Source of the DNA: Pyrenophora tritici-repentis
Lineage: Eukaryota; Ascomycota; Dothideomycetes; Pleosporales; Pleosporaceae
Assembly: GCF_003171515.1 (NCBI RefSeq)
Contig: NC_089390.1
Coordinates: 4,340,001 to 4,404,000, forward strand
Length of the DNA stretch: 64,000 nucleotides
Direction: 5' to 3'
The translations under genes and the position numbers were made by a program. Under the pieces are notes generated by a model. It saw only the letters and a list, made by a program, of their open reading frames with translations, was not told where the DNA came from and did not search any database. Of the stretch, positions 1 through 64,000 are shown piece after piece (position 1 is the first letter of the stretch; the number at the start of each line of letters is the position of its first letter).

Positions 1-261
1 GCAAAGATGGAAACAGGCCTGGAAGGTTGTGACCGACTACTACATGCAGAGGTCGCGGTGAGGCTTTGAGTGACGTGAGATGCACCGCGATGATGATAAA
101 ACGTCTGATAGATCGTGGATGTCAATAGCATCTATTCAACTCAGAAGTATTGCTATGATCTCTCGTTCTATCGGATAGGTAGCTGTCTGGGAAGCTTGCT
201 ATTTTCAAGCCCATATCGTTGGTTAGACTAATCTGACTGTTAGACGAACTAATCGCTAAGT

Positions 262-790
262 ATGACTGATGGTTTGGCATGACCTGCGGTAGTAGTTCTT
301 TCGGCAATTGCTGCCCTCATAATGACTACTGTAGATCGATAAGCAGTTGTTGTGGTGATGATGATTGGTGCTTTTGCGATTCCGACGACTCTGACGAATT
401 CAAGCCGCCATCGCCAACCATTCCCAAGATGGACGATGCCAAGATCATGGAGGGGCTGCACGCCTAGGGCCTTGCTATGAAGATTGCTGCAGGTAAGTCG
501 AGCGTCTCTCGATATACGATTTCCACGCGCTAAAAGTCATCAGTCAATACGGTTGGTGCAGTCACACAAAGAACTATTGCGAGACTGGGTACCAGTCGTT
601 GTGTGGCACTGGCTCTGGACCGGAGCCCTCCCCTATGCCTTCTCTTAGCAGTCGGAGCTCTCCAGCGTTCAGTCCTGCTTCGATTGTCTCAACCAATAAT
701 CGCTGTAGCGGCTTGTATGGTGCTTTCTTTCAAGAAATAACTTTCAATAGCTCGAAATATAGCAATTGCTGCAGCAATCATAGCCACTAG
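262..790 (+). pseudogene. Degenerate tandem chitin-binding (ChtBD1-like) gene
   Basis: Three cysteine-rich segments resemble hevein/ChtBD1 modules. The first, near 280-350, reads TCGSSSFGNCC..NDYC. The second, near 425-610, lies in another frame and reads DGRC...CYEDCCS..KNYC..GYQSLCG. It becomes continuous only if an intron at 493..561 (GTAAGT...GTGCAG) is removed. The third, near 690-790, reads NNRCSGLYGA...YSNCCS and stops at TAG 788-790 in mid-domain. Between the first and second modules the frame changes, and the second frame has a TGA near 392. ChtBD1 modules bind chitin oligomers and are usual in secreted fungal proteins, but I find no start codon with a signal peptide. Broken frames and a half domain at the end argue for a decayed gene; an unresolved multi-intron gene is the alternative. 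Confidence 0.45.
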
Positions 791-853
791 TATATATACG
801 AAAAGTTACTCTTTATAAGTGTAATATCATCTATACATTCGTAATAGTCATAC

Positions 854-2730
854 CTACGCAGTGCTTGTCGCAAATCCAAGAAGCGTGCCGTAGTTTGGTG
901 TCCCTAGCCCCGTCGCAGGATCCCATCCCGCGACTGCGTTGAATCCAGCTCCCGAGATGCTTCCACTACATCCTGTAATCTTACCATTCTTGATATCAGT
1001 AAAGCCGGTGCTCGCGGTGTTGTACAACCATGGATTCAAGAAGCCAAGACCCTTCTTTCCAGCCGCGATGCGCCCGCTGTTGAGCAACTGAATGATGCCA
1101 GCTGTGGTCGGTGCAGAGCACGATGTTCCAGACACCGACGTAGCTGAGCCTCCGACGACAATGACAAAGTTCGTCGCCTGCGCAGAGATATCCGGGTACG
1201 CGCGTCCAGAGGCATTGAAGTACTTTGTCACACCCGCGTGAGTAGTATCCGTTGTGAACCACTTACTCACGGTCGCATCCTGGTAGCTCGGGCGCCCAAA
1301 GATCTCAGAAAAGCCACCACCACCGCCCGACCAGGCAACTTCGGGAGAATTTCCTGTGGTACCGCCGACGGTGGTAACCCATGGACAGGCGGCTGGGAAG
1401 GCTGTAGTGAACTGGGGCTTGCCGCCAACGGTGCAAGTATCGCCTACGCCCGAGTCGCCGGCAGATACGAGGATAGAAACACCGCGAGCACCTAGTTGCG
1501 AAAACAGGTTACAGGCGTTGGTCGCGTATGAAAGTGGGACGGTCGCTTCTTCGTCGCCGTATGATATGGAGAGTGTGTTTGGGAGCGACGGATCGGGCAA
1601 AGCGAGGACGTATTGTAGGAATTCGATATACGGCTCGTTTGTATTTGATCCTGAGCCAAGGAACTGTCCACGTCCAGCTATACTGTAGTAGGTGTTGGGT
1701 ACCGACGTCGAAATTGAGCCTGCATATTGGACATCCAAGTTGGCTTCGGTGCCGGCAGGAGAAGAAGGACAGGAACCGCCATTGATGGTAGTGCATGTGA
1801 AGGACTTGAATTTGTTGGTGAAAAATCCGTAGCTCTTGAGGAAGGAAGTGTAATCTGATTTGATTGCGTATTCCTCGAGGAAGCCGGCAATGCCCAAGAG
1901 ACCTACCGTCTGTACCTTTGCGCTGGCGAAGTTGTACAAGGTCGCGAGACATGTGGGAGTGATGCGAGTACCTGTACAACCTGTGACTGCCGCGGCGGAC
2001 TCAATATGAGCTTCATCGTCTTCTTCAGTGATAAGATGGTGCTCAGAAATGGTCGACTTGAGCTGCTTGAGGCCAAAGAAGGTAGTTGGTTGTACCATAT
2101 CGACGTGGCTCTTCAAAAACTTGGGGAGACTGTAAGAGAGTGTGCGCAAGGTCTTTTCTTTGTTACCAGAGTTGACTGTGAAGGTTAGAGAAGTGAATGT
2201 CACCTATTGGCGGAAAATTACCGAAAACGTTGTACTCCGCATCGAGAAGTTGCTCAATCTCCTTGACGCTCGCCTCAACGGTGACATAATCGCCCCTTTG
2301 TGACACCTTTTTACCTACACCCGAGAGCTCATTTTCCAACCATTTCATGACGAGGGCAGCAGACTCTTCGGCTGGGGCGACCATGGCCAGAATGTCTTCA
2401 TGAGACATGTGCTGGCCATATAAATTATGACCAGGTGTCGCGATCTGTACAAGGAATCAATAAAAATCTGAAATCAATTCTGCTACTATGACAACTCACA
2501 TTAATGGCGTGCTCATGGAACTTGTCCATGTCTTTGTTGACGAGGTGGATCTTGAGCGTGATGGAAGTCGCATCCTTGTCCACCGCTTCGGAAGCATCCT
2601 TGATCCACCCCGAAGGTGTTGCTTTCAGCGTCTCTACGATGCTTTTCTCGAAGTCAAGATGTGATGTTGGATGTGCAACAGCAAAGACGGCCACGGCAAC
2701 AGCCACGGACAGGCTCTTGAAAACGAACAT
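854..2730 (-). CDS. Secreted sedolisin (S53 tripeptidyl-peptidase type)
   Basis: Three exons, complement(854..2175, 2222..2444, 2500..2730), give 591 aa. Introns are 55 and 46 bp with GTGAGT...ACAG and GTAATT...ACAG; all phases agree. Residues 1-19 form a signal peptide (hydrophobic run ending FAVAH). An activation (pro-kumamolisin) domain follows to about residue 200. The S53 catalytic domain shows Glu about 295 and Asp about 299 in EANLDVQ, the oxyanion Asp about 392 in SAGDSG, and Ser about 503 in SGTSCSAP. The C-terminal FTDI and GWDPATGLG segments match the calcium site. Family members are acid proteases that act after secretion and autoactivation, releasing tripeptides from protein N-termini. 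The length is normal for fungal TPP-like sedolisins. All catalytic residues are present, so it should be functional. Confidence 0.93.
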
Positions 2731-3235
2731 ATTGATAGCAGTTGCAACCGCAAGCCAAAGAAGCGAGTGGGAGGATGGAATGTAAACCCAGGCAGTAGGC
2801 GAATAGGCTGTTCATATTGCATACAATTGTGTGTAGTTGCGATTATTCGTAGTCTTCGTACCTGCCCAACTAGGTCGCGATCCCGCCGCCGACCTTCCCG
2901 ATGCGCACGAGAAGCCAGCGCCTTCTACCAATTACGTTCAGCAATTTCATTTGACCAGAGCCGCTCATCCTATGCGAAGGTGGCCAATGATCAATTAAGC
3001 TTCCGGATTAAGCCAAGCCCGTTACCGCTAGATATCAAGAGCTTATTGTTGATTGGCAAAGCTTGATTGCAGGTAGACGGCTTCCTATTTTGGTAAGCGC
3101 AAGTTCAAGCAACAAGATCGACACGCCATCAGCCTGGAGTTTCTCAGGATCGACATGGTGTATGCCTAGGGTTGTGAGCTATTAACGCGGCCCTATTAAA
3201 ATGCATTCCAATGCGACGTATCGTAATAGTGATAC
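2731..3235. other. Intergenic, sedolisin promoter side
   Basis: This holds the 5' flank of the sedolisin gene and the left flank of the copia insertion. I see no supported gene; short open frames lack any recognisable family. The last five bases (GATAC, 3231-3235) are the copia target-site duplication. Confidence 0.5.
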
Positions 3236-3470
3236 TGTTAGAACAAGGTCTCCTCTGGTGGTATGACTACCATAGGCGACCGAGTAGAGGTACGAAAGGT
3301 AACCCTGTATTGGATTGAACTTCACTAAGAGCTATTGTTCTATCTACTTGTTGTTATGATGATCTTAGGACGTACATGACAGATCATCATTCCGCGTCGG
3401 TCCTTCTGCTCGGGCTTACTCCACGAACCTCACCTCGCCGACCTGGACTGAACCTAACATATTCTTAACA
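3236..3470 (-). repeat. Copia LTR (3' LTR in element orientation)
   Basis: 235 bp, TG...CA ends, apparently identical to 8528..8762. It is preceded by GATAC at 3231-3235. Confidence 0.96.
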
Positions 3471-3480
3471 CTCCCCCTCA
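3471..3480 (-). other. Copia polypurine tract
   Basis: On the element strand TGAGGGGGAG directly abuts the 3' LTR, the expected place for plus-strand priming. Confidence 0.75.
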
Positions 3481-4586
3481 GGGCAGGTCCGGTCCAAGGA
3501 CAACTCCTAATTGGTTCTTGAATCTCTCGAATGCGACTCGCTGCAATGGCTTTGTCATTCCATCAGCCACCATGTCTGCAGTTGGAACGTAGGCCACATC
3601 GAGTTTGCCTTGTTCTGCTAGGTCTCGGATAAAATGATAACAGACGTCGATGTGCTTTGATCTTTCGTGAAGGTGAGGGTTCTTTGTAAGTGCAATGGCA
3701 CCCTGGTTGTCTCCTAGCATCTGGACCTTGTTGGTGTCTTTTCCAATGTACTTTGGGAACCCAAGATCTCTAAACATTTGAGCAATCCACTGGCCTTGCT
3801 TGCAGCATGTTGATAGTGCGATGTATTCAGATTCGCAGCTTGACGTTGCAACAGACCGTTGCTTCTTGCTAGACCATGATATTGGACCTCCGTAGAACAT
3901 TGCAGTGCTCCCTGAAACGCTCTTTCGGTCTACCATGTCGCTTGCCCAGTCAGCATCAGAGTAGATGACAAATTGCGAGTGTACTCCCCCTGGTCCGTAG
4001 CGTAGCTTCAATGTCACTGTCGACCTTAGATATCGTAGCAGGTTCTTCAACGCATGGCCATGGTGTTCTGCTGGATCGCTCATGTATTGGCTTAGCTTTC
4101 CGAGGGTGAATGCAATGTCTGGACGTGTAAGAACCATAGCAAACATAAGGCTCCCTATCACTTGCTGGTATTCAGTGATGTCGATTCGGGTGTCGTTGTC
4201 AGTGGCTGGCCTAAATGAAGTGTAATCTGCAGATGGAATCTTCTTGTCTCTGTGTTGTTTGCTAGACATTCCAAACTTGTCAAGTACTGCGTGTAGGTAC
4301 TGCTCTTGATCGAGGTAGATTGTGCGGCGCTTTCTGTCTCGCGTAACTCGTACTCCAAGGATCTTATGAATCTCCCCCAGGTTCTTGGTGTTGAATCTTC
4401 CAGAAAGCTTCTCGTAGAACCAATCAATTTGAGCTCGATCTTTTGCAGCAGCAGCAATGTCATCAACGTAGACGAGGATACGGAGTTGTTTTTCTTTGTG
4501 GATAAACATGCACGGGTCTGCGAGGCTTTGTACGAATCCCCATGCCAGAAGTTCTTTCTTTATCAACAAGTTCCAGTCGCGAGCAG

Positions 4587-4714
4587 CAGACTCCGCAACA
4601 ATCAATCGGATCGGCATGATTGATTCCTATCTAGGTTAAAGGCTGCCTAATGAAGTAATTCTTTAACCTATATAGGAATCAATCATGTCAATCGATTGAT
4701 TGTTGCGGAGTCTG
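4587..4714. mobile_element. 128-bp hAT-type MITE inside copia RT
   Basis: Nearly the whole element is an inverted repeat. Both ends read CAGACTCCGCAACAATCAAT inward, and the arms continue for about 54 bp with few mismatches around a spacer of about 20 bp. It is flanked by a perfect 8-bp duplication GCGAGCAG (4579-4586 and 4715-4722). Eight-bp duplications with CAG-type ends are the mark of hAT superfamily transposition. It has no coding capacity. Its ends differ from those of the hAT elements at 10.6 and 59.5 kb beyond the CAG, so another transposase probably moved it. Confidence 0.9.
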
Positions 4715-5523
4715 GCGAGCAGCCTGTTTGAGTCCGTATAAGCTGCGGAGAACTCTAAGGACGTATCCTTTTTTGACTTCTACTCCTTGGGGTTGCTTAA
4801 GAAAGATCTCTTCCTTCAAGTGCGACTCTGTGAATGCATTCTTAATGTCAAAGTGGAAACATTCCAGGTTTTCCGCTGCGACAGTGGCCATAAACAGACG
4901 TAAGGTGTCCATGCGGACTGTCGGGGCAAAAGTCTCGTTGTAGTCTGTTCCGTGTGCTTGCGTAAAACCTCTTGCCACAAGGCGTGCCTTAAACCTCTCA
5001 ACAGTCCCGTCGAGATTCGTTTTGACTGTAAAAACCCACTTTGAATCAACCATGTTCGCGTCTTTTGGCTTTGGAACTTCCTCCCAGGTTCGATTCTCTA
5101 TTAACGCGATTATCTCTTCAAGTATTGCTGCTTTCCATTGCTTTCCATACTTTGGGTCGTTGATAGCTTGCTCGTGTGTCTGGGGGATCTGGATTCCTGC
5201 GATCTCGGTTGCTGCGAAAGCCTTCTCAGATAGTCGTGTTTGCTCTTCTGTAAGGCCAACTTGGGCTAGCATAGCTTTAACGATCTTGCTAAATCTCTCG
5301 TCCTCAACAATCTCTTCGTTAGACCTCTTCCGTTTGGCTTGTCTAGTGAAGTATCGTGGAATCTCCTTTTCTCGTACAGACTGGGTACACGGTTCTTCGG
5401 GCCCCTCTTCGTTCACAAGATTAGGAACCCGCTCATCAGATGGTGCAGTAGGAGGAATAGTAGTTAGCCTCCTTGGTCTTCCTCTGTGACGCTTCACTGG
5501 TTCATGAGTTAGCTCTGCCGAAG

Positions 5524-5670
5524 ATGGTTCCATTAGGTTCTCGGAAACTGGTTCTATTGGTTCTGCAGGAGATGGTTCCATTGGTTCGGTAGGAGATGGT
5601 TCCATTGGTTCTGCAGGAGATGGTTCCATTCGTTCGGTAGGAGTTGGTTCCATTCGTTCGGCAGGAGATA
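5524..5670 (-). repeat. 24-bp tandem repeat in copia Pol linker
   Basis: About five to six 24-bp units encode eight-residue repeats of the form MEPSPAEP in the linker between integrase and RT. They stay in frame, so repeat number can vary without breaking the protein. Confidence 0.8.
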
Positions 5671-8229
5671 ATTCTAGATCCTTCCTAGGTCTTCCTCTTG
5701 GTTTTCGGTCTGGCATCGTATTCTGCGTTCCTTGTGGTCCAGCTGGTATGTTTCGCAGTCGTAGTTCAACTTTCCCTCCAGGGGTGTATTCGTCCACTGA
5801 CAATCGGCTTGTCCTTGAGGTGTATCCAAGCTCTGGCGAATAGAACTTGAACTGCTTATTTGTTGTCTCAGAATATCCCATAAATACTCCAATTCTGCCA
5901 CGGTCCACGAGCTTGTCATGTCGTTGGTCTGCTGGAATCGTTTTAGGGTTGATGTACGAATAGCATTTGCTCCCCCATACACGGATGTGGTCAATGGATG
6001 GTTTCGTTCCTGTGAATGCCTCTTCAGGACTGACTTGCTTTCCATTGATCATAGGTCCTGTGTTTGTACGGTTGCGTAGGTATGCGTCTGCTTCGACAGC
6101 TTCATCCCAAAACTCAATTGGTAAACCAGCGTCTTTCAACATTGCTCTCATATCAGCTTCAGCAGTTTGGATGTTTCGCTCGGCTGGTCCATTCTGGTGT
6201 GAGGAAGCAATTGTTGTAGGCTGAATTTCCACGCCTTGTGTAACTCTCCATTCCTCAGCTTGCTGTAGAAGTTCTGGTGCATTGTCGGTTCCAGCAGCTT
6301 TGACTTTCTCGCCAGTTTGATGTTCTACAAAGGTCTTCCAGATTCGGAGTTCCCGTTGTGCGTCTCCCTTTTTCTTCAGCGGGATAACCCAGTTTTTCCG
6401 CGTGTAGCTATCAATAATTTGGAGGAACCACCTGTTTCCTCGTAGAGATGTTGGAAAGGGTCCAGCAATGTCAAACTGTACTAAGGCTAGCTTCGTGGCC
6501 TTGTGCTCTCTTAGCTGCTTAGGGATGCTGTTCTTCATCTTTGTCAGGGAACACACTTCGCAGATTTCAATCTTCTCTGGAACTTGAATCTTCTTCTGGA
6601 GAGTTGTAACTTCGTGGAGTTTGGCAATCTTTGTAGGTCCTAGGTGTGCGAAACGTCTGTGATACAGCAGGTATCTCTCCTTTTCATTAACCTTAAGCTC
6701 GCTCTTAACTGGTGTATGGGGTTCCGTGCCTAGGAATGCTGTCTCGTGGTATCCATCGGCAATGTGTGACACTACGTAGAGGCCGTCGTCCATAGTTGCT
6801 TTAATAATGATCTCCTTTCCTAGTTTGAAGCATAGTACGTGTGAATTGAAACGACCCTTCAGGCCTGCTGCGCAAATTCTTCTCCCTGATAACAAATTGA
6901 CTCCAAGGTTAGGTACAAGCAGTACTTCTGACAACCATGTCGACGATCCGTCTTTACACACCACTTGAGCTTCTCCTTTCCAGTCTGCATATAATTCTCC
7001 CCCTCCAACCCGAACTAGTCTTCGCTTGATCTTGATCATTCGTCTAAACAATGAGGGTTGGTCAGACATGTGGGAGGAGGCGCCAGTGTCGGCAGCCCAA
7101 GTAGATGGAGAGGCCTTACCGACAATGTCTTTTGAGAGACGGCATGTCTCAATTTCCTCGGGTTCAGAGTCTGAGGTCTCGGATAATTCATCTGACTCTG
7201 AATTGACTTCTTCGGCTCCATATGCTTTGCCAGTCTTTTTGTGAGAATTCCTTTGCTTGAGTGTCTTAATAGGCGGCTTAGATGATTTCTTAGCGTCGTA
7301 TTCCTTAAGGAGCTTTCGAGCTCTCTCACGTCTTGGACAGTCTCGTACGCCATGGGCTCCGTCACAAAGGAAGCATTGGACCATAAACTTAGTACCAGAT
7401 TCGGAGTCAGACGATAGTGGTGAGCTCTTGTGATTTCGGCGCTTGTAAGGCGGAACATACTTCTCCGTCTTCCGGAATGCTGGGAGAGCTTTTTCGTCGG
7501 CGTCTTGCTGGTCTCGAACCTCCTTCTCTTCCAGAAACTTAAGTTTCTGTTCAACCGTAAGGTTAAGTTGGGCGTTTAAGGTGTCAATCGTAGTCTTAAA
7601 TTCTTTCGGGAGTGATCTAATAAGAACGAGTAGTAGTGCAGAGTCCTTGTAAGCTCCGTTGGTGTCAGCGTCTGCTGCTACGAGTTTGCGTCGGTATTCC
7701 TTTAGCTTTTCCCATGATCCAACAATTGTGTTCCCAGGATTGAATGTGAACGTTTGAATTCTGGTCATGTAAATGTTGGCGGTTGTGGCGTCAGTTTGGG
7801 TGTACTTCTTTTGTAGGTAGGCCCAGAACTGGAAGGCAGTGTCGTATTCGTCAATAAGGGCTTGGTCATCTTCAGTAAGCGACCGAAACAAGAGATCGAT
7901 TGCAGTGGCTTCATCTTCTAGGTACTTGTCTCTTTTTTCAATGTTGACGCGGATCTTAGTATGCTTGTCTGCTTCAGCAATTTCCAACTCTTCCATAGCC
8001 TCCGTTAGTTCACCGGCTATTGCTATTTGGCAGTGCTGTACCAGGTTTTTCTCGCAGACATAGAAGACTTTCTTCCCCTTAAGCTTGACCTTGTTTCGGC
8101 GGAACCAAGTATCGTGGTTTTCAGCTGTAAGTTGGGGAATCTTCCATTCTTCCTTCTCTACAGCCATCTTGTGTGTTTTGAGTTGGTGAGACTATTATGC
8201 GAGCAAGGTACGTGGTATGATGCTAAGAG

Positions 8230-8293
8230 TGTAGGTGATGCGGGCGATGCGGGCGATACAGGCGATGCGGGCGATCCGGGCGATCCGGGTGAT
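8230..8293. repeat. 9-bp GC-rich tandem repeat in copia leader
   Basis: About seven units of GATGCGGGC and variants (GATACAGGC, GATCCGGGC) lie in the 5' leader of the copia element, just upstream of Gag. Confidence 0.75.
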
Positions 8294-8395
8294 ATTCTGC
8301 GGGCGGTGCAGTCGTTATCGGTTCTCGGGTGTAGAGACGGTGTATTTAAGTGTGATTGCGTGTTAACCGCGTTGTACACGACTTCTTTTCTTTTC

Positions 8396-8487
8396 TGATT
8401 CCTTCTTGAATCTAAGTCCTTCGTGACTTGGGTGGATGTTTTGATTCCTTCTTGAATCTGAGTCCTTCGTGACTCGGGTAGGTGTTT
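8396..8487. repeat. 46-bp tandem duplication in copia leader
   Basis: Two 46-bp units (8396-8441, 8442-8487) differ at a few positions. Each contains TTCCTTCTTGAATCT and TCCTTCGTGACT. Confidence 0.75.
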
Positions 8488-8513
8488 GAAAACAATAACG
8501 TTGGGTTAGGCAA

Positions 8514-8527
8514 CCGGGCTCATAACC
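8514..8527 (-). other. Copia primer-binding site (half-tRNA iMet type)
   Basis: Directly next to the 5' LTR the element strand reads GGTTATGAGCCCGG. This is complementary to the anticodon arm of initiator tRNA-Met (GGGCUCAUAACC), not to a tRNA 3' end. Drosophila copia is known to prime from such a cleaved half-tRNA, and this site fits that mechanism. Confidence 0.75.
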
Positions 8528-8762
8528 TGTTAGAACAAGGTCTCCTCTGGTGGTATGACTACCATAGGCGACCGAGTAGAGGTACGAAAGGTAACCCTGT
8601 ATTGGATTGAACTTCACTAAGAGCTATTGTTCTATCTACTTGTTGTTATGATGATCTTAGGACGTACATGACAGATCATCATTCCGCGTCGGTCCTTCTG
8701 CTCGGGCTTACTCCACGAACCTCACCTCGCCGACCTGGACTGAACCTAACATATTCTTAACA
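8528..8762 (-). repeat. Copia LTR (5' LTR in element orientation)
   Basis: 235 bp, apparently identical to the other LTR, followed by the GATAC duplication at 8763-8767. Confidence 0.96.
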
Positions 8763-8826
8763 GATACGAAATTATAGACTCCTCCAGCTTTCAAGTCTCC
8801 CAGCCGTCACTTTCAATGGATTCCAG

Positions 8827-10509
8827 TCACCTTCCCAATCGTTGAAGCCCCACATTCAAAGCCTGATCTTCCACGGCGAAGCTGATGCGATACCAACCTA
8901 GCTCTTCAGTACCGAAACTGCTTCCCTGAGAAACAACGACACCCGCCTTAAGCAAGCGCTTGAAAAGCCTTATTTCCCCATCGTGGTTCGCATCGACCGC
9001 GGAAGTCGCCGGTTCTGGTGCCGAATTTCCAGGAAGATAGCGACGCAGGTCCACCCAGAGGAAAACACCGGCATGCCTACATTCAGAAGTTGAGCGCTAC
9101 ACACGTATACAGTAGTAAAGTATACTCACACATTAGAATAGTACGGAATGTTCTGCTGGTTCAGAAACGATCTTAGGATCGTAAAGTGTTTGGCCAGCAC
9201 TTTGTGATTCTCGAGTTTGAAGTCGCCCAGGAATAGCTCGTCTTCAAGCATATCTGCCCAGACGTCTTGGACGACATAAGGAACCCATCCGAAAACACTG
9301 TAGATGTAGGTGTCACTTCGATCCAACTAACATTCGAACATAACAGAGTGCAACGTACCTTATGCTAGAGACTGCGGCTATGAGGCCTTCATTCCTGGAG
9401 TGTAGCACGCCCAGTCGAAGCCCTGTGGCGCCAAAGCCCTTACCCATACCGTACATTACATGGACCAAGTGACTGTCGATGCACTTATCAAGATCTGCTC
9501 CTAATATCGACACGAATGGCGTTACACTTGTAGCCTGTTCGTTGTGATAGACCGACAACGCGAAGATCTCGTCGCTGATCAGGTGCAAATTATTGCGACC
9601 ACAAAAACGTGCAATCTCTCTGATCGTCTCCGCAGGCTTTGAAACATCAGTACATGCAACTTATGTCGAAAAGTCGAAACAACTCACATAACATCTTCCT
9701 AGTGGATTATGAGGACTATAATACCGTAAGTTCAAATAGCAATCGGGTGTTCGCAGCTTTGGGAGTCATACTTGGATATCATCACAGCTCGCACTGTGAC
9801 GCCGTCTGGAGTAGCTTGGAGGAGAGTCCTTTCCAATGATTTGCTATTCAAAATAGGATCAAAGACATCATCCAAGCCATAGTAACCCTCAACGCTCTTG
9901 AAAGGTGCAGGGATAAGCACTCCGCCCGCTCTTACAGCGCTCATAGGCTTAAATCCTGTGTAGAAAGGAGCAGGCGTAATGATCCCTTGACCTTCATTGC
10001 AGATTGCCCACGTCAAGGCATCAATCACAGCTGCCACTCCAGGTAGAACGAGTAGCTCCTTTTCCAATACAGGCTCCGAAGGCCGGAATTCCGAGTTGAA
10101 GAATGGGACTAGCGCCTTCTTCAGACGCGGCGATGCCCGTGGGCCCACTCCATAGCTCAGATGGTCGTCGGTATTGACCGCGGCCTACAGAATTGATGAG
10201 CGATTTACCATTCGGTGCCTAGCATGATCTTACGTTCTTATTCGCACGCGCGGCTACTTGTTGGTGCAACAGGGTGTTTTCAGCTACACAGAGAAAGACC
10301 CTTCGAGATGTCAGCATAAGGTGTCCGGTACACAAGCTATGACAGGGACACGTTGAAAACCAAGCTTACAAGCCATCAGGATTATCAGGTGCCCAGAGAT
10401 TGGCCATCAATCTCTCTAGTGCATCCCATGGTGAGGCTTGGACGGAGTTATGCGCAGCTCGCTGTGAAAGGCCTAAATCCATGCGGCTCTGAGAAACCGG
10501 AGTGCTCAT
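8827..10509 (-). CDS. ACC-synthase-like PLP aminotransferase (fold type I)
   Basis: Exons from the 3' end are 8827..9076, 9130..9297, 9359..9636, 9688..9715 (only 28 bp), 9772..10184 and 10234..10283, all phase-checked. A likely first exon, 10370..10509, starts ATG 10509 and ends in WAPDNPDG. Visible class I/II features are AENTLLH, the YGVGPRASPRLKKAL entry, PAPFY, ISNPHNPLGRCY, DEIFALSVY, the PLP-lysine region YGMGKGFGATGLRLG, and SVFGWVP. Relatives are fungal 1-aminocyclopropane-1-carboxylate synthase-like enzymes; many are general aminotransferases in secondary metabolism, so the substrate is open. The join of the first exon to 10283 is out of frame by the obvious splice sites, and the conserved segment between PDG and AEN is not seen. 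Either a micro-exon or a lesion lies at 10284-10369. The copia element inserted just past its stop. Confidence 0.8.
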
Positions 10510-10627
10510 CACGGGTGTTTAAAAATGGTGTCAAGATGATTATTGGTGATATAACCGTATCTATTTCAAGTATTTGGGACAGTAGAAGCCGAGGAATTGA
10601 TTATAGTCAGTCGAATGTCGTCAACGG

Positions 10628-13358
10628 CAGTGATCGGAATGGTCTGGTCTGGTCTGGTCTGAGGGTACAGACCAGACCAGACCAGGTGCTTACATAAGGA
10701 CCGGTCCGACCAGACCGGTCCGACCAACAAGACCGCCAAGAATGAGGCTGAAGCAAAGAAGGAAGCCGAGGAAATGTGTTTTACTACTGACTGTCAATCT
10801 AGTCGTCTTCGTTCTCACTATCCTCGATATCGCTGTTCCCCTCAGCTTGGGGCTTTCCATACCAGGCCCGGAGACACTCGCACGCTTCTATAATATCTGC
10901 CTTCAGCCTACCACGGCGATCGACGATAGTAAGCTTCGCGCTACTAAAAAGACGTTCGCATTCATCCGACATAGGCGAGATCGCAAACATGTCTAGAGCG
11001 AAGCGAGCGAGATCTCGTTGGGAGTCGTAGCGAGATAGCCAGTACGCAATAGCCTCATTGCAACCTGCCTCTTCGTTATGAAGCCGGTCAGTAGAGATGT
11101 ATTGTTCATACAAATCAGTTGTAGAAACTGGAGCGTCTATTCGAATGCGCTTATGTTCCCGCTGGCGATCAAATGCTGGGTCAGGATCTCTCTCCTTCCT
11201 GGCTGGTGGTGGCAGCATCTCGACAGGGTACCTTCCCTTATACTCTGTCTCCCAGAGATGCTTCACCGCTAATTGTGCGTTTTCAAACCACCTCTTCTTC
11301 TCTTCGTCGCCATGAAGAACCCACTCTTGCCTGAACCATCCCCACTTGCGATATGGATCAAGGATTTGAGCCGCATAATATGCCGGTGGAAGGTCAGTAT
11401 CTTCAGGGAATCGATTTTGCCAATTCAGCTGCTGATTGTTATAGTACTCAACGCACTTTAACCAAGCAGCATCAGCGCAGCCTTGAAGGTACTTCCATGT
11501 AAAGTTGTTATCGTCCTCAGTGTGGATGTCGTGGTAGTGATCCTTCGTCTCGCTTATCTCCCGGAGAAGGCAGTCCAAAGTTGAAAACCAGTCCGCAAGT
11601 GACGTCTTCTTACCTTCAGAAAGCAAAGTTGCAGCATAGAAGTCTTTGAGAGCGAGTTCAATCTTTTCAAGCTCAAACCAGTGCTGTCCATCAAGCTTAA
11701 AGTTCGCGATCCCTACGGAGCCCTTTCCAGGTACATGACGAGCCGAGAAGAGCTCTAAACGTTCTCGAACATTTAATGCACGTGTAATCGAATAAAACCA
11801 TGAGTTCCAGCGGGTCGAGTTGTTCTGGATAAGCTCAAGCCCGTCGAATTGCGAAAGATCTCCGCCGATAATAATTGTAGCAAACTCCTCACGCCGTTGT
11901 GGAGTAAGCCTGATGTATCGCACCAGGTTGTGAAGACGACCCAAACATCCGAACTTCTTCCAGAGCTCTTCCACCTTCGTATAGTCGCCACGTTGATGAT
12001 GCTTCTCCAGCTTCGCAAGATACTTCTCACAGTTTCGCCCCATAAGGAACGCCTGGCAACAGAGGTTGATGACATGGCCCAAGCAACGCAGCCGGCGATG
12101 ACGACGTTGTTTTGACTTCATCCATGGGCAGAGATCCTTGAGTATAAACTCAACAGCGGTATCATTTGCCGAGGCATTATCCAGCATAAAGTATCCAATC
12201 TGATCTCCGCTAATGTCGTATTCTTCCAGCAATTCAAGGACCACCGATCCAAGATTCTCTCCAGTATGTTCGCCGTATATACGTCGCATACCTAAAGCGG
12301 TAACACGTCGCATGCCGGTAGTATCAATCCACATAGCGACGACGCCTAGGATAGCGTAAGGGTTTGGTGAAGTCCAGAGATCAAAGGAGATAGAGATCCT
12401 ACTCCGTGAATGGTGTAGGTCCTCCCTAAGCTGTTGCTTCTTCGATATGAATGCATTCATTACCCAGCTTCGGATAGTCTTCGCAGCCTTCGGGAGGTGG
12501 TTGAGTAGTGCCGGATTTAAAAAGAGGAGTAGTTCACGAAAGTACTGGTTCTCTAATTGAAAGAAGGCGATATGGCAGTACACAATCCAACGAATTAGAA
12601 GCTCTTTAAACTTCTCTACTGACTCCTTCCAGAAAAAGATGCTGGAAGCAGCCCCATCCTTTTGCTGGTCGATTATAGACTTCCGTACAGAACCCTTTCG
12701 CTTGATGCCACTCTGGGGATCAATCTGGTGCTTCTGTTCCAGGTGATTCCGGATCCTAGAAGTGCCATTGATGACAAACAACTCTTGCTTGCTCTTCCCA
12801 ACCCTGCACTCATGGCAGTAATACACCTCTTTCTTATCGCTATCTCGAATGTATTGGAGTCCGTACTTCCAGATGTGTGATGTACCTTGACGGAAATCCT
12901 TCCTTGCAATTATTGCACGTTTCACGTACGTGATACCGCCCTGCACGAACTCATCTGGAGATTCGTGATATTGAATAGGAGTGGGTGATAGTATAGGGGT
13001 GGGTGATGACGTGGGGATAGGAGATGGAGTAAGAGACGTTAAATCTAGTCTTATAATATTCGATGGGGACGGTGAGGTTGGTGTTGAAGGCTCCATAACA
13101 ATAGTATATAAGTAGGTTGTTAAGGACTTGATTGTTCTATGTAAGTAGAAGACTTACCTTGATCTTAATGACTCATATTGTGCTAAATTTTCTGGCTAGA
13201 TTAGTCTAAGATCTAGTCACGTGGACCTATTTATAGCCGGACCGGTCCGATCATCTAGACCGGTCCGACCACGGTCTCAAAAAATCGCCAGACCAGACCA
13301 AGTCTTGGCGGTCTAGACCAGACCAAGACCAAGTCAGACCAGACCATTCCGATCACTG
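10628..13358 (-). mobile_element. Complete autonomous-looking hAT transposon, copy 1
   Basis: 2,731 bp with terminal inverted repeats beginning CAGTGATCGGAATGGTCTGG, flanked by the 8-bp duplication GTCAACGG (10620-10627 and 13359-13366). Both subterminal regions are dense in GGTCTGGTC and GGACCGGTCC motifs, likely transposase-binding arrays. One uninterrupted transposase frame fills the centre. The copy at 59504..62234 has the same length, encodes the same protein and lies in the opposite orientation. Matching copies with intact ends and duplications indicate recent activity. Confidence 0.97.
10799..13096 (-). CDS. hAT transposase, copy 1
   Basis: 765 aa from ATG 13096 with no introns needed. 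A proline/serine-rich N-terminus (residues 1-45) leads into a BED-type zinc finger at about 75-135, with YYCHEC and HLEQKH as ligands. The RNase H-like catalytic core contains FDLWTSPNPYA, FMLDNASAND and NNSTRWNSWF. The C-terminal hAT dimerisation segment reads SPMSDECERLFSSAKL. The enzyme cuts and pastes its own element and makes 8-bp duplications. Every region expected of an active Ac-like transposase is present. The translation is identical to that at 59766..62063. Confidence 0.96.
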   Translation of the reverse strand: MEPSTPTSPSPSNIIRLDLTSLTPSPIPTSSPTPILSPTPIQYHESPDEFVQGGITYVKRAIIARKDFRQGTSHIWKYGLQYIRDSDKKEVYYCHECRVGKSKQELFVINGTSRIRNHLEQKHQIDPQSGIKRKGSVRKSIIDQQKDGAASSIFFWKESVEKFKELLIRWIVYCHIAFFQLENQYFRELLLFLNPALLNHLPKAAKTIRSWVMNAFISKKQQLREDLHHSRSRISISFDLWTSPNPYAILGVVAMWIDTTGMRRVTALGMRRIYGEHTGENLGSVVLELLEEYDISGDQIGYFMLDNASANDTAVEFILKDLCPWMKSKQRRHRRLRCLGHVINLCCQAFLMGRNCEKYLAKLEKHHQRGDYTKVEELWKKFGCLGRLHNLVRYIRLTPQRREEFATIIIGGDLSQFDGLELIQNNSTRWNSWFYSITRALNVRERLELFSARHVPGKGSVGIANFKLDGQHWFELEKIELALKDFYAATLLSEGKKTSLADWFSTLDCLLREISETKDHYHDIHTEDDNNFTWKYLQGCADAAWLKCVEYYNNQQLNWQNRFPEDTDLPPAYYAAQILDPYRKWGWFRQEWVLHGDEEKKRWFENAQLAVKHLWETEYKGRYPVEMLPPPARKERDPDPAFDRQREHKRIRIDAPVSTTDLYEQYISTDRLHNEEAGCNEAIAYWLSRYDSQRDLARFALDMFAISPMSDECERLFSSAKLTIVDRRGRLKADIIEACECLRAWYGKPQAEGNSDIEDSENEDD

Positions 13359-13370
13359 GTCAACGGTGCC

Positions 13371-13718
13371 TGTTGGTTGGCTTTGCACTAAGTGTGTAAA
13401 GGGAAATAACAATAACTAGGAATGCATTCTGTCCGGTGATGGTTCTGATTGATTCTACGAACATAGGTGCTACGAAGGTATATGTTGCAGTACAATGCAG
13501 TCAATTAAAGTGTAACCGCGCGAGGCAGTCATCAGAGTATATTGTGTTCTGTTGTTGTTGTGCTGTCATGGCCACCTTATATGTAGCCATAATCAGGGTC
13601 TATTTACATGACGTATCTCTGATGCTGGTGAGGGGAGAAGGTGCTCATGGAGGGGAGGAAGGAGCGCCAGGACAACGCACGTGACATGCGCAATACCCTT
13701 GCCTCACAAACCGCAACA
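13371..13718 (+). repeat. LTR relic, family X (starts TGTTGG, ends CAACA)
   Basis: About 348 bp starting TGTTGGTTGGC and ending CCGCAACA, four bases beyond the hAT duplication. Its first 115 bp resemble the solo LTR at 33464 (shared GATTCTACGAA and GCTACGAAGGTATA). Bases 13484-13718 are repeated inverted at 13937-14171. No duplication flanks it, so it is rearranged. Confidence 0.6.
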
Positions 13719-13936
13719 GATATAAAATACGGCCTTTTATCACAAATACAATAGAACGCTTACTATTCGCCTGTTTACACGATAGGCAAGGATATTCTTA
13801 TGTGATCTAAGTTAGCGCCTTAGCATTGATGTCTATTTTATCCGGGGCGCTGTCGGATCGTGAGTATCGGTAGGGACGTCTGATGCTCAACACTTCGGCC
13901 CGACTTCGGCCCGACTTGCGTTAAGCTTAGGTATAC

Positions 13937-14171
13937 TGTTGCGGTTTGTGAGGCAAGGGTATTGCGCATGTCACGTGTGTTGTCCTGGCGCTCCTCCCTC
14001 CCCTCCATGAGCACCTTCTCCTCTTACCAGCATCAGAGATACGTCATGTAAATAGACCCTGATTATGGCTACATATAAGGTGGCCATGACAGCACAACAA
14101 CAACAGAACACAATATACTCTGATTACTGCCTCGCGCGGTGACACTTTGATTGACTGCATTCACTGCAACA
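13937..14171 (-). repeat. Inverted LTR fragment abutting the NRPS-like gene
   Basis: About 235 bp matching 13484-13718 in inverse orientation with about ten differences. The spacer (13719-13936) is unrecognised. Homology starts precisely where the thioesterase reading frame of the NRPS-like gene loses family similarity. Confidence 0.75.
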
Positions 14172-16747
14172 TCTTCGGTGATGAGGCTTAGGAAGTGACT
14201 CAGATGCAACAGACACACATTCCATTCTAGCGTACGTATACGCTGTTTGATATGTGGCGGTAGATTGAGTGAACCGAGGAATCCTACTTTGTTGCCGTCG
14301 GCATTCAGCCGCTTTGAGATTTCAAATGCGAGCATCGTGCCGTAGCTATAGCCCGCCAGAGCATAGGGGCCGCGCGGCTGGCATCGACGGATAGCCGCAG
14401 TATAGATATCAACAGTCTGATTGATACTTTCGAAGCGTTGGTAAGGAGACTCGAAGCCAGCTGCGCGCAAAGCGAACACTGGCCGATCGTCTTGCGCAAG
14501 GCATTGAGCCAAACCGATGAAGACCAAGACCTCTCCCACACCGGGATGAATCATCCAGAGTGGTGTTTTCGACCCCTCGCCGCGGATGATGACGACTGGG
14601 TCATAATCCTCGATGGTTGCTGGCTCATCAGAATCTCCCTGTGACTGCTTCATGTAGGCATCGATGTCAGCCGCCAGGGCCCTGATAGTAGGATTCTTCA
14701 TGATGAGAACAACAGGCACATCTGTTCCTAGGCGCGGCTCAATGTGATACTTGAGTTTGATAACGTGCATTGATGTAAATCCGATGTCGAACAGAGACGT
14801 TTCAGAAGTGATATCGAGAACGTCTGAAGCTGCGCCAAGAGTTTCGGCGACATTCTCGATGAGAGCCCCTTCGGACTCGTTTTCTGGCTTTGATCCACTC
14901 ATGTACATTTGCTTAGCTGCCCCGGATGCGCGCAGTACTGTTTGGTGGTGGAATTCGAGGTCCGCAGCGAATTCACCATCCTCAAACAAGCGCGACACTT
15001 TGAGCCTGGATATCTTCCCCAAAGTAGACACTGGGAGAAGTGGTATGGATTGTTCTCGTAGAGCAAACACCAATGGCCTACTCGCAGTGCGTATCACACA
15101 TGCCTGGGTAACTAGACGAGCAATGTCCATCATTTCCTGATCCCCAATGGGGAATGCCTTGGGGATATAAGCGACTGTCACCTGCTCTGTATGTGATGCT
15201 TGGGTAGAGAAGACAACGAGTCGAGCAACGCGGTTGCCCAAGGCATTCTCCACGGCTGTTTGGACGTCGGCGGCGACAATCTTAACACCGTTGATATTGA
15301 TGACCTCTTTAGCGCGGCCCACCATGTTGAGGTTACCATTTGAATCGATGAACCCTCGGTCGCCAGTTCGAAACCAATGGCCAGGCGCAAACGCCTGCTT
15401 CGTCGCAGTCTCGTTACGGTAGTAGCCCTTGAAGACGACCTTGCCACGGACTTCCAAGTCACCCGATTCGTCAGATGCAGCTACCTGTCCTTCAGATGTG
15501 ACGATACGCATTTCGATACCAGTTATACATTTGCCAAGAGATGCTACTGTGTAGCCACGAGAGACATCGTACTCGGGGCATCTGGTGTTGTAGAGTGACC
15601 CGGCACACGTCTCCGTCATTCCAAAACCAGCGGTGATGACATCGTGAGGAGCTCCATATTTTGAGAATAATGTGGATGCTGCAATACAAGTATTAATGTC
15701 ATTTGCCTCGCCTCCAGATGTTACGCAGACCAGACTTGACAGGTCCAGCTTGGGGCTCTGTTGAAGTGACTCAAAAGTAGCGACCAGCTTGGCCAGGAAG
15801 AGATTTGGAGCAAACGTCAGAGCAACCCGGTGTCGACTGATTAGTTCCAAGAATATCGTAGGAGATGTCACGATATCGGCAGCGCTGACATGAATTTGAT
15901 CGACGCCGAGCCATAATGCCTGAAGGTGGATCTCAAGGAGGCCGGCGACGTGGTCTAGACCGATCCAGTTCAAGAATGGCCGGTCCCGGGGAAGTACGCG
16001 CATTGCAGCTTTTCCGGAAACTGCATCCAGAACTTGTTCGTGTGTGAAGCAGACAGCTTTTGCGTTGCCTGTACTTCCAGAGGTCAACATGAGCATCAGC
16101 AAATCTCCACCTTTCACGCCGTCCGCTTGACTATGATATGTGCCATTTCCCGTAAAAACCCCGTCAAAATTGCTTGTAGGATCATCATTATGGCCTTTTA
16201 AATGGCTTTCAGCATCATGGTTGTCGCCATAGGTACGCGAATTGTCGGCATGAGAAGATTCTTGTTCGGATTTGCCGATTACATTCTCAATGGAATGTAG
16301 ATGTATGTCGCGGCTGTTGCCGAAAAAAGGCAGAAACTTTGATCTGGTAAAACATATCGGAGATTCCAGGAGAGTAGACAGGTTCTGAATGTGCTTATGG
16401 CGATCCTCCTCGATATTGCTGAGGGGAGACGAGAGAACTGACAGGCCGCCAGCGAACACAACTGACCAAAACCACAGGATAAAGTCCCAATGATCTTCAA
16501 AGTGTAACAACACCGGATGACCAATCCGGAATTGCTTGAGTCGTTGAATGGTCCAGCTATTAGTCTTGGTCAGAGTTGGTATCAAGCAAGCAAGCACTTA
16601 CCGATAAAGGATTTCGGACCACTTTCTGGCACGTGTCCTTGGGCACGGATGCTTTTGTGGTCTTTTGCCACTATCGATAAGTGCTTGCTTGCTTGATACC
16701 AACTCTGGTCTTGGTTTCCCTGAATAGGTGTGTGTACGTGATTTCAT
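14069..16747 (-). pseudogene. NRPS-like A-T-TE synthetase, truncated in the TE
   Basis: Exons are complement(14069..16556, 16602..16747); the 45-bp intron runs GTAAGT...CTAATAG. The adenylation domain shows LLHFEDHWDFILWFWSVV, TSGSTGNAKAV, FGMTETCAG, RTGDRGF and VGRAKEVININGVKI. The carrier site is FDIGFTSMHVIKLK, with the phosphopantetheine Ser. The thioesterase has GYSYG. This A-T-TE layout is that of fungal synthetases dimerising aromatic alpha-keto acids (quinones, furanones), which is family knowledge, not proof. The TE stops making sense after about LITEDVAVNAV, where the LTR fragment at 14171 begins, so its last part including the catalytic His is lost. The frame then runs through repeat DNA to 14069. 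The first exon includes a mirror of its own intron, so the true N-terminus may also be gone. Confidence 0.85.
16571..16707. repeat. 36-bp inverted repeat across exon 1 and intron 1 of the NRPS-like gene
   Basis: 16571-16606 and 16672-16707 are inverse copies with one mismatch (core GTATCAAGCAAGCAAGCACT), separated by about 65 bp of exon 1. One arm contains most of intron 1 and its donor site; the other is read as coding. Confidence 0.85.
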
Positions 16748-17464
16748 TGGGGATGTGGATATTGCCGAATGAATAGCAAAACAGGCTTCTCGGCTTCTCG
16801 GAATCTGCCCTGTCCTTGAGAACCTGCTGTATGTTTTTCCAAGGGTGCATGTTGTTGAGTCGATGCGAGGTAAAGGCCAGCTGAAGATGATCTACAAGCT
16901 TGAGTTACCTTATCTAAACAAGTGAGTGAAGAGAATGAGGAAAAAGTTGGTTGATTGATAGAGTCTATCGTAGAGAGCGAATATATATCCTCTTGTAACA
17001 TAATCAGTGATAAAACGCGCTACTCCTAAGTAGGTGTAGATGCTAACAGCCTGGGGTGGAAGTCGCGTTGCCCATCTTTTCGGTATCATGGTCTTCTTGG
17101 TGACGATTTAGGTAGCCTCTAGCTGTAATGGATAGGTGTACACAAAGGGTAATCGTAGTGAATGTTTAGCGTGCCTAGAGATCAGCGTTCTCGTCAGATT
17201 ACGTCACAATGTAGTACACCCACGCTAGACTAAAAGAAAGACCTCGGTACCACATCAGCACTTTGAACGATGTCGGCACCTACCTGAACCTCATCACTCT
17301 GAAAATGACGCCTTTGAAAAGTTTGGAGTATAGTATATTCATTCTCTTCTCCACGCGACTATTGGTGTTGAAATCCAAAAATCCTCAAACTGTTGAACCA
17401 CACCCAATCACCCTGTGCCCCGACATACTATGAACTCTCAAACATACCCATCTTCCAACCTCAA
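16748..17464. other. Intergenic
   Basis: Between the start of the NRPS-like gene and the stop of the secreted-protein gene. I see no gene, RNA or clear repeat here. Confidence 0.5.
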
Positions 17465-18091
17465 TTACTCCCAGTCCTGAACCATACAACCTGTTGTCCC
17501 AGGTTTCGGGCATTCAGCCTTACCTCCCGGCTGCAGAGTAATACAGTTCTCCTTCATAACCGGTTCCGCCGCCGCGCTACCAGAAATCTTCTTATTCCCA
17601 CCATCGACATTAACACTAAACGTGCTTTCGAAACGGTATGTACAGATCCTGTGACGAAAGGCTCGGCAGAAATCGTGGTGAGCGACATTCGTGGTAGACT
17701 GTTGACCAGAAGTTTTACCAACCGACGTCGTGCTACCAGCCGAGAAACCATCCACACTATCCACATTCTGCCAGGTGACTTGTGCATTTGGCGCAGAAGG
17801 GGAAAGCTGTATTTGCGCTGCCATGGATCCAACGATGAAGCCACCTGCGATACAGTTGAATTCTCCGGTAACAGCCACGTTGGTGAGTGTGTCGCTGGTG
17901 GGGAGCTCCTTTGCTGGAGGTGGTGGCTGAAGCCAGGTTTGGGCGGGCTTTTTGGCCGAGAGATCGGCTATCTCTTTGTATGTGTATTGTCTACCGAATT
18001 GGAGCTCTACGGCTTTGGATTGGGAGGTTAGGTCGGCTGGGGCGGCGAGTGCGACCGCGGCGCTGATAGCGAGGATGGTAATTGAATGCAT
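17465..18091 (-). CDS. Secreted cysteine-containing protein, unknown function
   Basis: Single-exon model from ATG 18091 to stop 17465, 208 aa. The N-terminus (MHSITILAISAAVALAAPAD) is a clear signal peptide. The mature protein is rich in Gln, Ser, Thr and Pro, with a PPPPAK stretch and six cysteines (FNC, DFC, RIC, ENC, ECP, GCM) that could form three disulphides. I do not recognise the family. The frame is open upstream of the ATG, but the signal peptide decides the start. A short intron in the middle (around 17640-17720) cannot be excluded. Secreted enzyme accessory, wall protein or effector are all possible. Confidence 0.65.
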   Translation of the reverse strand: MHSITILAISAAVALAAPADLTSQSKAVELQFGRQYTYKEIADLSAKKPAQTWLQPPPPAKELPTSDTLTNVAVTGEFNCIAGGFIVGSMAAQIQLSPSAPNAQVTWQNVDSVDGFSAGSTTSVGKTSGQQSTTNVAHHDFCRAFRHRICTYRFESTFSVNVDGGNKKISGSAAAEPVMKENCITLQPGGKAECPKPGTTGCMVQDWE

Positions 18092-18420
18092 GGTCTGTTG
18101 AATGTGAGCTATTTGCTCTGCTGGCTCGTAGAGTAGACTCACGTTTGTTTGTGACGGGTGATTTCTTGACTAGGTCGTAGGTATACCGGCGTGTGGTAGT
18201 GTTGAGCCTTGGATCAATCGTTGAAGGGCTACGGTTTTGTCCCAGGGGAAACACATGCTTTTGTACATAGACGGTTGCCGGGACACTCTATCGAATTATT
18301 ATGCTGTCATTATAACACCCATTTTATTGTATTACAATATCGTGATGTCGTATACTTGTTATGAATACCATTGCCGTAGTTCGGTTGCACCTCGTACGTA
18401 GTCTTCTTGTGGAAGTGCTT

Positions 18421-18540
18421 AAACTCGTAAATCTGACATGCATATACGACGCCCACACTTGTGCCAATTGTGGACATAATTAAACTCGGATATCCGACCT
18501 GCATACACGGCCCTCGTGGTTGGGCTACTTTTGGACACAA
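18421..18540. repeat. Diverged 60-bp tandem duplication
   Basis: Two units of about 60 bp starting AAACTCG, each with ATCTGACATGCATA or ATCCGACCTGCATA and ending in a TGGACA motif. Similarity is partial, so this is an old duplication. Confidence 0.5.
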
Positions 18541-18776
18541 ACAAACGTGCCATCTTGTCTAGACCTTTCCCCTGAGTATGCAGCTTCCATACACGGTTTG
18601 TTCACAAGTATACATGGCAACCTCTTGCTGTATGTAAAAGTATAGGCGCGCTGCTTGATCGCTTCATATTCGAGAGTTGCAGAATCTCCGTGTTTCGCTA
18701 ACCACCCCCTTTTTGACTTGGATATTGTACTACACATTCTCAGATCCAAACATCTAGCTATTACCTCCCCATATCA

Positions 18777-18836
18777 CTCTCTATACCCCGATCTCAACAA
18801 CTCTCTATACCCCGATCTCAACACCTCTCTATACGC
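18777..18836. repeat. 24-bp tandem repeat
   Basis: About two and a half units of CTCTCTATACCCCGATCTCA plus four bases, lying just downstream of the glycosyltransferase stop codon. Confidence 0.75.
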
Positions 18837-18907
18837 CCTCCCTACAAACCCCAAAAAAAGGCCCATATCCCATCTCCTCCAGCACAAGCATCCTCCCCAC
18901 CTCCCAT

Positions 18908-20026
18908 CTACTCCCCCTCCTTCTCCCCCTTATCCTCCCACTTCTTTGCAAAATCCTGCGCCCCACCACCAATCGCCCGCATCTCCTCACTAACCTCACT
19001 CCCCTCACCCGCCACATACAAGCCCATCGTCTCCAATAACTCATGCTCGCCCTGTCCCTTACGCTCCTCCCGCCATCTGGCAAACTGCGCCCACCACCAC
19101 TTATGCGTCTCCCCGTCTTTACCTAGATATCCCGCTTTGCCCTGTTCATCCACGCGCGCCGCCCATGGTTTATCGACGATATAATGCAAGACGGCGACCT
19201 CATTGTCGACCCAGAAGTTTGTATGCCAATATTGCCACGTCTTCAACGCATTCGTCTTCCAACTCAGCGCTGCCCAGCGTCCCTCAAACGCCTCGTTGAG
19301 GAAATCCTGGTCGGGGAATTTCATTGCTCTCAACGCATCTGGGCCTAGCTGTTCGAACTTGTCTTTTACAAACTGTGCTATTTGCTTGCTCGGCCGCCAA
19401 CAAAACGTCCCGCTGTTGAAATTGCGAAGCGTGTAGCACTCCCCCTCTTCCCCCACCTCTGCCACTTGATCCGACGACGTAAGACGACTCATACCGCAAT
19501 TTTTCTGATTCCACTCCTCCGGGGCCCAAGAATCCCTATCAAGATTACACACACAAGTATGCACAGCCATGACCCTATTCCCGTCCCCACCCTTCAAAAA
19601 CGCATCCTGCCCTTCCCCAAAAACAAGCGAACTCGGGTCGGAGAAAATCATCATATCGGCGTCTAACCAGCATAACCGTTCAAACCTGCCCCCGTTTTCC
19701 ACCTCCAACTCCCATAGGTCAAACACGCGCAGCTTCGTCCATGTGTCAATGAAGCGCTCAGCTACCATGCCGTGCGCCGTCTGCGACTCCGGCAGACGCA
19801 GGTGTTCAACAGGGTGCAGGATTATGTTTGAGTGGGCGGCTTCGCGCTGGAGTGCGGCGATGCTGGGGGCGGGGAGCGTGGACGGCGTGTAGGTTATTAT
19901 GAGCGGGGTTGTGGGTGAGTGCGTAGTTAGGGTGTATGCGAGGAGGAGTGCGCCGGCGAGGTAGCTGGGGCGGGTGAGGAGGGTTACGTAGGCGTTTTTG
20001 GAGGGGGGGCATTGTTGGTCTGGCAT
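18908..20026 (-). CDS. Family GT8 glycosyltransferase (glycogenin/galactinol-synthase type)
   Basis: Single exon, 372 aa, ATG 20026. The N-terminal AYVTLLTRPSYLAGALLLAYTL segment is the GT8 start (nucleotide-sugar fold strand 1), without a signal peptide. The metal-binding DXD is DAD at residues 122-124 in CWLDADMMIF. NFNSGTFCWRP (about 206-217), FPDQDFLNEAF and VLHYIVDKPW are conserved GT8 blocks. Members transfer glucose or galactose from UDP-sugar; the acceptor here cannot be told. A charged C-terminal tail (about 330-372) is variable in fungi. All expected catalytic blocks are present. Confidence 0.88.
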   Translation of the reverse strand: MPDQQCPPSKNAYVTLLTRPSYLAGALLLAYTLTTHSPTTPLIITYTPSTLPAPSIAALQREAAHSNIILHPVEHLRLPESQTAHGMVAERFIDTWTKLRVFDLWELEVENGGRFERLCWLDADMMIFSDPSSLVFGEGQDAFLKGGDGNRVMAVHTCVCNLDRDSWAPEEWNQKNCGMSRLTSSDQVAEVGEEGECYTLRNFNSGTFCWRPSKQIAQFVKDKFEQLGPDALRAMKFPDQDFLNEAFEGRWAALSWKTNALKTWQYWHTNFWVDNEVAVLHYIVDKPWAARVDEQGKAGYLGKDGETHKWWWAQFARWREERKGQGEHELLETMGLYVAGEGSEVSEEMRAIGGGAQDFAKKWEDKGEKEGE

Positions 20027-20351
20027 CTTGACGAACGAGCTTGATGTGTTTTATGAATTATAAAAAGGGTGTGGGGGATATGGATGTTTTCCAATCGTTT
20101 AAAAGGATGGAAAAAAGAGAGGGGTAGATGGGTAAACAAAACTGTAGTATATATTTTCCTGTGCGGTCGCCATTTTTCTTGCCTTAACCCACCTATCCCA
20201 CTATACGGGTAACATACCAAGCCATGTTACGCGCTGACGTCACGACTGCACGACTTGCGTCCCGAGGTCCGGGGACAGAAAAAGCAAAAGCAAAAAGGGG
20301 GGCTTGGAACCGAAATATAAGGTACCGACGACGATAAGAGACGGCCGTACG

Positions 20352-20518
20352 TGTTACGGATCCATAGACTCGCTCGGCCCATGGCCCCCATATCGATAAG
20401 ATCCTTATCTTATCGGACTAGCGCCTTGGCGCCCACAGCATAAGTTCGGGCTCACAACGTAGATAGCTCGATAGCTTGTATCTTGTCAAATCCAATCTTT
20501 CTTGATCGATCCCTCACA
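20352..20518 (+). repeat. Gypsy 5' LTR
   Basis: 167 bp, apparently identical to 26302..26468, preceded by GTACG. Confidence 0.96.
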
Positions 20519-20520
20519 TT

Positions 20521-20529
20521 ATACAAGCT
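20521..20529 (+). other. Candidate self-priming site of the gypsy element
   Basis: ATACAAGCT, two bases after the LTR, is the exact reverse complement of AGCTTGTAT inside the same LTR (20473-20481). Tf1 and relatives prime reverse transcription by folding the RNA 5' end onto such a site. I recognise no tRNA 3' end match. Confidence 0.5.
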
Positions 20530-20670
20530 CCCTTTCAAGACGGGCCCTGGAAGCTCGTTCGCGAATTGTATTTTCTTGTCGCTGCGAGCGACACGCCAAC
20601 GACAGAAACACTTACGCGACGAGGATCGCATTGACTATACGTACCGCCGCAGAAGAGCCGCCGTAGTAAA

Positions 20671-20822
20671 GACACCTGATTGCCCAGCTGCATAGCTGTA
20701 CCCACCTGCCAGAAAAGACCCGCCGCCGCAGAGTGCCGCCGCGGAAGACACTGGATTGCCCAGCTGCATAGCTGTACCCACCTGCCAGAAAAGATCCGCC
20801 GCCGCTTCTAGCGCTGCCGCCG
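20671..20822 (+). repeat. 76-bp tandem duplication in gypsy leader
   Basis: Two units of 76 bp share GATTGCCCAGCTGCATAGCT and the following CCACCTGCCAGAAAAGA segment, directly before the ORF1 start codon. Confidence 0.85.
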
Positions 20823-23800
20823 ATGATGGCCCGACTAAACGAGACGAGCAAGGATGCCCACGACCAGGGTGCTCAGAACGACACACAAACCATTCCAGCA
20901 GAGTCGCACCTTGAGTACGGCGACTTTGAGAATGACGACGACCTCACCGAAGCGGAGAAGGCGACTATTAGACAGAAGCTCGCCACCCGCAAGAGACAGG
21001 TCACTTTTGGCCGTGGAGACGGCCAAGGCAACAGCGAGGACGAGGGCAATGACGTCAACGCCGCTGAACGCCGACGACAGTCTTGTAGACAGTCTCTTAA
21101 GAAAGCCGTTAAGCCAGCGGATAAGACTTCTATAGAACTAGGCTACGACGACGACACGGATGACATGTATCTACGTTTTTATGGCATCCACGACAACGAT
21201 GAGCGCGAGATCCTCGCGGACATGAGGAACGTTGACGACTTCACCGCTTGCATCGCTGAACATGCTGAGAGTGTCTTTGGACACCTAGCAGATTTGCTTA
21301 GTCAGATAGCTGAACAAGCCGAACAGCTAGACCAAGCACATAATGAAGCCCGTGTACAACAAGAAGCAGCTGACGCCCGCGTGGAGCGCGCCCAGACGCA
21401 AGCTCGCGCTGCCGCCGCAGACGAGCTTGCCCAAGTCACCCAGAAATGCAACCGCATGATCACTACTAAGAACAGCTACGCTTCACGGCTAGCAGTGCTC
21501 GAAGACGAGCTTGCAGCCTCGCGCGAGTCAAACGTGAAGCTCTACTCCCAGATTAGCGACCTCTACAACGAGAGGAGTGTCCTGCAACAGCACGCGGGCG
21601 TCCCGACGAATGGAAATTTATATGACACGCGCCCAGCTCAGTTCCAGTCGTCCCCTCCTCCAATGACTGCGAACCCGTTCATTGGCACTGGCACTCACGA
21701 CTTGATGCTGCCTCCCCCTATGGCACATCATCAGAAAAACCGACCCCTAGCTCGGTCTGCTGTATCGGACAACCTCACTGCAACGGGTGCAAAGCTGAAG
21801 GATATTGACATCTTTCGCGGAGACAGCACCGACAAAGAGGACTACAAGTATTGGCGCCGCAGCGCCAGGAACTTCTTAAACAAAACTACTATCCACACAA
21901 CTGTTCAAGATCAGCTCGACTACCTGATTGACCACTTGCGAGGACCAGCCGCTGCACAGGTGGAATATAGAGCAGCACCCGGAGCTCGTAACGCCTACGT
22001 GACAGCGGAAGAAGTCCTCACGGAACTTGATCGCATCTTTGACACGGTCGACAAGGTCACCGAAGCCAGCGCAGCGCTACACGACAGTGGCTCTGGAGGA
22101 TTAAAGCAACTACGACTTGGCGACGGCAATTTCGCCATGGCGCCTATCACACACGGCGTCCTAGCCCCCATCTCCCACGCTGAACACGTTAGCGAGGAAC
22201 TCTTCTACAGTGTACCTATGACGACTTACGACTTTATTTTCGGCACTTCATGGCTAGAAGAGCATAATCCACACATCGACTGGAGGGAAAAAACTATGCG
22301 TTTCAACAGCGAGCATTGCTACGCCAACTGCCTACACAAAGGCGAGCAAGTCACTGTTCGCAGCAGTCGACACCGACGGGCCGCAGCAAAAGCCAAAGAA
22401 CGGAACCCGACCTACGCGAACATGGACATACACCATGTGTCAGGTGAGGCCGCTGCCGCACTGGCATCACGACCAGAGAACGGTACTATCTGGCTGTACC
22501 CACATGATTTTGAACAACTCGACAAAGATGACAGCGATGACGCCGACGAGAGAGCCCAGGCTAGCCGCGTCTTCGCCTCACTATTTGCCATGGACATGAA
22601 CGCCCTATCTCAGGAAGACATTGATAAGTTCCACCAGAAGCTGAACTCGCCCGCTAAAACTCGCGACGAGGTCCTAGACAAGTTGCCCGAATGGCTCCAC
22701 GATCTCGCCCACCGATTTAATCCTGATCCCGCCACGACAGACTTGCCCGCTCGACGAGGCGCGGTCGACCACAGCATTGACATTATCCCCGGATCAAAAC
22801 ACCCAAACGCTAAGATGTACGGCATAAGTAAGGACGAAGGCCTTGCCGTTAAAGCTTATGTTGAGGACATGAGAGGACGCGGTGAGATCCGTGAAAGCAA
22901 GTCAGACTTCGCTTCGCCTGTGCTCGTCGTCCGCAAATCTGGAGGTGGACTCCGCATTTGCGTGGACTATAGAGCGCTCAATGCCGTCACTATCAAGAAC
23001 AGGAACGCTCCTCCGATGATTAAAGAAACGCTCGCGCGGCTAGCTAACGTCGCCTACTTCACCGTGGTCGACGTCATCGCCGCCTTTAACAAAATCCGCA
23101 TCAAGGAAGGCGACGAACATAAGACTGCCTTCCTAACACGGTATGGCCTATTCGAATACTTAGTGATGCCTTTCGGACTCTGCAACGCACCAGGTACCTT
23201 TCAGGCCTACATTAACGAGGTTTTACGCGATTACCTTGACGAGTTCTGCTCTGCATACCTCGACGACGTCCTAATCTACAGCGCGTCTTTGGCAGAGCAT
23301 AAGGTTCATGTCCGCAAGGTTATCGAGAGTCTAGGTGAGGCCGGACTTCATCTAGACATTGACAAGTCCGAGTTTGCCGTCCAAGAGGTGAGATACCTGG
23401 GCCTCATTCTTACAACTGAAGGCATCAAAATGGACCCCGCCAAGGTTAAGTCAGTGCTCGACTGGGGCACCCCAACAACATTGAAAGAGTTGCAAGCATT
23501 CCTAGGTTTCGCAAATTTCTACCGAAGGTTTATTGTTGCCTTCTCTTATATCGCGCGGCCGCTCACGGATCTTACCCGCGGGACAAACGGCGACGTCAAG
23601 CTGAACTTTCCTATCGCCCAAGGATCTGCTGCCCACGACGCATTCGAAAAGCTTAAGAAAGCATTTACCATCGCCCCGGTCCTCGCGCACTTCAACCCCG
23701 CGCTTGAGACCTGGGTCGAAACAGACTCCTCCGACACCGTCACAGCAGCCGTGCTGTCCCAAGTCCAGACTGACGGAGTGCTAAAACCAGTCGCTTTTAT

Positions 23801-24443
23801 CTCCACAAAGATGTCACCAGCTGAGTGCAACTATGCCATCTACGACAAGGAGCTTATGGCCATCGTCCGCGCCTTTGAGGAATGGAGACCAGAGCTGGCC
23901 GGCACCTCGGACCCGGTGAAGGTCATCTCAGACCATGCCACCTTACAGACCTTTATGGTCAACAAAGCACTCAACAGGCGTCAAGCAAGATGGGCTGAGT
24001 TTCTGAGCGAATTCAACTTTAAGATCACTTACCGACCAGGCAGACTAGGCAGCAAACCCGACGCCTTGACGAGACGCCCCGGCGACACACCCACGAACCC
24101 AAACGATCCACGGATCATACATCAGACCCAGACGATCCTCGGCCCCGACCGCGTCGACGACGTCATCAAACGAGACACGCACACACACAACGACGCCCGA
24201 CAAGCAATTCAACTCGCGGCGCTGTTATTCGAATACGCGGAGGAGGTACAAACGCTAGCAGGCATGCTATATCTAATGAGCGAGGAGGCGTATGGCGTCG
24301 ATGATTTGGTGGATGACGACTCAACCCCAGACGTAGCCTTGGACAGCCAGCCTAAGGGGGAGACAATTGAGATCCCTCACGCTGCTGCGCCAGCTTCCCT
24401 GGCACGGGTGCCGGGGAGAACGCGCCTGACGATGGACTTATGA
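20823..24443 (+). CDS. Gypsy ORF1: Gag, partial protease, RT, RNase H
   Basis: 1,206 aa from ATG 20823. Residues about 155-260 are a coiled coil rich in Ala/Gln/Glu. The Gag capsid domain follows (IFRGDSTDKEDYKYW to RIFDTVDKVTEASAALHD). The sequence then jumps at about 22079-22120 into the C-terminal half of the protease (LRLGDGNFA...ITHGVLAPI, FGTSWLEEHNPHIDW), so the Gag C-terminus, zinc knuckle and complete protease active site are not found. RT is complete: VDYRALNAVT, MPFGLCNAPGTFQ, YLDDVLIYS. RNase H has ETDSSD, YDKELMAI and SDHATLQTF. The frame stays open across the junction, as in a clean in-frame deletion. The stop overlaps the ORF2 start as ATGA. Confidence 0.93.
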   Translation: MMARLNETSKDAHDQGAQNDTQTIPAESHLEYGDFENDDDLTEAEKATIRQKLATRKRQVTFGRGDGQGNSEDEGNDVNAAERRRQSCRQSLKKAVKPADKTSIELGYDDDTDDMYLRFYGIHDNDEREILADMRNVDDFTACIAEHAESVFGHLADLLSQIAEQAEQLDQAHNEARVQQEAADARVERAQTQARAAAADELAQVTQKCNRMITTKNSYASRLAVLEDELAASRESNVKLYSQISDLYNERSVLQQHAGVPTNGNLYDTRPAQFQSSPPPMTANPFIGTGTHDLMLPPPMAHHQKNRPLARSAVSDNLTATGAKLKDIDIFRGDSTDKEDYKYWRRSARNFLNKTTIHTTVQDQLDYLIDHLRGPAAAQVEYRAAPGARNAYVTAEEVLTELDRIFDTVDKVTEASAALHDSGSGGLKQLRLGDGNFAMAPITHGVLAPISHAEHVSEELFYSVPMTTYDFIFGTSWLEEHNPHIDWREKTMRFNSEHCYANCLHKGEQVTVRSSRHRRAAAKAKERNPTYANMDIHHVSGEAAAALASRPENGTIWLYPHDFEQLDKDDSDDADERAQASRVFASLFAMDMNALSQEDIDKFHQKLNSPAKTRDEVLDKLPEWLHDLAHRFNPDPATTDLPARRGAVDHSIDIIPGSKHPNAKMYGISKDEGLAVKAYVEDMRGRGEIRESKSDFASPVLVVRKSGGGLRICVDYRALNAVTIKNRNAPPMIKETLARLANVAYFTVVDVIAAFNKIRIKEGDEHKTAFLTRYGLFEYLVMPFGLCNAPGTFQAYINEVLRDYLDEFCSAYLDDVLIYSASLAEHKVHVRKVIESLGEAGLHLDIDKSEFAVQEVRYLGLILTTEGIKMDPAKVKSVLDWGTPTTLKELQAFLGFANFYRRFIVAFSYIARPLTDLTRGTNGDVKLNFPIAQGSAAHDAFEKLKKAFTIAPVLAHFNPALETWVETDSSDTVTAAVLSQVQTDGVLKPVAFISTKMSPAECNYAIYDKELMAIVRAFEEWRPELAGTSDPVKVISDHATLQTFMVNKALNRRQARWAEFLSEFNFKITYRPGRLGSKPDALTRRPGDTPTNPNDPRIIHQTQTILGPDRVDDVIKRDTHTHNDARQAIQLAALLFEYAEEVQTLAGMLYLMSEEAYGVDDLVDDDSTPDVALDSQPKGETIEIPHAAAPASLARVPGRTRLTMDL

Positions 24444-26206
24444 CAGCGATCGTAAATGCCTACCGCGTCGATCCCACACTACAAGAAATAATACGAGCAA
24501 AGGCAGACGGCGCCCGTCACCTTCCCCACACTGTCGCCATACAAATGAAGCTGAAGCTAGAGCTACAGGACTGCGAAATCCGCAACAGTCTGGTTTACTT
24601 CCGCGGCAGACTCTTCATCCCCTACGACGACGATCTTCGCAAAGACATCGTCCGTCGGTTCCACGACACCGCCACGGCGGGCCACGGCGGCAAGCGCTCT
24701 ACCTACTACCTAGTTAGCCAACAGTACTACTGGCCGCTCATGACAGACACAGTCGCTCAGTATACCCGGAGTTGTGTAGTTTGCCGACGCGCAAAGCCAT
24801 ACAGAGACCGCAAGCAGGGACTGCTGCACCCGCTCCCCGTACCGAAACGATTCTGGACTGACATTTCAGTCGACTTCATCACACCCCTGCCAGACTGTAC
24901 TAGATTCGGACGCACCTACTCTCATGTCATGGTCGTGATTGACCGGCTAAGCAAGTCGCAACGGTTTATCGCCCTAGACAGCCTTGAAGTTGATGCTGTT
25001 GTCCGAGCATTTGTCGATTACGTCTGGAGAGAGGAAGGTTTCCCTACTACAATTGTGTCTGACCGAGGGTCACAGTTCGTCTCTCATTTCTGGAAGGAGC
25101 TGTGTCATCGACTGGGTGTTACACCAAAGCTCTCTACAGCTTACCACCCAGAAACAGACGGCCAGACTGAAGTCGCCAACGCCGGACTAAAGTGTTACCT
25201 GCGTGCTTACACGAACTATATGCAAAACGACTGGGTAGACTGGCTGCCACTAGCCCAGCTCGCCATCAATAACAGAGAAAACGTGTCCTCTGGCGTCGCA
25301 CCCGCGCTTGCCACCAAGGGCTACCTACCTCGCATGGGATCGGAACTAGTCACCGAAGACTCGCCCATTACCGACGCCCGTTCACGCGCAGAACAGTTGC
25401 TCCGCGAAGACGCCCGAGGCACGGTGAAAAGGATGACCGACGTTATCCGTTTCATGCAAGAAAATCTTCGCTGGTCCCAAAACAAGATGGAACACTACGC
25501 CAACCAGCACAGACAGCCCGCTCCAGACTACCGCGTCGGTGACAAAGTCTATATTGATGCCCGCAATATCCCTACGATGCGCCCGAGCCGCGGTCTCAGC
25601 GCAAAGAACCTTGGCCCATACAAAGTGCGAGCTTTGCCCAACCGATATGCAGTCGAGCTCGCACTACCAGACTGCTACAAACAAGTCCATCCAGTGTTCC
25701 ACCCATGGTTACTACACCTGGACGCCGATCAAACAGCTCGCCCAAGTGAGGGCGTCATCGCTGAGAAACACCCTGACGGAGAGCACGACTACTACGTAGA
25801 CATGGTCGTCGACTGTCGCATAGATAAACGACGCAAGGACACCCTCACAAACAAGAAAGGCATGCTCCAGTATAAGGTTAAGTACACCAACTCCCCAGAC
25901 TGGAATGCCTCGCCCGCATGGCAAGACTATACAGACCTGTGGGGCGCAGAGGAAGCGGTTGAAGACTTTCACCGTCTCTATCCCGACAAGCCCCCACCTC
26001 ACGAACTGTATCGAGACCTAGCGTTGTATCTCAACCTAGTCGCCGCATATTCACTTGGTCGCGATGATGTTGAAGTTGTTAGCGTACTAGACAGTTGTGA
26101 GCTTGCCCTATCACCTTCGCATTCACTGATGGCACAGCTTGGACCTGGGAAGGTGGCACAACTCAGGACGTCTGTCTCCAAGCAGAAGCAAGGACCCGAA
26201 GGATGA
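24440..26206 (+). CDS. Gypsy ORF2: integrase with C-terminal chromodomain
   Basis: 588 aa. The zinc head HHCC is RRFHDTATAGHGGK...CVVCRRAK. The DDE core is VDFITPLPDC, VSDRGSQFVSHFW and STAYHPETDGQTEVAN. A GPY-type segment (KNLGPYKVRALPNRYAVEL) follows. A chromodomain-like block comes at about 455-525 (VDCRIDKRR...LQYKVKYTNSP...DYTDLW...FHRLYPDKP), expected to target integration to particular chromatin. Its ATG overlaps the ORF1 stop by four bases (ATGA) in the -1 frame. It could be made by termination-reinitiation or frameshifting, or the split could be a lesion. In most Ty3 elements integrase is continuous with RT. Confidence 0.93.
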   Translation: MTAIVNAYRVDPTLQEIIRAKADGARHLPHTVAIQMKLKLELQDCEIRNSLVYFRGRLFIPYDDDLRKDIVRRFHDTATAGHGGKRSTYYLVSQQYYWPLMTDTVAQYTRSCVVCRRAKPYRDRKQGLLHPLPVPKRFWTDISVDFITPLPDCTRFGRTYSHVMVVIDRLSKSQRFIALDSLEVDAVVRAFVDYVWREEGFPTTIVSDRGSQFVSHFWKELCHRLGVTPKLSTAYHPETDGQTEVANAGLKCYLRAYTNYMQNDWVDWLPLAQLAINNRENVSSGVAPALATKGYLPRMGSELVTEDSPITDARSRAEQLLREDARGTVKRMTDVIRFMQENLRWSQNKMEHYANQHRQPAPDYRVGDKVYIDARNIPTMRPSRGLSAKNLGPYKVRALPNRYAVELALPDCYKQVHPVFHPWLLHLDADQTARPSEGVIAEKHPDGEHDYYVDMVVDCRIDKRRKDTLTNKKGMLQYKVKYTNSPDWNASPAWQDYTDLWGAEEAVEDFHRLYPDKPPPHELYRDLALYLNLVAAYSLGRDDVEVVSVLDSCELALSPSHSLMAQLGPGKVAQLRTSVSKQKQGPEG

Positions 26207-26286
26207 GACACAACATAACTGCTCGGCATCAAGCACAGCGTCATAAAATAAAAGACATTCACGGCTTGCAGGTGCAACCGTCTTCT

Positions 26287-26299
26287 GAAAGGGGGGGGT
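26287..26299 (+). other. Gypsy polypurine tract
   Basis: GAAAGGGGGGGG ends two to three bases before the 3' LTR, the normal plus-strand primer location. Confidence 0.7.
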
Positions 26300-26301
26300 A
26301 A

Positions 26302-26468
26302 TGTTACGGATCCATAGACTCGCTCGGCCCATGGCCCCCATATCGATAAGATCCTTATCTTATCGGACTAGCGCCTTGGCGCCCACAGCATAAGTTCGGG
26401 CTCACAACGTAGATAGCTCGATAGCTTGTATCTTGTCAAATCCAATCTTTCTTGATCGATCCCTCACA
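26302..26468 (+). repeat. Gypsy 3' LTR
   Basis: 167 bp, apparently identical to the 5' LTR, followed by GTACG. Confidence 0.96.
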
Positions 26469-26577
26469 GTACGTATGTATTACAAACATTTCAAATTAAC
26501 GGGTATCTCAGTACTAAAAACCTTCTCCAATCATATTAGCCAGGGCAAGGAGTACAAGTACAAAGTATAAAGACTAC

Positions 26578-28302
26578 TCAAAACTGCTTCCCATCCTCCT
26601 TTGCCAGTGCCTTGCCCCACGCACTCTCAAACTCATCCACTGCCTTGTCGGGACCCTCGTTTATGAAAATTCCCGACGCGGCAGAGCTGTCGGGCAAGAT
26701 CTGCTTCGGCGTCCCTTCTGTAGTTGCAGGTTGACTGAGCGTAGTAGCAGCCTCAGGGCTCTCATACTCAAAGTTGCTCGAGTAAACGACTGCGGCGAAT
26801 GCCTCTAGACCCCCAACAGCCTCCATAGCGGATAGGTATTCGTTGTTTGCCCCAGTGCCTATGCTGTGTGCTTGACGGCAGAAGACGGCGAGACTATTTG
26901 CGACCTTTGCTTTGACGTCGCTGCCGACAATCTCTTGTATGCGAGCTGTATTGTCGGAAATGGGCGGGATCTTGTATGAGAGTTGGGAGATTTTGACGTC
27001 GACGAGGTGGGAGAAACCGGCATCGAGGAGTTGGGTGAGGACGTGGGTGAAGGAGGGGGAATCGATTAGGTCGGAGGTTTCGTCGATGAGACGGCGCAGA
27101 GAGGTAGTTGTGGTTGGGGATGTGGATTCAGAGGATGAGGTCATGCCGGATTCGCGGAGGACGTAGTCTTCTTGGTCTTGGGGTGGGAGGAGGAAGGAGA
27201 GCCATTTGCAGGTTCTGTGGTGTGTTAGTGGGGAAGTGGATAGGAGTGGGAGATGGATGTACCTTCGCTCTTCTTCAGTGGCGCCTTCCACTTTCTTGCG
27301 CACTTCTAGGGTAAGCTCTGATAGCTTTTCGAGGGTAATCTCCTCTCTCGGGTTGAGCTGGCCAAAGACGTCCTTTACTGCAAGCCTGACTTTCTCAATC
27401 AGGTCTATGCAGCCCTTGTGCAGCAGCCACCAGCTCAAGCTCAGATATCTGCGGTTCGTCTCAAAGTCGTTTCCATATGCTTGTTCAAAGTTGTCGTCGT
27501 CGTTGTTTTCGAGGTTGATCCTGGAGCTCTCACTGGCAGATTGTGGTGAGGCCAGTGAGACAACTGATGCGAGGTAGTTGCGGCGACCAAGTAGGTTCAA
27601 CTGGATGCGGGTGAGGAGGGTGAGCAGGGCGAGGGTGTAGATGAGAGTAAAAGCTCGTGTTATCGCTGGCCATGTTAGCTTCCTGTGTCAATACCCCGGC
27701 AGAGATGCTTACAGCTAATCTTCATCTCATTCCACAACTGTGCCTTGCTCTTTTTGCTCTTCTTCTCTTCGCTCGCTTCTGGGGCACCCTCTACAGGCCC
27801 AGTAACGCTATCGCCCTCAGTGACAACCTGGCTGGCATGTACGAAGCTGTCAGTCTGAAGAGTCGAGCTCCTTGCATCATCCTCAGTCGTATCTGCCACA
27901 CTCGGCGGCGCTGAACTAGCAATCTCGCTGGGGCCAACACTCCTCGACAACCGTTCCGCTTTTTGCTTCTGCAGCTCCTCCAGCACGCGTTCAACCGGAA
28001 TAGCATCGAGTATATTCTCAGTGGCGGTCGGCAGGATAGCCAGAACAGTGAAAGTACAATCCTCCTGATTCTGTTCGAATCTCCTTCGCAAACTAGCGAA
28101 ACGATTAGCAAAGCCCTCTCAGAACCAAAATAATTGATGCGCACTTCTCCTTTGCGATGCGGTCGTCGCTCATGCGCTGTCTGGCCTCCCCAATCTTGCC
28201 CAGCACATATTGCCCCGCCAGATAACCGGCCCCAAGCACTCCAGCGCCGATGGCAAAGTTTGTCCGATTGCGCCTGAACCAGCGACGCGTGCCTTGTATC
28301 AT
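26578..28302 (-). CDS. PEX3: Peroxin-3, peroxisome membrane biogenesis
   Basis: Four exons, complement(26578..27214, 27263..27665, 27713..28092, 28145..28302), 525 aa; introns are 48, 47 and 52 bp with phases that fit. The N-terminus MIQGTRRWFRRNRTNFAIG is the typical Pex3 basic anchor, followed by a membrane segment (GAGVLGAGYLAGQYVL, about 18-34) and KENLRRRFEQNQEDCTFTV, a Pex3 hallmark. The cytosolic alpha-helical domain (RRYLSLSWWLLHKG, LSFLLPPQ, DVKISQLSYKIPP) binds Pex19, so that Pex3 docks membrane-protein cargo at the peroxisome or ER. A low-complexity Ser/Glu insert (about 110-170) is usual in filamentous fungi. The next gene upstream encodes a likely peroxisomal amine oxidase on the same strand. 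The true start is supported by the anchor, not by the open frame upstream. Confidence 0.94.
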
Positions 28303-29047
28303 TTTGACTGGTTGAGAGGGCGATGCCGCCCGTGTGCTTCCGCGTCGAGCAGGCGTCGCGTGTAGGAATCTTGGGGTCGGAACTGGGCTGGGCGATAGCG
28401 GAATGGCGTGGCACCTCTCGGCCACTTGACTAGGGCGATGTGCGGAACAGCAAAAGATGATCTTCTTATAACAACCGAATTTATCGTAATGCGGTAGCGG
28501 GAAATTTGGGATTCACTTGTTCAATGGTTGAACACCGGTTGCTTAATTCCTGCGCATGCGAGGGTAATGAGGTCGCACCCGCTTGTCTTGGTCCCTGGGC
28601 CGAGGTACATTGCCCCTTCCGGACACCAAGTCCAGTGACCCACGTAGTGCTTATCAACTGCTTCTCCGCAGTCGACTTTACGAACTTCATCACAGCTCGG
28701 CCAATTATACGAGCGACTGTCGCAAACAAAGATATGCAATACGTCAAGACGACCATATGAACCACTCAAACGCCACTGTGCCACCTGAGTGATATGAAAT
28801 ACTTAATAGTGTAGGTAAAGCACCTAATAGGCGTGCCTAGCGATTACAGTGGTCTGTACACTAGTATGTCAAGTATTTTGTGACACTCGAGTGCATGTAC
28901 AATCCAGAAATCACGATTTCGTTCAAATCATCTCATTCTGTACTTGATATCAACAAAATTCATTACCATGAGGGGGCATTCTAGCTAGTATATGCATGTT
29001 CAAATCCCAACCTTATTCTACACGTAATCTATCCAAAACACAACACC
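28303..29047. other. Intergenic between PEX3 and the amine oxidase
   Basis: 745 bp holding the PEX3 promoter and the amine oxidase 3' region. Short open frames on both strands overlap each other and show no family; I annotate none. Confidence 0.5.
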
Positions 29048-31179
29048 TCACAGCTTATTCGACCCCGAGCAGCATCCAGAGTCCTTGCCCACCAACACCG
29101 AAGCATTGTTCTTCGCACTGGGCACATCAATCGCCGGGTTGCGCTCGAAGAAATCCGAAGGCTTGTAATGTATTTGGTAAATCTCGCATGGCATAACAGG
29201 CCAGTCCTCGACTCTGCTTTTTGTTAGTACATGTGGTATTATGCCTGGTCAGAGGGGGGGAATTCTTACCTGGGGTTGTGTGTTAGACCAAATACATTCC
29301 ACACGACAACATCGTCGTTGACGATGTCTTCGTGGCGCTCGGCCATGTCGTGTACACCGCCAGTCTCGCGGCGACTCTGCATGGTAGCGTGGCCCGCAGC
29401 ATACAGCTCGTCGTCGTGGTACTTTGTCACCCACACATGATGGTTGGCGAAGAGTGCGCGTTGCTCCTGGAGACTACCCGGTGCGGCGAGGATCTTTTGT
29501 GTGGCCAGCGGTGAGAACTTGTAGCCAACAGGGTTTCCGGACTTTGAATTTCTCTTCGAAGGGTTGATGATCTTGAAGATACGGTGATCAACTGGGTTTG
29601 CATCGAGACCAACTGACTTGTTGACGACTGTCTTGCGGATCTCGTAGTAGTTGCCGTTGGGGTTGGTCTCCTTGTCCCAGGGCGCGGGATGAGACTCCTC
29701 GTAGAGGACTGTGTTGTTGTGGCCGTCGATTGCAGGGTCGAAGCGGGCGGCGAAGATGTGCTGATGGTTTTGGGCTAGAATGCCGTTTGATACCACGTTT
29801 CCGTAATCTGACGTCTTGCCAGGGTCAATGTTGACTACCGAGACAATACCCGTCGCTCGGACTTCCAGTGTGATGCCACCGGCAGTATCCAGCTTGTAGG
29901 CGAAAATGTACTCGTAGTTGGCTAGTGTGATGATGTACTGAACTACGAGCTCTCGCATTCTTGAAACAACGGCGCGGCCGGTCCTCCAGTTGGTGTGCTT
30001 CCAGCCAATGCCGTTATCTTGCTCATGTAGGCAGACGACGTTGGGGTGTGGCTTTGGTAGACCGTCTCGGCCAATGGTGACTGCGTCAAAGTACTTGATC
30101 ACACCCAGACAGTCGCAACCCAGGGAGAGGTTGTTGGCACAGTTTCCAGCACCTCCGTCACCAAAGTCGAAAGCTTGTTTGCGCACGTATTGTGGGCGAG
30201 CATCGGCATATGGAACCGCCATCTCGCTAATGGCCATGCGGTACATGATGCTTCTTCCGTCATAACGGACATCATGGAGAACCGCTCCTTCACGGGGGTT
30301 GAATGATACCCTGAAGCTCCACTTCTGCCACTCAACCAGGGACTCATCGGTGACTGAGAAAGATGGGCCATCTGGTTGCGTGATGTTGATAGGTTTGACA
30401 TCTTTGCGTAGTCCGCCCGGGAGTAATTCAGGTACGTAGTCTGCATTCTCGCAGTGCTCTAGAATACGCGGCGAGCAAGTCAGTCCAGTGAGGCTGTCAC
30501 CCTTTCCACCCGTGGCACAACGATCGACACGAATAATCTCCTTGGTTCGCGTGTCCATGACGGGAATAAGCGGGATTGGGTATGCGTAGAAATTGGCATC
30601 GGGATTGCCGCTCCTTGTGTCTCGGGCAAAGCATAATCCTTGGAAGTATCGTATGCATTCAGTGCCCTGTTCAGTTCCACCATATGGCCTACTGAGTCAG
30701 CATGATAAAAAAGGATGCAATGTAGAAACTTACCAAGGCTCAATGACCCATTCAAATCCTTCAGGAAGCTGGAATTCTGCCTGCGCCTTCTTGAACATGT
30801 CACTCTTCGCACAAGCTTCCACTAGCTCCTCAAACTCCCACAATGCCAATGTAGCTTGGTGCTCGGTTCCATATGTGGCATGCTTGACTCTTGTCTTCTT
30901 CTCAATGTCAATGACAGACTCGTTGTATACAGGCGTCTTGCTGGACCCAATGACATCGTACAGGCACTTTGCTAATCGTGGTGGTCGCTTGGAGGCTTGT
31001 GATTGTCCTGGTCGTGCCGCATGCTCCAACTCGAGGTATTGCTTCATGAGCTCTTTCGCCGGCTCCTGAAGGAAGATCTCACGGAAGTTGACAATGGTGT
31101 CTTTGTGAAGGGAAAGAATGACATCGCGGGCTACGATAGTCTCCTGCGCACTAAGCGTCATGAAAGGATGAGGCGCCAT
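29048..31179 (-). CDS. Copper amine oxidase, probably peroxisomal
   Basis: Three exons, complement(29048..29213, 29270..30688, 30734..31179), 676 aa. The cofactor Tyr, oxidised to topaquinone, is the first Tyr of NYEY at about residue 407. The catalytic base Asp lies in YADARPQY (about 311). The copper ligands are HQH (about 457/459) and the His of GLTHNPR (about 619). These enzymes oxidise primary amines to aldehydes, releasing ammonia and hydrogen peroxide. The protein has no signal peptide and ends SNKL; NKL is an accepted variant of the SKL peroxisome-import signal. The last exon is short (RVEDWPVMPCEIYQ... to SNKL), so a model missing it would lose the targeting signal. Length is typical for fungal members. 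Confidence 0.94.
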
Positions 31180-32769
31180 GATGAAAAGTGTCGTGTATGT
31201 TGGTTGGGTAGTTGGAAGAGTGATGGTGAAGTTTCCCCAGTTTCGGGGATCCCACTACTCTTTATACTGCTCGGTTGACACATAATGCCGAACATGCGAG
31301 TCCAAGTACCGGTGTAGGCCTAACTGTGTGTCGGACGTCACGATAGGCGCTGGGAGGAGGATTACGCCGTTGCTGGTACCTGGGACCCTCACACGGGAGT
31401 CGCATGGACCTCCCCAAAGCAGGTTAGACCAATCTGTGTGGGTGTCGGGTGCTGCGAGTGGTATCTGCGATTCTACAATCACTAATCGCGGGGTCATCTA
31501 GTCTACTTTTCGCAGCTTAGACCTGTCAAATGGAGATAGTCCTCGCGGGTTGACGCCTATAGGAATGTGGATGGTTGTCGGACTGACAGATATCCGTGAT
31601 GCGCCCGCGTTATCATATCGGGCTGAACACAACGCCGCCAGTCCTATCATGACAATGATTGAAGATATTATGGTAATATTCTCACGACCAGATAACTGAC
31701 AGTTCGTGGGATACAGCCGGCTTGGCGCCGCTTATATGGTTTTTCCCGATTCCATATCAGCTAGACGTGCACCTTACTCGAGCAGCACATGACCAGTTCG
31801 GTTCCAAACTACCATTTCAGAGATACACGAGTTTTTTGGATGAGTTTGTCTCGACCTGTGGCGTTGTGGTAGTATTATGCATATCCGTGGACGTGTGCAC
31901 TGTCGTTCTCGTGGGTGACAAAGTGGGATATCGTACGTTCTTGTGAAAGCGTACCAGGTCATTGGAACCGTGTCTTCCCTGCGATATAGGTACATGTGAC
32001 TAATTAGAACTATACCGAGGAACACCCTCACCGCCAATTAGATTTCGACGATACCGACTTTTTATAAACTTCCTATAAAACATTATCAGCTACGCACATC
32101 TACAGAATTTCTCCCTTTAATGCCCGCTTTAGGAAATCGCTGCTGAGCGGCTATCTTCCAGTCGGCAATTTTTGGAAGTGGGAGTCGCGCGGAATAGCCC
32201 CGCTGACTATTGGCCCGTTGAGAGCCGGAGACGGCACCCGGCCACGTGCTTCGGCCCGCCAAGCCCGAGCCACAAGATTTCGCTCCAACGGTCTGGAAGG
32301 TTGCGGGCTGTGTTGCTCCCTCTCTACAACTCTCTCTTTTTGATTACGTATCGAATGAACCTTCTCGGCTATTAGATTTCAACCTTGATTCTGGACTCAA
32401 CAAAACTACTGCACAATCTTGAATGGTACTGTTGCAGGGCAGGAGTTCTCCTCGGTCGCAAACTTGCTGCATCGATATAATCTTTCCAAGTCTTTTGGAT
32501 GCAGTAGTTTAGGGTGCATTGGGTCGACCGTACCATGGTACCAGAGGCGCTGGTACTGTTGCCTAGAGAGCAGAGAGAATATATTTCGCGCTGTGCACTC
32601 ATTCTTTTCTTCATCTATAACGCCCTTTCTATCCTCTAACTCACAGAAACTGAGTGCACACCAAGGTATACACACTCATCCTATAGAGTTTTCCATGGTC
32701 ACAACAACGCACATCTCAAAATCGCAGCATAGCATCCTATCTTCTCCCTATCGGAAGATTCCGTCAAAC
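31180..32769. other. Intergenic, no gene recognised
   Basis: About 1.6 kb between divergent neighbours. It contains the amine oxidase promoter. Open frames on either strand show no recognisable domain, and I find no repeat structure. Confidence 0.45.
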
Positions 32770-33289
32770 ATGCCTACTCTACTCTACGTTCCTTCCACTC
32801 TTCTCTCGGACTCCAGTTCAGAGACAATAACTTCCATTATTGTTGGTGGGCATCCTCCAGACCCAATCGACGTGGGCAGCGACATTCAAGTCAACCACTG
32901 GGTCATCTACCTCCAACTTGCAAGCGGAGGATCCATACGCCTCGATATGGTACCAAATGTCACTCCAGGTGAACGAGGAACCTTGTTCGTCAGTGCAATC
33001 GAATATGAACCGTCAATCGATTTTGTAGGTTGCCTTTCCCACTTCGAACCTCTGTGCTCGACACGACCTCAATTGAATTCTCATCAATGGGCGTCACAAT
33101 TACCGATATGAGCAGAAGATGCTAGAGTGCAGATACTGGGTCTACACTGTCATGAGAGACCTGCAGTATTCCGGCTGGATTGAGGGTGTTGAATTGGAAT
33201 TATATGATGTGGTTAGCTCAACTTGGATGAGCGGAGGAGTAAAGGCATCAAAGACGCCAGTTTGGACCGAAGGAACTTTTGGATCATGA
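32770..33289 (+). pseudogene. DUF7770-like gene, frameshifted with a nonsense codon
   Basis: From ATG 32770 the frame encodes a domain with VNHWVIYLQLASGGSIRLDM and GERGTLFVSAIEY. This resembles a fungal family of unknown function I associate with DUF7770. The conserved C-terminal part (GRHNYRYEQKMLECRYWVYT, then MRDLQYSGWIEG) lies in the +1 frame and ends at TGA 33287-33289. In that frame TGA 33074-33076 also precedes the motif. No GT-AG intron removes both problems, because no AG lies between about 33031 and the conserved GRHNYRYE. I infer a broken gene; an unusual splice pattern is the alternative. Confidence 0.5.
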
Positions 33290-33463
33290 CTTTCGTGAGG
33301 ATGTTACGGGGAAAGAAGTGTTCAGTCGCTTTAAAACTTTCATAATGTACTTACGAGTGCAGATTAAAGAGGTGTCGATTAATCGCTCCTGCCGTCCGTC
33401 TTCGAGTCTACCCCCGAGCCCGATCCCGGGCCGTCTCTGTATCCTTCCCTTATTATCTCCTAT

Positions 33464-33697
33464 TGTTGGAAGGCCTTGTACGATCGTACGGTGAATAACA
33501 GTAGCTAAGGTAATCTTGTGTATTGGTATTCTGGTGTATGATGATTCTACGAATGTGGGGGCTACGAAGGTATACATAACGTTGGGTCCGAGTTGGGCCG
33601 AAGTAGGATCGAGGCGGTACATTGGGCCTTATTAGGCGACACACCGTGTGTATGCCGACACCTATACCCCTACGTAAAAGACCTGTATTCGCCAACA
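33464..33697 (+). repeat. Solo LTR, family X relative
   Basis: 234 bp starting TGTTGGAAGG and ending GCCAACA, with short inverse ends. It shares GATTCTACGAA and GCTACGAAGGTATA with the relic at 13371. Flanking 5-mers (CCTAT, TGTTG) do not match, so no target duplication survives. Confidence 0.6.
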
Positions 33698-34198
33698 TGT
33701 TGCAAAACGACGATTACTACTACTTCTTGACTCTTGAGACCACGGTTTCCTTCTATGTTCAGCAGGAAATTGTACAACCAAAACCAACGAACCCGTAGTA
33801 CTTGAAAGTCTTGGTTCCTTCGAGAAGCCTATATTATGTAAAGCTCGAATAATTAAATTGCCGTAACTGCATCTTCAAGTGAAGTTATACCGAGCTTTTT
33901 CACTCTTATGCACTATGGCTCCTGGCTCCTTCAACCAACGCTACTTCCATCACAATAGCGAAAGCAACATACAAATCAAGTAGCCACAAATCCCAGGAGC
34001 CCCTGCCACCGCGGCGTCGGATGTTTTGGTGTTCGGCAGGCGTCGGGACGTTACAACCTGGGCAGTACCGTAATGAAACCAAGCTTGGCGAGCCCGCTAA
34101 CTACTGTTCAACATAATAACGGTTTCCGTCTCGCACTACCAGCCATTTCTGATCTACTCAACTGCAACACAGAGTTATTTCCCATCTGCATCATCGTC

Positions 34199-35038
34199 AT
34201 GTCTTCCACTCCCGACTATCTCCTTGAAGGAAGAGACCTGACCACTATCTCCAACTCCGAATTTGTTGATGCCGCTTAGGACGGTGTCATAATTTTCGAC
34301 AAAGGTACGAAACTTGTGAGAATCACAACCACTGCAGGCATAAATATTGCGATCGATGTTCTTCCGCAAGAGGCCCTAAACATGGAATATGTCCGTAAGT
34401 TCTCGAACGGGGAAATACGAATTCCGCGGGTTTATCGATACTTCATGTCTGGAGAACAAGGCTACATAGTTACGGACTTTATCGACGGAGGCTCTTTGGA
34501 CGCAATACCATGGTCGAGCCGCACTATTCAGGAACGGCAATATATCGTCGATCAGATGATGAAAGCATTTGATCATATGAGGACTATGCGGAGTAGCGAA
34601 CCTGAACCAGTCGGACGAGGAGTTCCCGAGGGCGCGTTATTCTCTGTTTGGGGCGCTGGCAGGACATTAGAAACCGCGGCCGACATGGAAACCTGTTTCA
34701 ACGCGAAGCTTAAGTTTAGGGGTGGAGGGGATGTTACTGGCAGGTTCGAAGATCTAGGCATGTGCCATATGGATATCAAGTTGAGAAACCTCGCCTTTGA
34801 CAAGGCTGGCCAGCTATGGTTCTTGGACTGGGCTTGGTCCGGCTTCTTCCCCCCGATTTTCGAACACGCAGGTCTTGTGCGTATACAAGAAGGCTGGCCG
34901 GATTGTGAGTTTGCGCAAGATTTGTTGCGCGAGTTGAGACGCAAGCCATACGATGAGACGCTCTTGGCCCTGGTTCTAGGTGTGTATGAGGTCAATAACG
35001 GTGTTTTTGCCGGTAGGCATCTTATCTCATACGACTAG
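34199..35038 (+). pseudogene. APH/kinase-fold phosphotransferase with in-frame TAG
   Basis: The likely start is ATG 34199. The frame runs without a shift to 35038 except for TAG at 34277-34279 (...EFVDAA, stop, DGVIIFDKGTK...). Downstream, GYIVTDFIDGG is a kinase-like hinge, CHMDIKLRNLAFD is the catalytic loop (D and N), and WFLDWAWSGFFP supplies the metal-binding Asp. This is the fungal aminoglycoside-phosphotransferase-like fold family, usually of unknown substrate. A CAG to TAG change would explain the stop. A shorter protein starting at Met 34316 would lack the N-terminal strands of the nucleotide site, so I call it a pseudogene. Confidence 0.65.
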
Positions 35039-35145
35039 TACGCACGAGCAGCGTGGTTATAAGCGCGTCTATCGACACAGCGCTGAAGATGGTCTTGTAT
35101 GAGCGATAGTTGCAAGATTGGGATGGGGTAAAGTCAAATGAATTA

Positions 35146-35290
35146 TGACAAGGTCCCTCTGGTAGTGTAACTGCCATAGATGACCTGATGCGAGGAGGCG
35201 GAGTGGCTACAATGTATTGTAATGATTAATGTATAATGTGTTGCCTCTTCTAGTATCTTCCGTAGCGCGCTATACTAGTCTTAGGATCTT
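35146..35290 (+). repeat. Old copia LTR relic
   Basis: GACAAGGTCCCTCTGGTAGT...CTGCCATAGATGACC and a later CTTAGGATC parallel the young copia LTR (AACAAGGTCTCCTCTGGTGG...CTACCATAGGCGACC, CTTAGGAC) with many substitutions. It indicates an older wave of the same family. Confidence 0.5.
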
Positions 35291-35946
35291 TTGATACACC
35301 AAATTCAGAGCCTAAAATCTGTCTAGTGTAATTTATATTGCTGTTTTAGAGGTTTTATGCTCAATTTCGAGCCCGAACGCTGTCTCAGGGATTTCCTGTA
35401 ACTGGTATGGCGCGCCATGGTTGCCTCGCGAGTACAGTAGTATCTACAGCTAAAAAAACGTCCTTTTAACTAATCCCCTCCTACGTGGCCACATTCTGGG
35501 TTCGAATCTCACAGAATCTCATTGTTCTCAAAACGTTTCAAGCCGAGGCGAAAGCAGAAGCGATTAGCATATTTCTCTCCTTCAACATCATAAGAATCAT
35601 GTTAAACGAGAGGCAGCTAAGGTACCTAGGTAGCGAGGGAGAAGGAGAAGGCTAGCAAAACAGTCGAACGTGTACTCCAGGAAGCAGATATCGAATCTGA
35701 AAAGTCTATACAATGTCCTCAAAATAGTAAACACAAGGCGAACAGCCACTACTTAAAGCAACAAGAATCAAAAACGTGTTCCTACGTGATAAGCAAAGAT
35801 TGAAGGTTCTCGTTTACACACGTTCGCTTATTTTCCCACTACAGTGCCGGTACGCGTAACGTGTTCCACCACCGAGTGCACGGCCCCACCGAATGCACGC
35901 AACACCGCTTTTTCCACATTTTTCAATCAATTATATCTCAACCACC

Positions 35947-37824
35947 ATGACAGGTATTGAAGCTGCGCTTGCAGCAATTGAATCGCTAAGCCTTGGAGAT
36001 GATTTTACATATGCAAATATTGCTGCGAAGTACGATTGTGACCGATCTACGTTATCACGACGACACCGAGGGCTTACACGAGCGCGTGCAACAGCACTTG
36101 CAAATGGCCGATTGCTCAACAACACGCAGGAATCTGAGCTTGTAAAATATATACACACACTTGTGAGCCGCGGGCTGCCTCCATCCAAGCCAATGATACG
36201 CAATTTTGCGAGCCAGATAGCTCAGAAAGATGTAGGAAAAAACTGGGCTGATCGCTTCGTGGGCCGCCACCAGATCGATCTCATCTCACACTAGGCATCC
36301 GGACTCGGTCGCAACCGCTTCAAAGCTGACTCCGCCTTCAAGTACAGGCTATACTTTGAGCTCCTTAAGCGAAAAATCGAGCAATATAATGTAGATCACC
36401 GGCATATATACAATATGGATGAGAAGGGCTTCCTGATTGGCGTGCTGTCAAAGATGAAGCGGGTGTTCTCTAAGAGCGCTTTTGAGGAGGGAAAGCTGCG
36501 GCACATCATACAGGATGGCAATCGTGAGTGGATCACCACTATAGCTTGCATCTGCGCTGATGGCACGTCGCTGACGCCTGCCCTCATCTATCAGGCTCAA
36601 TCTGGAGCCATTCAAGATACCTGGTTGCAGGACTTTAACCCAGAACAACACCGTGCTTTCTTCACAAGCTCACCTTCTGGATGGACTAGTCACGATATAG
36701 GGCTTGCCTAGCTTAAGCAGGTCTTCGATCGCGAAACAAAGAAGAAGGCACGTACGTCATGGCGGCTGCTCATCCTTGATGGCCATAGATCACACATTTC
36801 TATGGAGTTTATTGAGTATTGTCATGCGAATAAGATCTTGCTTATGATCTATCCGCCTCACAGTACTCACACGCTTCAGCCTCTCGACGTTGTTATGTTT
36901 GCGCCGCTCGCAGCCGCCTACAAAGCTGAGCTCGCTCGCTTTCTTGATCGCGCCCAAGGTCTTACGAGCATCACTAAAAGAGACTTCTATCGCTTATTTA
37001 ATGCCGCGTGGCACTCCTCCTTTAACGAGAAGCTTATCTAGAAGTCTTTCGAAGCGACAGGCATCTTACCGTTAGACTCAGGCGTCATCTTAAAGCGGTT
37101 CACCACGGTGCAAGCAGATACCTCTAGGCTAAATTCAAGCGGCTCTTCAAGCTCAGTACTAAGCGCAAGCGACTAGCGAAAAATTGAGCGATTGCTGCGG
37201 CAAGCAGTGGACGATATCTACGATTAAAACGCTAAGAAGCTTAGCCAAACGATCCACGCGATTTCAGCTAAAAATCAGCTCTTACAACACGAGAACAACA
37301 GCCTTCGAGAGGCTCTAACTAATGAGAAGAGGCGTAGGCAGCGTGGCAAAGCTTTGCTGCTTAAGCCACCAGCTGATTATGACGGAGGAGCAGTATTCTG
37401 GTCGCCTAATAAGGTAGCAGAGGCACGTGATCGCCAGGAGCAAAAGGACCTTCAAGAACAGGAGTTGCAGCGGCAAAAAAGTGAGGCAATTCAGATTCGT
37501 GAGCAGCAGAAGCTTACTAAAGCTTAGCTGCTTGAAGAGCGTCGTTTGAAGCGAGTTGCAGCGAAGGAGGAGCGGGAGCGCTTAGCTGCAAAGAAAGCCC
37601 TTCAGCGCGAGGAAGATAAGATAGCGAAGCAGCTTCAGAAACAACTTCAAAACGATATCAAACTATGCCAAAAGGGCAAGAGTCAAAGCCTTAAGCCTAC
37701 TAACGCTGCTGCGACCGTTGTGGCTGATAGGATTCCTCTTGTTGTTAGTGAAGCTGCATCGACTGCTCCGCAGCTCACCCGACGCGGCCGGCCAATAAGA
37801 CCACCTAAAAAGCTGCTCATGTGA
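35947..37824 (+). pseudogene. Pogo transposase A, six nonsense codons, no frameshift
   Basis: One continuous 626-codon register from ATG 35947, with stops at 36292, 36709, 37039, 37174, 37225 (TAA) and 37525 and no indel. The N-terminus has the helix-turn-helix pair typical of CENP-B/pogo DNA binding (ANIAAKYDCDRSTLSRRHRG). The DDE core shows YNMDEKGF, LLILDGHRSHIS and HTLQPLDVVMF. Comparison with element B indicates the stops replace Trp or Gln codons (for example LA-stop-LK against LAWLK), as made by C-to-T or G-to-A changes. The pattern fits repeat-induced point mutation better than random decay. Confidence 0.9.
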
Positions 37825-38287
37825 TAAAAAAACTCCCAATATACTCTGTAATGTAATAAAAACCTAACACTAAAAATTCCTGTGAAATTATCTATTGTGG
37901 GTGGCTGTATAGGCTGAAGTTTAAGGCGGGCAATTTGTGGTGTTCGTGCATTCGGTGGGGCCGTGCATTCGGTGGTGGAACACGTTAATGCACAGGTTCG
38001 CGTAACGCCCCACCCACAACACAACAGCTTCATGAGTATTGCAGCTGTAACGCCTCAACAAATCGTGATATAATTGCGCAAAAGTAGTTTTATACTATAT
38101 ACTAGCCTGCGAAGACTTTGCGCTAATCCAAATCTTTTTTTGGGCGGCGGATTGTCCGCGTTTTAGTGGTTTGGGGTGGAACTGGCTGTGCAACTACCTG
38201 GGCTCCTACAGAAGCTGTACCACCCCCAACACGTTTCTGACGCTTTGTAGCTGGCTTATGAGGTTTTGAAGCTTTACGCTTACCCTT

Positions 38288-39973
38288 TTAGGGCAATTGT
38301 ATAGCTTTTTGAGCGTCGCGGAGGCTCTTTTGAAGGTCTCTTTCAGCTTTCTCTGCAGCCTTCTGCTTTCTGTTCTCATCCCAGATCCTCTCCCGCTCAA
38401 TACGGTTCGCCCGTTGTAGTTGAAGCTTGCAAAGGCGAGCTGCCTTGTTAGCCTCGGCTTGCTCAGCTTTTTGAAGCTTTTCAAGCTCTTGTTGTTGTTG
38501 TTGTGATGCCCGACGATCGCGAGCTCGTTGTACACTCCTGGGCGACCAGACTTTTGCTCCCCCATGGTAAACCTCGTCCTCATCAAGCTGGAGGGTGAAG
38601 GACTGCTTTGGTCGCCTCTCCTTGATGGCTAGGGACCGCCTGAGGCCCCTAACCTCACCGCAGAGGAGTGTATTTTGAGCTGCAATGTGGTGCAAACTTT
38701 GTTGAAGCTTCTTGACGTCCTTGCTGCCCTGATCCTTCACCTCACGGCGTACAATTGACTTGAGCTTGAGCCAATCCTCCCCGGAGAGTACTGACTGGCT
38801 GCTGTCAGAATCTGAAGCCTCCTTGGCAAACTTCTTGAGTACAGCGTCTGGGTTGGCTGGGTGTATACCGGTGGCTTCAAAAGACCTCTTGATGAGTGGA
38901 GGTTTGAATACAGAGGTCCAGGAGCTCCAGAAGAGTGGGAAGAAGTCTCCTTTGGTCAAATTGAGCAACCCTTGACTGTCCTGAAGGTATCTAGCCAACT
39001 CAGTTGAGTAAGCGTTCGAGAGGGGTTTAAACATAACAACGTCAAGGGGTTGAAGCGTATGGGTAGCGTGAGGGGGAAATACAAACAAGAGGATCTTGTT
39101 GTCGTGGCAATACTCAATAAACTCCATGGTTACATGGGATCCGTGGCCGTCAAGGAGTAGTAATCGATACCCGGTCGAAGCGTGTCGTCTGGTCTCTCTT
39201 TCAAACACCCCCTTGAGCCAAGCTAACCTAATATCGTTGTTGCTCCAGCCGGAGGGAGATGAGGTTACAAAGACTGAGTGCTCCCCTGCTTGTATAGCTT
39301 CAACCCAGCTTGATTGAACAGCTCCGTTGGCTCCCTGGAAGATGAGTGTAGGACTCAGAGGTTTGCCATCAGAACAAATACAAGCCATTACTGTTATCCA
39401 TTCGCTGGAGCCGTCTTCAAGTGCTTGCCTTACCCCTTTTTGCTCCCAGAGTCTCTTGTCAAATATACGCTTTGTTCTCCCAACTCGGCCAAGTTGAAAG
39501 CCCTTCTCGTCCATATTAAATATATGGATCGGCTGTATATCATACTCCTCCATCTTTTCAAGGAGAAGCTTGAAATATAAGTTATACTTGGCTCCGGAAT
39601 CAGCTTTAGTCCGTTCCTTAGTCATGCCTTTGCTATAGCGAGAGATAAGATGGTCGGGATGCCGGTGGATGAACCGGGTAACCCAGCTTTTGGAGACCGG
39701 TTTGCCAGCCAGCTCACCGGCAAACTGCTGTATCATTGTCCTTGTAGGTGGCAAACGTCGCTCATTAAGCGTTTTGATATATCGTACAAGCTCGGCTTCG
39801 TGTTCTGGGTGGAGGACTTGATGCGCAACGTTGCGGGGTCTTGTTAGGCCTTGATGCCGTCGAACGAGCGTACTGCGCTCAACACCGTACTTGGCAGCAA
39901 CTTTGTTGTACGAGAAATCATCTCCTGGCTCGCGCGATTCTATTTCTTTAATCGCTTCTTGAATCGGATCCAT
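38288..39973 (-). CDS. Pogo-family transposase B, intact
   Basis: 561 aa, single frame, ATG 39973. The N-terminal psq/CENP-B-like DNA-binding region (NKVAAKYGVERSTLVRRHQG and a second HTH to about 115) is followed by the DDE_1 core: FNMDEKGF, LLLLDGHGSH and HTLQPLDVVMF give the acidic triad. A C-terminal basic coiled coil (about 480-555, Gln/Lys/Glu-rich) follows. The protein cuts at TA and re-inserts its element. All motifs are intact, but the element lacks one terminal repeat at its inner end (about 37988). Only a substrate with good ends, such as the composite, should be mobilised. Confidence 0.93.
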   Translation of the reverse strand: MDPIQEAIKEIESREPGDDFSYNKVAAKYGVERSTLVRRHQGLTRPRNVAHQVLHPEHEAELVRYIKTLNERRLPPTRTMIQQFAGELAGKPVSKSWVTRFIHRHPDHLISRYSKGMTKERTKADSGAKYNLYFKLLLEKMEEYDIQPIHIFNMDEKGFQLGRVGRTKRIFDKRLWEQKGVRQALEDGSSEWITVMACICSDGKPLSPTLIFQGANGAVQSSWVEAIQAGEHSVFVTSSPSGWSNNDIRLAWLKGVFERETRRHASTGYRLLLLDGHGSHVTMEFIEYCHDNKILLFVFPPHATHTLQPLDVVMFKPLSNAYSTELARYLQDSQGLLNLTKGDFFPLFWSSWTSVFKPPLIKRSFEATGIHPANPDAVLKKFAKEASDSDSSQSVLSGEDWLKLKSIVRREVKDQGSKDVKKLQQSLHHIAAQNTLLCGEVRGLRRSLAIKERRPKQSFTLQLDEDEVYHGGAKVWSPRSVQRARDRRASQQQQQELEKLQKAEQAEANKAARLCKLQLQRANRIERERIWDENRKQKAAEKAERDLQKSLRDAQKAIQLP

Positions 39974-40179
39974 ATTGGTGGAGTTGTGGCGCGTTGAAGT
40001 TGTGTTGTTGATGGGGTGGGGTGGGGCGTTACGCGAACCTGTGCATTACGCGCACCGGCACTGTAACCACCTTTACCGTAGAAGCAGTGTGCGGACATTG
40101 TTAATTTCCGATCTAGAAAACAGCCCGAACACCAAATCACCAAGTACATATTCTCCAAATCTTGCCAATTTTCCGTCAA

Positions 40180-40309
40180 GCATCGGTGGTTTAGTGGTAA
40201 AATTAGCCGTTGCCATCCACAGTTTCGGCTAGCCCCGGGTTCGGTAAGTTTACTTGAAACCAGTCTTCGATTATCCGCTCTAACATCTCTTAGATTCCCG
40301 GCCGATGCA
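40180..40309 (+). tRNA. tRNA-Gly (GCC) with a T-loop GT-AG insertion
   Basis: The acceptor stem GCATCGG pairs fully with CCGATGC (40302-40308), with discriminator A 40309. The D-arm is GTTTAGTGGTAAAAT. The anticodon stem AGCCG/CGGCT pairs perfectly, and the loop TTGCCA...T is split by a 9-nt intron at the canonical 37/38 site (40216-40224). The T-stem CCGGG/CCCGG is perfect, but the T-loop TTCG|ATT is split by exactly 50 bp (40244-40293) that begins GTAAGT, contains CTCTAAC and ends TTAG, like a fungal spliceosomal intron. A T6 terminator follows at 40321. The internal B box is thereby interrupted. Folding is perfect once both insertions are removed; expression is uncertain. Confidence 0.85.
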
Positions 40310-41076
40310 CAGTATCTTCCTTTTTTGCCTGTTTGGGGCTGCAAAATCTTCCTCTTTTTGCCTTTTTGGGTGTTCTCATTTTTTGGAAGGGGCTGTGAAC
40401 GCTAATCTCGACGCGTGTAAGACCGAGACTACCAGGGAAGTGTGTTGGTTGGCAGGTATAACGAAGCGGCCGAGCATCGGAGGCACAAGGAGGGAGGAGG
40501 AAGGTTAGAGATGCGTGTCGTATACATGACCGGGTGAATGCCATTTTTATATAAAATGATGCAACTGAGGCTCTTTCTGTAGCGAGATTTGAAGTTTATG
40601 GGATAAGGCCTCATTCGACGAGTGGTGATGGACAAGATTCACGGGCATACTCCAGCAAGAATCGGTTCTTGGCCGATAGCCGATCGTCGTATACGCGTGT
40701 CGAATCAATCCTTCGCACAGTGACATGTCAACAATAGTCTTCAACTTAACAACAATATTAGTACTAGAGTTTACTCAAGTACTACTATGTAGCTTTTGAT
40801 AGTACCTACCTAGGCAGTGTTACCGAAAGACTACCCAGGTAGGGAGAGTGAATTTCTTACACTGCGCTCAATTTTACCTCAACCGCAACACCTTGAGCAT
40901 GGTGGAACGCACGGTCTCCGTATGCACAAGCGGTTATTAGAACAAATCAAAATCATCTACAAGCCAGAACGTCCGGACTTTAGTGGAGAGGTGTATATAA
41001 AGAGGCTCATTGCCTTTCCTTTTCGTTATCATAAACACCATCATCCACATACAAAACCTACTTATCAATCTTCGCT
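40310..41076. other. Intergenic, promoter of the small secreted protein
   Basis: Contains the tRNA terminator and the TATA element of the next gene; no other gene seen. Confidence 0.5.
40993..41000 (+). promoter_or_regulatory. TATA box of the small secreted protein gene
   Basis: TATATAAA lies 77 bp before the ATG at 41077, a normal distance for a strongly regulated fungal gene with a short leader. Confidence 0.55.
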
Positions 41077-41462
41077 ATGTTGTTTCAACTCCCACTTCTA
41101 CTTGCGGTGTTTGCATCCACAGTCGCAAGTCAAAAAATTGGCTATTATCAGGGTGGCTGCTCTGATCACGATACGGATTACTGTAATTCAGATCCTCGCC
41201 GTCGGAACTGTTATACCATCGGGTAAGTATTATCCAACACATACCTTTAACTTGCTAAACTCCGTTTAGAGAAAAAGACGGCTCTCGCAAGACCACTGCA
41301 TGTGGTATCCCCGACGTATGCCCCTGCCCCGCCGAGCCCACGATTAACCTTGGCATCCCACTCAACGTGTAAGTGCTTTGCTCCAGCCCCAAATTTAGCG
41401 CCCACCTTTCTTAACAAATTCACAGTAATCCTGGTGGATATACATGCCTTTGCTGGCCTTAG
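41077..41462 (+). CDS. Small secreted protein with eight cysteines (effector-like)
   Basis: Three exons, join(41077..41222, 41270..41368, 41426..41462), 93 aa. Introns of 47 and 57 bp use GTAAGT donors, CTAAAC/CTTAAC branch-like sites and TTTAG/CACAG acceptors; phases match. Residues 1-19 (MLFQLPLLLAVFASTVASQ) are a signal peptide. The mature part of about 74 aa has eight Cys (GGCSD, DYCN, NCY, ACG, VCPCP, TCLC), an even number fitting four disulphides, and ends CLCWP. No open frame longer than 50 codons exposes it, so simple ORF calling misses it. I recognise no family. Size, secretion, Cys content, a TATA box and transposon-rich surroundings fit candidate effectors or antimicrobial peptides; function is not shown. 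Confidence 0.82.
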
Positions 41463-42014
41463 CTACGTACGTGATGGTACTCTCGGATTTGTGCGCAGCA
41501 AAAGCTGGAACTTGAGAGACAAGGCCAAGTGGGGGCCACCGCGATAGTGGGGGGACGGTACCTTACGCGTATCATGTATGAACAGATGGCTATGAAGTTG
41601 GTTGTAGATACTGGTTTATGGGAGCATAGCAAGGAAAATTGATAACATGAATGAAAGCTCCACAAGTGTCATCTAGTAACAGTCGCTGCGCCACACGCAC
41701 AGCCACACCCGCGCACCCGGCTCGTCTTCTCAAGTCCCGCCATTTCTTTTTAGCCACCGCTCCACTTCCAAGTTGACTGGTTCATAATGCGCTGGCAACG
41801 CCGCGTCTGGGCGAGAGTCTCTACCTAATATCGAGACTGCTCATTACTCTTGTCACAGCCTCTTACATAGTTTCACGCCTCACGTGGCGACGAGACTGTG
41901 AATTGTTCCACGTGCATGTGTAATGCGCTCTACCAAGTTTCTTAAATATTTCTAGTCCTTATCATCCAGCCACAACATTTCAATATATCTACAATTTCAC
42001 ATCATCTTTCCACC
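41463..42014. other. Intergenic
   Basis: No gene or repeat recognised. It holds the 3' end of the small secreted protein gene and the promoter of the T5orf172 gene. Confidence 0.5.
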
Positions 42015-43504
42015 ATGTTCACAGGAAGAACACCAGAGTCACTCATCCCGCGTTCAGACTCGCGCAACCCAGCTACCACATGTAAAGGCATCACCAAATC
42101 CGGACGACCATGTAGACGCCCCATCGACGCCAAAACATCCAACGACAACGGCGTAATAGCCGTAGTACCCGTTGGCAACGACAGCGACGAAGAAGAAATT
42201 GGAGCTGCTGCGTACTTTTGCTGGCAACACAAGGACCAGGCTGAGCAGTTGGCTGCACAAACATCAAGTGGACCTGCTACACAGCTTTATCCGCTGAAAG
42301 AAAGGAATAGCATTGATACGCTTGTTGAGAGACTTGGCGTCCTCGATGTTAATGAGCCGGGAAGAGAAGAAGAGGTTGGGACGCAGCCGAAGAAAAAGAA
42401 AGAGAGGAGACCATCTACATCGTCGCGACCACCGAGACGGGTTAATCGGCCACCGACTTGGGATACAGTTCAAGGACCTTTAATGTCTGTACCCAATGAT
42501 TTGATGGCGAAACGGAAAGACCACATTCGTCCGTCGAAACCGAGCCCGCAGAGGAAAAAACAAAGTTTTTGGTCTTCGTTATGTTGTGGCTTCGCCGACA
42601 ACGACGATGAAGCCGTCATATTGACACCGCAGCACGCCAAACCCAGACCAGATATCCAACAAGCCCAGAAACTACCACAGTCACAACACCAGCGACGCCG
42701 CCGCTCTAGTAGTAACAATAACACCCCAGCACAACCCTCCTCCCCCTCCCAAACACCACCCCAAAAAACCCAACTCCACCCATCTATCCCCCCGCACCTC
42801 TCCCCCCACATCACCACCACCTTGCTCGCCGAACTCTCCAAACCAATCTCCCCCCCACGACGACGAAGGTTACATTTACATTTTCTGGCTTACACCCGAG
42901 ACAGCGGGTCCGGCACCGGCTTCTACTGCTTCTAGTCTGTTGACGCCGCCATCGGGGAGAGGAGGGCAGAGGAGAACGAGTGATGTTATGAGACAGTTTT
43001 CTGTCAAGGGCAGTGGTGGTGGTGGTGTTGCTGGGAGAGGCGGGGGGGAGTAGTGGAGGGGCGAACAGGGCAGGGGTAAAGGATGGGAAAGAAGGGGAGA
43101 AGGAGAAAGACACCATCCTCCTCAAAATCGGCCGCGCAAACAACGTCCACCGCCGCATGAACGAATGGTCGCGTCAATGTGGGTATAGTTTATCGCTTGT
43201 GCGGTATTACCCCTATGTTCCCTCTTGCTCTCCATCCCCATCCCCAGCGCCCTCTCCATCCCGGCACCCCGCTTCTTCTTCACCATCACCCACCGTCCGC
43301 AAAGTCCCCCACGCAATGCGTGTCGAACGACTAATCCACCTCGAGCTTTCCGCCCAACGCGTAATCAAACAATGCGAGGCGTGTGGAAAGGCTCACAAGG
43401 AATGGTTTGAAGTCGAGGCTAGTCGTGAGGGGGTTAGGGGGGTTGATGAGGTTGTTAGACGGTGGGTGAAGTGGGATGAGGCGATGAGGGATGGGCAGGG
43501 CTAG
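42015..43504 (+). CDS. T5orf172 (GIY-YIG-like) domain protein with two homopolymer frame breaks
   Basis: ATG 42015 opens a frame of Cys-containing N-terminal sequence (TTCKGITKSGRPCRRP...YFCWQHK) and a long disordered basic region. At the C7 run near 42855 the frame must shift to reach HDDEGYIYIFWLTPE. At the G7 run near 43047 it must shift again to reach ILLKIGRANNVHRRMNEW, VERLIHLEL, CEACGKAHKEWFEV and the stop at 43504. Removing one base from each run restores a single exon. The C-terminal part is the T5orf172/DUF1766 domain, distantly like GIY-YIG nucleases, found in fungi and phages; its cell role is poorly known. Two one-base shifts, each in a seven-base run, suggest sequencing errors, not real breaks. 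Confidence 0.8.
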
Positions 43505-44341
43505 GGCTGGGGCTGGGGGATAGATTGGGAGGATGGGGGATGATGTAGGAGAGATGTATACACTCGTCTCGTCACTATTACACATGGGAGATGGGAGGCG
43601 TATTATATTTAGACAAACATTTCCGTCCTAGATGAAGAATATTGTACAATATACCCACATACACGAACTCCGTTGGAAATAGAACCTTTTACCCCATACT
43701 TGTAACTCCACACACGTCAGTCTACTCGATACACTCAAGCCCTATCTAACAGTTTCGTTTTGACAGGATAATGCCCACACCGTTTAGACGAGTGGTTACG
43801 GTGAAACCTCTGCCAAGGCTACGCTTGAATCACAAGTTCGAATGCGACAGGATCGAAACACACTCCACAATATTCAGTTTCCAACAGGCACATGTCAAAG
43901 TCAAAGTCAAAGGAAAAAGAATTTCATTGGGGAATTGGGGTATCTTGTGTAGCTACAGCATCAAAGAAAAAAAAGTTAGGAAAAGAGAAACACAAAAAAG
44001 ACACCCGATATCCGCGGGTTCAGAACATGTGGAATGTGAGTGTGAATCTGGTATTGGGGAGTTTTTGTCCGACATAGCGGACACTGTACAATGGGGGGCT
44101 TTTGGTTGTGGTGACGGTGGTGGTGGTAAAGATGGGGGTAAAAAGGGTGGGGGTGCGCATCAACGCCTCGTTTGATCGGTCTATCATGTAGCTGGTAAAT
44201 GAAAAATGAATAACTTTTCCCTCTCTTTTTGCGTCGCATGTGGCGATGTATTATTACCTCCTGGTGGTGGAGTTGAGTCACCTGTTCAAACGTAGTCGAT
44301 GAAACTATGTACAGTTGAAATCTATTACTGCTTTCGAAGGT
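43505..44341. other. Intergenic between convergent genes
   Basis: 837 bp between the stops of the T5orf172 gene (+) and ATG101 (-). Purine-rich and T-rich tracts occur; no supported gene. Confidence 0.5.
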
Positions 44342-45070
44342 TTAGAAGAGGCCGATGCGCGGTCGCCAGTCATTTTCGTTGACGGATTTGGGGTTCACGA
44401 CGATTTGGTAGGGAAAGGGGTTGGCATCGGTGGTGGTAATGGGCGGGATGTGGTCTTTGTCTCTGTTGACGATGGCGATGATCTTGTGCGCCGCCTTTTC
44501 CAGCGACTTTGTCATAGCGCGACGGACTTTGAGCACATCTACAAGGGGTTAGTATATTCAGCATGCGCTGCAAAAACGAACCTACCTGTCTCGGTCCGTG
44601 GCTGTGCAAGAGTAACGTCCAGCGTCCACTGCTCCCAGCAAACATCCTCGTCTGCCTTGCCGAAAAAGTACGTCTTTCTCCTCTTCTTCTCAAAGAACTG
44701 GACTACAATTTGCCCCCTTCCTCTCGGTTGATGGGTGCTGTCTATGGCGCGTACCAGGGCAAACGTCTTTTGCTCGATGAGCGTCTCGAGATCAACATCG
44801 TCGATGGCGGGAAGGGTGAGGTCGAGGAGGTCGCGAGTCAGGGGCGAGATGGAGGTGAAGTACCGGTGGAAGAAGATGGTGTGCAAGATGGCTGCGTCAA
44901 GTCAGTCATGTCCGTATGGGGAAGTTGGGTTGCGGGGTGGTAGGTTGGGCTGATGTTTGGAAAGAACAGGTTGCGTAGGGAAGGAGCGACTCACCCTTTA
45001 CCACGTCCTTGACACAGGCGGCATCGGCAAAGATCTCGAGGTTGTACTCGGGCCGCCGTCTTGGTTCCAT
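44342..45070 (-). CDS. ATG101: Autophagy protein 101 (HORMA domain)
   Basis: Three exons, complement(44342..44538, 44586..44891, 44995..45070), 192 aa. Introns of 47 and 103 bp are GTAGGT...GTAG and GTGAGT...CAG, with phases agreeing. The sequence shows the family blocks YNLEIFADAACVKDVVKAIL, HTIFFHRYFTSISP, the WEQWTLDVTLAQPR segment and the C-terminal PFPYQIVV with the WRPRIG end. Atg101 is a HORMA-fold partner of Atg13 in the Atg1/ULK1 initiation complex in organisms that lack budding-yeast Atg29/Atg31; filamentous fungi have it. Length is normal (about 190-220). The open frame upstream of Met 45070 is GC-rich leader and is not included. Confidence 0.93.
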
Positions 45071-46064
45071 ACTGGCATGGGCTTTGGAGTTGAGGACCGG
45101 ACGATGGTGAGAAGAGCCGGTTCGTCTGCGCCACACGGGGTTCTTGCGCGGCGGCGGCGGCGGCGGCACAGTTGCAGGGCTGGTGGTCGGCGTGGGTGGT
45201 GGTGAAGGTATGGTCGCGAGCGCGTTTGCAGGGTGACAAATGGGGGCGAGGGTGTTTGTGGGGTGTTGTTGGTATGGCAGTAGGCGTGCAGGCAAAGGTG
45301 AAGTTTTGGGCTTGTGCGGGGCAGGCGCGGACGAACTGGACGACGGAAATTGAGGAGGAGCAGCCGGCATGCGTGAGATCATCAAAGCAGCGTGAGCGCA
45401 ACCCTGGCTAGCCACATTCCACATGTTCGCTAACACTAATGTACCTGGACGCCCTATCGGGCTCCCTTTAATGCAGATGCCTTGGAGCCCTACCACCTAT
45501 TCGCAATCGCAACACGTCTCAGCCTCAGCCTGCCGTGACGTCGTGCTGAGACATGGACTCGAATCAGGCACCTGAAGCTGTCATCTGTTCGGAGCAACTA
45601 TGGACCACGGCATACACATATAGAGTCACCCGGAGCCCATAGACTGGTGATTGTAGCGTGACGATAGCGCGCGGACAAGCCAAACCACGCTTACCCACGG
45701 CCCGCGAACATCCACGGCGGTCGCCTGACATAATCGTGCATGACCAGGCTGTTAATACAGGACTTCCTTGCCCACCAGTTTGCATCGTCGCCGCATCGTC
45801 TTGCATGGTCTGGATGCGTATGCTGACATGTGATTGTGTGACGCGTGGTAATCCACGTGCATCCGACTGCTGTGTACTATACCATGCCAAGATGCATCAT
45901 CTCTTGCATCTTTGTATGCGACAACACGTCTGTCGGTGATTCCGAGTGTTGAGTGCATATGTACAGATGAATAGAGTTTTGAGCCGCAAACACGTGCCAA
46001 GCCTGTCGCGTAAGTCGCGTCAACCCGTCGACCATTGTCGCACAACCAAACATCAACACACGAC
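45071..46064. other. Divergent promoter region, ATG101 and ORC2
   Basis: About 1 kb between the two start codons. The part next to ATG101 is GC-rich with a GGCGGC repeat (around 45150-45170). I see no further gene. Confidence 0.5.
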
Positions 46065-47807
46065 ATGGTTGGCACAAAGCGCAGACGCGACTTGGAGGAC
46101 ATTGACGAGGAGGCTTCACCACAAAAGTTGCGCGCCAGAATTGCAGACGAAACTGGCGATGAATTGGATACCGTTCAAGCCCACACTCCATCGAGAAAGG
46201 GGAAGGCACAACAGCGGGCCGAGTTAGGGACGCCGCGCTCTATTCTCAAAAAGACTGGTCTGATCAATGACATAACCGCGACGCCCAAGTCAACCCGGAA
46301 ACTCGTCTTCGAAACACCAACCAAATCTGCCAAACGTGATTCGCCCAATGGCACCCCGACCATCGTACGCAATGCCGACCGAAGCGCGCGCAGGAAGAGC
46401 AACAGACGTATTCTCCAACGCACATTGAATGGCGAAGACAGCGATGACGACGTGTTGGATGAGGAGGATGAACTCGCCGAACATATTCTGGATGAAGAGG
46501 TGGAGCAAGTCGAGCAAACAGAGGCCACTCAGGAGGCACCAGTGCCGGATACACCCTCAAAACGTGGAAGAGGCCGGCCAAAGGGGTCAGGCAAAGTAGG
46601 ACGACCACGAAAGCAACGCTCGCCAACTCCACCGACCGAACTCCCTCCGCACGAGGAATACTTCTGGCAGAATCGCCCCGGTGCCACCAAAACCTCCAAC
46701 AACACGCTTTCCTCGCAGAGCTTGCTCAATCACGATGAATACTTCCAGGCGATGCAGTCGTATCGAGACCGTCATCAGTCGGAGGTTGACTTTTTAATCC
46801 AACTACACGGGCGTGCCTACGACCAGTGGATATTCGAGCTCGAAGAAGGCTTCAATATATGTTTATATGGCTACGGTTCAAAGCGCGTAATCACCGAACG
46901 ATTCACCGCACGCTTATACCATCACCTCGTATCCTCCGCGTCATACAAGCGAACAAAGAAGACACCAAAGATTGTTGTCATAAACGGGTATAGCGCTGGT
47001 ATAACCATCAAGGACATCTTGGTAACAATCGCATCATCAGTCATCCCAGCAGGTCTAAAACCACCCAACCAACCAGCCCTCCTCCTCGACTTCCTCCTCG
47101 ACCATCTAACGCACAACCCCCCACCCCACGCCATCCCCATCATCCTAAACTCCATCGACTCCCCCCACCTCCGCAAAACCCACATACCCACTATGCTCGC
47201 CCGCCTAGCCAACCACCCCTCCCTCAACCTCGTCTGCACAGCCGACACACCCCACTTCCCCCTCCTCTGGGACGTCGGCCTAAAAACACAATACAAATTC
47301 CTCTTCCACGACGCCACAACCTTTTCGCCCTACGCCGCCGAAATCGACACCGTGGAGACGGCAAACGAACTCTTGGGTCGCAGCGGCAGACGCGTCGGCG
47401 GCAGAGACGGTGTAGGCTTTGTTCTTCGCTCCCTGCCCGAACAAGCTAGAGAACTCTTCCGTATCCTAGTTATGGAACAACTCGCTCTTTCACTCACAGA
47501 AGATTTCACACAAGACAACGAACACGACGACGACAACAATATTACCGCTACACCACGTTCTAAGAAATCCGCACAAAACCCAGCAGAAACCGCTCAAGGC
47601 GTCGAATACCGTGTCCTTTACCACAAAGCCGTCGAAGCGTTTGTTTGCACGAGTGAAGTCAGCTTTCGGACACTATTGAAGGAATTCCACGACCATCAGA
47701 TGATTGAGAGTCGGAAGGATGGGATGGGGGCGGAGAGGTTGTGGGTTCCGTTTCGCTTGGAGGAGTTGGAGGGGTTGGCCGAGGATCTTGCGGGGGATGC
47801 TTTTTAG
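46065..47807 (+). CDS. ORC2: Origin recognition complex subunit 2
   Basis: Single exon, 580 aa, start ATG 46065 (MVGTKRRRD); the open frame extends upstream without a better ATG. An acidic, basic-patched N-terminal region contains two AT-hook cores, RGRPKG and VGRPRK (about 175-195), expected to contact AT-rich DNA. The conserved Orc2 region begins HDEYFQAMQSYRDRH and includes FNICLYGYGSKRV, VVINGYSAG, NSIDSPHLR, LVCTADTPHFPLLWD and a C-terminal winged-helix part ending EELEGLAEDL. Orc2 has a AAA+-like fold without ATPase motifs and is part of the hexameric origin-binding complex. All conserved blocks are present. Confidence 0.95.
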   Translation: MVGTKRRRDLEDIDEEASPQKLRARIADETGDELDTVQAHTPSRKGKAQQRAELGTPRSILKKTGLINDITATPKSTRKLVFETPTKSAKRDSPNGTPTIVRNADRSARRKSNRRILQRTLNGEDSDDDVLDEEDELAEHILDEEVEQVEQTEATQEAPVPDTPSKRGRGRPKGSGKVGRPRKQRSPTPPTELPPHEEYFWQNRPGATKTSNNTLSSQSLLNHDEYFQAMQSYRDRHQSEVDFLIQLHGRAYDQWIFELEEGFNICLYGYGSKRVITERFTARLYHHLVSSASYKRTKKTPKIVVINGYSAGITIKDILVTIASSVIPAGLKPPNQPALLLDFLLDHLTHNPPPHAIPIILNSIDSPHLRKTHIPTMLARLANHPSLNLVCTADTPHFPLLWDVGLKTQYKFLFHDATTFSPYAAEIDTVETANELLGRSGRRVGGRDGVGFVLRSLPEQARELFRILVMEQLALSLTEDFTQDNEHDDDNNITATPRSKKSAQNPAETAQGVEYRVLYHKAVEAFVCTSEVSFRTLLKEFHDHQMIESRKDGMGAERLWVPFRLEELEGLAEDLAGDAF

Positions 47808-48168
47808 ATGGTGGTGGTGGGGTTGTAGGGGGATATGAGGGGCTTGTTAGGTGGTGGTGAAATGTTTTATACGCGTTTAGTCGTGGGGTTTTACGACTTG
47901 GAAATGGGTGGTTTAAGACTTATTCTACGCGTCCTGGGTTTTGTGCTACATTACTGTAACTACACTATTCTATTCATATTCCCATTCTCAACCTTTCCTT
48001 CTTATCCTTTCCTTCCTACATAAATTAAGTGGGGAAAACATCCGGTTCGGTTCGGTAACTTTCCCCGCACCCCAACCACCATCCCACATTAAAACCCACC
48101 CGCGCGAAACAAAACATTAATACATAAATTTAGCAGCATTAAATTATTCTATCAACAACCAAATAACC
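47808..48168. other. Intergenic, ORC2 3' region
   Basis: 361 bp up to the tRNA-Ile; T-rich tracts after ORC2 could serve in 3' processing. No gene seen. Confidence 0.5.
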
Positions 48169-48261
48169 GGTCGCTTAGCTCAGTTGGTTAGAGCGTGGTG
48201 CTAATACAAATTGCCTTTGTGTGATACGCCAAGGTCGCGAGTTCGACCCTCGTAGTGACCA
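48169..48261 (+). tRNA. tRNA-Ile (AAT) with a 19-nt canonical intron
   Basis: The acceptor GGTCGCT/AGTGACC pairs with one G-U. The A box is TAGCTCAGTTGG and the T-arm contains GAGTTCGACCCTC. The anticodon stem TGGTG/CGCCA encloses CTAATA...A with anticodon AAT. A 19-nt intron (48207-48225) sits between positions 37 and 38, the normal eukaryotic site. A T7 terminator follows at about 48266. It is a useful normal comparison for the odd tRNA-Gly. Confidence 0.95.
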
Positions 48262-49684
48262 AGATCTTTTTTTGCTGTTGTGATGTCTATCCATCTGGCA
48301 TTGTAGCTGCAGTGATGATAATGAAGGCTGTTGCAGATTTTTGTTGGTGGTGATGGGATATAGAGGACGGAAATGTCAATACTTCAATAGCGTTGGAGGG
48401 TTGGTAGCGTTAGAAGAATAGGTGCATATGCGATATGGTGCGATGCGATGCGCGGACTGGCAAAAGAAAATACAGATTCAACATCGCAGATCGTGAAATC
48501 CCCAACTTCGATTCACCATGTTTTTTCTTATCGACATTGTGTACCAACCCCCTATTGTCTACTGTACCTTATAGTCTATCCTACATGTCCGCTATTTGTA
48601 TTTATATCTATATCTCCACACATCTATAAGCCTCCTACGCTGTCCGTCACTAATATGACTGACCGAACGAATGCTAACTCATGTCGTCAAAGCTGGAAGG
48701 TCTGGGTGTTGTAATGACGCACCTAGCTTTTTTCCCAAGCACCTGGTCCAGGTCCAGCTCTGGTTGAAACTTTGCTATTTGAGGGGCTGGCAGTGGCATA
48801 TTTGAAATCGGTTGCTTTGCTTTGGTGGACGCGAGTGCGGAAAGCTAAGTAAGCAAAGACCAGACCAACAGAAGATTGCGCATCCAAAAGTCGATGTATA
48901 CGCGTGAATACCGATGCTTGCTATACTGGTGTCGGTACCAGCGTGTCATGTGCGTCATGTTTTGCCGTTAGCTCATACTTCAAGTCGTTAGTTCTTAGTT
49001 CTTGCGACGCGGACGGGGAGACTATAAGTTTGCGGAGTTTAATCCGGAGTTCCAGGTCATTCGCCCAGACTAGAAACACCCGTCTAGGCCGAATAGCACG
49101 GACGCTTGGTTTGCGTGTCTTGTCCTAATATGGTAAGTTTGTAGTTGGGAAAGGTGCATGGTCACTACACGCGGCGGGAATAGGTGTCATAGCCCGCAGC
49201 ACATGGGACGGGGAAATGTCATAATCCAGCTGGGACGTTGGGAAAAAGGAATGTTTTGACGAGAGTGGAGCGCAAGGGTAACGGGCTAGATGATGGAGGC
49301 GTTGGGGCTAGAGGTTGGGGGTTTGGATGGAGTGGTCTGGATGGAGGCGTTGTGGGGTGGATGGATGGAAGACGGATGTGGGTGTTTTGGGAGGCGGGTT
49401 TGGTGGGTTAGTGATTTGAGGGGTGATGGTGATGGCGATGATGATGATGTCGTGTGCGTGTGCGTGTGCGTGTGGAGTTTTTATAGAATAGATGGGTGGG
49501 CATGGGCTGGTGACAAGTTAGTTCAATTTGGGTTATCATTTTGTGTTTTGATAGAACAGAAAGGTGTATACCCATCTATCCAGTGTATTTGCATCCGTTT
49601 CTTGTTAGAGTGTATCGTCTCTTTGTGGCTACTTTCCGTTTTCTTCAAAAATCTTCATACAGAGATTCTGTCTGTACCACCACC
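48262..49684. other. Long intergenic region upstream of the aquaporin
   Basis: 1.4 kb without a recognisable gene. It contains a G-rich stretch with repeated GGATGGA-type words (49290-49380) and a GATGGT/GTGTGC microsatellite near 49425-49475. A 5' leader of the aquaporin gene probably lies in the last few hundred bases. Confidence 0.5.
49425..49475 (+). repeat. GATGGT and GTGTGC microsatellites
   Basis: GGTGATGGCGATGATGATGA followed by about four GTGTGC units; simple-sequence DNA about 210 bp before the aquaporin start. Confidence 0.7.
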
Positions 49685-51237
49685 ATGAACATCAATGTAA
49701 GCCTCATCCTCTTTCCATTTACCACCCTCTAACACGGCCCGCCAGCAACCCGTTCAAGGCCGCGCCCTTGCCCTCCCCTTCACCAAAGCCGCAAACCCCA
49801 ATGCCACCCTCACAGACCGCGACCTCCGCCTCCCCTTCATAAGCCGGGTCCCAGACAACATCCGCAACCACTTCGTCGCCATGTGCGGCGAGTTCGTCGG
49901 CACAGTCCTGTTCCTCTTCTTCGCCCTATCCGGCGCACAGGTCGCAAACAGTATACCGTCGTCTGGGGGGAAGACGGTGGCGGAGGCGGGCAGTAATCCG
50001 CAGCAGTTGCAGTATATAGCGTTATGTTTTGGGTTTTCGCTGGCGGTGAATGCGTGGGTGTTTTTTAGGATTAGTGGGGGGTTGTTTAATCCTGCTGTAA
50101 GTCTTTTTGCCCTTCCTAGGACCTTGTCTCCTTCTTGGCAAGGTGTGCTATGCTAACGGTTTTGTGTAGGTCACGTTTGGTATGTGTTTGATTGGGGCGC
50201 TACCTTGGGTGAGGGGTGCGTTGTTGTTTGTGACGCAGATTCTGGGTGGTATGGCGGCGGCGGGGTTGGTGAGCTGTATGTTTCCGGGTGAACTGAATGT
50301 GAGAACGAAGTTGGGTGGGGGGACTACTATTACCCAAGGTCTCTTTATTGAGATGTTCTTGACCGCGCAGCTGGTGTTTACGATTTTTATGTTGGCGGCG
50401 GAGAAGCATAAGGGTACTTTTATTGCGCCGGTTGGTAAGTTGTTGCTGTGAGCGTTGGGTGGAGTGGAGTGCTAACAATTTGCAGGTATCGGTCTGGCGC
50501 TCTTCATCACAGAGTTGTCGGGGGTATACTTTACCGGTGGATCTCTCAACCCAGCTCGTTCGTTTGGCCCAGCTGTTGTCAATCTGGAGTTTACCCACTA
50601 CCACTGGATCTATTGGCTAGGACCTATCCTCGGATCTGTAATTGCAGCCGGCTTCTACAAGTTCATCAAGGTTCTCGAATACGAAACTGCAAACCCAGGT
50701 CAAGACATGGATCATGCCGCCATCATCGAGAAGAAGAAGAACCTGTTGCTTGCCGCTGGTATCAACGAATACGATGCTCACCAAGTCGCCACCGAGCTCA
50801 CCGAAAAAGCCGCTGTTGCCGAAGCTGGCGGTCCAGATGGCGGTATCGTGGCTAATGGCCAAGGAAAACGTAGCTCAGATGCACTTCCTACTTCTGGCAT
50901 GTACGGCACCCAGTTCCGATCGAACTCCACAGGAAGCGATAGACTGGGATCCGGTAACTCGGAGAAGACGTTTGTGAAACTGCAGCGTCCTGTTGGAGCT
51001 ATGACAGGAAGTCAGACTGGACGGTTTAGTTACCTTGGTAGTCGGGGTGTGGCGCCAGGTGATACCGCCCAGGCTCAAGCTCTAAGGATGGAGACGAGGT
51101 TGGAGAGTCCTGCCATGGCGACTAATGACGAGCTTTATGCACCGCTTCAGCATGGTGCGGATGTTCCTCTTGGCGGTTCGGTGCTTGAGTCTGATCCTAG
51201 GCTGGGAATGCAGAGGACGCCTTCTAGCTTTGCGTGA
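49685..51237 (+). CDS. Orthodox aquaporin (MIP family water channel)
   Basis: Four exons, join(49685..49696, 49746..50096, 50170..50434, 50486..51237), 459 aa. The first exon codes only MNIN; introns are 49, 73 and 51 bp. Six membrane segments are visible, with the two pore motifs GLFNPAVTFG (about 116-125) and SLNPARSFG (about 229-237). Arg-Ser after the second NPA, not Arg-Asp, indicates a water-type pore, not an aquaglyceroporin. The loop ISRVPDNIRNHFVAMCGEF precedes helix 1. The cytosolic C-terminal tail of about 180 residues is long for the family and Ser/Gly-rich, a likely regulatory region. The microscopic first exon is the main uncertainty in the model. Confidence 0.9.
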
Positions 51238-51725
51238 TTGTGGATGGAGAGACTTTGATGATGTAACGAAGCGATTGTTTAAAAATGTATCATACTCATT
51301 GTTTACGTACTGTGTATATAGTTTGAGTCCTCAATCATTAGTTCAATCTGGGGATCTACCATAATGCGTCATTCTCACATGCTACTGCGGAGAGAGTTAT
51401 GCCCGCGCATACCAGCGCTGCGTGAGGGGCGACAGCCTAGCAAATGACGCACGAATCGGCCAGTCTCAAGACTTATAGGCTCGCAGATCCAAACCGGTAG
51501 ATGTATGATTCCGTATTGCGATGATTACAAAGAAGGTGGTTTTGGATGACCTTCACGGTTCTGCTCTCCAGCAACATCAAGCGAACTACACTAGTCCCAA
51601 ACCCGTCTAGTTCCTTCCAAAATATCTCCCCCACCCGTGACTCCACATCGAGCCTCAACCGTCTAAAGATTCGCCATCTAGCAAACTTCAACCCCCAGCC
51701 AGAAGATCAAAAATAACCCACCGCC
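51238..51725. other. Intergenic
   Basis: 488 bp between aquaporin and ELP3, both on +. No gene recognised; probably the ELP3 promoter. Confidence 0.5.
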
Positions 51726-53509
51726 ATGGCGACAATGACAGTAACAGAGACGCAACATAAGAGGAGGCTGCCAAAGAATGTAAAGTTGCCACCGGAGAAT
51801 GAGCGGTACATGCACGCATGTGCAGACATTGCGAATGCGCTCATCCAAGACTACGAAGCACAAGCCGATGGGTCAAAGCCAAAGAAAGATTTAAATTTGA
51901 ATTCTCTACGGGGCCAAATTGCGAAGAAGCATTATCTAAAAAGTCAACCGCCGCTTACGGCGATTATTGCGGCAGTGCCCGAGCATTACAAGAAGTACAT
52001 CTTGCCGAAACTTATTGCAAAGCCGATTCGTATGTCACTTCTCAGATGATATCACGTGAGAATACAAACTGATGTTGTCTAGGCACGTCATCAGGTATAG
52101 CAGTAGTAGCAGTAATGTGCAAACCTCATCGGTGCCCACACATTTCCTACACTGGCAACATTTGTGTCTACTGCCCCGGAGGACCAGACTCCGACTTTGA
52201 GTACTCGACTCAATCCTACACAGGCTATGAACCCACATCTATGCGTGCCATCCGCGCACGCTACGACCCCTACGAGCAAGCCCGTGGCCGGGTAGACCAA
52301 ATAAAGTCGCTCGGCCACAGCGTGGACAAGGTAGAGTACATCATCATGGGCGGCACTTTCATGTCGCTCCCAGAGTCGTACCGAGACGAATTCATCTCGC
52401 AACTGCACAACGCCCTCTCCGGCTACCAAACCACCAACGTCGACGAAGCCGTTGCCGCGGGCGAAATGAGCAACATCAAATGCGTGGGCATAACAATCGA
52501 AACACGCCCAGACTACTGTCTAGACCAACACCTCTCCTCAATGCTCCGCTACGGCTGCACGCGCCTAGAAATCGGCGTCCAGTCCCTCTACGAAGACGTA
52601 GCCCGCGACACAAATCGCGGCCACACCGTCGCCGCCGTTGCAAAAACTTTCTGCCTCGCAAAAGACGCCGGTTTCAAGGTAGTCTCGCACATGATGCCGG
52701 ACTTGCCAAACGTAGGAATGGAACGCGACCTCGACCAATTCATCGAATACTTCTCAAACCCTGCGTTCCGCACCGACGGCTTGAAAATTTACCCCACGCT
52801 CGTTATTCGAGGGACGGGGCTTTACGAACTCTGGCGTACGGGGCGGTATAAGAATTATACGCCTAATGCTCTCATCGATATCGTCGCTCGTATCCTGGCG
52901 CTCGTACCGCCTTGGACACGCATCTACCGCGTCCAGCGCGATATCCCCATGCCACTGGTTACCTCTGGTGTTGAAAACGGTAATTTGCGTGAATTGGCCC
53001 TCGCTCGAATGAAGGATTTCGGTACGAGTTGTCGCGATGTGCGCACCCGCGAGGTCGGCATCAACGAGGTTAAACACAAGATCCGGCCCGATCAGGTCGA
53101 ACTCGTGCGTAGGGACTACACGGCAAACGGTGGGTGGGAGACTTTTCTCGCGTATGAGGATCCGAAACAGGATATTTTGATTGCGTTGTTGAGGCTACGG
53201 CAGTGTTCAAAGGAACATACGTTTAGGGAGGAGTTGGTGGGTCAGCCGTCGTCGTTGGTTAGGGAGTTGCATGTTTATGGCTCTGCGGTTCCGATTCATG
53301 CGAGGGATCCGAAGAGGTTCCAGCATCAGGGGTATGGGACGCTGTTGATGGAGGAGGCGGAGAGGATCGCGAGGGAGGAGCATGGGAGTAGCAAGATTAG
53401 TGTGATTTCTGGGGTGGGTGTAAGGAGTTACTATGCCAAGTTGGGGTATTGGCTTGATGGGCCGTATATGAGCAAGACGCTTGAGCCGCTGTGGGAGAGG
53501 GAGTGGTAG
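51726..53509 (+). CDS. ELP3: Elongator catalytic subunit (radical SAM and acetyltransferase)
   Basis: Two exons, join(51726..52029, 52083..53509), 576 aa; the 53-bp intron is GTATGT...TCTAG. Residues 1-100 form the N-terminal tRNA-binding region. The radical SAM cluster motif is [14 protein letters not shown] (Cys about 119, 129, 132), with [18 protein letters not shown] and LEIGVQS following. The C-terminal GNAT acetyltransferase domain contains the acetyl-CoA loop [16 protein letters not shown] (about 510-530) and ends LEPLWEREW. Elp3 modifies U34 of cytosolic tRNAs (cm5U) within Elongator. Length and all motifs match the family. Confidence 0.97.
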
Positions 53510-53826
53510 GGTGGCTGAGTTGATGTCGACGCATGGACGTCGTATCCGCATCTATTTCAGACGGATGCACATGTACAAATAGCATGGTATTCGACCAGAC
53601 TCAATAACATCCTACAAAACGCAGTACCAAAACCACCAGTAGCTACCAGAACGCCTTGTGCAATGTTACAAGATACAGATAATCCCCATCTCTCCCCTTC
53701 CCCAGGCATGCATGCTGACGTGTGCGCGCATCCCAGTGCCGCGTCATATCCTCCCATAGTCCCTGTCATCGTACATTATGTCCGCCCCTGATGGCGCAAC
53801 CACATCTATTCATCGGGGAAGTAGAA

Positions 53827-54350
53827 TTATGAGAGGCTTATCGCGCCGCGACGGCTTTCGCGCATATGAAGGAAGGCTTGGAGTCCGCAGAAGACGAAGA
53901 ATCCCTATCCGTCACAATTAGCAAAACCGCGTTTTCTTGGTAGAAGGAAACATGGGACAAACATACAATGTAAATAAACACAGCGCCAAACACGGCGCCT
54001 GCAACAGCATTTCCATCTTTGGGGTCCTCGTGGCCGCCCATGACGACATTGCTGCTTCCCTTTATTGCTGTTAGCTCTTGCGGTTCGGCCTTCAAAACCT
54101 CCCGTTGCGCCCGGGTGAATGTGATAGTCACAGTCACATCCAACCCACACCATGCTCGCGCAAACAGCTCCCCGGGGTTGCAAAACTCACCTTGAACAAA
54201 GCGCCAATAGTACTCAAAATCACAATCGCAAACATAGACACGACGATGCTGTTCCCATCGTTAGCATCTCCTTGTCCCTTTGCGCAAAGGTAAACCAGCA
54301 TCCACATACCAGGTCCAGGCGTTCATCGCGGAGACTACGGGCTTGACCAT
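53827..54350 (-). CDS. V-ATPase Vo subunit f / RNaseK-like two-helix protein
   Basis: Four short exons, complement(53827..53904, 53967..54059, 54191..54248, 54310..54350), 89 aa; introns are 62, 131 and 61 bp, all phases correct. It begins MVKPVVSAMNAWTCIVVSMF, followed by helix 1 (IVVSMFAIVILSTIGALF) and a polar loop with GGHEDPKDG. Helix 2 is AGAVFGAVFIYIGFFVFCGL, with a short basic tail. The pattern matches the yeast YPR170W-B/RNASEK family, found as subunit f of the proton-pumping V-ATPase membrane ring. The exons are too short for ordinary ORF detection. Assignment rests on remembered family features, so subunit identity is likely but not certain. Confidence 0.8.
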
Positions 54351-55305
54351 GATGGGCGACGTGGGTGAGTGGATAAGTTGGTGGTTCCGGGTATCGGTAG
54401 CTTATCTGCGGAGGAGGCGGCGACGGAGGAGACGAAGACGGTGCAGCAGGCAGCTGTAGATCTACGGCTGAGAGGAGTCGTGAAGTCGAGATGCGTAGGT
54501 AGTTAGGTAGGCGCTTTGCCGTCGTCCGATGAGAAGCCGCAGGTTTTCTGTTGGGTGGTGGTGGTTGGAGTTGGCGATGGATGGCGATGGTGTACTTGGG
54601 GCGATGATGAGGTGGGAATCGGGAATCGTCATGTTCTTGCCGCGCTTGCGCGTGGGTGGTCTGTGCGTGAGCTTGGGGTTTTGTTGCGGAACACCAGGTC
54701 ACGGATGTTTTTGGTTGTTCGACATTTAGGGAAAAGAAAGATGGAATGTTCAGGGGTGAATAGGTCATGAGTTGGGGTATACGTGGCATGTATCGTGTCT
54801 ACGGTGGCTATGTTATGTGGAGACGGACGTATACCAAGCAGATGCAGATTGATACCGAGAGTATCCACAAGGAGCTCTGGTGTATACAAGCGTCTCTAGA
54901 CTTCATAGTTCTTCTCGGATTACGGATGTTCGATGCATACGAGTAACCGGGAACGACTTAAGTCACAAGGGCATGTCAGACGTATACATCAAACTCAGAC
55001 TTGAATTCAGCAATCAGTCAATTGATAAGCAAATATTTTATCTTCAGACTGAGTAGTCAAGGTGGATCTCAGTACCAAGATGGACCTCGCAAAACACCAT
55101 CAAGGCAAGTACCAGTACCCCATGAGTACCCCATAAGTACCCCGTAAAGCAGCACCAGAATGTCAGACCCTGCAAAACACCCAAGACCACGAATATGCAG
55201 CCCCAATCAGATAATAAGTAAATCACTTTTCATCCCCGAAAGCCAGACGCCTTCAGTCTCAGTCCTCATGTCTTCCTATACACCTTCACCACACCCTAGC
55301 CCAAT
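54351..55305. other. Intergenic
   Basis: 955 bp between two minus-strand genes; the V-ATPase f promoter lies at its low-coordinate end. No gene, RNA or repeat recognised. Confidence 0.5.
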
Positions 55306-57405
55306 CTACAAGAGATCAATCAGGTTCTCACCTTCCTGGGGCTGGACAGCGGGACGCTGAACGGGTGCCTGATGAGTAGAAGACGAAGCAGCCGGGTAGT
55401 TGGCAAGAATGAAGTCACCGTTGTGCATCGGGGTCGGACCGCGAAGCTCAGCGGCGAAGGTCAGTCGAGGAGGAGGCATCCTGGATGAAGTTAGTATAGG
55501 TACAGGTAGTGATGGGAAGGAGAACTTACCGGTGAACGGGCTCCTCGGGCTCCTGCTGGACGGGGCCGTCAATCCTACCGTTGGTGGTTGGCTGCTCCAT
55601 GACCGTGGTGTTGCGAGTAGCATGGCCGTTGGTAGAAGCATTGCTGTTGGGAGCAGCATGGCTGTTGGAAGCAGCATTGCCAGTGGGAGAAGCATGACCG
55701 TTGGTAGTAGCATGGCCGGTAGGACTATCATTGCCGTTGGGAACCGCGGTGGTGACATTGCCATCTTCCATACGGCCCAAGCGCTCACCCATGGTACAAG
55801 GATTGTACGCATGGTTGGCATCGAACAGGAAGTCGAGCTGAGGGCTATCCGCGGGGATCTTGCCCTGGCGCAACTTGCTCATGAGAACCTGCGTGACATG
55901 GGATACGCGGTATCCCTCGAGGAAGTTGTCCTGCTGATTGTCTGGTTTTGGTACTACTTCCTTGCGACCGGCCTCTTTGCCATCAGCGAATCCATCGTGG
56001 TATGCGACCTTGGCAGTCTCGTGGGCCTTGTCCTTGGAAACGGCGGTCTTATTTAGCTCAGCCTGCAGAGACTCACGAATGAGTGTCTTGTAACACTCCT
56101 CACGCGTCTTCTGAGCCTTTTTAGTAATATCAACCAACTCTTTCTCAGCGTTGACCCTAGCCTGTTTCTTGGCCAAGTCGTTCTTGGTAGCCAGAACCGC
56201 TTCACGGCGGATTTGCCTAGTCTGCACAGCACTCATCGGCTCTCCACCGCCCTCCTCGTCCTTCTTGGCCAGCTGCATCTGTCCCTCTGCCAGGAAGACT
56301 TCGAGCTGCTGAATCTTCTCCTCGCGGAACTTCAGCTCGGCCTCCTTGGCTTGGAAGCGGGTCTTGGCGAAGATGGCATCCACCTGTTCCCGGATATAGA
56401 TGCTTAGAAGATTAGCAGAAGCAGCATCGAACTTCACGTTGTACTCTTCTTGCAAGGCTTCTCGCATAATGACGGTATTGGCACGCTCATCGGCAAGGTC
56501 CTGGTTCGCCTTCATCAGCTGGGCACTGATCCTGGTGTACTGTTCACGGTTGACCGTGTCGCGTCTGGGCTCATGCGCGGGATAATTGGACTGGCCACGA
56601 TAACCCTTATTGAATCTAACAAGCTCACTCGGTGGCATTTGCTGATTGTGTTAGTCAAGAGCAAACTCTGAGAGATGTGGAATACCTACTCTAGAGTTCT
56701 GGAGACCGGACTGATGAGGTACCCGTGGACGAAGGTGGGGAGGGACACTATAAGAGGGCCTGGATAGTGTGGGTGGCTCTTGAAGAGTCACTGGTATACC
56801 CTGGGGTGCGCCTTCTCCGTTCTTCGTGGTGACCGTGGTCTTCTCGACTTCAGTTGCAGGAGAACGCGGTGCGACTTTGTTTTTCTTGGGGGTCTGAACG
56901 GTTCCTGAGATTGTTAGTACAAAAAGCCAGCGACAAACACAGTGCAAAACATACCAAGCTCTGAAGCTACGAGAAGATTATTGTGTCCATCCTGGGCGAT
57001 GGCCGAGCCTATCTTGTCCTCGGACTCGGAAGTGTTGGGAACGGGCAGCTCTTGATGCTCGGTTTGCTGTTCCGGTGTCGAAGACGGAGGGGTAAGGTTG
57101 ACTTCATCAATGGTACTGGTTCCACCGCCATTGCCTGAGGCATTGGTCTTGCCGGACTCGTAGCCTTGGTCGGACTTGTTCTGGTCAGACTCATCGCCAT
57201 CACTAGACTCGTTGGACTGGCTCACAGCCTTGACTTCCGGGGATGCTTCGAGCTTCTTGGGTCCTTGGACAGAATCGGTGGGCTCTTCAGACGAGACAGC
57301 ATCCTTGGCAGTACCCTCGCTGCTGGAAGAGTCGCCCTCAGGCGAGGCTTGAACAACAGAGGCCCCGTTGACTTCGGAGATTGCGGTAGGGTCTAGGTGA
57401 GCCAT
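55306..57405 (-). CDS. Coiled-coil protein of unknown function
   Basis: Four exons, complement(55306..55480, 55530..56641, 56690..56904, 56955..57405), 650 aa; introns of 49, 48 and 50 bp fit. The N-terminal 150 residues are acidic and Ser/Glu-rich. Residues about 225-430 contain long charged helices (TRFQAKEAELKFREEKIQQLE and beyond), probably a coiled coil. A segment rich in Asn, Gly, His, Ala and Thr follows (TNGHASPTG, NSHAAPNSNASTNGHA; 55600-55740), coded by a 15/30-bp minisatellite. The C-terminus is Pro/Gln-rich, ending GENLIDLL. No signal peptide and no domain I recognise. The frame stays open upstream of Met 57405 through a 39-bp repeat array, so the start could be earlier (Met 57675). 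Confidence 0.75.
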
Positions 57406-57427
57406 GATGTTGCCGTTGCAAGTCATT

Positions 57428-57640
57428 TCGTCTGAAGTATAGAACGTAAGATACTGTAACTCTTTGTCCAAAGTATGGGAGTTAAGATAATGTGTCGTTT
57501 CGTCTGAAGTATGGAAGGTGAGATAATGTGACGTTTCTTCCAAAGTATGGAAGGTAAGATAATGTATCGTTTCTTCCAAAGTATGGAAGGTGAGATAATG
57601 TGTTGTTTCGTCCGAAGTATGGAAAATCAGATAATGTATC
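57428..57640 (-). repeat. 39-bp tandem repeat array, about five units
   Basis: Units read like GTATGGAAGGTGAGATAATG, then TGTCGTTTCGTCTGAA with variants. On the minus strand they encode 13-residue repeats (HYLTFHTSDETT and similar) in frame with the coiled-coil gene start at 57405. The array lies in its 5' leader or an N-terminal extension. Confidence 0.85.
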
Positions 57641-57890
57641 TGGACACTGTAAGCAACTATTAGCCAAGTGTACATACATGAATCCCAAATGCAAGGATAC
57701 TCACATATCTTGAAGACCTTGGTGCAAAGTTCAATCGTGCAGGAAAGTACCAAGTCCGGAAGATAGATGGCAAGTAGAGGATCGATTTTGAAAGATAGAT
57801 GTCAAATAGAAATCTTTTAGGTGACTCGGATACTCAAAGGTGTGAGTATTCGCGTGAAGGAAACAAGTCTCAGGTGGGCAGAAGATGCCC

Positions 57891-57897
57891 TTATATA
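57891..57897 (-). promoter_or_regulatory. TATA box of the coiled-coil gene
   Basis: TATATAA on the minus strand. It would start transcription near 57860, upstream of both candidate start codons (57675 and 57405). Confidence 0.4.
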
Positions 57898-57966
57898 CAC
57901 AGCAGCTGCCGGTCCCGGAGCTCACTGGTAAGGCCGCAGCCGCGGTTATGCCATCCTTTGCCTGAT

Positions 57967-58001
57967 TCCCGCGTAAAGGCGATTCCCGCGTAAAGGCGAT
58001 A
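57967..58001. repeat. 17-bp direct duplication
   Basis: TTCCCGCGTAAAGGCGA occurs twice in a row upstream of the coiled-coil gene promoter. Confidence 0.7.
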
Positions 58002-59503
58002 AGCTGTTTGTTGCTGAGGCGGTGGGTATGCGGGGACAGTAGATACATCGCGACCAAGAACGTGCAATACGCATGGACTCCGCCACCATGCCAATGTATC
58101 AGCTGTGGGTTGAGAATATTGGGATTGGGCCATGGCGGTGGGTGTGTTTGAGCAACTTGCTCGTGGAGGTCTCTATTACTGGTTCTATAGGAGGGGGCAG
58201 GACGCTAGTACACGTGCCCGGGATCCATGACAACAGGTTTCCTCTCAGGCGACATCTAGCGGGAATTGACAAACGACTTAGGTGTCTTCATGCGAAGAGG
58301 AACGCACTAGTGTTTGGATATCTGACACGTGGTCCAGCCGGCATGTCAGTTTCCTCGCTTACTACTGGTCTTCATTCAAGACGCGAAATCGCACACCGAC
58401 TTGGGAAAATGCTGCGGTAAGTAGGGGAGCTTCACCCATAGAACCGGAGGAACTTTTAATATTCACCTCTTTCAGGTTTGGTGTGGAGGACTTGCAGTCT
58501 GTCACCAGACCCCACATGAGAACCAAGTCATCTACGCCTTTGCTCCTGTGATGTAAATGCCTGTGACGGTCTAGGTCAATTAGCAGCGTGAAGCTTTCCA
58601 GATTACTTGGTAGTAGCGTAGCTAGTCGAGATGAACATGGAGAGTCGTTGGACACAGAGTAGGGCGAAGCCACACAGAGAAAGCCGATTTCGGATATAGT
58701 TAAGCGCTTCAAGTATGTCAACGGTCACAGAGTACCAAGACACTCAGGCGCAATAGATGAATCTTCGAAATGCACCTCACAAAAATCGAGATGCAGCGTT
58801 TCCAGTGTATCCAGCTTTTGTAATAGTGCGGGGTATAGAGCAGACGGGCCCTCGGCTTCGAAAATCGCAGGGGCCCACAAACAAACGATGTGTTGAAGTT
58901 CTTCACATGCTGACCAAATTTGCCCCACTATTCCAAAATCCTCACCGTAATCGAGAATTTCCAGACGTTGTAGGCGCTGGTAAGATCCGCTGAAAACTCC
59001 GTCGTGTATTACGTCAAGACCCAAGGACCCATAAGCTTGGAGATTGGAAAGCAACGGCACTGAGGTCATGACTGTAGCGATTTCGAGGAAGAAGAAAGGT
59101 CGAGTGATGTGATGGTGACCAGGAGTGGCCCGTTCAATCAGTCCGACATGTAGTGTTTGCAACTTGCGAAATGCATGCCGAGCCAACACAGTTATCCCAT
59201 GATATCCAGGGAGAATGTATCCCCAGAACGTGATCTTGTGGGTCTCTAAGCTATCGACAGTCAGGTTTTGTATGTTCATAGCCTGATTGACTATGTCTGC
59301 CAGTAAGTAGAAGTAATGGGCCAACATATGTGCCGATTCTGGATCTTTCTCATCGGCGTAGCTGTCACCTATATCTTGACCGTCGAAAGCTCGATTCTCT
59401 ACATACTGCAGATACTCGGCGTGTTTGAAGTGTTGACCAGCCACAACGTTGTGTTCATTGAGAGTTCGATGGAACAGTTTCAGAGGTTGTGTCCCATTCC
59501 AAT

Positions 59504-62234
59504 CAGTGATCGGAATGGTCTGGTCTGACTTGGTCTTGGTCTGGTCTAGACCGCCAAGACTTGGTCTGGTCTGGCGATTTTTTGAGACCGTGGTCGGACC
59601 GGTCTAGATGATCGGACCGGTCCGGCTATAAATAGGTCCACGTGACTAGATCTTAGACTAATCTAGCCAGAAAATTTAGCACAATATGAGTCATTAAGAT
59701 CAAGGTAAGTCTTCTACTTACATAGAACAATCAAGTCCTTAACAACCTACTTATATACTATTGTTATGGAGCCTTCAACACCAACCTCACCGTCCCCATC
59801 GAATATTATAAGACTAGATTTAACGTCTCTTACTCCATCTCCTATCCCCACGTCATCACCCACCCCTATACTATCACCCACTCCTATTCAATATCACGAA
59901 TCTCCAGATGAGTTCGTGCAGGGCGGTATCACGTACGTGAAACGTGCAATAATTGCAAGGAAGGATTTCCGTCAAGGTACATCACACATCTGGAAGTACG
60001 GACTCCAATACATTCGAGATAGCGATAAGAAAGAGGTGTATTACTGCCATGAGTGCAGGGTTGGGAAGAGCAAGCAAGAGTTGTTTGTCATCAATGGCAC
60101 TTCTAGGATCCGGAATCACCTGGAACAGAAGCACCAGATTGATCCCCAGAGTGGCATCAAGCGAAAGGGTTCTGTACGGAAGTCTATAATCGACCAGCAA
60201 AAGGATGGGGCTGCTTCCAGCATCTTTTTCTGGAAGGAGTCAGTAGAGAAGTTTAAAGAGCTTCTAATTCGTTGGATTGTGTACTGCCATATCGCCTTCT
60301 TTCAATTAGAGAACCAGTACTTTCGTGAACTACTCCTCTTTTTAAATCCGGCACTACTCAACCACCTCCCGAAGGCTGCGAAGACTATCCGAAGCTGGGT
60401 AATGAATGCATTCATATCGAAGAAGCAACAGCTTAGGGAGGACCTACACCATTCACGGAGTAGGATCTCTATCTCCTTTGATCTCTGGACTTCACCAAAC
60501 CCTTACGCTATCCTAGGCGTCGTCGCTATGTGGATTGATACTACCGGCATGCGACGTGTTACCGCTTTAGGTATGCGACGTATATACGGCGAACATACTG
60601 GAGAGAATCTTGGATCGGTGGTCCTTGAATTGCTGGAAGAATACGACATTAGCGGAGATCAGATTGGATACTTTATGCTGGATAATGCCTCGGCAAATGA
60701 TACCGCTGTTGAGTTTATACTCAAGGATCTCTGCCCATGGATGAAGTCAAAACAACGTCGTCATCGCCGGCTGCGTTGCTTGGGCCATGTCATCAACCTC
60801 TGTTGCCAGGCGTTCCTTATGGGGCGAAACTGTGAGAAGTATCTTGCGAAGCTGGAGAAGCATCATCAACGTGGCGACTATACGAAGGTGGAAGAGCTCT
60901 GGAAGAAGTTCGGATGTTTGGGTCGTCTTCACAACCTGGTGCGATACATCAGGCTTACTCCACAACGGCGTGAGGAGTTTGCTACAATTATTATCGGCGG
61001 AGATCTTTCGCAATTCGACGGGCTTGAGCTTATCCAGAACAACTCGACCCGCTGGAACTCATGGTTTTATTCGATTACACGTGCATTAAATGTTCGAGAA
61101 CGTTTAGAGCTCTTCTCGGCTCGTCATGTACCTGGAAAGGGCTCCGTAGGGATCGCGAACTTTAAGCTTGATGGACAGCACTGGTTTGAGCTTGAAAAGA
61201 TTGAACTCGCTCTCAAAGACTTCTATGCTGCAACTTTGCTTTCTGAAGGTAAGAAGACGTCACTTGCGGACTGGTTTTCAACTTTGGACTGCCTTCTCCG
61301 GGAGATAAGCGAGACGAAGGATCACTACCACGACATCCACACTGAGGACGATAACAACTTTACATGGAAGTACCTTCAAGGCTGCGCTGATGCTGCTTGG
61401 TTAAAGTGCGTTGAGTACTATAACAATCAGCAGCTGAATTGGCAAAATCGATTCCCTGAAGATACTGACCTTCCACCGGCATATTATGCGGCTCAAATCC
61501 TTGATCCATATCGCAAGTGGGGATGGTTCAGGCAAGAGTGGGTTCTTCATGGCGACGAAGAGAAGAAGAGGTGGTTTGAAAACGCACAATTAGCGGTGAA
61601 GCATCTCTGGGAGACAGAGTATAAGGGAAGGTACCCTGTCGAGATGCTGCCACCACCAGCCAGGAAGGAGAGAGATCCTGACCCAGCATTTGATCGCCAG
61701 CGGGAACATAAGCGCATTCGAATAGACGCTCCAGTTTCTACAACTGATTTGTATGAACAATACATCTCTACTGACCGGCTTCATAACGAAGAGGCAGGTT
61801 GCAATGAGGCTATTGCGTACTGGCTATCTCGCTACGACTCCCAACGAGATCTCGCTCGCTTCGCTCTAGACATGTTTGCGATCTCGCCTATGTCGGATGA
61901 ATGCGAACGTCTTTTTAGTAGCGCGAAGCTTACTATCGTCGATCGCCGTGGTAGGCTGAAGGCAGATATTATAGAAGCGTGCGAGTGTCTCCGGGCCTGG
62001 TATGGAAAGCCCCAAGCTGAGGGGAACAGCGATATCGAGGATAGTGAGAACGAAGACGACTAGATTGACAGTCAGTAGTAAAACACATTTCCTCGGCTTC
62101 CTTCTTTGCTTCAGCCTCATTCTTGGCGGTCTTGTTGGTCGGACCGGTCTGGTCGGACCGGTCCTTATGTAAGCACCTGGTCTGGTCTGGTCTGTACCCT
62201 CAGACCAGACCAGACCAGACCATTCCGATCACTG
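59504..62234 (+). mobile_element. Complete hAT transposon, copy 2, inside the F-box gene
   Basis: 2,731 bp, the same length as copy 1 and with the same terminal repeats (CAGTGATCGGAATGGTCTGG), flanked by the 8-bp duplication ATTCCAAT (59496-59503 and 62235-62242). Orientation is opposite to copy 1, 46 kb away. Subterminal GGTCTGGTC/GGACCGGTCC arrays are present at both ends. Confidence 0.98.
59766..62063 (+). CDS. hAT transposase, copy 2
   Basis: 765 aa, identical in translation to 10799..13096: BED zinc finger (YYCHEC...HLEQKH), RNase H-like core (FDLWTSPNPYA, FMLDNASAND) and hAT dimerisation domain (SPMSDECERLFSSAKL). The frame is intact, so this copy is potentially active. Confidence 0.97.
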   Translation: MEPSTPTSPSPSNIIRLDLTSLTPSPIPTSSPTPILSPTPIQYHESPDEFVQGGITYVKRAIIARKDFRQGTSHIWKYGLQYIRDSDKKEVYYCHECRVGKSKQELFVINGTSRIRNHLEQKHQIDPQSGIKRKGSVRKSIIDQQKDGAASSIFFWKESVEKFKELLIRWIVYCHIAFFQLENQYFRELLLFLNPALLNHLPKAAKTIRSWVMNAFISKKQQLREDLHHSRSRISISFDLWTSPNPYAILGVVAMWIDTTGMRRVTALGMRRIYGEHTGENLGSVVLELLEEYDISGDQIGYFMLDNASANDTAVEFILKDLCPWMKSKQRRHRRLRCLGHVINLCCQAFLMGRNCEKYLAKLEKHHQRGDYTKVEELWKKFGCLGRLHNLVRYIRLTPQRREEFATIIIGGDLSQFDGLELIQNNSTRWNSWFYSITRALNVRERLELFSARHVPGKGSVGIANFKLDGQHWFELEKIELALKDFYAATLLSEGKKTSLADWFSTLDCLLREISETKDHYHDIHTEDDNNFTWKYLQGCADAAWLKCVEYYNNQQLNWQNRFPEDTDLPPAYYAAQILDPYRKWGWFRQEWVLHGDEEKKRWFENAQLAVKHLWETEYKGRYPVEMLPPPARKERDPDPAFDRQREHKRIRIDAPVSTTDLYEQYISTDRLHNEEAGCNEAIAYWLSRYDSQRDLARFALDMFAISPMSDECERLFSSAKLTIVDRRGRLKADIIEACECLRAWYGKPQAEGNSDIEDSENEDD

Positions 62235-62486
62235 ATTCCAATCAGCAGCTCCTGTGAAGGAAGAATACAGTATTGGAGTAGCTATGCGCCGTACATGCTT
62301 GTAAGCCAGACAGAGATTGTATAGTGCCAGCTGACGAGCACGATTCTCGGATTCTCGGTCCCTTGAGATGAATTTCTGGAAGTGAAACGACTGTATCTTA
62401 TCGGAGCGAATTATGCTGAGGTGTTGCATGATCTCGACTAGAAGTTCATCTGGCAGTCCACAGAGCGTTGTGTTCTCAGTCATCAT

Positions 62487-63345
62487 AGCGAGTTCAGGAG
62501 ACAAGTGTATAAAAAAGTGTATCAAGCCAAGGAATGTATGGTGTCTACTCGTTCAGGAGTGGCGAATCTGGCGCATCCGGTTTCCGTCGTCGAAAAGCTG
62601 CGTAGGAGATTTCTGAGGACCGAAGATTCTTTCAAGTCATCTGCCAATATCAGATTGAACGTAGATTGAAGTGCTGTGTTGTTGTTTACAACGACGGAGG
62701 TTGAGGTGCGGAGGTCGTGCATATGTAATCGATAAGCTGTACCGCAAGTGGTAAGGTGGCTGTCAGCGTTATCCCCGCTATCTCCGGCAGCTTCCCTCTC
62801 TTTCGTACAATTGACCATCACAACCGTCGCAAACTTTCCGATTTCATCAAAGAATATTGTATAAACAAGTCCGTACCGTATCAAGAAGCTTCAACCCCAT
62901 TATACAGGCCTACTACCCTCAAATCCCACGAGATGACTACAACTACGATTCATCATTCCCAGACACCCTCTAGGATCACTCTTATCGATCAATAGACTAC
63001 TTAATGTCGTGACTACAAGCTTCACAGTTCATGCGCACAAAACCACACGGATTACAACTACAAGTTCACTTGTGAAATGGCACGCCTTCGCGTTAACACG
63101 ACCTGGAAGGCATTCAGTAGACCGAGACAGTTGGAAAATATACGTATATCATTTTCAAGGGTATAATCGTACAACCCTGTTGCACAAGCACTGTCATACC
63201 TCTCCCCATCCATATCCCTCAAACTCCCAAAAGAAAAGAGAAAAAAAATGCTCCCACAAGAAATCACCACGCCATCATCTCACACACCCTCACCCCATGC
63301 CCATCCCACCAGCCCAACCCCCGTCCTCTCTCCTCTCACCACCAC
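62487..63345. other. Intergenic, no supported gene
   Basis: Contains the F-box gene promoter and carbonic anhydrase 3' region. A minus-strand open frame at 62522-62884 (starts at a non-ATG codon) shows no domain and is not called. Confidence 0.45.
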
Positions 63346-63884
63346 CTACAAAACCCTCTTAGTCCGCCCAGTCTCAACCTCGTATATCCACCCGCTAAAC
63401 CGAATGTTCTCCTCAATAGCCTTGATTCTCAACCACTGTACATCCTTCTTAAGCTGAATCTCCAAATCCCTGAAACTCTGGAAATCCATCTTTTCAACTT
63501 CCTGCGCCGCAATCTCGCCTCGCTTCTTCAGCACCACGGCACGCGCGGTTTCGTTGTCAAAGGTCATCATGCCGCAGCATGTGTGCTTTACTATCATGAC
63601 TTCGCGGGTTCCCAGGAGTTGTTGCGAGATGACGATGCTGCGGAAGGCGTCTTTTACGGAGGCGCCGGCGTTGCGGATTACGTGAGCGGCGCCGAGGGGG
63701 ATGCCGAAGGCGGCTGTGGGGTCGATGCGGGCGTCCATGCAGGTTACTGGGGGGGTGTCAGATGGGTGAAGGATTGCGGAGAGGGAGATGAGGAGAACTA
63801 ACCAATCGTGTATCTTTGCGTAGGAGGAAGTTGGAGGTGTCCTTGGTTGAAATGAGCGGAGTAGGCTTCTTGGCCTTGCTCCAT
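63346..63884 (-). CDS. Beta-class carbonic anhydrase
   Basis: Two exons, complement(63346..63746, 63803..63884), 160 aa; the 56-bp intron is GTTAGT...CCCAG. The start is Met 63884 (MEQGQEAYSAHF); the alternative ATG at 63898 is in the wrong frame for exon 2. Zinc-site motifs are TCMDARID (Cys about 30, Asp 32, Arg 34) and KHTCCG (His about 82, Cys about 85). HVIRNAGASV is the other family block. These enzymes interconvert carbon dioxide and bicarbonate. The protein is short and lacks a targeting peptide, matching the small cytosolic fungal type. Confidence 0.9.
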
Positions 63885-64000
63885 GTTGCGTTCTCCATGT
63901 GTAGGCATATTGGCAATACGTCTATACGTCTATATGTAAATGTATGTGAGTGTGCGTAAATGCAACACCTGTTCAAAAAAAAAGAAGAAAGCGAGAGTGT

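Follow-up and report, generated by a model that had tools for sequence, protein, structure and literature searches.

Can one nuclear tRNA gene depend on two splicing systems? According to the textbooks, introns of nuclear tRNAs are removed by the tRNA endonuclease and spliceosomal introns belong to Pol II transcripts, the U6 RNA of some fungi excepted. The question is raised by a locus within a window of 64,000 nt (the whole stretch of DNA that was analysed) from Pyrenophora tritici-repentis, the cause of wheat tan spot. An earlier note, made from the letters of this DNA, had described a tRNA-Gly(GCC) gene interrupted by 9 nt at the canonical 37/38 site and by 50 nt in the T-loop, and had considered an introner-like insertion, maturation of one tRNA by two splicing systems and a recently killed tRNA. 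Our analysis favours the second of these. We put at about 0.88 the probability that the 50-nt piece, one of a family, is a genuine U2-type GT-AG intron and that the tRNA-Gly(GCC) gene around it works and is transcribed by Pol III; this value refers to the core claim that spliceosomal introns are removed from live Pol III tRNA transcripts.

The gene is located on the forward strand at 40180–40309 and consists of three exons and two introns. Its A box (TGGTTTAGTGG), placed according to tRNA position from position 8 onwards, occupies 40187–40197. The first intron (TCCACAGTT, 9 nt, 40216–40224) starts one base 3′ of the anticodon and its removal restores a 7-nt loop, i.e., it is a 37/38 tRNA intron, and its exact cut was set according to the 37/38 convention. 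The second intron, 50 nt at tRNA position 57/58 (40244–40293), cuts the exonic B box into GGTTCG (40238–40243) on the 5′ side and ATTCC (40294–40298) on the other. The unsplit B box, as found in three sister tRNA-Gly(GCC) genes, reads GGTTCGATTCC. All fungal splice signals reported for this piece are in place: the 5′ splice site GTAAGT (40244–40249), the branch-site motif CTAAC (40280–40284) with its presumed branch A at 40283, 10 nt before the intron end, and the 3′ splice site TAG (40291–40293). An intronic B-box core, TTCGA (40266–40270), lies 9 nt ahead of the branch motif. The terminator noted before is present as well, as a Pol III terminator-like run of six T (40321–40326) that starts 12 nt past the gene.

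Unspliced, the gene had no match in ARAGORN and Rfam; the Rfam search of 40100–40400 (E ≤1) returned zero matches, as expected for an unspliced tRNA, and the predicted fold had no tRNA shape (z −1.36). Once the 50 nt were cut out, ARAGORN called tRNA-Gly(gcc) with a 9-nt loop intron, i(38,9), which confirms the proposed gene structure to the base. The spliced 71-mer was predicted to fold into acceptor, anticodon and T stems (−29.2 kcal/mol); a D-arm was absent from this fold. Other elements of the window include a transposase ORF with DDE_1 and Tc5 DNA-binding domains (38288–39973, reverse strand), which starts some 200 bases before the tRNA gene, retrotransposon ORFs of the Copia-like and gypsy-like types (3478–8167, 20823–26206) and, at 48169–48261, what reads as an ordinary tRNA-Ile with a 37/38 intron, for which ARAGORN gave the anticodon aata. 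The ORC2 protein encoded in the window agrees with that of P. tritici-repentis (100% in one comparison, 99.8% over 580 residues in another), which identifies the source as this species or a strain very close to it.

A search of the genome (40.9 Mb, 41 contigs) with the window gene as a 191-nt query yielded 12 matches in seven tRNA loci. Six tRNA-Gly(GCC) genes were found, all with a 37/38 intron (8–37 nt according to ARAGORN). Three of them carry a GT-AG piece at the identical T-loop site and three do not. Since these three sisters have the same exons and an unbroken T-loop, the intron boundaries are fixed, and the assembly error at 40244–40293 that the earlier note had allowed for is unlikely.

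Altogether, we read 15 interrupted nuclear tRNA genes for seven isoacceptors, containing 19 GT-AG introns with lengths of 50–59 nt. Fourteen of these introns are in the T-loop (54/55, 55/56 or 57/58), three at position 8/9 and two at 34/35. Position 57/58 is interrupted in three Gly(GCC) genes, two Glu(CTC) genes, Asp(GTC) and a gene read here as Arg(TCG), position 55/56 in four Arg(ACG) genes, and position 54/55 in two Pro(TGG) genes and Leu(TAG). The 8/9 intron, GT..AG between TCCGATAT and GGTCTAGTGG, is present in three of the four tRNA-Glu copies found: one gene has no GT-AG intron, one has the 8/9 intron only and two have both the 8/9 and the 57/58 intron, i.e., none, one or two GT-AG introns on identical exons. 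In both tRNA-Pro(TGG) genes found, an intron lies within the anticodon itself, at 34/35 (CTGCTTT/GTAAG..TTAG/GGG); for one of them the first base was assumed and the rest read. Individual genes have up to three introns, the one at 37/38 included.

All 14 T-loop introns were recovered with patterns that required part of the splice motifs but not TTCGA, and no motif was required in finding those at 8/9 and 34/35. The split-B-box pattern for 57/58 had 18 matches, seven of them tRNA genes, against two in the reversed control. Nine of the 18 belong to one repeat (GGTTCAGTACG..., one copy examined) and two (L026 and L037) showed no tRNA context; these were left out of the intron count. The pattern for 55/56 matched four times, always in tRNA genes (control 0), and that for 54/55 five times (control 1), three times in tRNA genes. 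The two further 54/55 matches, C8:1749966-1750029 and C9:1196804-1196879, are candidates in addition to the 15 genes; neither contains TTCGA.

A pattern for the Arg(ACG) anticodon arm returned four genes, which are exactly those interrupted at 55/56; the search used an exact pattern, which a diverged copy could escape. The corresponding Pro(TGG) pattern returned two genes, both split at 34/35, and one of the two Arg(TCG) genes is uninterrupted. Absence from BLAST results was never used alone, as BLAST missed two known tRNA-Glu genes. Similarly, the Rfam tRNA listing of the genome (62 matches) is incomplete and lacks the ordinary tRNA-Ile of the window. Four more tRNA-Asp(GTC)-like genes (C1:7370488, C3:793314, C4:183711 and C8:133906), also absent from that listing, have a D-arm that starts with CGTATAG instead of AGTATAG; they may contain an intron in the T-loop or near 8/9. 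At C4:2537064-2537345 (L011), a tRNA-Arg(ACG) and a tRNA-Gly(GCC) gene are only about 15 nt apart, with no run of five or more T between them, and perhaps form one two-tRNA transcript with four introns.

A tRNA-like repeat, GGGGGGATGGCGCAGTGG..., was detected at C1:458516, C1:1888456 and C3:1036597 (L057, L058 and L059) and at 16 further places of equal score; the three copies that were read share a constant 3′ tail. It fits the tRNA-Ser-headed SINE of P. tritici-repentis described in a passage of the genome paper of 2013, which gives 129 tRNA genes for this fungus; the passages of that paper on the genome make no mention of GT-AG tRNA introns (PMC3538342).

The 19 introns share their splice signals. 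All 5′ sites are GT (16 GTAAG, two GTTAG, one GTACG), all introns contain a branch motif (17 CTAAC, two CTAAT) with its A 9–14 nt from the intron end, and all 3′ sites are AG (nine TAG, seven CAG, three AAG). The five introns at 8/9 and 34/35, for whose detection no motif had been required, carry GT, branch motif and AG, too. As a yardstick we used two mRNA introns of the window, one of 56 nt in an amine oxidase gene (GTAAGA..TACTAAC..CAG) and one of 53 nt in an ELP3 gene (GTATGT..CTGAT..TAG); measured against these two, the GT-AG introns of the tRNA genes resemble host mRNA introns in length and signals. AAG is a weaker 3′ splice site, and its presence in three of the 19 introns is a point against this view. 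None of the 19 introns contains TTTT (mean of 3.62 in shuffled introns, probability of zero 0.014), which suits transcription by Pol III; in three of 20 tRNA gene bodies, TTTT occurs elsewhere, outside the GT-AG introns. A genome scan for GTAAG..TTCGA..CTAAC gave 47 matches, 10 of them known tRNA genes, against 81 in the control; hence, this motif alone is no marker of tRNA introns. Within the scan, TTTT was present in none of the 10 tRNA matches and in four of the other 37, which does not separate the two groups and speaks against the TTTT argument.

Are the interrupted genes alive? Insertions could have killed tRNA copies that now persist as pseudogenes. This would agree with the T-loop being broken by the insertion and with the existence of uninterrupted sisters for Gly (three of six), Glu (one of four, without GT-AG intron) and Arg(TCG) (one of two), from which exact empty sites can be read. 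However, all four Arg(ACG) and both Pro(TGG) genes found are interrupted. Fungi need tRNA-Arg(ACG) for reading CGU and CGC, and every gene found for it is interrupted; barring a diverged copy that our searches overlooked, these introns have to be taken out. For the same four genes, decay is unlikely. Furthermore, exon decay and broken stems, the marks of a tRNA pseudogene, were not found: the stems are intact and, the loop intron left aside, all six Gly genes have the same exon sequence, as do all four Arg(ACG) genes and all four Glu genes. Such invariant exons contrast with GT-AG introns that are only 0.52–0.72 identical among the interrupted Gly and Arg(ACG) copies. The acceptor stems of the two tRNA-Pro(TGG) genes differ by two-sided changes at the pairs 4-69, 5-68 and 6-67, whose partners are separated by three introns, and such covariation, like the retention of splice motifs in 19 of 19 introns, is at odds with dead genes. 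ARAGORN missed 14 of the 15 interrupted genes in unspliced form and gave a wrong 5′ end for the fifteenth, whereas with the GT-AG pieces removed it called a tRNA in all 15. The isotype equalled our reading in 10 of them and depended on the placement of the 37/38 intron in the other five; both Arg(TCG) copies were called Glu(ttc). A run of at least five T follows within 60 nt in 14 of the 15 genes, the exception being an Arg(ACG) gene that is followed by a Gly gene after about 15 nt. We therefore regard dead genes as very improbable, and a recently killed tRNA does not agree with invariant exons around diverged introns. An assembly artefact or contaminating sequence has a negligible chance: the 15 genes are spread over six large contigs, every intron sequence is different and the exons match those of uninterrupted sisters.

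If the genes are alive, the tRNA endonuclease itself might cut the additional introns. Such cuts would be made at a bulge-helix-bulge, in which intron positions 2–5 form a 4-bp central helix with positions 2–5 of the downstream exon. Such a route has a model in Cyanidioschyzon merolae, where tRNA introns sit in the D-, anticodon and T-arms according to passages of two papers (PMC3978253, PMC9602550). The central helix, however, was absent in register from all 19 introns and appeared in only one of them when shifted registers were allowed, and nothing known of that pathway requires GTAAG, CTAAC or AG. Consequently, we give ectopic endonuclease introns hardly any weight. What the spliceosomal reading has gained, namely 15 genes, 19 introns, sisters with empty sites, four of four interrupted Arg(ACG) genes and compensatory changes in tRNA-Pro, strongly supports the idea of two splicing systems.

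Introns at 54/55, 55/56 and 57/58 all split the Pol III B box, the consensus of which is GGTTCGANNCC. The core TTCGA is found inside 12 of the 14 T-loop introns, whereas all five introns at the other two positions, 8/9 and 34/35, lack it (Fisher P 0.0018); in shuffled intron middles the mean was 0.52 and the maximum five in 20,000 trials. Thus, the intron appears to bring along a substitute for the B box that it splits, a point not raised in the earlier note. The distance between TTCGA and CTAAC is 9 nt in seven of the 12 introns, 7 nt in three, and 17 and 19 nt in the two Pro genes. For the 11-base consensus GGTTCRANNCC, most introns did not exceed their shuffles, and its second-best match class (8 of 9) occurs in one 34/35 intron as well; hence, it is the TTCGA core, together with its spacing, on which the promoter claim is based. 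Spliceosomal removal could be true with the A box and upstream elements driving the gene and without the intronic TTCGA being a promoter; the motif would then serve splicing or mirror common descent. The recurrent distance to the branch motif is what descent from one intron would leave, and the two T-loop introns without TTCGA, together with the mostly unremarkable full consensus, fit this option, too. Yet, among the introns read, TTCGA is restricted to those that split the B box, both tRNA-Pro genes keep it despite their other distances, and a GTTCGA lies downstream of three U6-like genes. We consider this non-promoter role of TTCGA possible but doubtful; the doubt concerns the promoter step only and is compatible with the core of our reading, the removal of spliceosomal introns from live Pol III transcripts.

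The three U6-like genes just mentioned (L078, L079 and L081) have no intron, and GTTCGA is found downstream of each RNA end; one of them, L081, has diverged and scores under the family cut-off. The B box may therefore be movable in this genome. With regard to upstream elements, an (A/T)TCAA motif is present at most 60 nt upstream of 15 of 18 tRNA genes examined, the window gene not being among the 15, a count to be read without a control. In the three interrupted Glu genes, the 8/9 intron moves the A box away from the 5′ exon by 50–53 nt, which weighs against our reading. In these genes, (A/T)TCAA lies 10–25 nt ahead of the 5′ exon, so this exon may have kept its start site.

From these features we propose the following maturation pathway. 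TFIIIC would quite probably be held by the A box and the B-box core within the T-loop intron, which would replace the split B box. Pol III would then produce a single pre-tRNA ending at the T-run, and the nuclear spliceosome would remove the GT-AG intron or introns, by which the T-loop would be rebuilt and, in tRNA-Pro(TGG), the anticodon itself. A mature tRNA-Arg(ACG) would carry the joined sequence GGTTCGACC after splicing. Only after the spliceosome would the tRNA endonuclease cut out the 37/38 intron, and tRNA ligase would come next. The endonuclease measures from the folded mature tRNA domain; this reliance on the mature fold, together with two introns only three bases apart in Pro(TGG), suggests the spliceosome-first order. 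Judged from sequence, we have good confidence that a sizeable share of the tRNAs, including every Arg(ACG) gene found, needs the spliceosome to act on Pol III transcripts before the endonuclease, with the T-loop introns as movable promoters and a Pro(TGG) anticodon assembled by the spliceosome.

How could these introns have arisen? Introner-like elements are introns that spread to new sites, protein genes included, as many near-identical copies in Dothideomycetes, the class that includes P. tritici-repentis. The idea of an introner-like insertion finds weak backing in the shared positions across unrelated tRNAs and in the recurrent TTCGA-N9-CTAAC arrangement, both of which suggest that the T-loop introns derive from few gains. 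Near-identical copies are missing, however: the mean pairwise identity of the introns is 0.62 compared with 0.58 for shuffled sequences, so they are not recent introner copies, and the 12 matches of the 191-nt query all fell in tRNA loci. The pattern suggests a small number of gains that moved on from one tRNA gene to another, given their similar T-arms, or by reverse splicing, a route put forward for the U6 intron of S. pombe in a passage of PMC10484740. The introns had no match in viral and genome contig collections, both of which are non-fungal and have no bearing on relatives.

One pre-tRNA seems to need both splicing systems, and translation would then depend directly on the spliceosome; in the case of tRNA-Pro(TGG), if our reading is true, a change in a splice site would alter decoding. 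Such genes offer a natural setting in which to ask if Pol II, a cap or a poly(A) tail is required for splicing, how introns enter non-coding genes and how a split promoter survives. Moreover, the failure of ARAGORN on 14 of 15 unspliced genes implies that tRNA counts in genomes of this kind may be too low.

To our knowledge, there is no precedent for spliceosomal introns as a class of tRNA introns, and among the matches listed for the open-licence literature no paper described such introns for nuclear tRNA genes. Canonical 37/38 introns correspond to 40216–40224 and to the loop introns of the sister genes, and leave the GT-AG introns unaccounted for. The rule that restricts introns of eukaryotic nuclear tRNAs to 37/38, from which the earlier note had started, does not hold in general, as exceptions are described for a red alga (bulge-helix-bulge introns) and a nucleomorph (ectopic introns) in passages of PMC3978253 and PMC9602550. 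According to the same passages, C. merolae resembles the present case in that its nuclear tRNA genes can have as many as three introns, which lie in the D-, anticodon and T-arms and interrupt both A and B boxes. Its introns are of the bulge-helix-bulge type, whereas here GT, branch site and AG are present and no such motif is in register; set against C. merolae as described there, the B-box core is kept within most T-loop introns.

In the fungal 18S rDNA, Rogers et al. reportedly found mRNA-type introns in 1993, likewise in the gene of a structural RNA. There, the transcript is a Pol I rRNA and no internal promoter is split, in contrast to the tRNA genes studied here. The closest parallel comes from Schizosaccharomyces, in whose U6 snRNA gene Tani and Ohshima (in 1989 and 1991) and Frendewey et al. 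(in 1990) are said to have described an mRNA-type intron. This intron, too, is spliceosomal, resides in a Pol III transcript and contains the B-box sequence. A spliceosomal intron bearing a B box in a Pol III gene is, thus, already known from U6; in P. tritici-repentis, the two full-length U6 matches above the cut-off have no intron. In Schizosaccharomyces the host gene is U6, whereas here it is at least 15 tRNA genes for seven isoacceptors, interrupted at five positions (8/9, 34/35, 54/55, 55/56 and 57/58), and, unlike in the case of U6, a second splicing system would act on the same RNA.
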